Shown here in pieces: positions 1-46,260 of a stretch of DNA of 46,260 nt. Every line of letters starts with the position of its first letter. Position 1 is the stretch's first letter. Position numbers and translations under genes: made by a program. The notes beneath the pieces were generated by a model, which was not told the DNA's origin, searched no databases, and saw only the letters and a program-made list of their open reading frames with translations. The stretch is from Pseudomonadota bacterium (lineage in GTDB: Bacteria; Pseudomonadota; Alphaproteobacteria; Micavibrionales; UBA2020). Location: NCBI GenBank assembly GCA_021805245.1, contig JAJZFS010000089.1:1-46260 (forward strand), written 5' to 3'.

Positions 1-755
1 AGGAACGTGGCGCCGGGCACGCCGGAAATCCACAGGCCGAAGGCCGCCAGCACGCCTTCCAGTGAGGCCGTGCCGAGAATGCCATAGACGACGCCGATCA
101 GGGTGCTTTTGGTGACGCCGAGGATGCGCACGCCGCGCGGGCCGGAGAAGCGGCTGATCAGGGTGTCGAGCCGCACGGCCACACGGGCGCCGTAGCGGAA
201 GAGGAAATAGGAGATGAAGACGCCCAGCGTGATGTCCAGAAGTCCGTGGCCGATCATGCCCCCCATATGGATCAGCTTTTGCGAGGTGGGCGCGGCGTAT
301 TCCTTCAGGTCGGAGCTGAGGCGCTCCTTGTCGGCGGAGAAGAATGTCCATCCCTTTTCCAGCCAGTGGCCGACGTAGTCGACGCCGCCCAGCATCTTTG
401 CCGTATCAGACGTGTTGTTGTGCAGGATGTGCTGTATGGCGTCGTAGACTTTGGTGAAGCTTTCGGCGAGGCTGGAGCCGATGATGATGAGCGGAACGAT
501 AAAGCAGCAGGCAAGGAACAGCGTCATCAGCCCCGCGCTTAAGGCCGTGCGGCTGTGCAGTTTGCGGTTGAGCCACATGAACGCCGGCCAGGTGGCAAGC
601 GTGAAGATGGCGGCGAGCAGCAATGCGGGGATGAACGGCGCGATGATGATCAGGCAACCGATAATGATCAGCGTGAAGCCCGATATGCCCGCGATAAGCT
701 GGTAAATTTCGTTCTGGTCTTTGAAGTCGATCATGCCGTGGCGTCGTTTCTGCAT
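1..755 (-). CDS. AI-2E family transporter (3' end missing)
   Basis: Reading the minus strand from ATG at 755 gives 251 residues open to the window edge, so the C-terminus is cut off; family members are usually about 350 residues. Several hydrophobic helices are visible: one pair near residues 15-50 and one near 65-85. A soluble stretch follows and then more helices, ending in a Gly-rich membrane segment (GVVYGILGTASLEGVLAAFG) typical of the AI-2E/YdiK/PerM permease family (PF01594). Members of this inner-membrane family export small molecules or act as Na+/H+ antiporters, and the substrate cannot be told here. The start at 755 has a GGA seven bases upstream; an in-frame ATG at 734 has no ribosome site. 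It is divergent from the permease at 845. Confidence 0.75.
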   Translation of the reverse strand, partial: MQKRRHGMIDFKDQNEIYQLIAGISGFTLIIIGCLIIIAPFIPALLLAAIFTLATWPAFMWLNRKLHSRTALSAGLMTLFLACCFIVPLIIIGSSLAESFTKVYDAIQHILHNNTSDTAKMLGGVDYVGHWLEKGWTFFSADKERLSSDLKEYAAPTSQKLIHMGGMIGHGLLDITLGVFISYFLFRYGARVAVRLDTLISRFSGPRGVRILGVTKSTLIGVVYGILGTASLEGVLAAFGLWISGVPGATF

Positions 756-781
756 CGTTTTCCGAAGGGTAATATAGCACC

Positions 782-810
782 TTTCTATCCGTGAGGCACT
801 ATTCTATAAT
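782..810 (+). promoter_or_regulatory. sigma-70-type promoter for the amino acid permease
   Basis: A perfect TATAAT at 805-810 lies 35 bases before the permease ATG. With a 17-base spacer the -35 position (782-787, TTTCTA) matches the consensus poorly. This is inference from sequence only. Confidence 0.45.
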
Positions 811-844
811 GCGTCCGGTAACATAAGCAGAGGGAATTGACGTT

Positions 845-2350
845 ATGAGCCTGATGAATCAGATGTTTCGCAAGAAGTTTCCATCCGATCTGGTCACGGA
901 ACACCTGACGAAATGCCTCACCGCATGGGATCTCGGCCTGATGGGCGTCGGCGCCATTATCGGCACGGGGATTTTCGTGCTTACCGGCCTTGCAGCGGCG
1001 ACGCAGGCGGGGCCGGCGGTCATCATTTCCTTTGTGCTGTCGGGCATTGCCTGCGGTTGCGCGGCTCTGGCTTATGCGGAGCTGGCGGCGAGTATCGGCG
1101 GCAGCGGCAGCGCTTATGGCTATTCCTATGCGGCGTTCGGTGAATTCATCGCCTGGATCATCGGCTGGGACTTGATCCTCGAATATGCGGTGAGCGTCGA
1201 GGCCGTTGCCAACGGCTGGGCGGGCTATGTCAAAGACGCGCTCAAGGCGATGGGCGCCGGCCTGCCGCACAAGTTCGTCAAAGGGCCTCTGGCTCTGCTG
1301 CACACCGACAAGCTGACGGCCGCCCAGAAGCTGTTGCCTGCCAATAGCTGCGCATTTACATTGTTCCACGATTGTTACCATGCCACGGGAGACATCATGA
1401 ATCTCCCCGCCGTGGTGGTCATTCTGGCTTTGATGGGTTTACTGGTCATGGGGGTGAGGGAAAGCGTGCGCTTCAATGCGGCGATGGTTTTCGTCAAGCT
1501 TCTGACGATTGCAGTCTTTGTCGCCGTGGCGCTGTTTCACATCGATTTCGTCAACTGGAAAAGCTTTATGCCCTTCGGCTGGTACAGCGTGAGTTCCGAT
1601 GGCGATACGCATGGCATTCTCGCCGGCGCTTCGATGGTCTTTTTCGCCTATATCGGATTTGATGCCGTGTCCACGGCGGTCGGGGAAGCGGAAAATCCGC
1701 AGCGCGACGCGCCGATCGGCATTTTGGGCTCGCTGCTTTTCTGCACTGTCATTTATATCATCGTCTCCGGCCTGCTGACGCTGATCGTGCCCTATACGTC
1801 ACTCAACGTTTCCTCGCCCGTGGCGCACGCGCTGCAACTGGTGGGCGTGAACTGGGCTTCGGCGCTGGTCGCGACGGGTGTCATCATCGGCCTGACCACC
1901 GTCATGCTGGTGCTGTATTACGGCCTGACGCGCATTTTGATGTCTATGGCGGGAGACGGATTGCTGCCGAAGTTTTTCTCCGATGTGAACAAAAACACGC
2001 ATACGCCGGTCAAGAATACCGTTCTGTGCGGCATCGTCATGGCGGTGATGGCCGGAATCATCCCGCTGGACGTGCTGGCGGATCTGGTGAATATCGGCAC
2101 GCTCGCGGCCTTCGTGCTGGTTTGCGCTGGTGTGATTACCTTGCGCAGGACCGAACCGGACATGCGCCGTCCGTTTAAAACGCCATTCGGTATCGCCTTG
2201 CCGATTCTCGGTATTCTTTTCTGCGGCGCGCTGATTTACTTTTTGCCGTGGTTCACCAAATTGCGTTTCGTCGTCTGGCTGATTATCGGGCTGGCTATTT
2301 ATTTCCTGTACTCGGCAAGAAACAGCACCCTGACACAAGAAAACCGGTAA
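845..2350 (+). CDS. APC-superfamily amino acid permease (cationic amino acid transporter type)
   Basis: This 501-residue inner-membrane protein has about 12 hydrophobic helices. The helix-1 signature GVGAIIGTGIF at residues 34-44 is the substrate-binding unwound segment of APC permeases. A loop carrying EAENPQRDAPIGI after helix 6, and a long extracytoplasmic loop between helices 3 and 4 (GLPHKFVKGPLALLHT region), resemble the bacterial CAT/YfnA-like group, which takes up cationic or small neutral amino acids. The substrate is not defined by sequence alone. The start is supported by AGAGGGA about 11 bases upstream. The gene stands alone between a promoter at 782-810 and a terminator that begins inside its last codons. 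Confidence 0.85.
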   Translation: MSLMNQMFRKKFPSDLVTEHLTKCLTAWDLGLMGVGAIIGTGIFVLTGLAAATQAGPAVIISFVLSGIACGCAALAYAELAASIGGSGSAYGYSYAAFGEFIAWIIGWDLILEYAVSVEAVANGWAGYVKDALKAMGAGLPHKFVKGPLALLHTDKLTAAQKLLPANSCAFTLFHDCYHATGDIMNLPAVVVILALMGLLVMGVRESVRFNAAMVFVKLLTIAVFVAVALFHIDFVNWKSFMPFGWYSVSSDGDTHGILAGASMVFFAYIGFDAVSTAVGEAENPQRDAPIGILGSLLFCTVIYIIVSGLLTLIVPYTSLNVSSPVAHALQLVGVNWASALVATGVIIGLTTVMLVLYYGLTRILMSMAGDGLLPKFFSDVNKNTHTPVKNTVLCGIVMAVMAGIIPLDVLADLVNIGTLAAFVLVCAGVITLRRTEPDMRRPFKTPFGIALPILGILFCGALIYFLPWFTKLRFVVWLIIGLAIYFLYSARNSTLTQENR

Positions 2351-2363
2351 AAGCGGTTTTTTT
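2340..2363 (+). terminator. rho-independent terminator overlapping the permease stop codon
   Basis: AAAACCG (2340-2346) pairs with CGGTTTT (2354-2360) across a 7-base loop and runs into seven T residues (2357-2363). The left arm includes the last sense bases before the TAA. Confidence 0.65.
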
Positions 2364-2383
2364 AGTTCGCATTGCCCGCTTTG

Positions 2384-2399
2384 TTAATGAGACGTTAAC
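2384..2399 (+). promoter_or_regulatory. CtrA-type binding site TTAA-N7-TTAAC
   Basis: TTAATGAGACGTTAAC matches the full CtrA consensus (TTAA, seven bases, TTAAC). It ends 45 bases before the start of the FliL-like gene, a position where CtrA typically activates flagellar and cell-cycle promoters in alphaproteobacteria. A ctrA gene is present at 42451. The binding itself is inferred. Confidence 0.55.
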
Positions 2400-2444
2400 G
2401 GGAATGGGGCGACAATACTTATATCAAGAGAAAAGGGGTGACGC

Positions 2445-2912
2445 ATGTCGCGGCGTGTTCTCGTTATAGCTGTATTGTTGTCTTTGCTTTCAGTTTGCGT
2501 CTGGAGCGTGCCGTCAGCTTACGCCGAAGAGGGGGGGGGCGGAAAGACGGCATCCAACGGCGAGGGGGCGGACGGCAGCCATCCCAAATACCAATATGTC
2601 AGCATTTCTCCCGTGATTTTGCCTGTGATTACACAGGAGGGATTGACGCAGCAAGTCAGCTTGAAAGTGCAGCTCGAGGTGCCTTGGGGCGATAAAGACA
2701 AGATCGAGCCTTACGAGCCGCGGCTGGTAGACGCTTATTTGCAGGACCTTTACGGCGCGTTCAGCGCGGGCGGCGGCCTCATGAGAAACAGCTTCGTCAA
2801 CATCTCCGCGGTCAAGCAACGCCTGACGTCCGATACCAGTAAGGTGCTAGGCGAAAACAGCAACAAGGTGCATGACGTTTTGCTGCAGGTGCTGCAGCAA
2901 AAGCCGATGTAA
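2445..2912 (+). CDS. exported FliL-like protein of unknown role
   Basis: The product has 155 residues. An N-terminal signal or anchor (hydrophobic residues 5-20, then AYA at about 25-27) is followed by a Gly-rich linker. A 110-residue domain then begins YQYVSISPVILPVI and contains a VQLEVPW strand and a C-terminal helix. The order (strand, long helix of about 20 residues near YLQDLYGAF, then an amphipathic helix ending in LLQVLQQKP) resembles the periplasmic domain of FliL, which associates with the flagellar motor, but identity is too low by eye to assign it firmly. AGGGG seven bases upstream supports the ATG. The CtrA-type box upstream fits a flagellar or cell-cycle role. Its stop codon touches the recG stop codon on the other strand. 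Confidence 0.55.
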   Translation: MSRRVLVIAVLLSLLSVCVWSVPSAYAEEGGGGKTASNGEGADGSHPKYQYVSISPVILPVITQEGLTQQVSLKVQLEVPWGDKDKIEPYEPRLVDAYLQDLYGAFSAGGGLMRNSFVNISAVKQRLTSDTSKVLGENSNKVHDVLLQVLQQKPM

Positions 2913-4997
2913 CTATCCCGATCTTAAGTATTTAATCGCCATATCCCGTTCGAACAGGTAGAGCAGCATGCGCAAGGCCGTGCCGCGCGGGGAGAGCAGC
3001 TGCGGGTCGCGGTCGAGGATCAGCCGCGCGTCGTCGAAGGCGGTCTTGATCAGCGCGCCGTGAAATTCCGGATGGGCGAGGCGGAACTCAGGCAAACCGC
3101 TCTGCTTCGTGCCCAGAACCTCGCCCGCGCCGCGCAGCTTCAGATCTTCTTCCGCGATGACGAAGCCGTCTTCCGTGTCGCGGATGGTGGTCAGGCGTTT
3201 TTTGGCGGTTTCATTGCAGTTGGTATTGTAAAGCAGGATACAGGTCGATTTTTCCGCGCCGCGCCCGATGCGCCCGCGCAGCTGGTGCATCTGTGCGAGG
3301 CCAAAGCGTTCCGCGTGCTCGATGACCATGACGGTCGCTTCCGGCACGTCGACGCCGACCTCGATCACCGTCGTCGAGACGAGAATGTCAAGATCGCCGC
3401 GCGCGAAGGCGGCCATGACGGCGTCCTTCTCCTGCGGTTTCATGCGTCCGTGCAGCAGGCCGGCGCGGTCGCCGAAATGCTGCTGCATGAGCAGGTATCT
3501 TTCCTCCGCGGCGGCGAGGTCGAGTTTCTCCGATTCTTCCACCAGCGGGCAGACCCAGTAAATGCGGGCTTTTTCTTCAATCTTGCGTTTGAGGGCTTCC
3601 ATCACTTCCGCCACGCGTTCGTTGGAGACGAGCCGCGTGTCGATGGGCTGGCGTCCGGCCGGTTTTTCGGTGAGGCGGCTCACGTCCATGTCTCCGTAGA
3701 CCGTCAGCGTGAGCGTGCGCGGGATCGGCGTCGCCGTCATCACGAGAATGTCGCAGAGTTCGCCTTTTTCGGAGAGCTTCAGGCGCTGGTGGACGCCGAA
3801 GCGGTGCTGCTCGTCGATGATGACGAGCGCGAGGTCCTTGAAGACCACATCTTCCTGAAAGAGCGCGTGCGTGCCGACGACGATATGCGCTTCGCCGCTG
3901 GCGATCATGGCAAGCAGCTTCTCGCGGTTTTTGCCTTTGTCGCGCCCTGTGAGCGTGACGACGGTGAGGCCCATGCGGCTGGCGTATAGCGAGATATTTT
4001 TCTCGTGCTGGCGGGCGAGAAGCTCCGTCGGCGCCATGATGACGCCCTGACCGCCCGAGCCGATGGCATGCACCAGCGCCATAAAGCCGACCGCCGTTTT
4101 GCCGCTGCCGACGTCGCCCTGCAACAGCCGCAACATGCGCGACGGCTGGCGCATATCGTTTTTGATTTCTTCGATCGCCCGCTTTTGCGACTGTGTGAGT
4201 TCGAACGGCAGGGCGGCGAGGGCTTTTTTGTCGAAGTCCGCGTTCCCTTCGAGAATCCGCCCTTTCATTTTCTTTTCCTGCAGGCGCATCAGCGCGATGG
4301 TCAGCTGGTTGGCGAGCAGTTCGTCATAGGCGAGGCGGGCGCGCGCCGGATGGTGCGGCGAGAGATCCGCTTCATCCTGCGGATGGTGCGCCTGATGCAG
4401 GGCTTCATGCCAGCGCGGCCAGCTTTGTTGTTTGATATAGGCCGCGTCCTGCCATTCTTCGAGTTCGGGGATACGCGCCAGCGCGCTGCGCATGATTTTG
4501 AGCGAGACTTTGTGCGTCAGGCCCGCCGTCAGGGGATAGACCGGCTCCACCGTTTCGACGCTCTCGCGTTCGTTGACAAACGCGATCACGTCCGGATGCG
4601 GCATTTGCAGCGTGTGCTGGTAAAACTCGAGCTTGCCGCTGACAATGCGTTGCGTGCCGGGCGGAAGCTGTTGCGCGAGCCAGTCGCCCTTGGCGTTGAA
4701 AAAAACCAGATCGACCATGCCGGTTTCGTCATGACAGCGCACGCGGTAGGGCAGCCCACGGCGTGTCGGCGCGGCATGTTCGTCGATGGTCACGGTCAGG
4801 GTCGCGACCCGCCCGGCCTGCGCTCCGGCGATTTTGGGGGCATAACGGCGGTCGATGACCCCTGAGGGCAACAGCCAGAAAAGGTCGACGATGCGCCCGC
4901 CTGCCACCTTCTCGAACAGCTTGGTCAGGCGCGGGCCGACGCCGGAGATCGCTTTCGTCGACTGGAACAGCGGATCGAGGACAAAGGGGCGCGGCAC
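2913..4997 (-). CDS. recG: ATP-dependent DNA helicase RecG
   Basis: The product is 694 residues, normal for RecG. An N-terminal wedge/OB-fold domain (about residues 10-160) grips branched DNA. It is followed by helicase motif I GDVGSGKT (about residue 290), motif II DEQHRFG (about 394), a motif III TATPIPRTL, and the motif VI region QLRGRIGRG near residue 580. The C-terminus carries the TRG-type region. RecG remodels stalled replication forks and Holliday junctions in the cytoplasm. The start is GTG with AAGGAA eight bases upstream. It is divergent from sdhE with only 32 bases between the starts, an arrangement common in alphaproteobacteria. Confidence 0.95.
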   Translation of the reverse strand: MPRPFVLDPLFQSTKAISGVGPRLTKLFEKVAGGRIVDLFWLLPSGVIDRRYAPKIAGAQAGRVATLTVTIDEHAAPTRRGLPYRVRCHDETGMVDLVFFNAKGDWLAQQLPPGTQRIVSGKLEFYQHTLQMPHPDVIAFVNERESVETVEPVYPLTAGLTHKVSLKIMRSALARIPELEEWQDAAYIKQQSWPRWHEALHQAHHPQDEADLSPHHPARARLAYDELLANQLTIALMRLQEKKMKGRILEGNADFDKKALAALPFELTQSQKRAIEEIKNDMRQPSRMLRLLQGDVGSGKTAVGFMALVHAIGSGGQGVIMAPTELLARQHEKNISLYASRMGLTVVTLTGRDKGKNREKLLAMIASGEAHIVVGTHALFQEDVVFKDLALVIIDEQHRFGVHQRLKLSEKGELCDILVMTATPIPRTLTLTVYGDMDVSRLTEKPAGRQPIDTRLVSNERVAEVMEALKRKIEEKARIYWVCPLVEESEKLDLAAAEERYLLMQQHFGDRAGLLHGRMKPQEKDAVMAAFARGDLDILVSTTVIEVGVDVPEATVMVIEHAERFGLAQMHQLRGRIGRGAEKSTCILLYNTNCNETAKKRLTTIRDTEDGFVIAEEDLKLRGAGEVLGTKQSGLPEFRLAHPEFHGALIKTAFDDARLILDRDPQLLSPRGTALRMLLYLFERDMAIKYLRSG

Positions 4998-5029
4998 TGA
5001 TTTTCCTTGATGAATTTTGCAGGTTCTTT

Positions 5030-5323
5030 ATGTTCTCAAATATGCCTGAAGAAACATCCGAGGACAACTTATCCATAAAGCGCAAAAAGCTGATTTTCCG
5101 CAGCTGGCATCGCGGTACGCGCGAGATCGACCTGCTGCTGGGCAAATTTGCGGAAGAATATGTGCCAGAGTTTAACGCCGCGCAGGTGGCAGGCTATGAG
5201 CGGCTTCTCAACAACAGCGATCCGGACATTTACAACTGGATTACCGGACAGGAGCCCGTCCCGCCGTCGGAAGACGGGGAGGTCGTCGCGCTCATGCTGC
5301 AATTCTTTAGAACGGCATCGTGA
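5030..5323 (+). CDS. sdhE: succinate dehydrogenase assembly factor SdhE (FAD assembly)
   Basis: A 97-residue acidic helical protein of the Sdh5/YgfY family. The signature RGTRE at residues 28-32 (RG followed by E) is the surface that binds the flavoprotein subunit SdhA and promotes covalent FAD attachment. The conserved LLLGKF and YE..L segments follow. ATG at 5030 has an AGG about nine bases upstream; an in-frame ATG at 5042 is also possible. It is divergently paired with recG. Its last 17 bases overlap the 3' end of the convergent membrane-protein gene. Confidence 0.88.
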   Translation: MFSNMPEETSEDNLSIKRKKLIFRSWHRGTREIDLLLGKFAEEYVPEFNAAQVAGYERLLNNSDPDIYNWITGQEPVPPSEDGEVVALMLQFFRTAS

Positions 5324-5789
5324 ACCAGCCCGCCGCGCCCAGCGCCCAGAATATCAGCAACGCCGCGCTATTGAGACCGAGGTAGCATTTCATCGCGACG
5401 CTTTTCTCGGTGAACACGGCTGCACCCGTCAATGCCAGAGCGCCAACGATAAACGGCGTGAGATAGTTGTAATTAATATCGCCGCTCAGAAACGGGATCA
5501 TGGCCTCCGTGATTGCAAAGAGCAGGGCAATCCCGCTTGCACACATGAGCGCGGGCGTCGTGAGCCGCGCGAAATCCGCGCTGCGCGCATTAATCGTGAT
5601 CGCCACGCCGATATTGGCCGCAGCCAGAAGCAGAACAAGGCCAGAGAGGAGGAAAGAGAAGTGCATCAGAAATGCGCTGTCGCGCAGCGTCATCATGGTT
5701 ATCAGCGACGGCGTAAGAACGATCAGGCTCGCGCCGATCGATTTTAAGAGTTCCGTAGTCTTGTTGTCGTTCCGAATCAGAATGGTCAT
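5307..5789 (-). CDS. small integral membrane protein, unknown function
   Basis: This 160-residue protein has four to five clear membrane helices (about residues 18-36, 42-65, 77-98, 108-127 and 136-156) separated by short loops. It has no catalytic motif and no cysteine pair, and I do not recognise the family. GGAG about nine bases upstream supports the ATG at 5789, and an extended -10 box lies at 5823-5831. Its end overlaps the end of sdhE by 17 bases on the opposite strand. Confidence 0.6.
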   Translation of the reverse strand: MTILIRNDNKTTELLKSIGASLIVLTPSLITMMTLRDSAFLMHFSFLLSGLVLLLAAANIGVAITINARSADFARLTTPALMCASGIALLFAITEAMIPFLSGDINYNYLTPFIVGALALTGAAVFTEKSVAMKCYLGLNSAALLIFWALGAAGWFTMPF

Positions 5790-5822
5790 ATGCGTTGCTC
5801 CATGTGCGCAGGATACAACCCC

Positions 5823-5831
5823 ATTATATCA
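5823..5831 (-). promoter_or_regulatory. extended -10 promoter for the membrane-protein gene
   Basis: On the minus strand the sequence reads TGATATAAT, an extended -10 (TGnTATAAT), 34 bases before the ATG at 5789. No good -35 is present, as is common for extended -10 promoters. Confidence 0.45.
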
Positions 5832-5900
5832 GCCGCCCCTGAAGAAACGGCTAAAAAACGCTGCAACTTCAATGATATTCGGTGAAAATTTTAGCCAAAT

Positions 5901-7220
5901 TTATCGGGCGCGAATAAGCTCATACAAAGCAACGGCTGCCGCGTTCGAGACGTTCAGGCTGCCAATCGGCGCTTGCGTGGGCAGGTGTGCCAGCGCATCG
6001 CAGTTTTGCGCGACGAGGCGGCGGAGCCCCGGGCCTTCCGCCCCCAGCACCAGCGCGGTTTTCCCGCTCAGATTCATGTGCGCCAGCGTTTCCTTGCCCT
6101 CTTCGGCAAGGCCGATGCAGAAGAAGCCCGCTTCCTTGAGCTGTTCAAGCGTGCGGCTTAGGTTCACTTCGCGGATCAGCGGCACATGCTCGACCGCGCC
6201 GGAGGCGGATTTCGCGAGCGTGCCGGTTGTTTCCGGCGCATGGATCTTTTGCATGATAACGCCGATGGCGCCGAAGGCCGAGGCGGAGCGCAGAATCGCG
6301 CCGATATTATGCGGGTCGGTGACCTGATCGAGGATCATGACGACCGCGTTGTCCGGCGCGTTCACGAGGATATCGGCGAGGAAGGTTTCTTCGAGCGGCT
6401 GGCAATCGAGCAGCACGTCCTGATGCACGGCGTCGCGCGGCAGCAGGCGTTCGAGATCTTCTTTTTCGACGGTGATGACTTCCGGCAAGCTGATGCCGTT
6501 GGTCTGCGCATCCTGCCAGGCCTCGCGCAGGGATTCAAAACCGCGCTGCGTGCAGAGCAGGCGCTGGTGAACGCGTTTCGGGTTGAGCAGGGCTTGCGTG
6601 ACAGCGTGAACGCCGAAAAGGTAGGCCGAGGAGGGCGCGCCATAGGACGGGCGGTCGGATTTCAGCTTGCGGGCGGAATCCTGCTGCCGTGCCGGATCAT
6701 GCTGTTTGGCAGGTTGTTCATCGTAACGGCCAAAGCTCTTTTGAGGGCGGTCGAAGCGCCTGTCTTCAAAACGTTTATCTTTGGTGAAGCGTTTTTCTTT
6801 GTCGTAGGGTTTTTTATCGCCAAAATTGCCGCGGTCTCTGGGTTTAAAGTCACGCTTGGATTTAAAATCGCGTTGCGGTCTGTCACCGGCGTCGCGACGG
6901 TCTCTATCGTTAAATTCCCGCTTTTTATAAGGCTTGTCGCCAAAGGACTTTTTACGGTCGCCGTCGAATTTGGATTTTTTATAGGGACGGTCGCCGGCGG
7001 GCACGCCATTCTCGTTATAATCCCTGTCGCGGCGCGGCGGGCGCGAACCGGAGCCAAAAGAGCGCTGGCCTCTATCCCGTTCATTTCTTTTGCCAAAATC
7101 GCGTGAAGAGGACTGTCCATAGGGCTTTTCCTTGCCGCCATCGCGGCTTTTCGGGCGATCCCCGAATTTTTGTCCCCCGCGGCGCGGTTTGGACTGGAAA
7201 TTCTTTTCTTTTTGTGACAT
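5901..7220 (-). CDS. rlmB: 23S rRNA 2'-O-ribose methyltransferase RlmB (TrmH/SpoU family) with long basic N-terminus
   Basis: The product is 439 residues. The C-terminal half is a complete SpoU methyltransferase: a substrate-binding domain from about residue 200, motif 1 DPHNIGAILRSA (about 298-310), motif 2 LVLGAEGPGL (about 392-401) and motif 3 IGSLNVSNAAAVALYE near 418-433. These form the trefoil knot that binds SAM. RlmB methylates G2251 in the 23S rRNA P-loop. The first 200 residues are unlike E. coli RlmB (243 residues in total): they are low complexity, rich in Lys, Arg, Asp, Gly, Phe and Pro, with repeated GDRPYKK / GDKPYKK units, and are probably disordered and RNA-binding. tRNA-Tyr lies upstream on the other strand. 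Confidence 0.88.
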   Translation of the reverse strand: MSQKEKNFQSKPRRGGQKFGDRPKSRDGGKEKPYGQSSSRDFGKRNERDRGQRSFGSGSRPPRRDRDYNENGVPAGDRPYKKSKFDGDRKKSFGDKPYKKREFNDRDRRDAGDRPQRDFKSKRDFKPRDRGNFGDKKPYDKEKRFTKDKRFEDRRFDRPQKSFGRYDEQPAKQHDPARQQDSARKLKSDRPSYGAPSSAYLFGVHAVTQALLNPKRVHQRLLCTQRGFESLREAWQDAQTNGISLPEVITVEKEDLERLLPRDAVHQDVLLDCQPLEETFLADILVNAPDNAVVMILDQVTDPHNIGAILRSASAFGAIGVIMQKIHAPETTGTLAKSASGAVEHVPLIREVNLSRTLEQLKEAGFFCIGLAEEGKETLAHMNLSGKTALVLGAEGPGLRRLVAQNCDALAHLPTQAPIGSLNVSNAAAVALYELIRAR

Positions 7221-7294
7221 ATGTCTGGTCTTTCTTGGACGGTTGCGAGGGGAATTTACCTTAATTCCGTTTTAAAAGATAGTGATTTATTTAT

Positions 7295-7380
7295 GGAGGG
7301 GTGGCCGAGCGGTTAATGGCAGCAGACTGTAAATCTGCCCTCTTATGAGTACGAAGGTTCGAATCCTTCCCCCTCCACCA
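7295..7380 (+). tRNA. tRNA-Tyr (GTA)
   Basis: The acceptor stem GGAGGGG (7295-7301) pairs with CCCCTCC (7370-7376); discriminator A and an encoded CCA (7378-7380) follow. The anticodon stem GCAGA/TCTGC (7322-7326, 7334-7338) holds anticodon GTA at 7329-7331. A long variable arm makes it a class II tRNA, as expected for tyrosine. Its T-arm has the usual GGTTCGAATCC. Confidence 0.97.
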
Positions 7381-7420
7381 CTTTCCAGCCCGTTTTGGAC
7401 GATTCCCGAGATACCCGCGA

Positions 7421-7448
7421 AAAACCCCGCTGTTGGCGGATTTTTTTT
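7421..7448 (+). terminator. terminator downstream of tRNA-Tyr
   Basis: CCGC (7427-7430) pairs with GCGG (7436-7439) in an A-tract/T-tract context: the A-run before the stem can pair with the run of eight T residues at 7441-7448 after it, with one C/A mismatch between. Confidence 0.55.
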
Positions 7449-7657
7449 CATGGCAGGGTCTCCGCGGACTACTCAGACCTTTGGGATGAAGGGAGCAATA
7501 TCGAAGCCTGCGGGGCGTCAGATTCGTGCGCTCTCTCCGTTCAATCCTCTCCATTCATAAGACTACAAAGACGTAGCATTTTTATTTTCGAAATAAAACT
7601 ATCTTTATAAACAATAGGTTAAATAAAATAATATGTCTATTCATCGAGCTTTTGGGG
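7449..7657. other. gene-free stretch before the two-partner secretion locus
   Basis: No convincing gene or RNA was seen. The left half has ordinary composition. The right half (about 7560-7657) is strongly AT-rich, consistent with a regulatory region for the tpsB promoter that follows. Confidence 0.5.
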
Positions 7658-7686
7658 TTGCATAAATCGGACATAAACAGTATAAC
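7658..7686 (+). promoter_or_regulatory. sigma-70-type promoter of the tpsB-tpsA operon
   Basis: -35 TTGCAT (7658-7663) and -10 TATAAC (7681-7686) are separated by exactly 17 bases, downstream of an AT-rich region. The -10 box ends 53 bases before the tpsB ATG. Confidence 0.6.
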
Positions 7687-7739
7687 TTCGCCACAGTCAA
7701 GTTTTTCAGAATGATCGCAAGCGGGGTAAAGAAAATCGT

Positions 7740-9473
7740 ATGAGCAGGATGCAGACACTTTTGGGCAAAAATTTCATCCTTTTCGCGGTTCTTGCTGCGG
7801 GATTGGTCTTCGGCGCTGCGCCGGCTCATGCCTTTACCAACGCGCAAATCCAGAGCGCGCAGCACCAGAACGACCAGATCCTGCGTCAACAACAATTGCA
7901 ACAACAAAGCGAGATGGATAAAGCCCTGCGCCTGCGCAGGCACACGCATATCCAAGTGCCGATCCCGAAGATGCAGAAGGGGCACGGCAAGGGCTGCCGC
8001 CTCATCAAGCACATCGAACTGCTCAATGCCGTGCACATGTCGAAGAAAGAAGCAAGAAAACTGACCGCCCCGTTCGAAGGGAAATGCCTCGGGGTCGACC
8101 AGATCGAGAAGCTGATGTCCGGCGTCACGGCGTTTTACATCCGCAAGGGCTATGTCACGACCCGCGTCTATCTGCCCGGACAGAACCTGAAAACGGGCAT
8201 CCTCAAACTGCAGATCGTCCCCGGCGTCGTGCAGTCGATCCAGACCGAAAAAGACAAAACGCATATCAACTACCTCGGCAATATTTTTCCGGGCATCGTC
8301 GGGCATGATCTCAACCTGCGCGATTTCGAGCAGGGGATCGACCAGATCAACCGTCTTCTCTCCAACAACGCGACCATGGACATCGCGCCGGGCAAGCAAG
8401 CGGGGATGAGCGTCGTCACGATCAAAAACAAGCCTTCCAAGCCCTGGCATGTCAGCGCGAGCTACAACGACTATGGCTCCGCGACCACGGGCCGCGACCA
8501 GACGAGCGTCACCGCCAGCTTCGACAACCTCGCGGGGCTTCAGGATTTCACCAGCCTGACGGCGAACAAGACTCTCCCCTTCAATAACGGCTACCACGAA
8601 GCCACGGCCTACAGCCTTTTGATGTCCGTGCCGTTGGGCTATTCCACGCTGTCGTTCAACTACAACAAGTCGAACTACAACAGCACGATCCATTCCGGCG
8701 CGACCAACCTGCACCTCAACGGCACCGACAATGCGGGCACTTTGACGCTTGATCGCGTCGTCTATCGCGATCAGGCAGGCAAGGCCGACGTCAGCGCCGC
8801 TCTTACCAACGACGTCACCAATACTTATATCGACAACCAGTATATCAGCGTCAGCTCGCGCACGCTGACCTATCTGACGCTGGGCGCCAACTACAGCACG
8901 CGCCTTTTGGGGGGCGCCTTCAACGCTGGCGTCGGCTATGCGCGCGGTCTTGGCTTCTTCAATGCTCTGCATGACGGTTCAAGCATCAGCAGCGCCGTGC
9001 CGCACGCCCAGTTCGACAAATACACGCTGACCGCGGGCTACAGCCGTCCTTTCGTCGCGGAGAAACAGCAACTTGTCTTTTCGACGCAGTTCAGCGGCCA
9101 ATACGCGCCCTATGCGCTCTATGGCAGCCAGCAATTTTCCATCGGCGGCCTTTACACGGTGCGCGGTTTTCTCGACGAAGAAATCGCCAACGACGACGGC
9201 TTTTATCTCCGCAACGATCTGACCCTGCTCAAAACCGCCAAATTCGGCAAACGCACCTTCAATATACGCCCGCTGATCGCGCTTGACGTCGGCGCGGCGG
9301 GAAGCGTCCACGCCGGCACGCAAGCCGGTATGCTCGCGGGCGCCGCGGTCGGCACGGACATTTCCAGCGGTCCCGTCGATTTCAACATTCTTGTCGGACA
9401 CCCCCTGATTTATCCAGGCACAGTGGGGCATCCCGGTTTCAACTTGTTAGGACGCCTGTCCATCACCTTTTAA
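7740..9473 (+). CDS. two-partner secretion outer-membrane transporter TpsB (ShlB/FhaC/HecB family)
   Basis: The product is 577 residues, typical for TpsB. The signal peptide (about 1-31, ending AHA) is followed by a Gln-rich linker or plug helix. A POTRA-type periplasmic region with LNAVHMSKKEARKLTAPFEG, then VTAFYIRKGYVTTRVYLPGQ, lies at about 70-150. The rest is a beta-barrel of alternating strands ending in ...LLGRLSITF with a C-terminal aromatic. The conserved lid-loop motif VRGF sits at about residue 473. TpsB proteins recognise the TPS domain of a partner in the periplasm and pass it across the outer membrane. The partner gene starts 20 bases downstream, so the two form an operon. It might also serve the TPS-domain protein at 36392, which has no transporter of its own here. 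Confidence 0.92.
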   Translation: MSRMQTLLGKNFILFAVLAAGLVFGAAPAHAFTNAQIQSAQHQNDQILRQQQLQQQSEMDKALRLRRHTHIQVPIPKMQKGHGKGCRLIKHIELLNAVHMSKKEARKLTAPFEGKCLGVDQIEKLMSGVTAFYIRKGYVTTRVYLPGQNLKTGILKLQIVPGVVQSIQTEKDKTHINYLGNIFPGIVGHDLNLRDFEQGIDQINRLLSNNATMDIAPGKQAGMSVVTIKNKPSKPWHVSASYNDYGSATTGRDQTSVTASFDNLAGLQDFTSLTANKTLPFNNGYHEATAYSLLMSVPLGYSTLSFNYNKSNYNSTIHSGATNLHLNGTDNAGTLTLDRVVYRDQAGKADVSAALTNDVTNTYIDNQYISVSSRTLTYLTLGANYSTRLLGGAFNAGVGYARGLGFFNALHDGSSISSAVPHAQFDKYTLTAGYSRPFVAEKQQLVFSTQFSGQYAPYALYGSQQFSIGGLYTVRGFLDEEIANDDGFYLRNDLTLLKTAKFGKRTFNIRPLIALDVGAAGSVHAGTQAGMLAGAAVGTDISSGPVDFNILVGHPLIYPGTVGHPGFNLLGRLSITF

Positions 9474-9493
9474 AAGAGCTAAAAGAGGCCCCC

Positions 9494-12400
9494 ATGCTTA
9501 CATCCCCCCAAAAAGCCCTTCGCCGTACCAAAATCATCTGTGCGTTGCTCGCCGCAAGCTGCCTCGTCAGCCCCGCCCGCGTATTTGCGCAAGTGACGCC
9601 GGCCGGCACGACGAACACGCAGGTGACCACGGCGCCGAACGGCGTGCCGGTGGTGAACATCGCCAACCCGAACAGCGCGGGCCTCTCCAACAACCAATAC
9701 ACGAACTATAACGTCGATAGCAAAGGCCTCGTCCTCAATAACGACACCGCGACGCAGGCGATGCAGGTGCAGTCGCAGCTCGGGGGCGCGGTTTCGGCCA
9801 ACACCAATCTGACGTCCGAAGCGAAGGTCATTCTGAACCAGGTCGTCTCCACCAACCGTTCGACGCTCGCGGGCTATACGGAAGTCGTGGGCGGCAAGGC
9901 CGACGTCGTCGTCGCCAACCCGAACGGCATCACCTGCGACGGGTGCGGCTTCATCAACATTCCCAACGTCATGCTGACGACCGGCAACCCGAACATCGAC
10001 CCGACGACCGGCGTGCTGCAGAACTTCCTCGTCAACAAGGGCGACATCCTCATCACGGGGCAGGGGCTTGATGCCAGCAATACCGATTATATCGGCCTCT
10101 TCGCCCGCTCCATCACAGTCGCGGGCCAGATCAACGCCAAGGCGCTCGACATCATCGCGGGCGCGAACAGCATCGACTACGCCACCAAGGCCGCAACGGC
10201 GCAAACCCCGACCGGCACGGCGCCGACGCTGGCGATCGACTCCTCCCTGCTCGGCGGCATGTATGCCGACCGCATCCGCCTGATCGCGACCGAAGCGGGC
10301 GTGGGCGTGCGCCTGCTGGGCGACGCGGCGACCGGCGCGGGCGACTTTACGCTCACCTCCGCGGGCACAATCGACGTCGAGGACAAGATTTCATCGAAAA
10401 ACAACATCGCCATCTCCAGCACCGCTTCCGGCACGGATGCGATCAGGGAAACGGACGCCTCTTTGAGCGCGTCGGGCGATCTTTCCCTCACGGATACCAG
10501 CGGCAACATCCATCTGGTCGGTGGGGCGCTGGTCGCGGGCGGCGGCTTAACGCTGACATCGGACACCCTGACCGATCAGGGTGACACGAACAGCATGACC
10601 AACGACAACATGCGCTATGCCACGGGCAATGTGACGCTCTCGCAAAGCGGCGACGCCACGCTGGACGACACCAGCTTCGGCGCGGGCGGCGCATTGAAAG
10701 TCACTACCGCGGCGCTGACTGTCGGCGCGGACGGAGAAACGATATACGGAGGCACTGTCAATATCACATCCACCAACGACCTCGCGCTCGCGGGAGCGGT
10801 GGTGAACAGTACGGGCAATCTTGTGCTGACCTCCACGGGCGGACAGATCACGGATTCTTCCGCAAGCGGGCAGGGCATTCAGAGCCAAAACGGCACCGTT
10901 ACCCTTGAGGCCGCGAACGGTCTTGACAATGCGGGTGCCATAAGCGCGGCCACGGGCGGCATTAATGCCCTTATCGGAGGCACGCTCAGCAACAGCGGCA
11001 CGTTGTACGCCAAAGATGCTATCAGCATTAAAGATTACAGCGGCAACGGTACGGAAGACGTTACCAGCAGCGGCAAGATCGTCGCTGACGGCAGCCTCGG
11101 CATCACTGCGGACACGCTGACCAACGAAAACGGCGCGGACATGCAGTCCGGTACCGGTACGAACTTTAATGTCACGACGCTGGACAACAGCGGCACGCTG
11201 ACCGCAGCAACGAACGCGAGCGATACGGGCACGATCAATGCCAGTTCCCTCACTAATGCTGTGACGGGCATCCTGCAATCCGCCGGCGCGCTTGTCCTCA
11301 ACATCAAAAACACTCTGGTCAATGAATACAAAATTCTTAGCACCGGCGATCTGGCCATTAATGAAAGCAACAGCACAGTCACGCTAACCGTCAACAACAA
11401 TGCTGCCGGCATCATGCAGGCGGGCGGCACGCTCCATATCAAGGGGGCGGGGGGCAGCGACAACGTGTCCATCGGCACGCAAAACGGCGGCATACTCGCC
11501 AACGCCCTCGACTTCAACGTTTCGTCCCTGACGAACGGCGGCACGATCCAGGGCGGCGGTGGCGCCAGTACGGTGGACGTCGGCGGCACGCTGACAAACA
11601 ACGCAAACTCCCTGATCAACCTTGCGACATCGTCTTCCGGTACGGGCACGATCAACGCGACCGACCTGACCAATAACGGCACGATCCAGTCCGCCGGCAG
11701 CCTGACGGCCAACATCAGCAATATGCTGACGGACGCCAACAACGCTAAAATCATTGCCGGCACCGATCTTACGCTCGGCGTATATTCGCTCTCCATGGGC
11801 GGCTCGGGGTCCGCCCTCATCGCGGCGCAATCCGGCACCGGCACGGGCAAATACACCTTCAGCACCGGCCTGACCAACAAGGGCGCGCTGTTCTCCGGCG
11901 ACGATCTCACGGTTTCCGCGCCGTCTATCGATAACACATCAACCGGCGGCATCGCCGCGACAGGCAACCTGACCGTCACCGCGACCGGCAACGGCTTCAC
12001 GAACTACGGCGCGCTTTACGGCGGCACGTCGCTGACCGCGCAGGCGATCGGCAACTGGTTCACCAACGAAGATGCGGGCACGATGGACGGCGGCAATATC
12101 AGCGTCCTCTCTTATGGGTTTATCAATAATAACAACATCAATGCCAGCGGCGACCTGACGGTCAACGCAACTTACTTCTATAACGAAGTGACGGGCGGCG
12201 ACCAGCGCGCCTGGAGCTACGGCGCTTCGACGACGACCAGCACGGGCTGGAGTAGCGATCCGTCGGGTCTTCTCTGGGGCCAAAGCGCCGACGACTACTA
12301 TACGAGGACATGGACGAACTCCCAATATTACACGGCCCAGGCGACACACAAACCGCAGATGGAAGCGGGCGGCACGCTCAGCATCAGCAACTTCCAGTCC

Positions 12401-15400
12401 GGTCTGAACCTCGGCGGCATCATCTCCGGTCATACTGTCGACATCTCCACCACGCAGGGTGGCGCGAGCTTTACTAACGACGATTACAGTCTGACGACGC
12501 TCAACTACACGGAAACGTGGAGCGATCACGTCTCCTGCTGCTCCAAGGTCATTTATCTCGACTATTCCGGTCCCAACAATGACACGACCTCGCACACCAC
12601 CAGCCAGACTTCCTACGGCGGCGGCATTTACGCGACCAATCTGAACGCCAGCGGCTTCTCGCTCACCAACGCGGGCAGCCCCTATGCGGCGAATGTCAAC
12701 AGCACTACTAATTCCGACACCCTCTCCGGCAGCACCTCCACCACTTCGGGCGCGGGCACGGTCACGCTCGGCGGCCTCACCATCACGCTGCCGACGAACC
12801 CGAACGGCTATTTCATCGTCAGCAAGGACCCGAATTCCCACTACCTGATCGAGACCAACCCGATGTACAGCGTCGGCTCGTCGTTCCTTGGCTCCGACTA
12901 CATGATCAAGACCTACGGCCTCGACCCCGATGCCGTCGAACGCCGCCTCGGCGACGCGAACTACGAAGGCAGCCTCATCAAACAGCAGGTCTTGAACGAC
13001 GGCGCGGCCGCAATTCTCGGCACGGGCGACCAGGCCGCCGCGATGCAGCAACTGATGGATAACGGGGTGACCGAAGGCAAATCCCTCGGCCTGAAACTCG
13101 GCGTTGCGCCCACGGCGGCGCAGCTCGCCAACCTGAAATCCAACATGGTGTGGATGGTGGATACGGTCGTTGACGGCCAGCACGTCCTCGCCCCCGTCGT
13201 TTACCTCAGCGCGGCGACGAAATCGCAAATCACGGGCGGCGCGGTCATCGCGGCAGCCAATACCAACATGAACCTGACCTCGCTCACCAACACCGGCGGC
13301 ACGATCTCGGGCAGCGACAACCTCAACATCACGACGTCGGGCAACATCACCAACACCAGCGGCACGCTCTCCGGCGGCAACGTCAGCCTCGCCTCGACCA
13401 ACGGCAGCATCATCAACCAGACGCTGGCGCAAACCTCCGGCGGCACAGGCAACGAGCATACCGATATCGGCAAGACGGCGAGCATCGGCGCGACCGGCGA
13501 TCTTTCGATGAACGCCAAGAACGACATTACCAACAAAGGCGCGAACGTGAGCGCGGGCGGCAACGCCAGCCTCAACGCGGGCAACAACATCACCTTCACG
13601 AATATCGAAGATAATGAATCGTCGCAAACGCATACGCATAGCGGCAACGCGGGCCTCTTCGGCAGCGGTAACTCAACCGATACGACCACCACCACCGGCA
13701 CGAACATCGGCTCCAACCTCAGCGTCGGCGGCAACCTGACCAGCAAGAGCGGCAATGACACGACCATTCAGGGCAGCAACGTCAACGTGACGGGCAACGG
13801 CTCGGTCACGGCGGGCGGCAACATCAATATTCTGGATGGCCAGAACACCTCCGATACCTCCACCTCGAGTACCCGCAGCGGCGCGGGCGTCGGCGGCGGC
13901 CTCTATGGCACGACCACCACGACGGACACCGACAATAAAAGCACCAGCGTCGCCTCCAACGTCAACTTCGGCGGCAATGCCAGCCTGAACGCGGGCGGCG
14001 ACCTCACGCTGCAGGGCAGCCACGCCAGCGCGGGCGGCAACATGGACGTCAACGCCACGGACGTCAACGTCCTCGCGGGCCGTAACACCGAAACCCACAC
14101 AACCACGACGTCCACGACGACCTTCGGCAAGATTGACACCGGCACCAGCAGCAACAGCTCCGGTGCGAGCGCGGGCGCGCAGGCGGACAGCGGCAGCAAC
14201 GCCGACCAAGGCGGGCACGCCGGTGCGGACGCAAATGCCGGCGCACAGGCCAGCAATACCGACCAAGGCGGCGTGACGCTCTCCGAAACCAACACGACGT
14301 CGACGGCGCATTACATGTCGAATGCGGCGGGCTCGTCGCTTTCCTCCGGCGGCAACATGAACATCAACGCCAAGAATGACGTGAACATCGTCGGCTCGAA
14401 CGTCAATGCGGGCGGCGATGCCAACGTCAACGCCAAGAACGTCAACGTCCTCGCGGCGCAGAACATCGACACCACCACCACTACCACGTCCGATACCAAG
14501 ACCGGCCTCTACGGCACGAGCAATAACACCGCGAAAGCAAATGCGGATGCCAATGCCAATGCCCAGCAGGGCGGCAACGGCAACCCCTCGGCGAATGCCG
14601 GCGCGAATGCCAGCGCTTCGGCCAACAGCGACAATACGCTTGCTTTGGTGCAGAGCGACCAGAGCACGGATAACGTGACGGATATCACGCACACCGGCAG
14701 CGGCATCACCTCCGGCGGCAACATGAACATCAACGCGCAGAACGACCTGAACGTCAACGGCTCGAAACTGAGCGCGGGCGGCAACGCTGACCTCAATGCG
14801 ACGAACATGAGCTTCACCGCCGCGACCGACAGCCACACCGAGACGAAGACGGACAGCAACACCGCCGTCGGCCTCTATGCCTCGGCGGGCGCCAACGCGC
14901 AAGCCGGCGCGAACGCGGGCGCACAAGGCATGATCGGCAGTGCCGACGCCAGTGCCGGCGCCGACGCCAACGCGGGTGTAGGCCTTTATGGCACCAACAC
15001 CACTTCGGGCAGCATTCAAGGCTCGACCACGGCACAGACCAGCATGATCAGCGCGGGCGGCAACCTCACCCGCAACGCTTCGAACGACATCACCGATCAG
15101 GGCACGCAGATCAATGCGGGCGGCAACTTCAGCCAGTCGTCCAAGACCTGGGAAAGCAACGCCGCGCAGAACACCACCTTCTCGTCGAACTCGTCAGACA
15201 CCAACACCGCGAAACTCGGCCTCTATGCCGACGCCAACGCCGGTGCTTCGGCGGGCGCCAGCGACCTGACGGGCACGAACACCAGCGCAGGTGCCGACGC
15301 TTCGGCCGGCCTCGAAGCGTCCTACAGCGGCGACAAGGAAACCAACAGCGCCACCTCGAGCAACGCCGTCGTTTCCAATATCCACGCGGGCGGCAACGTC

Positions 15401-17224
15401 ACCACGAACACCAGCGGCGCGGCTTCACTTGAAGGCACCAATATGTCTTCCGGCGGCGACATGACGCTGAATGCGGGCTCGCTGAACTACACCGCGGCGC
15501 ATAACACCTCCACCTCCAGCAGTTCGAGCCGCAAAATCGATGCCGACCTGAAAGTGGGCGTCGATGCCACCCATGCCGTCACCGGCAGCGTCAGCGGCGA
15601 TTACGGCCAGAGCAGCAGCTCCAGCAGCGAGAACGACGCCGTCGCCGGCGGCATGAACGCGGGCGGAAATCTGCACGTCAATACCACTGGCGACGCCAAC
15701 TTCGAGGGCACGAACCTCGCAGCGGGCGGCGACGCGGGCATCAACGCGGGCGGCAACGTCAACTTCACCGCCGCGCACAACACCAAGTCGAGCTCGAGCA
15801 GCGGCTTCGACGTCGGCGGCAGCCTTTCGGCCTCCAAGAGCAAGGGCGGCGGCAAGAGCAGCTCCAGCCAGGGTTTCAGCGTCAACGGCAGCTATAACAC
15901 ATCGCAGAGCAGCGAGAACGACGCCGTCACCGGATCGATCAAGTCCGGCGGCAACCTCAGCGTCGCGTCGGGCAAGAACGCCACCTTCGAAGGCACCAAC
16001 CTTTCCTCCGGCGGCAATACCTCCGTCGCCGCCAAGGGTGATGTCAGCTTCAATGCCGCGCAAAGCACCTCCAGCTCCAGCGGCTTCAACGTCGGCGGCA
16101 GCATCGGCGGCAGCAAGGGCAGCAAGTCCGACACCAACAAGGGCACCAGCGAAAAGTCCTCCGGCGGTTCGTTCAGCCTGAACGGCGGCTATAACGACAG
16201 CGGCTCCACTACCGAAGCGGCCTCGAACATCAACTCCGGCGGCTCGGTTACCGTCAGCTCCGGCCACGACGTCAACCTGCAGGGCACCAACATCGCCTCT
16301 ACGGGCACGACGTCGCTCAACGCCAAGCATGACGTCAACTTCACCGCGACGCAGAACACCTCGCACTCCTTCGGCGCGAGCGGCAGCATCGGTGGCGGCA
16401 CGAGTACGAAAGTCTCGACAGACAGCAAGTCAAGCAGCCAGGCGAAGACCGAAAAGAAAAACACAGGCTCGGTCGGCTTCGGCGTCTCGGGCGGCAACCA
16501 GACCGATGAGAACGGCGGCAGCATCACCGCGGGCAATATCTCGATCAACTCCGGTAACGACACCACGCTCGTCGGCACCAAGACCCACAGCGCGGGCGAT
16601 ACCACCGTCAACGCCGGCGGCCAGGTCAACCTTGAAGCCGCGCACAGTAGCGGTTTCTCGGGCGGCATCGGCGGCGGCGCCAGCGTCACCAAGAGCAGTG
16701 AATCACAAGCCAACAACCCCAATCTTCCGAACGGAAATAAATCTTCCACCAAGGGGATGGGCGGCCTCTCACAACTCGGCATCTCCGGCAACTCCAGCGA
16801 TCAGGGGGTTGACATGAGCAGCGGTGGCAATCTGACCATCAATTCCGGGGGCAAGACCACCATGCAGGGCAGCAAGCTTTCCGCAGACGGCAATGCCAGT
16901 GTCAACGCCAAGGGCGGCATCGAGAAAAAGACCACTGTCGGCGTTCACGGCAAGCTGGGTCTGAGCGAAGCGGGCGCGGGCGTCAGCATCCAGACGGCGC
17001 AGATCATTTCTAAAAACATCGCAAAATCTCCGGAGGCCGCGAAACTGGCAAAGAGTTTCACCACGATCGAGAACAATCCCAACCTCACACGGGCGCAGAA
17101 GTTCACGGCGATGGCCGACCAGATCAAGAACGATGCTTCGCTGACAAAGGCAGAAAAGTCGAACATGCTCGCCGCGCTCGACAAACAAGAGAAAACTCTC
17201 GACGCGACCGACACCTCGAATTAA
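9494..17224 (+). CDS. giant two-partner secretion exoprotein TpsA (filamentous haemagglutinin/CdiA-like, no toxin domain seen)
   Basis: The product is 2576 residues. After a signal peptide (about 1-32, ending FAQ) comes a TPS domain (about 33-280) with GLSNNQYTNYNVDSKGLVLN and the hallmark NPNGITCDGCGF near residue 142. Haemagglutinin beta-helix repeats follow. A Tyr/Trp-rich segment lies at about 895-1040, and a region starting YLIETNPMY near 1117 with SDYMIKTYGLDPDAVERRLG matches the conserved middle part of CdiA/haemagglutinin proteins. A second repeat block (about 1340-2475) comes next, then a short charged helical C-terminus of about 85 residues. No VENN pretoxin motif, toxin domain or downstream immunity gene is visible, so an adhesin or biofilm protein is more likely than a contact-dependent inhibitor. 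AAGAGG upstream supports the start. TpsB precedes it. Confidence 0.93.
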   Translation: MLTSPQKALRRTKIICALLAASCLVSPARVFAQVTPAGTTNTQVTTAPNGVPVVNIANPNSAGLSNNQYTNYNVDSKGLVLNNDTATQAMQVQSQLGGAVSANTNLTSEAKVILNQVVSTNRSTLAGYTEVVGGKADVVVANPNGITCDGCGFINIPNVMLTTGNPNIDPTTGVLQNFLVNKGDILITGQGLDASNTDYIGLFARSITVAGQINAKALDIIAGANSIDYATKAATAQTPTGTAPTLAIDSSLLGGMYADRIRLIATEAGVGVRLLGDAATGAGDFTLTSAGTIDVEDKISSKNNIAISSTASGTDAIRETDASLSASGDLSLTDTSGNIHLVGGALVAGGGLTLTSDTLTDQGDTNSMTNDNMRYATGNVTLSQSGDATLDDTSFGAGGALKVTTAALTVGADGETIYGGTVNITSTNDLALAGAVVNSTGNLVLTSTGGQITDSSASGQGIQSQNGTVTLEAANGLDNAGAISAATGGINALIGGTLSNSGTLYAKDAISIKDYSGNGTEDVTSSGKIVADGSLGITADTLTNENGADMQSGTGTNFNVTTLDNSGTLTAATNASDTGTINASSLTNAVTGILQSAGALVLNIKNTLVNEYKILSTGDLAINESNSTVTLTVNNNAAGIMQAGGTLHIKGAGGSDNVSIGTQNGGILANALDFNVSSLTNGGTIQGGGGASTVDVGGTLTNNANSLINLATSSSGTGTINATDLTNNGTIQSAGSLTANISNMLTDANNAKIIAGTDLTLGVYSLSMGGSGSALIAAQSGTGTGKYTFSTGLTNKGALFSGDDLTVSAPSIDNTSTGGIAATGNLTVTATGNGFTNYGALYGGTSLTAQAIGNWFTNEDAGTMDGGNISVLSYGFINNNNINASGDLTVNATYFYNEVTGGDQRAWSYGASTTTSTGWSSDPSGLLWGQSADDYYTRTWTNSQYYTAQATHKPQMEAGGTLSISNFQSGLNLGGIISGHTVDISTTQGGASFTNDDYSLTTLNYTETWSDHVSCCSKVIYLDYSGPNNDTTSHTTSQTSYGGGIYATNLNASGFSLTNAGSPYAANVNSTTNSDTLSGSTSTTSGAGTVTLGGLTITLPTNPNGYFIVSKDPNSHYLIETNPMYSVGSSFLGSDYMIKTYGLDPDAVERRLGDANYEGSLIKQQVLNDGAAAILGTGDQAAAMQQLMDNGVTEGKSLGLKLGVAPTAAQLANLKSNMVWMVDTVVDGQHVLAPVVYLSAATKSQITGGAVIAAANTNMNLTSLTNTGGTISGSDNLNITTSGNITNTSGTLSGGNVSLASTNGSIINQTLAQTSGGTGNEHTDIGKTASIGATGDLSMNAKNDITNKGANVSAGGNASLNAGNNITFTNIEDNESSQTHTHSGNAGLFGSGNSTDTTTTTGTNIGSNLSVGGNLTSKSGNDTTIQGSNVNVTGNGSVTAGGNINILDGQNTSDTSTSSTRSGAGVGGGLYGTTTTTDTDNKSTSVASNVNFGGNASLNAGGDLTLQGSHASAGGNMDVNATDVNVLAGRNTETHTTTTSTTTFGKIDTGTSSNSSGASAGAQADSGSNADQGGHAGADANAGAQASNTDQGGVTLSETNTTSTAHYMSNAAGSSLSSGGNMNINAKNDVNIVGSNVNAGGDANVNAKNVNVLAAQNIDTTTTTTSDTKTGLYGTSNNTAKANADANANAQQGGNGNPSANAGANASASANSDNTLALVQSDQSTDNVTDITHTGSGITSGGNMNINAQNDLNVNGSKLSAGGNADLNATNMSFTAATDSHTETKTDSNTAVGLYASAGANAQAGANAGAQGMIGSADASAGADANAGVGLYGTNTTSGSIQGSTTAQTSMISAGGNLTRNASNDITDQGTQINAGGNFSQSSKTWESNAAQNTTFSSNSSDTNTAKLGLYADANAGASAGASDLTGTNTSAGADASAGLEASYSGDKETNSATSSNAVVSNIHAGGNVTTNTSGAASLEGTNMSSGGDMTLNAGSLNYTAAHNTSTSSSSSRKIDADLKVGVDATHAVTGSVSGDYGQSSSSSSENDAVAGGMNAGGNLHVNTTGDANFEGTNLAAGGDAGINAGGNVNFTAAHNTKSSSSSGFDVGGSLSASKSKGGGKSSSSQGFSVNGSYNTSQSSENDAVTGSIKSGGNLSVASGKNATFEGTNLSSGGNTSVAAKGDVSFNAAQSTSSSSGFNVGGSIGGSKGSKSDTNKGTSEKSSGGSFSLNGGYNDSGSTTEAASNINSGGSVTVSSGHDVNLQGTNIASTGTTSLNAKHDVNFTATQNTSHSFGASGSIGGGTSTKVSTDSKSSSQAKTEKKNTGSVGFGVSGGNQTDENGGSITAGNISINSGNDTTLVGTKTHSAGDTTVNAGGQVNLEAAHSSGFSGGIGGGASVTKSSESQANNPNLPNGNKSSTKGMGGLSQLGISGNSSDQGVDMSSGGNLTINSGGKTTMQGSKLSADGNASVNAKGGIEKKTTVGVHGKLGLSEAGAGVSIQTAQIISKNIAKSPEAAKLAKSFTTIENNPNLTRAQKFTAMADQIKNDASLTKAEKSNMLAALDKQEKTLDATDTSN
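13530..16890 (+). repeat. second haemagglutinin repeat block of TpsA, with periodic low-complexity inserts
   Basis: About a dozen diverged units of 90-125 residues are visible. Each has a GSNV/GTNL-type turn, an xAGGNxxxNA strand, a VNxxAAxNT strand and a variable Ser/Thr loop. Four consecutive units carry Ala/Gly/Asn/Asp-rich inserts, starting near 14153, 14521, 14877 and 15224. The next four units instead carry Ser-rich loops near 15507, 15781, 16063 and 16357. An exact 28-base direct repeat occurs at 14343-14370 and 14709-14736. Confidence 0.85.
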
Positions 17225-17243
17225 GGAGAGGTATCTCAAGCGC

Positions 17244-17285
17244 GCGGAATTTTCTGCATTTTTGCTGTTCAGCGGAGAATTCCGC
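17244..17285 (+). terminator. long hairpin after tpsA, possible terminator without U-tract
   Basis: GCGGAATTTTC (17244-17254) pairs with GAGAATTCCGC (17275-17285), 11 base pairs including one G-U, across a 20-base loop. No T-run follows, so it may be an RNA 3'-end stabiliser or a weak or factor-dependent terminator. Confidence 0.45.
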
Positions 17286-17349
17286 TGACGGGTGTGCGCC
17301 GCAAGCCGCCCGCTATACCCTTATAAAGGTTTCCGGACGAAGCTCGTGA

Positions 17350-19188
17350 TCAGCTCCGCTCGCGCAGAATGTCCAGAAATGCCTTGCCGTATTTGGCGAG
17401 TTTGCGCTCGCCGACGCCATGGATGTGCGCCATTTGTTCAAGCGTTTGAGGCTTTGCGGTTGCTATATCGAGCAAGGTCTTGTCATGGAAGATGATGTAG
17501 GGCGGGACGTTCTGGGCCTGCGCCAGCTCCCGGCGGGCGGTTTTAAACGCATCCAGCAAGGCTTGATCGATGTCGCCGTCTTTGGGGAGGAAGGGCGAAG
17601 CTTCTCTCGGCTTTTTCATACGACGGGTTTCGTGCCGGCGCAGATTGAGCGTTTCCTTGTCTTTCAGGAATGCTTTGCCCCGCGGCGTCAGGGAGAGGCC
17701 GCCGTGGTCGACATTCACGGCCAGAAAATTGAGCGTGACAAGCTGGCGGAAAACGGATTTCCACTCGGGCTTGCTGAATTCTGTGCCGATGCCGAAGGTG
17801 CTGGTTTGGTCGTGCCTGAAGCGCAGGATGCGTTCGTCATCCCTTTCCCCCAGCAGGATGGAAATCAGATAACTTGTGCCAAACCGCTGATCCGTGCGGT
17901 AGACCGCAGACAGCGCCTTTTGCGCGGCAATCGTGCCGTCGAAAGTTTGCGGCGGCGTCTGGCAGGTGTCGCAATTCCCGCATGGCGTGCAGGCGTCGCC
18001 GAAATACTCGAGGATGGCCTGACGCCGGCAGCTTGCTGTCTCGCAAAGGCCGAGCAGGGCGTTCAGTTTCTGGTGTTCGATGCGCTTTTGCGCCTCGGGC
18101 GCCGTGGATACGTCGATGAAGTTGCGCTGCATCGCCGCGTCCTGCGTGCCGTAAATCATCAGTGCGTTCGCAGGCAGACCGTCCCGTCCGGCGCGGCCGG
18201 TTTCCTGATAATAGGCTTCGATATTTTTGGGAATCGTCATATGCGCCACGAAGCGGACATCCGGCTTATCGATCCCCATGCCGAACGCGATGGTGGCGAC
18301 CATGATGATTTTTTCTTCTTTTAAAAACCGTTCCTGATGGCGGGCGCGGGTCTCGGCGTCAAGTCCGGCGTGGTAGGGCAGGGCCGCGAACCCCTCGTTG
18401 CGGAGCCATGCGGCCGTTTCTTCCGTCATCTTGCGGGAGAGGCAGTAGACGATACCGCTGTCATTGGCGTGTTTTTCCTTGATAAAATCCAGCACCTGTG
18501 CGCGCGCGTTATTTTTTGGGACAATAGTGTAATGAATGTTCGGCCGGTCGAAACCGGCGATGAAACTGCGCCCGTCCTCCAGTTTCAGGCAGTCGATGAT
18601 GTCCCGTCTTGTCGGCGCGTCGGCGGTGGCGGTCAGCGCGATGCGCGGCACGGCGGGGTAGCGCTCCGCCAGCAGCGAAAGCTGTTTGTAATGCGGTCTG
18701 AAGTCGTGTCCCCACTGCGAGACGCAATGCGCTTCGTCGATGGCGAAAAGGGCGACCGGCGCTTCGTCGAGCAGGGCGAGGAAATCGTCCATCAGCAGCC
18801 TTTCGGGTGCGACGTAGAGAAGATCAAGCAGTCCTTGCCGCAGGGCGGTTTTGGCAGCGGAGATGTCGGCGCCGGACAGGTTGGAGTTGATGGCGGCGGC
18901 GCGGATGCCGAGCTGTTGCAGGGCGTTCACCTGATTTTGCATCAGCGCGATGAGCGGTGAAATGACGATGCCCGTGCCGTCGCGCAGCAGGGCAGGAATT
19001 TGATAGCACAGCGACTTGCCGCCGCCGGTGGGCATGAGCACAAACGCGTGGTTTCCGCTGGCGAGATGGTGAATGATGTCGTTTTGCGCGCCGCGAAAGG
19101 CCTCAAAGCCGTAGGTCTTCTGCAAGATCTGCAAGGCCTGTTCGGTCAGGGGAGAAGCGGGTTCGGGATAAACCTGGGGCATAGGCAT
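17350..19188 (-). CDS. recQ: ATP-dependent DNA helicase RecQ
   Basis: The product is 612 residues with the complete RecQ layout. Motif I is TGGGKS (54-59), motif II is DEAH (151-154) followed by the aromatic-rich loop CVSQWGHDFRPHY, and motif VI is QETGRAGRDG near 330-340. The RQC domain carries the zinc ligands CRRQ...C..CGNCDTC at about 385-407. A C-terminal HRDC domain (about 535-610) binds DNA. RecQ unwinds recombination and fork intermediates. ATG at 19188 has only a weak GAAAG upstream; ATG at 19182 is an alternative. The broken permease gene lies 48 bases upstream on the same strand. Confidence 0.95.
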   Translation of the reverse strand: MPMPQVYPEPASPLTEQALQILQKTYGFEAFRGAQNDIIHHLASGNHAFVLMPTGGGKSLCYQIPALLRDGTGIVISPLIALMQNQVNALQQLGIRAAAINSNLSGADISAAKTALRQGLLDLLYVAPERLLMDDFLALLDEAPVALFAIDEAHCVSQWGHDFRPHYKQLSLLAERYPAVPRIALTATADAPTRRDIIDCLKLEDGRSFIAGFDRPNIHYTIVPKNNARAQVLDFIKEKHANDSGIVYCLSRKMTEETAAWLRNEGFAALPYHAGLDAETRARHQERFLKEEKIIMVATIAFGMGIDKPDVRFVAHMTIPKNIEAYYQETGRAGRDGLPANALMIYGTQDAAMQRNFIDVSTAPEAQKRIEHQKLNALLGLCETASCRRQAILEYFGDACTPCGNCDTCQTPPQTFDGTIAAQKALSAVYRTDQRFGTSYLISILLGERDDERILRFRHDQTSTFGIGTEFSKPEWKSVFRQLVTLNFLAVNVDHGGLSLTPRGKAFLKDKETLNLRRHETRRMKKPREASPFLPKDGDIDQALLDAFKTARRELAQAQNVPPYIIFHDKTLLDIATAKPQTLEQMAHIHGVGERKLAKYGKAFLDILRERS

Positions 19189-19236
19189 ACATCTTTCGCG
19201 GTGTTGTATGCATCACAGCACAGCGATGAGAACAAA

Positions 19237-20562
19237 TCAAGAACTTCCCTTGGGAGCAGTTGCCTTGATCGTGCGCTGCCCGCGATAGATGACGAGACCA
19301 CCTTCCAGCAAGATCACCGCGCCGTAGAAAGTGCAGAGCCACATGAGGCTGTGGCGGTCGTGCAGTCAGGCATGCCACAGCAGCATGGCGCAGCTCCCCG
19401 CCGCCAGCAGGCCGCCGAGAAAGGGCCAGAGCGGACGCAGGCCGATCTCTTTCGACAGGCGGCAGGCGGAAAAGTTGACGGCCATGAAGATCAGCAAAAG
19501 CGTCACGCTGGCGAGGGTGGAAATAATGTCCAGATTGGCGGCCACGCTGAGCAGGATGGACAGCGCCGTCAAGATCAGCAGCGATACATAGGGCACGGGG
19601 CATCTGCGCGACTGCATCGAGAAAATGCACGGCAGGGCATGACTTTCCGCCATCACTTTGGCAAGCCGCGCCGCGCCGAACAGGGGCGCGTTGATCGCCG
19701 AGGAGGTGGACAGGAGCGCAGCGATGCCGATGAGGATAAATCCGGCTTTGCCGAGCGTTGGCGTCGCGGCGACGGCCAGAACATATTCCTGATCGTGCTG
19801 GATCTGCGCGGGTGTCAGGTTGCCGAGCGCGGCCAGTGCGACCAGTGCGACCAGCATGTACACTGCAATGGTGATGCCGATGGCGAGCAGGATGGCGCGT
19901 TTCAGGTTGCGCTCCGGATTCTCCATCTCGTCCACGGCGTTAGGAATGAGCTCGAAGCCCTCGTAGGCGACGAAGATCAGCGCGATGGCGACGACCGGCG
20001 TGAAAATCCCGTGATTGAACACAGGGGTAAAGTGGCTGGCGTGGATGCTTGTCATGCCGGCGATCACGAACAGCGCGAGAATGGAGAGCTTCGCTCCCAC
20101 CACACTCAGATCGACGCGGCCGGAGACCTTTGCACCCGTCAGGTTGATGGCGAGGAACAAAAGCAAAGAGGCGGCGGCGAGCATCCCCGCCTGTGGCGAG
20201 AAGACATGGATTCGCTTCACCAGCACCGCGCCGTAATCGCCGAACGCCGTGGCGTAAAGAGCGAGCGTGCCAATGTAGCCGATCACCAGTAGCCAGCCTG
20301 CGAGGCCTGCGATGCCGGGGGTGTTGAAAGCTTTTTCGATGTAGGTGAAGCTGCCGCCGTCGTTGCGGAACTGGAGTCCGAGGTGCGCATAGGACAGTCC
20401 TGTCAAAAGGACGATGACCCCCCGCCGGCCAGCGACAGGGCGACCGCGTGTCCGGAGACGGAAATCGCCAGCCCCAGCACGGCGAAAATACCGCCGCCGA
20501 TCATGCCGCCGATGCCGATAGCCGTCACTTCCGCGAGGCTGAGTTTTTCTTCCTGCGTCATT
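19237..20562 (-). pseudogene. amino acid permease (APC family) broken by a frameshift and a stop codon
   Basis: Translation from ATG at 20562 (GGA just upstream) gives MTQEEKLSLAEVTAIGIGG and helix 1 with GGMIGGGIF. It stops after 50 residues because a G6 run (C6 at 20418-20423 on the plus strand) puts the rest in the -1 frame. From there an uninterrupted APC permease runs (GLSYAHLG, DEMENPERNLKRA, about ten helices) to a TGA at 19366-19368. The same frame continues past it for 42 codons with one more clear membrane helix (MWLCTFYGAVILLEGGLVIY), ending at 19237. Restored length would be about 442 residues, normal for the family. Two independent lesions argue for a real pseudogene rather than one sequencing error. 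Confidence 0.8.
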
Positions 20563-20661
20563 CCTGATCCGCCTTTGAACCGAGGGGAGAAGCTATCATT
20601 TCAACATCATAGCTGTCCGGCGCCGGATCTTGAAGTTTTTTGTGCCCGTTATGATGATTTT

Positions 20662-20695
20662 GTAAAAAACCCCGCCATTGGCGGGGTTTTTTTAC
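20662..20695. terminator. strong bidirectional rho-independent terminator
   Basis: GTAAAAAACCCCGCC (20662-20676) and its complement (20680-20695, with one extra T) flank an ATT loop, giving a GC-rich core with A-tract and T-tract on either side. It works in either direction. On the minus strand it would end transcription of the repeat-protein gene that stops at 20714. Confidence 0.9.
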
Positions 20696-20713
20696 GAGAG
20701 CCTTGAACTGCAA

Positions 20714-21139
20714 TCAACACTCAACGATTTCATCGGAGCGCGCGGGATAACCGTTGCAATACCATGCGCTGCGTCCATCCACCTCTTCAATGGCAGGCCC
20801 GTTATCGCGATGACGGCGGCCTTTGCAATACCAGTACCGCGAACCGTCGGCCGTTTGGAGGCAGCGCAATTCGCCATGGAGATGCCATTCCTTCTGGCCG
20901 CTTGCGTATGTAACGGCAGGCCCGTCCTCGCGATGCTTGCGCCCATGGCGGTACCAGTAAGACGTGCCGTCCGGATATTCGACGGCTGGCCCGTCTTCGC
21001 GGTGAAGTTGTTCGTTCTGATACCATCGCCGCACGCCTGCGGCGTCTTTTGTCGGCCCGATGCGTCCATATGACGGTGATAAACCGCCCAGCCATGCCAG
21101 AAACTGATCATTCCATTTCTGCGTCACTATCGTCTCCAT
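20714..21139 (-). CDS. HREDGPA-type tandem repeat protein, unknown function
   Basis: This 141-residue soluble protein begins METIVTQKW. Four to five tandem units of about 22 residues follow, of the form W-Y-x(4)-L/K-H-R-E-D-G-P-A-V-E-Y-x-D-G. The second and fourth copies read HREDGPAVTY and HRDNGPAIEE; the third is degenerate. Such aromatic/HREDGPA repeats resemble MORN-like antiparallel beta-hairpin repeats and are seen in many phage and bacterial proteins without known activity. I chose ATG at 21139 because AAAGGGG precedes it; a TTG at 21181 would add 14 residues. A strong terminator follows, so it is a single-gene unit. Confidence 0.65.
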   Translation of the reverse strand: METIVTQKWNDQFLAWLGGLSPSYGRIGPTKDAAGVRRWYQNEQLHREDGPAVEYPDGTSYWYRHGRKHREDGPAVTYASGQKEWHLHGELRCLQTADGSRYWYCKGRRHRDNGPAIEEVDGRSAWYCNGYPARSDEIVEC

Positions 21140-21181
21140 ATACCCCTTTCTCTTTCCGGACGCTCCTTCACACTTCGTCAA

Positions 21182-21477
21182 ACGTTGCGCGCAGAAAACT
21201 CCGTCAGATCTTTGCTAAAATAAAGGATGCTCCTACATGATGCATCCACCTCTAACATAGCACTGTTGCGGTAAAAAAAGCCTTAACCGAAGTCAGGATA
21301 ACTTATTGAGATTATTAATTAAATTTTATATTAATCGGCGCGAAATTCTAGAAAAATACAGGGCAGGAAAAGATAACGAAAACATGTTTTCCCCGTTTCG
21401 CGGGATTTTTGATACAATAAGCGGATGCACGCGTTGCGAACCCATTGAAATATGACGGCACAGAGCCGGGAAGGGCC
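21182..21477. other. 300-base AT-rich divergent regulatory region
   Basis: No gene was seen. It holds a perfect 14-base palindrome GAAAACATGTTTTC at 21378-21391 and an extended -10 box TGATACAAT at 21410-21418 for the gene at 21481. A 6-base stem GGATGC/GCATCC (21225-21230, 21242-21247) lies near the start of the minus-strand gene. Confidence 0.5.
21378..21391. promoter_or_regulatory. 14-base perfect palindrome, operator candidate
   Basis: GAAAACATGTTTTC is self-complementary over its whole length and ends 19 bases upstream of the extended -10 (21410-21418) of the histidine phosphatase gene, so a dimeric repressor bound there would cover the -35 region. No cognate regulator is adjacent. Confidence 0.4.
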
Positions 21478-21480
21478 ACT

Positions 21481-22191
21481 ATGACGGAAGCCAAACTTGT
21501 CCTGCTGAGGCATGGTCAGACCAAGGATAATCTCGATCATGTGGACACGGGGCAGAACGATGTGCCGCTGACCGCCGAGGGCAGGAAACAGGCCTCCATG
21601 GCGGGTTTGATGATCGGAAACATCCATTTCGACAAGGTCTATAGTTCCCCCTTGAGCCGCGCTTACGATACGGCGCTGCTGGCTTTGGAGTCGTCGGGGA
21701 AGCAGAAGCATTTGCTGAACGGCGACGGCACGTGGAAGGTCGAAAAACGTAAAGAGATTATCGAGGTTGACGACGGCGATCTGACAGGCCGCCATATGGA
21801 CGATCCGGATGTCGTTGAATATTTCAAAAAAGCCGTATTCGACAAGGCGCCGCCCAACGGCGAAAGCGAGAAGCATTTCGTCGCGCGCGTGCGGAAGTTT
21901 TACGACGAAGCAGTCGTGCCGCGGCTCGAGCGCGGGGAGAACGTTCTCATCGTCGCCCATACCGGCACCCTGCGCGCCCTTTATATCGCGATGGGAATTA
22001 CGCCGCAGCCGGAAGACGGCCAGCCGTGGAAGAACAGGAGGCGCGTTTATAACGCCATACCGGTGATTAACGAATATAAGGACGGTGTTCTGGCGAAATC
22101 CGGCGTAGACGAGGCGGATGAGGCTCTCAAGAAGAACACGCCACAGCAGAAAAAACCCTCAGCTAAAAAGACGGGCGATCCAAGGCCCTGA
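21481..22191 (+). CDS. histidine phosphatase superfamily protein, phosphoglycerate mutase-like
   Basis: The product is 236 residues. The catalytic RHG is at residues 10-12 (LLRHGQT), followed by PLTAEGRKQA and YSSPLSRAYDTA (second-arginine region). An acidic motif EVDDGDLTGRH and the second catalytic histidine in VLIVAHTGTLRAL complete the active site. The segment DGDLTG and the C-terminal IPVINEY resemble 2,3-bisphosphoglycerate-dependent phosphoglycerate mutase, so the substrate may be a phosphosugar or phosphoglycerate, but this is not settled. The last 25 residues are Lys/Pro-rich and probably disordered. ATG at 21481 has GGGAAGGG at good spacing. Its 3' end overlaps the convergent kinase gene by 33 bases. 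Confidence 0.8.
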   Translation: MTEAKLVLLRHGQTKDNLDHVDTGQNDVPLTAEGRKQASMAGLMIGNIHFDKVYSSPLSRAYDTALLALESSGKQKHLLNGDGTWKVEKRKEIIEVDDGDLTGRHMDDPDVVEYFKKAVFDKAPPNGESEKHFVARVRKFYDEAVVPRLERGENVLIVAHTGTLRALYIAMGITPQPEDGQPWKNRRRVYNAIPVINEYKDGVLAKSGVDEADEALKKNTPQQKKPSAKKTGDPRP

Positions 22192-23232
22192 GGCGCGGCG
22201 TGCAGGACTTGCCGCGTCGCCCGTTTGCGGGGCTGCGGGGGGCTGTGCAGGAGCCGCATATTTGAGCTGCAAGGGGCCTCTGACATAGTCGTTATATGAT
22301 CTCGTATAGCCGGTGCCTCTTTGCGCGTTCAGCGCGTAGGCGACATATTCCGCGCAAGCCCAGGTCTGGACCTGTTGGCGCGTTATCTTGATGGATTGCA
22401 GGGCGGCGTATTCTTCCAGCACCATGTCGGTGAAGTCGGCGGGATATTTCTCGTAGAGTTTCTTGAACCCCGATTCCACCACTGTGAGATGGCTGAGACC
22501 GAAATCGATGACGCCGGTGAGCCTTTTGGTTTCGGGATTCCAGAGTATATTGCCTTCCTTGAGGTCGCAGTGCATGAGGATTTTTGCGGCCGTTTCGGGA
22601 TTTTTTTCGCGGTAGTCGATGTAGTCGTCCACGGCTTTTTTGAAAAAGTCATAACGGGCGCCGAAAAGCGCGCGGGCGCATGGACTGTCCATTTCGGCGC
22701 GGACTTGCTTTGCATCGAACATGACCTCCGCCGGCGATACGTCGAGATGCATTTTGACGGCGTCGTCCGCGGGAACGGCGTTGGCAAGGTCGGCGCAAAA
22801 TGTGGCGATGTCTTTTGCAAGCTGCCGTTTGTCGTCCGGCGCCAGGCTTTCGACGTCCCAGCTGCTCAGCACCGCGCCTTGCAGGCGCGTCATGCCGAAA
22901 AATGAAAGCTTGCGGCCGGTATAGGTGAGCTTCGGCATCGGCAGCTCTGCATCCTGCAGGTATTGCAAGAGATCGTGCTCGCGCTCGATGCCCAGAATGA
23001 GGTCTTTGGTTTCAATGCCCGGCCAGGGGTAGCATTTGGCCGTTTTGAAGACTTCATCGCCGACGATGGCAGTGTGGGCGGAAAATCCCTGTCCGGGAAA
23101 AACCGCTTTGATCGCACCGCTCTTGACCTTTTCCTTGAGGTCCGGACGTTCTTCAAGAATAGCGTCGAGAAAAGCGTTGCTGTTCATGCTCTGGGCTCTT
23201 TTCATGGCTTGAGCGAATTCTTTTTGGAGCAT
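22159..23232 (-). CDS. APH-fold phosphotransferase (aminoglycoside/choline kinase-like), substrate unknown
   Basis: The product is 357 residues. The N-lobe includes KTAKCYPWPG, a likely ATP-binding lysine, and EREHDLLQYLQ (C-helix). A hinge TRLQGAVLS follows. The catalytic loop HCDLKEGNILW has the HxDxxxxN pattern and the metal-binding motif is VIDFG, both near residues 240-265. This is the APH/choline kinase/homoserine kinase fold, which phosphorylates small hydroxyl compounds; the substrate cannot be inferred from sequence. The C-terminal 35 residues are Pro/Ala-rich. ATG at 23232 has AGGG about ten bases upstream; a TTG at 23253 is possible. It is convergent with the phosphatase gene. Confidence 0.75.
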   Translation of the reverse strand: MLQKEFAQAMKRAQSMNSNAFLDAILEERPDLKEKVKSGAIKAVFPGQGFSAHTAIVGDEVFKTAKCYPWPGIETKDLILGIEREHDLLQYLQDAELPMPKLTYTGRKLSFFGMTRLQGAVLSSWDVESLAPDDKRQLAKDIATFCADLANAVPADDAVKMHLDVSPAEVMFDAKQVRAEMDSPCARALFGARYDFFKKAVDDYIDYREKNPETAAKILMHCDLKEGNILWNPETKRLTGVIDFGLSHLTVVESGFKKLYEKYPADFTDMVLEEYAALQSIKITRQQVQTWACAEYVAYALNAQRGTGYTRSYNDYVRGPLQLKYAAPAQPPAAPQTGDAASPARRASGPWIARLFS

Positions 23233-23265
23233 GTCTGTGAGCCCTGTTATCAAATTTTTATAAAC

Positions 23266-23326
23266 ACAGAATATACTTTATTTTACAGAATATATCAATG
23301 GAATATTTCTATGCAATTGATATCAA
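23266..23326. promoter_or_regulatory. AT-rich promoter region with a 10-base direct repeat and a palindrome
   Basis: The direct repeat ACAGAATATA occurs at 23266-23275 and 23285-23294 (period 19), and a perfect palindrome TTGATATCAA lies at 23317-23326. The whole gap between the kinase start and the mscS end is AT-rich, so these are likely control sequences of the kinase gene. Confidence 0.4.
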
Positions 23327-23386
23327 ATATAAAAAATATCAAGTTTTCATGGATACTCAGGAGCCCGCATGAAGACCGTCAACAGG

Positions 23387-24736
23387 CTAGTGCGCGGCGT
23401 CCGCCTTTTGCTTCTCCAGCAACTCGGATAAAAGCTGGGTCAGACGCGAGCCTTCATCGAGCTTCATATGCACGTCCCGCTGCGGGAAGGGAATCTCGAT
23501 ATGGTGTTCCTTGAACAGATCCCAGATCCGGTAATAAATGTCGCTGGTGATGTTCGCCACGCCGTCCACCGGATCGTTGATCCAGGCCAGCAGCAAATGG
23601 TTGACGGAGCTGTCGCCAAAGCCGGTGATGTAGCAAGCCGGCTGCGGGTCTTCGAGGACGCGGATGTGTTCCCTGACCGCCTGCAGGAGAAGCTCCCTGA
23701 CAAGCGTCATGTCCGCCGCATAGGAAACGCCGATAGGAATGCGGATCCTGATTTTTTTGTCGGTGTAAGACCAGTTCTCAACCGTTTGAGTGATGAGGTT
23801 TTCATTCGGGATGAGGTGTTCCTTGCCGTCGCGGGTCAGGACGGAGACATGGCGCGCGCCCAGAGAGTTCACCCAGCCGAACGTGTCGCCGACGCTGATG
23901 ACGTCTCCCGGCTTGATGGACTTGTCCAGCAGCAGGATAATGCCGCTCAGCAGGTTGGAGAAAACCTTCTGCAGGCCGAAGCCGATGCCGAGGCCGAGCG
24001 CGCCGCTGAACATCGTCAGCGTCGTCAGATCTATGCCCACAATATCCATGCCGATGACGCCGCCCACGGCATAAAGGAAAATATTGGACAGTTTGAAAAA
24101 GAGCACGCGCTGCGAAGGGGTCAGGCCGTCCGCCTTCTGAAAGGTGCGTTCCAGCAGCGTGGAGAGGAATTTGATCGTCCAGAACAGGATGGAAAAGGCG
24201 AGCAGGCTTTTCACAACCAGTAAAAGCGACAGACGGAAGTTGCCGACGGTGACGGCGGTCTTGCCCATCAGCGTGGTGACGCGGTCAAGCCAGCCGACGA
24301 TGTTCAGCGCCGCGAGACACCAGAGCGTAACCGCGAAGATGCGCGACCAGAATACGCTTTTGATGATGTTGGAGGTGATGCGTATGACGCCCCAGGCCGT
24401 CGACAGGCTGGCGGCCGTCCGCAAGATGTAGAACGGGAGCTTTGCGCTCTGTACGGCGAAGGCGGAAAACCACAGAAGCGTGACCAGAAAAACCAGAAAG
24501 AAGATTTCACGGTAGGACTTGTGGAAATGGATGATGTAGCGCGACGCGTGTTTCTTCAGCCGCGCGGTCAGCCATTCCTCGCTGTGTCTGGCCAGCAGGC
24601 GCGCGAAAAAGAACAAGGCGACGATGATGCCGATTTGCAGCAGGGAGTCCGGGGACACGACATGCCCGATGAACCAGTCATGCGCGATCACAAGCCAATG
24701 CTTGAGCCACGGGATATAATGTTGCACATCTTTCAT
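23387..24736 (-). CDS. MscS-family mechanosensitive channel
   Basis: The product is 449 residues. There are several N-terminal membrane helices (about residues 30-48, 75-98, 130-150 and 165-195), more than the three of E. coli MscS. The pore-lining TM3 is SGALGLGIGFGLQKVFSNLLSG with the Gly/Ala packing pattern. The beta domain follows (DKSIKPGDVISVGDTFGWV, a classic MscS signature), then the C-terminal alpha/beta domain (IPFPQRDVHM). Such inner-membrane channels open on hypo-osmotic shock and release solutes. It starts nine bases after the glucokinase stop, so it is the last gene of the alpha-glucosidase operon. Confidence 0.92.
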   Translation of the reverse strand: MKDVQHYIPWLKHWLVIAHDWFIGHVVSPDSLLQIGIIVALFFFARLLARHSEEWLTARLKKHASRYIIHFHKSYREIFFLVFLVTLLWFSAFAVQSAKLPFYILRTAASLSTAWGVIRITSNIIKSVFWSRIFAVTLWCLAALNIVGWLDRVTTLMGKTAVTVGNFRLSLLLVVKSLLAFSILFWTIKFLSTLLERTFQKADGLTPSQRVLFFKLSNIFLYAVGGVIGMDIVGIDLTTLTMFSGALGLGIGFGLQKVFSNLLSGIILLLDKSIKPGDVISVGDTFGWVNSLGARHVSVLTRDGKEHLIPNENLITQTVENWSYTDKKIRIRIPIGVSYAADMTLVRELLLQAVREHIRVLEDPQPACYITGFGDSSVNHLLLAWINDPVDGVANITSDIYYRIWDLFKEHHIEIPFPQRDVHMKLDEGSRLTQLLSELLEKQKADAAH

Positions 24737-24745
24737 GAACCTATC

Positions 24746-25702
24746 TTATCCTTTTGCCATCTCCATGGCCAGCCCTTGCAGGCCGACGAATCCGGGATAG
24801 GGATGGGTGATGACGAAAGTGGGGATGCGCGCGAGGTAGTCGCGGGAACGGCCCTTGTTCATGAAGCTTTCGCGGAAGCGGCTGGTTTTGAACCAGTCGC
24901 CGAGTTTCGTGACGATGCCGCCGGCGATATAGACGCCGCCAAACGCGCCGAGTGACAGCGCGACGTTGCCCGCGAGCGTGCCGAGGAGGTCGGCGAAAAG
25001 ATCGAGCGTTTCGATGCAGGCGGGGCATGACTTGTCGAGGCCGGCTTTGGTGATGGCGGAGGGGGTTTCTTTCTCCTGCTTGATGTTGTCGAGCGTGCAA
25101 ATCGCCTGATAGATATTGAGGATGCCCTTGCCGGAGACAAGCCGCTCGGCCGAAACATGGTGGTATTTTTCGCGTTTCAGTTCGGCGACGATGTCCCACT
25201 CGCGCCGGGTGTTGATGCACATGGTGACGTGCCCGCCCTCGGTCGTCACCGGAATGGCGCGTCCCTGTTCGTCGAACACGACGGCCGCGACGCCGAGGCC
25301 GGTGCCGGGGCCGATAATGCCGATGGGCGCGCCTTTTTGCGCCGCGCCTGCGCCGATCTGGTAGTAATCGTTTGCCGAGAGAAGCGGCACGCCGTGGGCG
25401 ACGGCGGTGAAATCGTTGATGATGCGCAGGCTCCTGAAGTTCATGTCGTTGCGGATTTTGTTCTGCGACATGACCCATGTGTGGTTGGGCATCCGGATTT
25501 CGTCGCCGAGGATGGGCGCGGCGACGGCGAATACGGCATGATCCGCCGTACGCTTGTATTTGGCGAGATAGGCCTTTGCCGCCTCCGTCAGGCTGCCGTA
25601 GTCGGCGCAGGCGAGAACGTCGATATCCTCGACCGCCCCTTTGTCGTCGACGTGGGCGAAGCGCGCGTTGGTGCCGCCGATGTCCGCAATGAGTCCGTTC
25701 AT
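24746..25702 (-). CDS. glk: glucokinase
   Basis: The product is 318 residues, the usual size of proteobacterial Glk. The phosphate-binding motif DIGGTNARF is at residues 7-15, the catalytic aspartate is in NDFTAVAHG near residue 96, and the second ATP-binding motif is IIGPGTGLGVA. TEGGHV contains the glucose-binding glutamate, followed by a C-terminal GGVYIAGGI. It phosphorylates cytoplasmic glucose to glucose-6-phosphate. It sits ten bases after the alpha-glucosidase gene, which supplies glucose, and across from pgi, which takes the product onward. Confidence 0.95.
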   Translation of the reverse strand: MNGLIADIGGTNARFAHVDDKGAVEDIDVLACADYGSLTEAAKAYLAKYKRTADHAVFAVAAPILGDEIRMPNHTWVMSQNKIRNDMNFRSLRIINDFTAVAHGVPLLSANDYYQIGAGAAQKGAPIGIIGPGTGLGVAAVVFDEQGRAIPVTTEGGHVTMCINTRREWDIVAELKREKYHHVSAERLVSGKGILNIYQAICTLDNIKQEKETPSAITKAGLDKSCPACIETLDLFADLLGTLAGNVALSLGAFGGVYIAGGIVTKLGDWFKTSRFRESFMNKGRSRDYLARIPTFVITHPYPGFVGLQGLAMEMAKG

Positions 25703-25712
25703 GATATGGCGC

Positions 25713-27317
25713 TCATCCGAGCTCTCCGAAAAATCCGCCGAAAGCGGGCAGGCCGAGCTTGTTGTCGTTGAGCTTGTAAGGCAGGTTATGGCCGTCGAGC
25801 GGCTTCGTGCCGCCGGGCAGCGTATAGACTTCTTCCTTGTCGCCCATGTTGAAGACGGCGATGATCCTGTTGCGCGTGAAGGACAGGACAGGCTCGCGCG
25901 TCTCGAAAAAGCTGATGTCGCCCGAAACGAAAGCCGGTTGTCGCGCGCGCCATTTCAAGAAGTTGCGGAAGAAATTAAGCGGAGAACCCGCATCCTTGTC
26001 CTGTACGTCGACGGCGCTGTCCTGATAATTTTGCGGAATGGGCAGCCAGGGTTCGACATTGGTATCGGAAAAGCCGGCATTAGCCATGGTATGTTCCCAT
26101 GGTATCGGCGTGCGGCAGCCGTCGCGGCCGACGTCTTCCGGCCAGGCGAACTTGCCGAAGGGATCCTGCATTTTTTCATACGGCACCTTGGCGTCGGGCA
26201 GGCCGAGCTCTTCACCCTGATAGACGAAGATCGTGCCCCACAGGCTGCAGAGCAGGGCCTGCAGCATTTTCACCTGCCGCGTGTCGATGCGGCCCTGTAT
26301 CGCCCAGCGCGAGGCGACGCGCTTGGTGTCGTGGTTCGAAAAAGCCCAGGTCGGCCAGCTTTGCGTGCCCCTTTCATGGAACGCGCCGACCATGTCGTGG
26401 ACGATGTGCGCGCCGTATCTTTCCGTCAACAATGAAAAGCTGTAGGCCGTATGCAGCAGGCCGGGCGCGGTATATTCTATGCAGCGCGAGATATTGTCGT
26501 CGTCGCCGATCTCGGCGACCATCATGCGGTCGTCGTATTCATCGGCCAGCACGCGCAGCCGCCGCACGAAGTCGAGGTTTTCGGGCTGCGATTTATCGTA
26601 GAGATGCCGTTGCATGTCGTAGGTGTTTTTGAAATCCCGGTCCGGCGTGCGTTCGTTTTCCGACCGCGAGGGGTTGTCGCGCTGGTATGCGTCCTGAATG
26701 CAGTGGTTGACAGCGTCGAGACGGAAACCGTCCACGCCTTTGTCGAGCCAGAATTTTGCGACGTCGAGCAGGGCGTCCTGCACCTCGGGATTGCGGACGT
26801 TGAGGTCCGGTTGCTCGCTGAGAAACTGGTGCAGGTAATACTGTCCGCGCCGGGAATCGAAACGCCACGCCGGGCCGCCGAAAACGGATTGCCAGTTGTT
26901 GGGGGGCGTGCCGTCCGGTTTCGCGTCGGCCCAGACGTACCAGTCTGCTTTGGGGTTGATTCTGTCCTTGCGGCTTTCGGCGAACCATTGGTGCTGGTCG
27001 GAGGTGTGGTTGAGCACAAGGTCGATGACCAGCTTGAGGCCGCGTTTATGCATGCCTTTCAGCAGGGCATCGAAATCCTCCATAGTGCCGAACATCGGGT
27101 CGATTGCGCGGTAATCGGCGACGTCATAGCCGAAGTCGGCCATCGGGGATTTGAAAAAGGGCGATATCCATACGCCGCCGACTCCGAGGCCGGCGATGTA
27201 GTCGAGTTTTTCCGTGATTCCGCGCAGGTCGCCGATGCCGTCGCCGTTGCTGTCTTTAAAGCTGCGGGGATAGATTTGGTACAATACGGCCCCGCGCCAC
27301 CAATCCATGTTTTTCAT
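25713..27317 (-). CDS. GH13 alpha-glucosidase (oligo-1,6-glucosidase/maltase type)
   Basis: The product is 534 residues with no signal peptide, hence cytoplasmic. It starts WWRGAVLYQIYPRSFKDSNGDGIGDLRGI, typical of the AglA/MalL branch. Region I is DLVLNHTS. Region II DGFRLDAVNH (about residue 198) carries the nucleophile Asp, region III MVAEIGD (about 267) the acid/base Glu, and region IV FSNHD (about 329) the third acid. It hydrolyses alpha-glucosidic bonds of maltose, isomaltose, sucrose or trehalose; the exact choice is not readable. It is the first gene of the operon with glk and mscS, divergent from pgi. The ribosome site before ATG 27317 is weak. Confidence 0.92.
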   Translation of the reverse strand: MKNMDWWRGAVLYQIYPRSFKDSNGDGIGDLRGITEKLDYIAGLGVGGVWISPFFKSPMADFGYDVADYRAIDPMFGTMEDFDALLKGMHKRGLKLVIDLVLNHTSDQHQWFAESRKDRINPKADWYVWADAKPDGTPPNNWQSVFGGPAWRFDSRRGQYYLHQFLSEQPDLNVRNPEVQDALLDVAKFWLDKGVDGFRLDAVNHCIQDAYQRDNPSRSENERTPDRDFKNTYDMQRHLYDKSQPENLDFVRRLRVLADEYDDRMMVAEIGDDDNISRCIEYTAPGLLHTAYSFSLLTERYGAHIVHDMVGAFHERGTQSWPTWAFSNHDTKRVASRWAIQGRIDTRQVKMLQALLCSLWGTIFVYQGEELGLPDAKVPYEKMQDPFGKFAWPEDVGRDGCRTPIPWEHTMANAGFSDTNVEPWLPIPQNYQDSAVDVQDKDAGSPLNFFRNFLKWRARQPAFVSGDISFFETREPVLSFTRNRIIAVFNMGDKEEVYTLPGGTKPLDGHNLPYKLNDNKLGLPAFGGFFGELG

Positions 27318-27346
27318 GCTTATGTCGTGCTAAATCCGATATTACA

Positions 27347-27371
27347 GGCGTTGCAATTTTATTGTAATGCC
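27347..27371 (+). other. hairpin in the pgi leader
   Basis: GGCGTTGCAAT (27347-27357) pairs with ATTGTAATGCC (27361-27371) with a three-base loop. The stem has 11 pairs, two of them G-U, which pair only in plus-strand RNA. ATTACA at 27341-27346 can instead pair with TGTAAT at 27363-27368, so two structures exclude each other. Confidence 0.4.
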
Positions 27372-27375
27372 CAAG

Positions 27376-27416
27376 GATTTTAAGTAGGTTTCACCCTGAT
27401 TGTCCATGTTAAAATC
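27376..27416 (+). other. 8-base inverted repeat just upstream of pgi
   Basis: GATTTTAA (27376-27383) and TTAAAATC (27409-27416) are exact complements separated by 25 bases and end 28 bases before the pgi ATG. It could be an operator or part of the leader fold. Confidence 0.35.
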
Positions 27417-27444
27417 GTCACTTCTGTAATCTGGAAATAAAGAC

Positions 27445-28797
27445 ATGAAAACCCTCAAGTTCAACGGGTTGGTTTTTGATTATTCGAGAACAGCCTTCGG
27501 CAAAAAACAACTGGCGGCCCTGACAAAACTGGCCCGTACGCGCGATTTTGCAGGACGGCGCCAGGCGATGCTCTCGGGCGCGAAAATCAACACGACCAGC
27601 GACTGGGCTGTGCTGCATACGGCGCTACGGGCAAAGAAGAGCGACAAGATTTATGCGGACGGCAAAGACGTCGTTGCCGATGTGCATAAGGTTCTGACGC
27701 AAATGGCGGCTTTCGCCGAAAAGGTGAGGACGGGGAAATATCGCGGTTATGCGGGCAAACCGATCACCGACATTGTCCATATCGGCATCGGCGGCAGCCT
27801 GCTGGGCCCGAAGATGGTCACGCGCGCGCTGGCGGCGCATCACAAGCCGCATCTCAAGGCGCATTTCGTTTCGGACGATGTGCAGGGGGTGTTGAAAGAC
27901 CTGTCGCCCGCGACGACGCTGTTTGTGGTGGTATCAAAAACCTTCACCACGCCGGAAACACTGGGGCAGGCGGAAATCGCACGGAAATGGTTCAAGAAGC
28001 AAGGCGGCCGCCATGCGGAAAAGCACTTCGTCGGCGTGACGGCGAACCCGGCGACGGCGGTGAAGTGGGGCGTGCCGGAAGGCAACGTGTTCCAGTTCTG
28101 GGACTGGGTCGGCGGGCGTTACAGCACATGGTCCGCCGTCGGCATCACGCCGATGATTATGGCGGGGGCGAAGGCTTTCACCGCCTTCCTCGAAGGCGGG
28201 CGCGAGATCGACGACCATTTCAAGAAAGCGCCGCTGACGCAAAACATCCCCGTCATGATGGCGCTGATTGGCATGGCGCACCGCGACTTCTTCAAATATC
28301 TCGCCTATGCGTCGATCCCCTATCCGCCGCAGCTGGAATTTTTCCCCGCATGGCTGCAGCAGCTCGACATGGAGAGTAACGGCAAGTCGGTGGAGCTGAA
28401 CGGCAAGCGCGTCAAAGGCGCGACGGGGCCGGTGGTGTTCGGCTGTCTCGGCTATGACGCGCAGCACAGCTTCTTCCAGTGGCTGCATCAGGGAACGGAC
28501 ATCGTGCCGGTGGAGTTCATCACGTCGGCGGACAGCGAGAACTGCGTCATTCAGGCGGATATCCTGTTCAAGGGACAACGCGACAAGGCGCATCCGCAGA
28601 ACAACCTCGAAGGCGGGCGCCCCAGCACGCTGCTCATGGTGAAAGACGTGACGCCGGAAAGCCTCGGCATGCTGATGGCGCTCTACGAGCACAAGATTTT
28701 TACGCAGGGCGTTCTCTGGAACATCAACAGCTTCGACCAGTGCGGCGTCGAGATGGGCAAGATCATCAAGAAGAAACTGCTCGCCGGCCGCGGTTAA
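27445..28797 (+). CDS. pgi: glucose-6-phosphate isomerase (compact form)
   Basis: The product is 450 residues, about 100 shorter than the E. coli enzyme. Key motifs are all present: phosphate-binding GIGGSLLGP (about 113-121), SKTFTTPET, VGGRYSTWSAVGI, the catalytic glutamate in QQLDMESNGK (about 306-315), the catalytic histidine in QHSFFQWLHQGT (about 340-351) and the C-terminal lysine in GVEMGK (about 434-439). It interconverts glucose-6-phosphate and fructose-6-phosphate. The missing parts are in the N-terminus and C-terminal arm. GGAAA about nine bases upstream supports the ATG. It is divergent from the alpha-glucosidase/glk operon, and its stop is four bases from the stop of the convergent AIM24 gene. 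Confidence 0.95.
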   Translation: MKTLKFNGLVFDYSRTAFGKKQLAALTKLARTRDFAGRRQAMLSGAKINTTSDWAVLHTALRAKKSDKIYADGKDVVADVHKVLTQMAAFAEKVRTGKYRGYAGKPITDIVHIGIGGSLLGPKMVTRALAAHHKPHLKAHFVSDDVQGVLKDLSPATTLFVVVSKTFTTPETLGQAEIARKWFKKQGGRHAEKHFVGVTANPATAVKWGVPEGNVFQFWDWVGGRYSTWSAVGITPMIMAGAKAFTAFLEGGREIDDHFKKAPLTQNIPVMMALIGMAHRDFFKYLAYASIPYPPQLEFFPAWLQQLDMESNGKSVELNGKRVKGATGPVVFGCLGYDAQHSFFQWLHQGTDIVPVEFITSADSENCVIQADILFKGQRDKAHPQNNLEGGRPSTLLMVKDVTPESLGMLMALYEHKIFTQGVLWNINSFDQCGVEMGKIIKKKLLAGRG

Positions 28798-28801
28798 AAG
28801 G

Positions 28802-29536
28802 CTATTCCATCGTCGGGTAGTGCAGAGACATCGACTGGATGCCGACGCGGCCCGGGCCGGTGAAGCGGTTGGTGATGAAACTCATCCCGCCGAAGAGTCC
28901 GCTGCTGACTTTCTGCAGGTTGGTGTCCATGTGCACACTGGCGTCTTTGTAGAGCCAGCCGCCGGGTTCGACCTCGATCTGCTCGCCCGCCGCGAGGGTT
29001 TTTTCGAAAACGTTGCCGTAACCGTGCAGCCACAGGATGCCTTCGCCCTGCGTGCAGCGGAACTTGTCGATGAAGAAGCCCGTGCCGCCGAACATCATCG
29101 AGGCGACGCCCTTGACGCGGGTGAAGCTGTATTCGACGTGGCGCGAAGCGGCGAGGAACTGGTGCTCGCGCACGTCGATTTCCTCTCCCTGTTTGAGATG
29201 CAGCGGCACGATATGGCCCGCGCCGTCGCGGCTGAAGGCGATCATGCCCTGACCTTGCGCCTCCGTCACGAACACTTGCAGGCCCGCCATGATGCGCTTG
29301 AAGGCGCCCTTCATGGCCTTCATGCCGATGTTGACCGTCGGCTGCTTCCACAGCATGATGTTGTGTTCGAAGTAGACCGGTTCGTCGGGCTTGATTTCGA
29401 GCGTCAGCACGGGCACCAGCTCGCCGTCGAGATGATAGGTGATGTTGGCGAACGTCTCGTTTTGCGCCGACGTGGGCATCAAAGCCGGTCTGCCGGTTGC
29501 GGAGATTTGTTTTGCTGCGGCCTGTGTGGATGACAT
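28802..29536 (-). CDS. AIM24 / TIGR00266 family protein
   Basis: The 244-residue product is an all-beta protein of the AIM24 family (PF01987, TIGR00266), with pseudo-repeated strands such as ITYHLDGELVPVLTLEIKP, VYFEHNIMLW, GEEIDVREHQFLAAS, GGTGFFIDKFRCTQGEG and IEVEPGGWLY. It has no signal peptide or membrane helix. Yeast Aim24 supports inner-membrane organisation in mitochondria; the bacterial role is unknown. AAGGGGG upstream of ATG 29536 is a strong ribosome site. A CtrA-type TTAA-N7-TTAA box inside a long hairpin lies about 53 bases upstream. Confidence 0.85.
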   Translation of the reverse strand: MSSTQAAAKQISATGRPALMPTSAQNETFANITYHLDGELVPVLTLEIKPDEPVYFEHNIMLWKQPTVNIGMKAMKGAFKRIMAGLQVFVTEAQGQGMIAFSRDGAGHIVPLHLKQGEEIDVREHQFLAASRHVEYSFTRVKGVASMMFGGTGFFIDKFRCTQGEGILWLHGYGNVFEKTLAAGEQIEVEPGGWLYKDASVHMDTNLQKVSSGLFGGMSFITNRFTGPGRVGIQSMSLHYPTME

Positions 29537-29577
29537 GTAACCCCCTTAAAAAATAAAAAAATACCGTGCCCATTGTA

Positions 29578-29614
29578 GCGGCGAGGGGTTAATAAGGCGT
29601 TAATCCCTCGCCGC
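29578..29614 (-). promoter_or_regulatory. 15-bp hairpin enclosing a CtrA-type TTAA-N7-TTAA site
   Basis: The arms 29578-29592 and 29600-29614 are complementary over 15 positions with a single G-U (plus-strand RNA) and a 7-base loop. The inner part reads TTAATAAGGCGTTAAT (29589-29604), a perfect TTAA-N7-TTAA, and matches the box at 2384-2399 at 13 of 16 positions. It lies between the diguanylate cyclase end and the AIM24 start. On the minus strand a T-rich stretch follows (29547-29563), so it may also end the cyclase transcript. Confidence 0.5.
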
Positions 29615-29630
29615 CGTTTGGGGGTACTTC

Positions 29631-30443
29631 TTAAAGGGCGTTCAGCATAAATCCGGCAAGCCCGGGGGTGGAGGCTTCGGGCGTGGCATGAACTCTGGTG
29701 CCGAGGTTGCGGATTTGCAGGTTTTCGTCGGTTGCGGGCGTGCGCATGGCGGATTTCTGCATCAGTTGCCGTTGTCTTTTGTTATCGTAAAGCGCTTTGT
29801 CCGCGGCGCGGTAGGCGGTGTCATAGGACATGTCGCCGGTGACATATTTGATGCCCATGCTGGATTTGATGGAGATCATGTGCTGTTCCCAGACGAGTTG
29901 CAGGCTGTCCATGGCATATCTGATTTCATTGAGACAGTTGGCGGATTTTTCCGGATCGGTGTGGGACAGCAGGAGCGCGAACTCGTCGCCGCCCATGCGC
30001 GCCGCCGCGTCGACGGTGCGGATTTTGCGGCCGATCGCGTCGGCGATTTTCTTCAGGCAGGCGTCTCCCGCCTGATGGCCGTAAGTGTCGTTGATGTCTT
30101 TGAACTTGTCGAGATCGAAGAGAACGAGGACGCTGCCCGGCGTGTTGTGGCGGCGCGTGCGCTCCAGCTCCTGCGCGCAGAAATTCTCGAAGCCGCGGCG
30201 GTTGAGGAGTCCCGTGACGGGGTCGGTCGCGGCGAGGCGTTCCAGTTCGTAAATTTTTCTGTCCTTGGCGGCAAGACGGGTTTCGGCTTCCTTGACCTGC
30301 GCGTGGGCCTGCTGCAGCAAAATGAGCGCGTCTTTATGGCGGTGCCACTGGTCGTCCGCCGCCAGCGCCCAGATTTGCGTGTCAAGGCTGTGGCTGTCGA
30401 TGATGATGTCGGAGGCTGAGGTTTCTTTTGTGAGTGTGGTCAT
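29631..30443 (-). CDS. GGDEF-domain diguanylate cyclase
   Basis: The product is 270 residues. The N-terminal 40 residues have no recognised sensor domain, and a coiled coil (about 42-70) leads directly into a GGDEF domain. The domain has DPVTGLLNRRGFE, DLDKFKDINDTYGHQAGD and the active-site loop MGGDEF (about 148-153). The sequence RTVD eight residues before fits the inhibitory I-site RxxD. The enzyme makes cyclic di-GMP from two GTP in the cytoplasm. About 40 C-terminal residues after the domain are unassigned. GGGAGAC upstream supports the ATG. c-di-GMP would fit control of the adhesins and motility genes in this window, which is inference. Confidence 0.9.
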   Translation of the reverse strand: MTTLTKETSASDIIIDSHSLDTQIWALAADDQWHRHKDALILLQQAHAQVKEAETRLAAKDRKIYELERLAATDPVTGLLNRRGFENFCAQELERTRRHNTPGSVLVLFDLDKFKDINDTYGHQAGDACLKKIADAIGRKIRTVDAAARMGGDEFALLLSHTDPEKSANCLNEIRYAMDSLQLVWEQHMISIKSSMGIKYVTGDMSYDTAYRAADKALYDNKRQRQLMQKSAMRTPATDENLQIRNLGTRVHATPEASTPGLAGFMLNAL

Positions 30444-30535
30444 GGTCGCTGTCTCCCTGTGCGGTTATGAACTGTCAGGGAAGACCATGCGAGAATCGTG
30501 CCAGATTAAGGGAAAAGACAATATATCTTTTATTT

Positions 30536-31444
30536 TCAGTTCTTTAAATCAATCCTGCTGTTTTTTTTGAAAGGCCGCTTATTGATCTCGGGTGCCAGAG
30601 ATTGCGCCCGTTGGTAGAACTTTATGTCCCATTCGAGGCGCGGGGCGGCGAGGTTCAGGATGTCCTGCTTGCTGGCGTTCGCGGCATAGGTTGCGCCCGG
30701 ATAGGCAGGCAGTTTTTGGGTGATGTTTTCCCGCGGCAGGTGCAGCGGCGGGAAACCGGTTTTTTGCACAAGGGCGCGAAAGTCGTCGTCGAAGGTTTTT
30801 TGAAAGCCGACGTAGTTGAGCGTCTCCAGATTCTTCACGGCCTGCGCCAGCATCTCCTGAAACGGCGCGTCCGTTCCCGCCGTGCCGTTTTGGCGGCCAG
30901 ACATTTGGCGGATCATGAGATTGTTCACGGCATAAAGGGCGTCCGGATCGTCGCCCGCACAGAACTCTTCGAGTGTCAGGGACTTCAACTGACTGAACCA
31001 CCTTTTCTGGCTCTTTTGCGTTTGTTTACGTTCGTCTATGTGATGAATGTAATGATAGAACGAGAGCAGCCGCTCGGCAGGATCGCGCAGGAACGTGAAA
31101 ACAAAGGCGTCCGGACGCCGGAAGGCTTCAAGGGTATGCCAGTCGAAATGCCCCGTCACGTACATGGCGTTGCGGGCTCTCTGCAGGCCTTCTTCACTGA
31201 CTTCCGCATAGTCTTGGTCAGCCCTGCACATATCGATCGGGAAGAACTTGTCCGATCTGCGCATGCCGGTGAAGCTGGCAAAATATTCGTTGATGGAAGA
31301 TCCCGCCGTTTTCGGGATATGCACGAAGATTGTTTGTGCGGGCTGGCGCGCGACGTCCATTTTGCCGCAAAGAGCCTGCAGGCGGAAAAACGCCCTGTGC
31401 CACGCCCTGTAGGCGGTTCTTTTAAATTTTGCGGGGAATGTCAA
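30536..31444 (-). CDS. sulfotransferase family protein
   Basis: The product is 302 residues. The 5'-phosphosulfate-binding loop is FVHIPKTAGSS (residues 41-50) and the 3'-phosphate-binding segment is FLRDPAERLLSFYHY near residue 120, as in carbohydrate sulfotransferases of the Sulfotransfer_2 type, which transfer sulfate from PAPS. The acceptor is unknown; polysaccharide or glycolipid is usual. There is no membrane helix, so it is probably cytoplasmic or peripheral. The start is TTG at 31444 with AGG about ten bases upstream; ATG at 31360 is an alternative that still keeps the loop. tRNA-Arg lies just upstream on the same strand. Confidence 0.82.
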   Translation of the reverse strand: MTFPAKFKRTAYRAWHRAFFRLQALCGKMDVARQPAQTIFVHIPKTAGSSINEYFASFTGMRRSDKFFPIDMCRADQDYAEVSEEGLQRARNAMYVTGHFDWHTLEAFRRPDAFVFTFLRDPAERLLSFYHYIHHIDERKQTQKSQKRWFSQLKSLTLEEFCAGDDPDALYAVNNLMIRQMSGRQNGTAGTDAPFQEMLAQAVKNLETLNYVGFQKTFDDDFRALVQKTGFPPLHLPRENITQKLPAYPGATYAANASKQDILNLAAPRLEWDIKFYQRAQSLAPEINKRPFKKNSRIDLKN

Positions 31445-31469
31445 TCGCGGCGCCTTATTTATATGAAAA

Positions 31470-31546
31470 TGGCGCGCCCTGCAGGAATCGAACCTGCAAC
31501 CTGCCGCTTAGAAGGCGGCTGCTCTATCCAGTTGAGCTAAGGGCGC
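31470..31546 (-). tRNA. tRNA-Arg (TCT)
   Basis: On the minus strand acceptor GCGCCCT (31546-31540) pairs with AGGGCGC (31480-31474), followed by discriminator G and an encoded CCA (31472-31470). The anticodon stem GCCGC/GCGGC holds loop CTTCTAA with anticodon TCT at 31512-31510. The T-arm reads GGTTCGATTCC. Confidence 0.96.
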
Positions 31547-31620
31547 GGACAGCTTTAAAACGTTCCAGTACAGATAGCATATTTCTGAAAATATTCAACT
31601 TTTGAATTATTCAGGTTCTG

Positions 31621-33285
31621 TCAGCTGCCGAAGGTGAAGGAATAGACTTCCAGCCCCGGCTTGGCAGCCGTGATCTCCAGCAGTCCATTTTTCGCGGCTT
31701 GCTGGTCGATCAGTTCGTAAATCGTATGGCGTGTCACCATGATGGCACCGTTATGCACGTCTTTTCCGGAGGCGGGGACGCCGTTCAGTGTGACCCCTAC
31801 TTGCAACGGGCTGCCGTCGGCGCTGCCCATGACGAGGTAGACCTCTTTGGCGGTGAAGTTGAGGCGCAGTCCCGCGCCCGCCGCCATGGCGGTGTCGCGC
31901 TGGGGCCCGACATGCCATTGTCCCTGCAGCGTCCAGCTATCCTGCGGAACGGACGATGCGAAGGTATAGTTTGCCGACAGGTCGTGCTGCAGATCGGGAG
32001 AACCGGTGTAGCCTTCGGCGCGGGCATAGCCGAGGTATGTTTCCGGCGTTTGATCGGAGCTGAAAGCCTGCTTGTCCGCCAGTTCCCTTTTTGCCGCGCC
32101 TGCAAGGCCGAGCAGATAGCGGATGTTGTTTTCCGTGATGTCGTCGTCGCCTTCGCCGAAGTGGGTGTAGACGACCTGCCCCTGGCGGCTGATCAGATAA
32201 TGGGCGGGCCAGTATTCGTTGTTGAAGTTTCCCCACGTTTCAAGCTCGTTATCGAGGGCGACGGGATATTCGATATGCCGCGCGGCGACGGCGGCGCGCA
32301 CGTTCGCCGGATCTTTCTCGAAGGCGAATTCCGGCGAGTGGATGCCGACGATCACCAGCCCCTTGTCGTGATATTTTTTGTACCAGTCGTTCAAATAAGG
32401 CAGCGTGCGCACGCAGTTGATGCAGGAATAAGTCCAGAAATCGACCAGCACGACTTTGCCTTTGAGCCCCGCCATGGTCAGCGGTTTTGAATTGATCCAG
32501 TCCTTGAGGCCGGCGAAAGCCGGCGCGGGGTAGGGAGATTTAAGCGCGTCTTCAAGATGCAGGGCGGGTGCGGGCGCGGGCGCAGCGGTGGTTGCCTTGT
32601 GCTGCGGCGGCGCGCTCTTCGTCAGCAGCGCATCCACCTGCGCCGGAAAAGCGAGATAGCCGACCGACAGGATGATGATCACGCCCAACGCCCGCCTGAG
32701 CGTCTCCGTATGGCGGGTGAAAAACGAAAACCGCGTCAGCAGGCTTCTGCCGACAAGCGCGATGGCGAGCATCGGCACTCCCGCGCCGACCGCAAAGGAA
32801 AAAATGACGGCGGCGGCATCGAGATTGGTTTTCTGACGGATGACTTCCACCAGCACGACCGCGAGGATGGGGCCGGCGCAAGGCGTCCAGACCAGCCCGA
32901 TCAGCGCGCCGATGCCCATGCCGCTGAAAAAGCCGTCTTTCTGCGCCTGCCCCGCCTTATTGCCGAGATTGGCGGCACTGCGTGTCAGGCTGCTGAACAT
33001 ATCCGAAAGTTTGGCGGAGAGAAGCACCAGTCCGAATAGCAACAACAGCCACAGCGATACTGTTTTAATGGTATTCGGGTCGATGTGCAGCGCTTCGACC
33101 AGCGTCCGCGACGCAAGCGCGAACAGGCTGAAGGACAGAATAAACCCCGTGATGATGCCGAAAGGCCGTTTTTTGCCGCCGTCCGTCGAGGCCGCCAGCA
33201 CCAGCGGCAGCACGGGCAGAATGCAGGGAGAGGCAATCAGGACGACGCCTTCGATAAAAGCCTTGAATATTTCTATAGGGTTCAT
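31621..33285 (-). CDS. DipZ-type thiol-disulfide protein: CcdA membrane domain fused to thioredoxin and C-terminal domain
   Basis: The product is 554 residues. An N-terminal CcdA/DsbD-like domain of six helices (about 1-215) has the paired redox cysteines in SPCILP (Cys21) and WTPCAGP (Cys136). An Ala/Pro linker follows (225-245). A TlpA-like thioredoxin domain (about 255-400) has the active site CINC at 288-291. A C-terminal beta domain (about 420-554) with ARAEGYTGSPDL and LNGVPASGKD resembles the carbohydrate-binding-like domain of DipZ. It would carry electrons from cytoplasmic thioredoxin to the periplasm for thiol repair or cytochrome c maturation. Its ATG overlaps the stop of the upstream glycosyltransferase gene (ATGA), which implies coupled translation. 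Confidence 0.88.
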   Translation of the reverse strand: MNPIEIFKAFIEGVVLIASPCILPVLPLVLAASTDGGKKRPFGIITGFILSFSLFALASRTLVEALHIDPNTIKTVSLWLLLLFGLVLLSAKLSDMFSSLTRSAANLGNKAGQAQKDGFFSGMGIGALIGLVWTPCAGPILAVVLVEVIRQKTNLDAAAVIFSFAVGAGVPMLAIALVGRSLLTRFSFFTRHTETLRRALGVIIILSVGYLAFPAQVDALLTKSAPPQHKATTAAPAPAPALHLEDALKSPYPAPAFAGLKDWINSKPLTMAGLKGKVVLVDFWTYSCINCVRTLPYLNDWYKKYHDKGLVIVGIHSPEFAFEKDPANVRAAVAARHIEYPVALDNELETWGNFNNEYWPAHYLISRQGQVVYTHFGEGDDDITENNIRYLLGLAGAAKRELADKQAFSSDQTPETYLGYARAEGYTGSPDLQHDLSANYTFASSVPQDSWTLQGQWHVGPQRDTAMAAGAGLRLNFTAKEVYLVMGSADGSPLQVGVTLNGVPASGKDVHNGAIMVTRHTIYELIDQQAAKNGLLEITAAKPGLEVYSFTFGS

Positions 33286-34259
33286 GTTTTTTCTGCCGGA
33301 AGCCCTTGATGAATGGCAAAGCGGGGGACCGACTGAATATCGAACTGCAGGAACGAGAGCAGCATCTGGAATCCCAAAATAACCGGCAGGGCGCTCAGCA
33401 TGACCGTGCCGGCGCTGGCGGTGACGTGCGCCGCTGCGTCGGCGCGCCATTCCGCAATGCCGAAAAATGTTCCGAAGAGCAGGAAGATGATGCCGAGCAT
33501 CAGTTCCAGAGACGCGAGGTGAAAGTCGCGCAGGAAGTAGTTGTATCCGACGCGTTTGTAGAAGTTCCGCACATGACCGCGGATAAAGGGCCAGAGGATG
33601 CTCTTGATGTCGAGGCTGCTGATCTCGTTGGCGTAGACGGCCTGCATCGGAATGTCGATCACCACGGCGTGGAGAAGATTGAGCCGGAAGAGCATGTCGC
33701 TTTCAAAGAAATAGTCGCGGGCGATCTTGTGCAGCGGCAGGCGGCGGAGGACGTTCGTGTGAATGGCGGTATAGCCGTTGTTGGGATCGAAACTATTCCA
33801 GTAGCCGCTGGAGAGCTTGGTGACGAAACTTAAGAGACCGTTGCCGAACAGCCTGATGCGCGGCATGGAGCGCACGTCCTCGGGGCGGTAAAAGCGGTTG
33901 CCTTTGGTGTAGTCGCAAAGCCCCGCCGCGATCGGCGCGACGAAGGCGGGCAGGATTTCAGGCGGCATCTGGCCGTCGCCGTCGACCTTCACGACGATGT
34001 CGGCATCGGTTTTCAGCGCGGCCTCGTATCCCGTGACCATCGCGCCGCCGACGCCCTGGTTTTTGTCGTGACGCAGGATTTGCACCCGCGGGTCGGTGCA
34101 GGCCCTTTTTATAAACTCTCCGCTCTGTTCGGGACAGGCGTCGTCAACGCAAAAAATATAGGCGGCGTTCTCCGGAATCCGCTTGATGACGTCAAGCACA
34201 TGGCCTTTGACTTTGTAACAGGGAATGACAACGGCAATGACCGGATTTTCCTTGCTCAT
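33282..34259 (-). CDS. GT2 family glycosyltransferase (polyprenyl-phosphate sugar synthase-like)
   Basis: The product is 325 residues from ATG 34259. The GT-A domain starts VIAVVIPCYKVKGHV, with the nucleotide-sugar aspartates in FCVDDACPE, NQGVGGAM, and the metal-binding DGD at 93-95 (VKVDGDGQMPPE). Two C-terminal membrane helices lie at about 250-270 and 285-308. This is the layout of DPM1/GtrB-type enzymes that move a sugar onto polyprenyl phosphate at the inner membrane; the sugar is not identifiable. I prefer ATG 34259, preceded by GGGGAAA; an in-frame ATG at 34301 lacks a ribosome site. Its stop codon overlaps the dipZ start. Confidence 0.85.
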   Translation of the reverse strand: MSKENPVIAVVIPCYKVKGHVLDVIKRIPENAAYIFCVDDACPEQSGEFIKRACTDPRVQILRHDKNQGVGGAMVTGYEAALKTDADIVVKVDGDGQMPPEILPAFVAPIAAGLCDYTKGNRFYRPEDVRSMPRIRLFGNGLLSFVTKLSSGYWNSFDPNNGYTAIHTNVLRRLPLHKIARDYFFESDMLFRLNLLHAVVIDIPMQAVYANEISSLDIKSILWPFIRGHVRNFYKRVGYNYFLRDFHLASLELMLGIIFLLFGTFFGIAEWRADAAAHVTASAGTVMLSALPVILGFQMLLSFLQFDIQSVPRFAIHQGLPAEKT

Positions 34260-34354
34260 CCCAGATTTCCCCGTGTATTGAAAGTCAGAGACTTTCTTCA
34301 TTCTTATTGCCCGATCGTTTCCTGTAATCTAGACTGTGAAAACAGGGGAAGTCA

Positions 34355-35071
34355 ATGGCAAGCGGCGGTACCGACAATACGGAAGAAGATCGCGAGTGGC
34401 TGGATTACAGGGCCAAATTCGCTGACGTTTATGACGAAGCCAACTATGCCAGCCCGCTGCAGGCGGCGGTTATGCGCGCCGGCCACCGCCTGACGGAACG
34501 CCCGTTCAACGAACAAACGCATTTCGAAAAAGTGCTGGAAGTCGGCGCGGGAACGGGGCAGCATTTCCCTTTTGTCCGTCACGGGTACGGCCAATACATC
34601 ATGACGGATATGGATCCCGCCGCGCTCGCCGTGGCCAAAAAATCTTTGGCGGGAAAAGCCGATAGCCGGCTGAGCTTCGAGGTGCAGGACGCCGCAAAAG
34701 CCGGCTATGCGGATAACAGTTTCGACCGTGTCATCGCGGTGCATCTGCTGGAGCACATCTATCAGCCGCATCTGGTGCTCAAAGACTGGCGGCGCGTGGT
34801 GAAAAACGGCGGCACGCTGTCCATCCTTATTCCCACGGACCCGGGCATGGCCTGGCGGCTGGGGCGGCATTTGGGGCCGCGCAAGAACGCGCTGGCGCAG
34901 GGCATCGCTTACGACTATGTGATGGCGCGCGAGCATGTCAACTCCTGCGTCAATCTTCTCGCCTTCATTCGCCATTACTTCCCCAAGCGGACTGAAAGCT
35001 GGTGGCCGTTCCCTGTGCCGTCGGTCGATATGAATCTGTTCTTCGCCTGCCATGCGACGGTCGAGAAGTAA
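34355..35071 (+). CDS. class I SAM-dependent methyltransferase
   Basis: The product is 238 residues. Motif I LEVGAGTGQHF lies at residues 61-71, an acidic strand-2 end is MTDMDPAALAVAK, motif II is NSFDRVIAVHLLEHI, and LKDWRRVVKNGGTLSILIPT follows. This fold is used for many small molecules and lipids (UbiE/Methyltransf_11 type), and the substrate is unknown. The segment after residue 165 (GRHLGPRKNALAQGIAYDY) is not recognised. GGGGAA at good distance supports the ATG. It is divergent from the glycosyltransferase, so a role in glycan or lipid modification is possible but unproven. Confidence 0.8.
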   Translation: MASGGTDNTEEDREWLDYRAKFADVYDEANYASPLQAAVMRAGHRLTERPFNEQTHFEKVLEVGAGTGQHFPFVRHGYGQYIMTDMDPAALAVAKKSLAGKADSRLSFEVQDAAKAGYADNSFDRVIAVHLLEHIYQPHLVLKDWRRVVKNGGTLSILIPTDPGMAWRLGRHLGPRKNALAQGIAYDYVMAREHVNSCVNLLAFIRHYFPKRTESWWPFPVPSVDMNLFFACHATVEK

Positions 35072-35077
35072 GCGCGG

Positions 35078-36094
35078 CTAGCGGCAGGCCAGCGCCTTGA
35101 AGCCGTCTTCATCCGCCAGCAGTTCCACATGTGCAAAAAGAGATTGCAACGTCTTCTCGTAGGGCAGATGTCGGTTGGCGGCGAGGTAGAGCGCGCCTTG
35201 CGGCTTGAGGGCGCGCGCGGCGGCGGCGATGATCGCCTGTCCGCGCTCCGGCAGGGTGCGTGTGCCGTCATGAAAAGGCGGGTTGAGCAGAATGGCATCG
35301 TATGAACCGCGCCGGTCGTCGGGCGTTGTCAGATCCGTCCACAAGGTTTTTACGTCCACCGCCGGATATTTTTTCCCGACATTGCAGGCGGCGATGCGGA
35401 TGGCACGGGAGTCGATGTCGGCAAGGGTCATATGCGTGACCTTGTGTGCGAGCGCAAGCGCCTGTAAAGCGAGGTATCCCCAGCCGCAGCCGAAATCCGC
35501 CACATGGCCGTGCAAATCTGCGGGCAAATGGCGGGCAAGCAGGGCGGACCCCGCATCCACCTTGTCCCAGCCGTGCAATCCGGCGCAGGAGAGAACGCCG
35601 GTTTCCGCGATGTGTTGTTCTTTGCCCTGATCGAACCAGAGGTCCGCCTGTTGTCGGTCGTATCCGCCAGCAGACGCGAAGACGATGCGCGCCTTGTTTT
35701 TGCTTTCCGTTTGCGCGGTCAGGCCGAGTTCCTCGAATAACTGCGGCAGGCGTTTGCCGCCGGCATCGTTCGGCGCGGCGGCGACGATCATGCCGTTGCT
35801 TGTGGCGCAACGCAGCGCCAGCGCGAGAAGATATTGCGTTTCCGTTTTGTCTTTGGACGGCAGCGCCCATATCGTATCGAACTTTTCATCCGGCGGAGAA
35901 TCGACAACCGCGTATCCGGCGTCGATCAGGAGGCGGGCTTTGTCGTAGCGGTGCTGGACAAGGGCGGGGGATTTCATGCCTTTGAGCACGGGCGTATTTT
36001 CGGCATTGAGGAACAAAAGACGGGAAACCGGCCCCGGCATTTCAAGCAGGTTTTTGCGGTAGGGGTAAAGAAGCGTCTCTGCCATAGAATTCAT
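35078..36094 (-). CDS. rRNA guanine-N2 methyltransferase-like protein (RsmC/RlmG type)
   Basis: The product is 338 residues with two related methyltransferase-like halves, as in RsmC and RlmG. The N-terminal half lacks a clear SAM motif. The C-terminal half has VADFGCGWGYLALQA (about residue 198), ADIDSRAIRIAACN, and the catalytic NPPF in AILLNPPFHDG (about 268), the signature for N2-guanine methylation in rRNA. It is followed by LKPQGALYLAANRHLPYE. Target G1207 of 16S rRNA (RsmC) is likely but not certain. ATG at 36094 is chosen because AAGGGTGGG precedes it; the frame is open to 36154. It is convergent with the methyltransferase upstream. Confidence 0.8.
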   Translation of the reverse strand: MNSMAETLLYPYRKNLLEMPGPVSRLLFLNAENTPVLKGMKSPALVQHRYDKARLLIDAGYAVVDSPPDEKFDTIWALPSKDKTETQYLLALALRCATSNGMIVAAAPNDAGGKRLPQLFEELGLTAQTESKNKARIVFASAGGYDRQQADLWFDQGKEQHIAETGVLSCAGLHGWDKVDAGSALLARHLPADLHGHVADFGCGWGYLALQALALAHKVTHMTLADIDSRAIRIAACNVGKKYPAVDVKTLWTDLTTPDDRRGSYDAILLNPPFHDGTRTLPERGQAIIAAAARALKPQGALYLAANRHLPYEKTLQSLFAHVELLADEDGFKALACR

Positions 36095-36190
36095 TTTGCC
36101 CACCCTTTGCCTGTATCCGCCTATCCCTTTGAAATCATATGAAGGGATTAACAATATTACTTACAATTTATCTCATATTTTCAACAGTTT

Positions 36191-36219
36191 TTGTTTAAAA
36201 TTAATTATGTAAAGATAAA
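36191..36219 (+). promoter_or_regulatory. candidate sigma-70 promoter for the TPS exoprotein
   Basis: -35 TTGTTT (36191-36196) and -10 GATAAA (36214-36219) have a 17-base spacer in AT-rich DNA. This predicts a leader of about 165 bases that includes the hairpin at 36294-36343. Confidence 0.35.
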
Positions 36220-36293
36220 ATGAAATATGGAGTAATTTAAACTAATTTGCCACGTAAATAACAAAAATGTGAGGGAAGGCAACTCGTCAAAAG

Positions 36294-36343
36294 CGCCGGG
36301 CTTTAACCAAATATAGAGGGGAACTCAAAATCTATATCCGGCG
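36294..36343 (+). ncRNA. structured leader element upstream of the TPS exoprotein
   Basis: CGCCGG (36294-36299) pairs with CCGGCG (36338-36343). Inside it ATATAGA (36311-36317) pairs with TCTATAT (36331-36337), with an 11-base bulge on the left strand only and a 13-base purine-rich loop (GGGGAACTCAAAA). The two stems stack on the right strand without a gap. It matches no riboswitch class I know. Confidence 0.4.
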
Positions 36344-36391
36344 TAAATGGCGGTACCAACGAAAAAACAAAATGACGAGTGGGGCAAGATA

Positions 36392-38890
36392 ATGCACAAA
36401 CTTACAAAATTGACGGCGACGACGGCACTGGTGACCCTCCTTGCGGGATTTACCTCACATGCCGCTTATGCTTTGAGCGCCGGTGCGCTTCCTCAAGGCG
36501 CAACCGTTGTCGGCGGCAGCGCGACCTTCAGCAATCCGACATCCACCAGTTTGACGGTTGACCAGAGTACGGAACGCTCGGTCATCAACTGGCAGTCGTT
36601 CGATATCGGCAGCAAAGCTGCGGTGCAGTTCGTTCAACCGGATGCGAGCGCGCTCACGGTCAACCGCGTCGTCGGCTCTTCGGCCAACCCCGCGCAGATT
36701 CTCGGCACGCTGAAATCCAACGGTCGGGTCATGATCCTCGATCAGAACGGCGTCCTGTTCGGCAGCAACGCAGTCATAGACGTCGGCGGCATCATCGCTT
36801 CGACGGGCGATGTCGACAATGCGCAGGTTATGTCCGGTTCCAACAGCATCGATATTACCAATATCGGCGGCGGGTCCGTCATCAACCAGGGGAGCATCAC
36901 CGCGGCGCAGGGCGGCCTTGTCGCGCTGGTCGCGCCTTATGCCGATAATAGCGGCATCATTACCGCCAACCTTGGCCGCGTCGAACTTGCCGCGGGCAGC
37001 GCCGTGACGGTGGATCTTTCCGGCGATAACCTTGTTTCCATGGCGGTGACGGGGCCGGTCGCCAATGCGCTGGCGGCAAACTCCGGCACAATCGCGGCGG
37101 ATGGCGGACGCATCGCCATGACGGCGCGTGCCGCGGCGGGCGTCGTCAGCGACGTCGTGAACATGACGGGCGTTCTGCAGGCGGATACGGTCGGCATGCA
37201 AAACGGCGAGATCGTTTTGAGCGGCGGCAGCGCAGGCATCGTCAATGTGGCCGGTACGGTGAATGCGACGAACGGCGCGACAGGCGGGCGTGTCGACGTG
37301 ACGGGCAACCAGATCGCCTTGAATAACGCACAGGTCAATGTTTCCGGCACGGGCGCGGGCGGACAAATTTATATCGGCGCCGGTCTGAGCGGTGCGCAGG
37401 ACGGCACGGATGCGCCGGCGGCGTCAACGGACATTTCTTCCGGCAGCGTCATCAACGCGGACGCGACGGATAACGGCAACGGCGGCACGGCTGTCGTCTG
37501 GGGCAGCCAGCACGACGGGTTCTACGGAACGGTGACGGCGCGCGGCGGTGCCAACGGCGGCAACGGCGGCATGGTCGAGGTTTCGACCGGCTCGGGCGTC
37601 GATTTCTCCGGCGTGGTCAATACGACCGCGGTGCGGGGCAACGTCGGCGAACTTTTGATCGATCCGGCGTCGGTCGCCATCGGCAACGGCACGCAGACGG
37701 TGAGCGGCAGCACTTATCTTAATGCGCAGAGCATTGCCGACAGTCTGGTCTTCACGTCGATCGATATTCAGGGAACCAGCAATATCGACGTGATCAACAG
37801 CATCGACCTTTCCACCAGCACTTACGGGACGCCGGTCTATCCGCTGACGCTGACGACGCCGACGTTCAATCTCAATTACAACATGAACATGGGCACGTCG
37901 AGCCAGCTCGCGCTGAATGTGACCACAATGAACCTGAACGGCCACATCACGTCCGGCGGCACTGATATCCCGCTGTCGCAGGTCAGCAGCACGGCGACGC
38001 AGGTCAACGTCATGAGCAACCTTGCCAGCATCCAGCAGGGCATGGATATCTCTTCCACGACGTTGCCCGTCACCGTCAATGTCGCCACCGGCCAGTACAA
38101 TGAGAACCTGGCCGTCAACAAGGCCGGTCTGACTCTCTCCGGCATCGTCAATGCGACGGGTGCAGGCGCGGATGCGACGGCGCCCGAGCTGTTCGGCACG
38201 GCCGCGGGCGGAAACATCATTACCGTTACGGCCAACAACGTGACGATCGACGGCTTCCACCTCAACGCGCAGGTCAGCGGCGGCTCGGTTGCGAACAGCG
38301 CTTACGGCGTCTATGCCAGCGGCGTGGATAGCCTGACGGTCGACCATAATACCTTTGACGGCTTCTCCGTTCCGGGGATCTCCACGCCGACATCGACCAA
38401 CGTCACGCTGACATCGAATACCAATATCAATGTGCCGAGCACGGGCACGGGTACCGGCACCGGCACCGGCAGTGGCGGCGGCAACGGCGGTACGGACGAG
38501 TCAGATAATGGTGATGATCATGGCGGCGATCATGGCAACCACAAAGATCATGGCCATCATTACGGCCGGGACGGCGAGCATGGCGTGGAAAATGCGGAAA
38601 CGCATGCGGCGCCGGAAGCGCAGGGAGCTCTTGATCACGCAGAGCAGGCGGGCGATCATACCCGGTCGTCAGATAAGCCCGACATCTCCGCAGTCCATGA
38701 AGGCATGGAGGCCGCGCACGCCGGCGCGGAGCGTGGCGAGACGGCACTTGATGTCGATCATCACGATGCCGTGAGAGATGCGGTCGATATCCGCACGACG
38801 GTCACGGACGCACACGATGACGGGCACGACGAAGATCATCACAAGAAGAAAGACGATAAAAAAGAGGCGCGCCACCACGACCATCGGTAA
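36392..38890 (+). CDS. TPS-domain exoprotein (haemagglutinin N-terminal family) with beta-helix and His/Asp-rich tail
   Basis: The product is 832 residues. The signal peptide (about 1-27, ending YALS) leads into a TPS domain with SVINWQSFDIGSKAAVQF, ILGTLKSNGRVMILDQNGVLFG (motif near 117-124) and VDVGGIIAST-like strands. Beta-helix repeats follow (about 160-460), then pectate-lyase-type PbH1 repeats (GQYNENLAVNKAGLTLSGI, VTIDGFHLNA, DSLTVDHNTFDGF). A Thr-Gly repeat linker begins near 685. The last 130 residues contain 21 histidines among many Asp, Glu and Lys. It is probably secreted across the outer membrane by a TpsB. No transporter gene adjoins; the one at 7740 is a candidate. ATG 36392 has GGGGCAAG upstream; an in-frame start at 36347 is less likely because the signal peptide would be displaced. 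Confidence 0.85.
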   Translation: MHKLTKLTATTALVTLLAGFTSHAAYALSAGALPQGATVVGGSATFSNPTSTSLTVDQSTERSVINWQSFDIGSKAAVQFVQPDASALTVNRVVGSSANPAQILGTLKSNGRVMILDQNGVLFGSNAVIDVGGIIASTGDVDNAQVMSGSNSIDITNIGGGSVINQGSITAAQGGLVALVAPYADNSGIITANLGRVELAAGSAVTVDLSGDNLVSMAVTGPVANALAANSGTIAADGGRIAMTARAAAGVVSDVVNMTGVLQADTVGMQNGEIVLSGGSAGIVNVAGTVNATNGATGGRVDVTGNQIALNNAQVNVSGTGAGGQIYIGAGLSGAQDGTDAPAASTDISSGSVINADATDNGNGGTAVVWGSQHDGFYGTVTARGGANGGNGGMVEVSTGSGVDFSGVVNTTAVRGNVGELLIDPASVAIGNGTQTVSGSTYLNAQSIADSLVFTSIDIQGTSNIDVINSIDLSTSTYGTPVYPLTLTTPTFNLNYNMNMGTSSQLALNVTTMNLNGHITSGGTDIPLSQVSSTATQVNVMSNLASIQQGMDISSTTLPVTVNVATGQYNENLAVNKAGLTLSGIVNATGAGADATAPELFGTAAGGNIITVTANNVTIDGFHLNAQVSGGSVANSAYGVYASGVDSLTVDHNTFDGFSVPGISTPTSTNVTLTSNTNINVPSTGTGTGTGTGSGGGNGGTDESDNGDDHGGDHGNHKDHGHHYGRDGEHGVENAETHAAPEAQGALDHAEQAGDHTRSSDKPDISAVHEGMEAAHAGAERGETALDVDHHDAVRDAVDIRTTVTDAHDDGHDEDHHKKKDDKKEARHHDHR

Positions 38891-38920
38891 ACCGGTCCCG
38901 GCAAGCGGATAGCCGGATAA

Positions 38921-39433
38921 TCAGCCGATCAGGTTTCTCATTGATTTGAGTTCATCCAGCATGGACTGGAGTTCTTCGCGCTTCTTGCTCTTCTGCGGAA
39001 CGCTGACGGGCTCTTCCGCCTGAACCTGAACATCGGATTTGGCGACGCGGGGGGTGAGGTTGCCGCGCGTGCTGTGCAGGAGCTTTTGCACGCCCTTGAT
39101 GGTGTAGCCTTCCTGATAGAGCAGGTGGTAAATGTTTTTCAGCAACTCGATGTCTTCGGGACGGTAGTAACGGCGTCCCCCGCCGCGTTTCAGCGGCTTG
39201 ATCTGGTTGAATTTGCTTTCCCAGAAGCGCAGGACGTGTTGCTGGACTTTCAGTTCATTCGCCACCTCGCTGATCGTGCGGAAGGCGGAGGGCGCTTTTT
39301 CCGGCGCCGTCTTCTTGGCGGTTTTCTTCACCGGGCGGCGGTTGGGGATATTCTGGACGGTCTGTTTTTCGGTCTGGGGCGAAGTTTTCGGTTCGGAGGT
39401 GCTGCTTGCAACTGATGACGTTGTTGAGGACAT
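38921..39433 (-). CDS. MerR-family transcriptional regulator
   Basis: The product is 170 residues. After a Ser/Thr/Lys-rich 50-residue N-terminus comes a MerR-type helix-turn-helix with wing (about 52-120): [45 protein letters not shown], stated here in pieces as [16 protein letters not shown] and [12 protein letters not shown] predicted C-terminal coiled coil ([14 protein letters not shown]) would dimerise it. No metal-binding cysteines are present. This gene commonly follows ihfA in alphaproteobacteria and its target is unknown. It is 49 bases downstream of ihfA and probably co-transcribed. Confidence 0.88.
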
Positions 39434-39482
39434 GGGGGAGATGTTCCTTATTTCTTATTTATTATATATAGAGGTCGAATAT

Positions 39483-39779
39483 TTATTTTTCAGCGTTAAT
39501 GCGTTCCTTAAGAACGTTGCTGGCGCGGAAGGTCAGTACGCGGCGTGGAAGAATAGGCACTTCCTCTCCGGTTTTGGGATTGCGGCCGATACGCTGGCGC
39601 TTGCTGCGCACTTGAAACGTGCCGAAGGAGGAAATTTTGACCATTTCCCCTTTCTGCAGAGCTTTGCAGATCTCGGAGAGAACTGTTTCCACCAGATCGG
39701 CGGATTCGTTTCTGGAAAGACCGACTTGTTCGTAGACAGCTTGGCTCAAGTCAGCGCGTGTGATCGTCTGGTTGTTCAT
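39483..39779 (-). CDS. ihfA: integration host factor alpha subunit
   Basis: The product is 98 residues of the HU/IHF fold. Its DNA-intercalating beta arm carries [11 protein letters not shown] with the conserved proline, and [20 protein letters not shown] is typical of IHF alpha. It heterodimerises with IHF beta and sharply bends DNA at promoters, including CtrA-controlled ones in this group. ATG 39779 is preceded by GAGGTG at good spacing; a TTG at 39791 is less likely. It is placed between fabH and merR, the standard alphaproteobacterial order. The 132-base gap before it has its own promoter-like elements. Confidence 0.95.
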
Positions 39780-39808
39780 GTTGCACCTCAATAAAAGATC
39801 AACGTGCA

Positions 39809-39875
39809 GATACAGTATCGTTTCACAATAAGGCAGTCAATACAAAGCGTTGAGAAATAAAGTTACAGTATTGAC
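39809..39875 (-). promoter_or_regulatory. ihfA promoter with palindromes
   Basis: On the minus strand -35 TTGACT (39840-39835) and -10 TACTGT (39817-39812) have a 17-base spacer. The -10 lies inside the palindrome GATACAGTATC (39809-39819). The -35 lies inside one arm of an exact 8-base inverted repeat, GTCAATAC (39836-39843) and GTATTGAC (39868-39875), whose arms are 32 bases apart centre to centre. Confidence 0.45.
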
Positions 39876-39911
39876 GGGCCTGAAACCCGCGTATAACAAG
39901 GGGTTAGAGCG

Positions 39912-40889
39912 TCACCAGCGCACCAGCGCCGCACCCCATGTAAAGCCTCCACCCATCGCTTCCATGAGAATCAGATCGCCGGACTGGATTCGTCCGTCTT
40001 CAACCGCCGTGCAAAGCGCGAGGGGAATCGAAGCGGCCGATGTATTGCCATGTTGTTCAACTGTTAATACAACGCGTTCCGGCGGCAGACCGAGCTTTTG
40101 CGCCGTCGCATCAATGATTCTTTTATTGGCCTGATGTGGCACAAGCCACTGAATATCTTTTCCTTCCAAGCCATTAGACTTAAGAGCTTCAACCACTACT
40201 TCACCCATGCGCGTCACGGCATGGCGGAAAACCTCGCGGCCGTTCATGCGCACATGGCCGGTTGTTTGCGTTGTGGCAGGGCCGCCGTCGACGTAAAGTT
40301 GCCCGCGGTGTGCACCCTCGGAGTGAAGGTGCGTCGAAATAATGCCGCGATCTTCTTTTGTTCCTTTTGCTTCGTCGTCCGCTTCCAGAATGACGGCGCC
40401 CGCGCCATCGCCGAACAGAACGCAAGTCGTACGGTCCGTCCAGTCGAGCAGGCTGCTGAAACGTTCCGCGCCGATCACCAATGCACGGTTGATCTGGCCG
40501 GATTTCACGAAATTATCAGCGGTCGCCAAAGCATATATAAAGCCGGAGCAGACGGCCTGAATGTCGAAGGCGAATCCCCTGTCGCCCATGCCGAGGTTGT
40601 CCTGCACGGTGACAGCCGTTGCGGGGAAGGTCTGGTCGGGCGTGGTCGTCGCAAGGAAGATGGCGTCTATATCTTTGCTTTCCAGTCCGGCTTTTGCGAG
40701 GACGCGGCGTGCGGCGCGCGTCGCCATGTCGGATGTCGTTTCCTTTTTGGCGGCAATATGGCGCGCCTTGATGCCGGTGCGCTGTTCGATCCATTCATTC
40801 GAGGTGTCGATGATCTTGGCGAGATCGTCGTTGGTCATGACGCCTTCCGGCAGGTAAGAGCCGCAGCCGATGATCCGCGTGCGTCTCAT
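39912..40889 (-). CDS. fabH: beta-ketoacyl-ACP synthase III
   Basis: The product is 325 residues with the full catalytic triad: Cys114 in QAVCSGF, His in [10 protein letters not shown] (about 253) and Asn in [12 protein letters not shown] (about 283). FabH starts fatty-acid synthesis by condensing acetyl-CoA (or a branched acyl-CoA) with malonyl-ACP. The C-terminal [13 protein letters not shown] is typical. Its ATG overlaps the plsX stop (ATGA at 40889-40886), so the two are translated together in the lipid operon with rpmF. Confidence 0.97.
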
Positions 40890-41980
40890 GCAAGCACCTC
40901 TTCTTTAGTCGGGGAAGAATCATGTTGATGTGAGCCAATTCCCATACTTTCAAGTTCTTGCGCGACTTTCTTGTTAAACTGCATGAGAGCCATGTCAGCC
41001 GCTACGCCGATCGCGTTGGCAAAGCCGATCGCGTTCGTGCCGCCGTGGCTTTTGATACACAGGCCTTTAAGCCCCATAAAGCTGGCGCCGTTATAATGGT
41101 TCGGGTCGAGCCGTTTCTTCAGCGTCATAAAACAGGGCAGGGCGACGGCGATGCCCGGCAGGCAGAGGATGGCCCCGATCTTTCCGAGCCATGAGGCGAT
41201 GAGCGTTTGCCTGACAAGGCTGCCGAGCAGTTTGGCCGTGCCTTCGATGGCCTTGAGGACGATGTTTCCCGTGAAACCATCCGTGACGACGACGTCTACC
41301 GTGCCGCTGCTGATGTCGTTGCCTTCGACGAAGCCGATATATTTGCCGGGCAGGTGCGATGCGGCTTCCAGCAGTTCCGCCGCGCCCTTGACCGTTTCGT
41401 CGCCTTTCATCTGTTCGGAGCCGACATTGAGCAGGCCGATGCGCGGCTCGGCCGTTTTCATGATCTCGCGTGAGAAAACGCCGCCAAGGGTCGCGAATTC
41501 AAGCAGATTTTGCGGCGAACATTCCACATTCGCGCCCAGGTCGAGCATGACGACGCCGCGTCCTGCGACCTTTGTCGGCATATAGGTTGCGATGGCGGGA
41601 CGCGTGATGCCGGGCAGGGCTTTGAGAACGAACTTCGCCATGGCCATCAACGCGCCGGTGTTGCCGGCGGAGACGACGCAATCGGCCTCGCCGTTGCCCA
41701 CGGCGTCGATGGCAAGGCGCATGCTGGAGTTGCGCCCCTGACGGAGCGCGACCGAGGGTTTGTCCTCGCTGGTGACGCGGTCCGGCGTATGGCGCAGTTC
41801 CATCACGGCTTCGAGACCGGGATGCTTCCTGATCAGCGGGCCGATCTTCTTTTCGTCGCCGAAGATAATGAATTTCGCCTGTGGATATTTTTTGCGTGCA
41901 AGCCACGCTCCCTCAACAACGATATTGGGCGCATGATCGCCGCCCATGCCGTCTAGGGATATGACCAGTCCGTTTTCCAA
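40886..41980 (-). CDS. plsX: phosphate acyltransferase PlsX
   Basis: The product is 364 residues, starting [18 protein letters not shown], the signature of Pls[13 protein letters not shown] and [17 protein letters not shown] are also present. It converts acyl-ACP to acyl-phosphate for phospholipid synthesis at the membrane surface. The start appears to be TTG at 41980 (the frame has no ATG or GTG before the conserved SLDGMGGD), with AGG upstream. It sits between rpmF and fabH; the overlap with fabH is four bases. Confidence 0.96.
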
Positions 41981-42040
41981 AGGGGACGCCTTTGTTATTA
42001 TAGTGGGTTATCGCAGCAGGAAAGCCGCGGCTGGAAGGCT

Positions 42041-42217
42041 TTAGTCAACGTCGATGACTTGCTGGCCTTTATACATGCCGGTCTTCAGGCAGACATGGTG
42101 CGGGCGCACCATTTCACCCGTGTGCTTGTCTTCCACGACAGCGGGAGACTTCAGCGCATGATGGGAGCGGCGCATGTCGCGTCTCGACTTTGATGTTTTT
42201 CTTTTTGGAACAGCCAT
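42041..42217 (-). CDS. rpmF: 50S ribosomal protein L32
   Basis: The product is 58 residues, beginning [20 protein letters not shown] and ending [12 protein letters not shown], which is the alphaproteobacterial bL32 form without the four zinc cysteines (one Cys in HHVCLK). It belongs to the large ribosomal subunit. It leads the rpmF-plsX-fabH operon, which links ribosome and lipid synthesis. The plsX start follows 60 bases downstream. A possible promoter lies in the divergent gap toward ctrA. Confidence 0.96.
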
Positions 42218-42355
42218 GGTTTGTGTACTCTCTCAAAATTAAGCAGCTTCATTACATAAGGAAAAATCGCTGATCAGGCAAGAAAAATCACCTGCTCCGG
42301 CGTCGCAAATGCGTTTTTTTAAAGAGTTTTTTAATTATTATGAAAAATAGATTAC

Positions 42356-42391
42356 GATTCAAGTTAACCAAGGTTAATTTTGTGGTATAAT
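42356..42391 (+). promoter_or_regulatory. ctrA promoter with GANTC site and TTAACC-N2-GGTTAA palindrome
   Basis: GATTC at 42356-42360 is a CcrM GANTC site. TTAACC (42364-42369) and GGTTAA (42372-42377) form a palindrome. TATAAT (42386-42391) is a perfect -10; the left arm TTAACC sits 16 bases before it and matches -35 at four of six positions. In Caulobacter, CcrM methylation and CtrA itself control ctrA promoters with such elements; the transfer of that logic here is inference. Confidence 0.6.
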
Positions 42392-42450
42392 GAAAATTGA
42401 AGGTCAAGGTTCAATTAAGGTTTAACGTCAATCAAAGGGGAATGAAGAGC

Positions 42451-43170
42451 ATGCGGGTTCTACTGGTAGAAGACGATCAGTCCACAGCCAAAAGCATTGA
42501 ACTGATGCTGAAATCCGACGGCTACGTCGTCGATATGACCGACATGGGCGAGGACGGACTCGAAATCGGCAAGCTCTACGAATACGATATCATCATTCTT
42601 GATTTGATGCTGCCCGATCTCGACGGCTACGAAGTTCTGAAGCGTCTGCGTGCCGCCAAGGTCGAAACCCCCATCTTGATTCTCTCCGGCCTGTCGGAAC
42701 TGGACAGCAAGCTCAAAGGCCTCGGCTTCGGCGCTGACGACTATCTCACCAAACCGTTCGACAAACGCGAGCTCATGGCGCGCATTCAGGCGATCGTCCG
42801 CCGTTCCAAAGGCCACGCGCAGAGCGTCATCAAGACAGGCCCGATCATGGTCAATCTCGATGCCCGCACCGTCGAAGTCGACAACAAGCAATTGCACCTG
42901 ACCAGCAAGGAATACGGCATCATCGAGTTGCTCTCCTTGCGCAAAGGTTCGACCCTGACCAAGGAAATGTTCCTCAACCACCTGTATGGCGGCATGGACG
43001 AGCCGGAGGTCAAAATCATCGACGTGTTTATTTGCAAGCTGCGCAAGAAGATCGACAAGCTGTCTCCCGACGGCGGCGCCTGTATCGAAACCGTCTGGGG
43101 CCGCGGCTATGTGCTGCGCGACCCGAACGGCGTGCCGCAGCAACCCCCCAGGGAATCCGTTTCAGGATAA
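42451..43170 (+). CDS. ctrA: cell-cycle response regulator CtrA (OmpR family)
   Basis: The product is 239 residues from ATG 42451. The receiver domain (1-120) has the acidic pocket EDD at 7-9, the phosphorylated Asp51 in IILDLMLPD and Lys101 in LTKPF. The OmpR-type winged helix (about 128-225) ends [13 protein letters not shown], matching Caulobacter CtrA closely. CtrA controls cell division, flagellum and chemotaxis genes and blocks replication origins. AAAGGGGA lies about 10 bases upstream; ATG 42442 would sit on top of it. The C-terminus ends RESVSG rather than the Ala-Ala that ClpXP reads in Caulobacter. It is divergent from rpmF. Confidence 0.95.
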
Positions 43171-43196
43171 AGATCTAAGACCGGTCAGGACTGCCC

Positions 43197-43268
43197 GTGA
43201 CTTCTTTCAGTGATGAGACAACGCTTTCGCCGTTGACGTTGAGGGTCGTGTATGGGTGGCGCCTATAA
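43197..43268 (+). pseudogene. 5' fragment of an AEC transporter gene
   Basis: Reading from GTG 43197 gives 23 codons then TAA. The first 21 residues (VTSFSDETTLSPLTLRVVYG, then W) align without gaps with the start of the intact transporter at 44048 (MTAFNPETTLVPLTLLIALG, then W), identical at 12 of 21 positions, and about 73% of bases match. After Trp the similarity ends. It looks like the remnant of a duplicated or displaced 5' end. Confidence 0.6.
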
Positions 43269-43389
43269 TATATCAAAATTATATGGCGTGGCTCTCGCGC
43301 GGAGCACTCTCCTGCTGACATGGCATCCATTGTCAGACGATGGAACGGCATGATAGTATTCGGGCAAAATCACAATGGAGAATAAGGAT

Positions 43390-43777
43390 ATGCGCGCAAA
43401 ATCGCCTTTGATGGTTCTGAGTTTTGTCTTGGTCTGTCTCGCGTCAATCCCCGCCCGCGCGAAAGCCGTTTACCTTGATTGCAATGGTACAGCGGTTCAC
43501 GAGGCGCTAAAAATCGATTATAGCGTCCGTACCGTGGTGACAACCGACTTCTATGACGGAAAAGACATCACCGACAGGTATGGAAAAAACGGCGCGCCCG
43601 GCACAAATTTCAGCGGGGCAAGTCATCTGGGGCATGTCGTCCAATATAGGGAACTATCGCTACGCGCTCAGCCCCATGACAGGTCAACTGTCATGGTCGT
43701 TAAGTGATCGGTTCAAACTCAGGGGCGCTGGCACGATGATGTGCACGGTCGGCAAAAAGCCCACGGTAAAATTCTAG
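43390..43777 (+). pseudogene. small secreted protein, frameshifted
   Basis: From ATG 43390 (AAGG upstream) a signal peptide of about 24 residues ending ARA is followed by YLDCNGTAVHEALKIDY and DITDRYGKNGAP. The open frame then changes. Removing one G from the GGGG at 43615-43618 joins it to a continuation QVIWGMSS, YRYALSPMTGQLSWSL and GTMMCTVGKKP, ending at TAG 43777. This gives about 129 residues with a C-terminal Y-x-L-x(3)-TG-x-L-x pattern and Cys seen in small periplasmic proteins of unknown role. The unshifted frame ends at 43707 with an unrelated tail. It may be a real lesion or a base-call error. Confidence 0.55.
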
Positions 43778-44047
43778 AGGATAAACAGATGTCCTTATGC
43801 TCCCGGAAATCCACTGGCGCCCTTTGCAGGGATACCTCGTATTTGGAGGATGAAAAGTTGGCGGGGGGGGGCATCCTTTTACGCCATGATCGCTATTCCG
43901 GCCATCACGCCGCCGGCAGCGTGTACGGCAGCATCCGCCACGCCACGGGCTCATCTGCCTTTAAGTGCTCTATGCTCTGCTGCTCGAAAGCCACAATGCC
44001 CATCTCAAAAGACTTGAATGTAAAACCCCGAATTTTTAAGGCTTCAT
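43778..44047. other. gap with G9 tract and doubtful short frame
   Basis: No firm gene was found. A run of nine G (43863-43871) lies near the start of a 55-codon frame (43850-44017) that begins MKSWRGGASFY and includes a possible lipobox-like PPAAC. The ribosome site GGAGG touches the ATG directly, too close for normal initiation. A different frame crosses the tract and runs into the transporter gene out of frame. Either may be degraded sequence. Confidence 0.35.
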
Positions 44048-44980
44048 ATGACTGCTTTCAATCCAGAAACAACGCTTGTGCCGTTGACGTTGCTGATCGC
44101 GCTCGGCTGGATTGCCGGCCGCTGGCGGAGCATTGACGTAAGACCCATATCCACGTTGCTGATTTATGCCGTCGCGCCAGTGGTGGCGTTCGGCTCGACG
44201 GCGCAACTCGTCTTCCATGGCAGAATCATCCTGTTGCCGGTCATCGTCTATACGCTGGCCTGTTTTTGCGGCCTCACGTCCTTTGCGCTGGGGCGGGGGC
44301 TGCTGAAACAGAAGGACATGCGCTTTCTTTTGCCGGAAGCGACGGGATGCGGTAACAACGGCTATTTCGGGCTGCCGCTGGCCATGGCGCTGTTTGCGCC
44401 TGCGCAGGTGGGCGTTTATTTTTTGATCATGATGGGCACCTCTCTTTTCGAGGCCACGTTCGGCTATTATTTCGTCGGGCGCGGGAACCTCTCCGTCATG
44501 GATTCACTCAAGCGCACCGCAGGTATGCCGATTATCTATGCCATCACCGCAGGGCTTTTCCTTTCCGCGCATCATATCCCTCTCGATCCGGGCCTGTTAA
44601 AGCTTTGTGACGTGGCGAAGGGTTGTTATGTGACGCTCGGCATGATGATCATCGGCCTGGCGCTGGCCAAACATAAAAAGCTCTCCTGGGATTTCGATTT
44701 CATTGCGCTGGTGATGTTCGGCAAATATGTCCTCTGGGCGGTCGCGGTCGCGGGCTTCGTTTGGCTTGATATGCATGTGCTGAAGATATACGGCGCTTCC
44801 GTTTACGCCATGATCGCCATTCTCGTCGTCACGCCGTCGGCGGCGAATACGGCGGCTTTTGCCGCGCAACACGAGTTCAAGCCGCAGCAGGCGGCGACCG
44901 TCGTTTTCCTGACGACACTCCTGTCTTTCGCAACATTGCCTTTTACGCTGCCGCTGCTGTTTACTTTTGTGCCGCACTGA
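44048..44980 (+). CDS. AEC family transporter (auxin efflux carrier type)
   Basis: The product is 310 residues with about ten membrane helices in two five-helix halves. The N-terminal part TLLIALGWIAGRW, the crossover segment LPEATGCGNNGYFGLPLAMALF (given in part as GCGNNGYFGLP) and the C-terminal VVTPSAANTAAFA with a helix break are characteristic of the AEC/BASS-like fold. Such carriers export or import organic acids or auxin-like compounds across the inner membrane; the substrate is unknown. ATG 44048 has only a weak AAGG upstream. Its last 20 bases overlap the end of cheR on the other strand. Confidence 0.88.
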   Translation: MTAFNPETTLVPLTLLIALGWIAGRWRSIDVRPISTLLIYAVAPVVAFGSTAQLVFHGRIILLPVIVYTLACFCGLTSFALGRGLLKQKDMRFLLPEATGCGNNGYFGLPLAMALFAPAQVGVYFLIMMGTSLFEATFGYYFVGRGNLSVMDSLKRTAGMPIIYAITAGLFLSAHHIPLDPGLLKLCDVAKGCYVTLGMMIIGLALAKHKKLSWDFDFIALVMFGKYVLWAVAVAGFVWLDMHVLKIYGASVYAMIAILVVTPSAANTAAFAAQHEFKPQQAATVVFLTTLLSFATLPFTLPLLFTFVPH

Positions 44981-45836
44981 CGGACGGGGCGGCCGCCGCG
45001 GGTTTTTTCTCCGCCATAAAGGTGGAATCGTCGCGCACGTAAACGCCGCGCACGTTGGCGAGCGGTTTGAAGGACTCCGATATGCCGATGACGGTTTCCG
45101 CGCCGCCGAGAAACAGAACGCCGTCCTCTTTGGTGGCGCCATTGAGCGCGGACAGCACTTTGCCCTTGGTGGGCACGTCGAAATAAATCAGGACGTTGCG
45201 GCAGAGAACGATGTCGAAATGGCCGAGGTGCCCCAGATCGGTCAGCAGGTTGGCTTCTTTGAAGGTGATCAGGTCCTTCAGTTCTGGTTTGATCGCCCAG
45301 TTGTCGCCCTGTTTGGCGAAATATTTGACCAGCATCTGGATCGGCAGGCCGCGCTGGACTTCGAACTGCGAGTAGACGCCGGCCTTGGCCTGCGCGAGGA
45401 TGTCCAAAGACAGATCTGTCGCGACGATCTCGAACCGCCAGCCGGCGAGCTGCGGATGTTCTTTCAAGGTCATGGCGACGGAATAAGGCTCCTGCCCGCT
45501 GGAGCAGGCGGCGGACCAGATGCGCAGGCTTCTTTGCGTACCGCGGGATTTCAGAAAGACCGGCAGGATGTCCTCTTTCAGGCGCTGGAACGGCGTATTG
45601 TCACGGAAGAACGACGTTTCGTTGGTCGTCATGGCCTCGACGACCGCGCGGGTCAGCGCCATGTCCCTGCCAGACCGCATTGTCTGCGCCAGCCCTTCGA
45701 GGCCGTTCTGAATGCCCTGCTTCTGCGCCAGCGGCAGCAGGCGTGATTCAAGCAGGTACATTTTTTCAGGCGTGATGATCAGGCCGGATTCCTTTTTCAG
45801 CAGTGCTTCAAAAAATTTGTAGTCCTGGTCCCTCAT
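44961..45836 (-). CDS. cheR: chemotaxis protein methyltransferase CheR
   Basis: The product is 291 residues. An N-terminal helical domain (about 1-80) with MTTNETSFFRDNTPF is followed by a SAM-binding domain with IWSAACSSGQEPYSVAM, ATDLSLDILAQAKAG, CRNVLIYFD and a final LFLGGAETVIG. CheR methylates glutamates on chemoreceptors during adaptation. Its start overlaps the cheB stop (ATGA at 45836-45833), so the pair is co-translated. The last 25 residues (KKPAAAAPSV) are a flexible Ala-rich tail. It is convergent with the AEC transporter. Confidence 0.95.
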   Translation of the reverse strand: MRDQDYKFFEALLKKESGLIITPEKMYLLESRLLPLAQKQGIQNGLEGLAQTMRSGRDMALTRAVVEAMTTNETSFFRDNTPFQRLKEDILPVFLKSRGTQRSLRIWSAACSSGQEPYSVAMTLKEHPQLAGWRFEIVATDLSLDILAQAKAGVYSQFEVQRGLPIQMLVKYFAKQGDNWAIKPELKDLITFKEANLLTDLGHLGHFDIVLCRNVLIYFDVPTKGKVLSALNGATKEDGVLFLGGAETVIGISESFKPLANVRGVYVRDDSTFMAEKKPAAAAPSVSAAQK

Positions 45837-46260
45837 AAAGCGCCCCCGGCTATGGAGGAGGCGCCGCGGTCGGCATATTCGCGTACGGCATGTGCCATTT
45901 TGCCAAGAGACAACACCTGCGTGCAGATGCCCGCCATGGCCACCGCCCCCGGCATGCCCCAGACAACGCTGGTTGCTTCATCCTGCGCCAGCACGGTTCC
46001 ACCCGCTTCCGCGAGTTGCTGGCAGGCTTTCATGCCGTCCGCGCCCATGCCGGTGAAGATGACCGCGAGGATTCTCTTGCCATACACGTTGATGAGGCTG
46101 CGCAGCATGGGGTCGACGGCGGGGCGGCAGAAATTCTCCTGCGCGTCCTGATTGAGCGAGATGATTTTCTGTCCGCCCTGTTGCCGGACGGTCATGTGAA
46201 AGTTGCCCGGCGCAAGATAGATGCGGCCGCCGGTGACGGGTTCGCCATCCTGCGCTTCGC
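45833..46260 (-). CDS. cheB: chemotaxis methylesterase CheB (N-terminal part beyond the window)
   Basis: The visible 141 residues are the C-terminal methylesterase domain. RIYLAPGNFHM holds the catalytic histidine and IFTGMGADGMKA holds the catalytic aspartate; DEATSVVWGMPGAV and a final helix follow. The serine motif and the receiver domain lie to the right of 46260. CheB removes receptor methyl groups when phosphorylated by CheA. The ATG at 46195 is internal, not the start. It overlaps cheR by four bases. Confidence 0.93.
   Translation of the reverse strand, partial: EAQDGEPVTGGRIYLAPGNFHMTVRQQGGQKIISLNQDAQENFCRPAVDPMLRSLINVYGKRILAVIFTGMGADGMKACQQLAEAGGTVLAQDEATSVVWGMPGAVAMAGICTQVLSLGKMAHAVREYADRGASSIAGGAL

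Follow-up and report, generated by a model that had tools for sequence, protein, structure and literature searches.

The window, by which we mean the whole stretch of 46,260 nucleotides analysed here, contains an orphan gene for a TpsA exoprotein with a histidine-rich C-terminus (hereafter the tailed protein) and, at a distance of about 27 kb, its only TpsB gene. The features considered are the following.

36392..38890, + strand: orphan TpsA exoprotein gene, an open reading frame of 832 aa plus stop
36392..36472, + strand: probable Sec signal peptide (aa 1-27, MHKLTKLTATTALVTLLAGFTSHAAYA; cleavage likely after AYA; read by eye)
36482..37261, + strand: TPS secretion domain (aa 31-290; Pfam PF05860, E 2.4e-28)
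37262..37681, + strand: continuation of the EtpA/HMW1-like right-handed beta-helix (aa 291-430; confident AlphaFold2 strands to about aa 424)
37652..38437, + strand: second module, specific to the orthogroup (aa 421-682; Beta_helix/NosD-like repeats at its end; from the orthogroup alignment)
38438..38494, + strand: Thr-Gly / Gly linker (aa 683-701)
38495..38887, + strand: His-rich C-terminal tail (aa 702-832; 21 His in 131 residues, Cys-free)
7740..9473, + strand: TpsB of the CdiB/FhaC type, an unlikely exporter of the tailed protein (ShlB, PF03865, E 2.6e-85)
9494..17224, + strand: large haemagglutinin-repeat TpsA, the presumed partner of the TpsB at 7740 (TPS domain, E 5.4e-52; Fil_haemagg_2 in 10 stretches)

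The start codon at position 36392 is preferred over an upstream ATG at 36347, since two close relatives (L041 and L042) open with the identical MHKLTKLTATTALVTL while their preceding sequence differs. Residues 1-27, read by eye from the sequence, show typical n, h and c regions and the AYA site. The TPS domain is the sole Pfam match in the full-length protein, which also matches the NPxG domain TIGR01901 (E 7.6e-19) and ends in a low-complexity tail; CdiA-type haemagglutinin repeats and a C-terminal toxin domain were not found by Pfam. The preliminary description of a TPS-domain beta-helix protein with a Thr-Gly linker and a tail of about 130 residues holding 21 His is confirmed for positions 36392-38890, as is its observation that no TpsB adjoins the gene. 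Synteny of the window with L041 and L042 involves housekeeping genes. Neither a metal transporter nor another metal gene or a Zur-type site was seen beside the tailed gene (immediate neighbours in the members examined; promoters by eye).

A sequence search against solved structures returns EtpA first (8vba, aa 14-690, E 1.3e-69), followed by HMW1 and HxuA. The AlphaFold2 model of the tailed protein, for which an alignment of 20 rows served as input, has a confident region of about aa 29-430, with a pLDDT mostly above 85 in the TPS domain, and is poor beyond: the pLDDT stays below 50 for aa 431-561 and for almost all of the tail, in which two low-confidence helices are modelled. Foldseek aligns the confident part with the secretion domain of EtpA (8cpk, E 1.7e-25, target TM 0.93) and with HMW1 (TM 0.89). 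The second module has Beta_helix matches in 6 of 7 members (best 1.9e-14) and NosD matches in 3 of 7; the window member taken alone reaches E 0.0028, which is under the Pfam cut-off. The best reading of these results is a type Vb exoprotein of the EtpA/HMW1 class with a beta-helix passenger, which may be called an adhesin on account of its fold only.

The closest known protein, by sequence and by the fold of the secretion domain, is EtpA of enterotoxigenic E. coli (8cpk, 8vba), a secreted beta-helix TPS protein. EtpA has repeats of its own, and its gene lies in etpBAC together with those for its TpsB and its glycosyltransferase. The tailed gene has neither neighbour and adds a His-rich tail, the end of EtpA itself lying outside the comparison. 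HMW1 and HxuA of Haemophilus influenzae share the TPS domain and the beta-helix (2odl, 4i84, 4rm6) and are anchored by a disulfide at the C-terminus (PMC5422565), whereas the mature part of the tailed protein is free of Cys. The CdiA/FhaB-type pair at 7740-17224 belongs to the same secretion class; compared with it, the tailed protein lacks haemagglutinin repeats and an adjacent TpsB, and its TPS domain is the weaker Pfam match (E 2e-28 versus 5e-52).

The tail is exceptional in composition. Assuming a His background of 2.2%, 21 His in 131 residues have a probability of about 1.6e-12, and the C-terminus is the most His-rich among the 62 window frames of at least 230 aa (the second, with 15 His, occurs in one of several overlapping candidate frames). 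With a profile of the second module, eight complete members (each E <1e-110) were identified in 142 genomes of the order. G000 (the window genome), G004 and G005 belong to the genus of the window, G011 and G016 to a sister genus, and G033, G036 and G042 to another family. A ninth member, in G017, is cut by a contig end such that linker and tail alone are visible. The same profile retrieved no further member beyond the window's own from 385 genomes sampled evenly from the class. The last 130 residues of the eight complete members contain 21, 20, 18, 3, 20, 18, 20 and 12 His, hence 12-21 in seven of the eight, spanning two families. The exceptions are G011 and the truncated G017, with 3 His each and a Gly/Asn-rich end. 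Orthologues thus mostly keep the tail, as the preliminary description required. By comparison, the equivalent C-terminal stretch holds 0-3 His in the 28 TPS paralogues of the order whose ends are complete, and 0-4 in relatives outside it, where one exception reaches 7 over a stretch that includes masked letters.

The repeat linker is present in all nine members, with a sequence specific to the lineage (TG, PTPA, GGGDT or DGG). The tails vary strongly between members in charge, length and helical content. Since the net charge of linker plus tail ranges from -22 to +2 while the richness in His persists, we reject acidity as the conserved feature. The tail of the G016 member (L124 8216-11101, - strand) consists of an extreme Gly/His/Asp stretch with a hydrophobic VIVVCVKIIKLVKLLLWS end, unlike the other members. 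A single origin of the tailed group is left unsupported either way by the TPS-domain tree alone.

The window genome harbors four TpsB genes. The TpsB at 7740, which the preliminary description had put forward as a possible secretion partner, is not supported in this role. Its own TpsA adjoins (2576 aa, with no toxin domain at its C-terminus by Pfam), and it has an orthologue in G004 only, that is, in one of the seven other member genomes; two of the 14 genomes examined carry this TpsB. Much better suited is an orphan TpsB on contig 2 of the window genome (4185-5873), which has no TPS gene adjoining. Its clade (clade I) is represented in G000, G004, G005, G011, G016, G033 and G042, which are seven of the eight genomes that encode a complete member; no clade-I TpsB is present in the eighth, the 88% complete draft of G036. 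Clade I is present as well in genomes that do not encode the tailed protein. None of the eight complete members has an adjacent TpsB. The genome of G033, a single contig, encodes exactly one TpsB (at 2.15 Mb) and one TPS protein, the tailed one (at 0.95 Mb), 1.2 Mb apart. In the TPS-domain tree, the tailed proteins share one supported branch (96/96) with TPS proteins near clade-I TpsBs, and TPS proteins beside clade II and III TpsBs fall elsewhere. From the co-occurrence of the clade, the one-to-one situation in G033 and the shared TPS-domain branch we pair the tailed protein with the contig-2 TpsB, whose role as its predicted exporter is well supported by computation.

The exporter may serve other proteins, too. 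One TpsB faces five TPS-domain proteins on three contigs in G016, a ratio that suggests a shared exporter, and other TpsAs may use the same clade-I TpsB. We also note a broken, frameshifted TPS-domain remnant (L131 134-549) beside the clade-I TpsB of G005.

A type I export route, for which the tail would serve as C-terminal signal, has to be weighed against this pairing, because the tailed gene in G011 and G016 and its cut end in G017 are followed immediately downstream by an operon for TolC, a C39-type ABC protein and HlyD (loci L123 13415-17014, L124 3199-7989 and L219 511-5342, all in the sister genus). In the genus of the window, however, the orthologous operon is located on another contig with no tailed gene beside it (G000 C10, G004 C8, G005 C22), and in the other family the tailed gene is neighboured by YhdP and Bax1-I genes. 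The Sec-type N-terminus and complete TPS domain of the protein likewise argue against this route, which we regard as very improbable for the protein and, given that the operon adjoins the tailed gene in the sister genus only, unlikely as a general one. Just upstream of the tailed gene, G033 (L125 10954-11625) and G042 (L127 2861-3520) encode a 220-aa Gly-rich protein with a TPS-domain-like fragment.

A different role for the tail may be considered in view of the ends of its paralogues. At least two Cys are found within the last 70 residues in 19 of the 28 complete TPS paralogues of the order, and a PAAG motif precedes the end in 15 of the 28. For instance, L185, L187, L189, L196, L202 and others have a conserved PAAG followed by two cysteines in the C-terminal 70 residues; such ends are a possible HMW1-like anchor and may merit a family of their own. 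The cysteine pair is absent from the C-termini of all tailed proteins, whose tails contain one Cys at most, and the mature window protein has none. The tail might then be mainly a retention device, disordered and metal- or pH-responsive, that stays in the TpsB pore or the periplasm or sticks to lipopolysaccharide and so holds the rod at the surface instead of the usual disulfide anchor, metal capture not being its task. It does occupy exactly the place of the paralogues' cysteine pair, and in HMW1 and HxuA the end of the TpsA is reportedly locked in the TpsB pore by a disulfide loop at the C-terminus (PMC5422565). From this position we infer that the tail could replace the disulfide anchor. 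A specific plug, however, fits poorly with tails so variable in charge, length and helical content, and several paralogues have neither both cysteines nor a His tail, so that an anchor does not appear to be obligatory. On balance, we consider retention as the main task of the tail unlikely, if deserving of some weight.

Still less would be required of the tail if it were a solubility spacer or low-complexity end grown by repeat slippage, its His being a by-product of codon drift among His, Asp and Gly with no dedicated role. The linkers are indeed pure repeats that differ by lineage, the linker is kept in G011 and G017 despite hardly any His, and the tail diverges more quickly than the body, with dN/dS values of 0.27 and 0.06-0.14, respectively, when the window gene is compared with its G005 counterpart. 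With these values the tail evolves fast but under constraint, and a spurious frame is ruled out by a dN/dS well below 1 together with the identical frame in relatives. His positions (17 of 21 kept) are conserved scarcely better than the other tail residues (85 of 110). In the comparison of the window gene with G004, 10 of 57 changed non-His tail sites have become His, where 2.5 are expected from mutation (p 2e-4), and the reverse direction gives 9 gains versus 2.6 expected (p 0.001); the test is a rough one, as the synonymous sites of the window/G004 tail are saturated (dS infinite) and the alignment is gapped. The body of the same pair shows no excess of His gains. Gains of about four times the mutational expectation, confined to the tail, speak against a mere spacer, as does richness in His despite different sequences in the window's genus, in G016 and in all three members of the other family. 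We hold the spacer explanation to be distinctly unlikely. The excess of gains together with the varying net charge favours a putative role for His itself, in binding metal or protons, rather than a spacer that is polar and nothing more.

Binding of metal by the tail is chemically plausible, judging from its His-rich composition. UreE, SlyD, HypB and Hpn each hold nickel or zinc with a disordered His-rich end, and are cytoplasmic and otherwise unrelated to the tailed protein. As a working analogy, the zincophores ZepA of Anabaena (PMC10957091) and Pra1 of Candida albicans (PMC12663325) may be considered, both of which are exported and bind zinc outside the cell by means of His. ZepA combines a conserved three-His pocket with a short His-bearing N-terminus (PMC10957091), whereas the His of the tailed protein are located in a disordered C-terminal tail. 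The literature searched, whose coverage is incomplete, contained no named system that joins a TPS domain to a His-rich tail, in agreement with the preliminary description; a search for TPS or filamentous haemagglutinin proteins with histidine-rich ends found nothing relevant, and a review of TPS systems mentions neither 'metal' nor 'histidine' (PMC5422565). What is new among TPS proteins is, on the best reading, a His-rich tail on a known class of type Vb exoproteins.

Our preferred account combines the computed features (fold, layout, conserved richness in His and pairing by co-occurrence) with secretion, metal binding and a purpose for that binding, which we infer. The Sec pathway would carry the tailed protein to the periplasm. 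Its passage through the outer membrane would be the task of an unlinked TpsB, for which the contig-2 gene (4185-5873) is the most likely candidate. Outside the cell, the protein would form a beta-helix rod ending in the NosD-like helical module, from which the flexible repeat linker would present the disordered tail. Numerous low-affinity sites in the tail would bind divalent transition metals (zinc, nickel, copper or cobalt), so that metal is enriched or buffered at the cell surface, or metal bridges tie the protein to itself or to the surface. We assign this whole account, i.e. a type Vb rod with an unlinked TpsB and a disordered metal-binding tail, a probability of roughly 0.45. A metal function would be lost or absent in G011 and G017, which have 3 His each.

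The arrangement in G033, one TpsA and one TpsB separated by 1.2 Mb, makes the unlinked pairing directly testable, and it warns against assigning partners by genomic distance. It is a rather doubtful, more far-reaching proposal that a lineage of alphaproteobacteria has swapped the disulfide anchor of type Vb exoproteins for a His-rich polymer, the rod being a displayed or shed metal chelator with a dedicated, unlinked TpsB. If the tail does bind metal, a TpsA would carry another kind of C-terminal end where its relatives commonly have a cysteine pair, and the cargo of type Vb secretion would include a protein that chelates metal, a role absent from the TPS review (PMC5422565).
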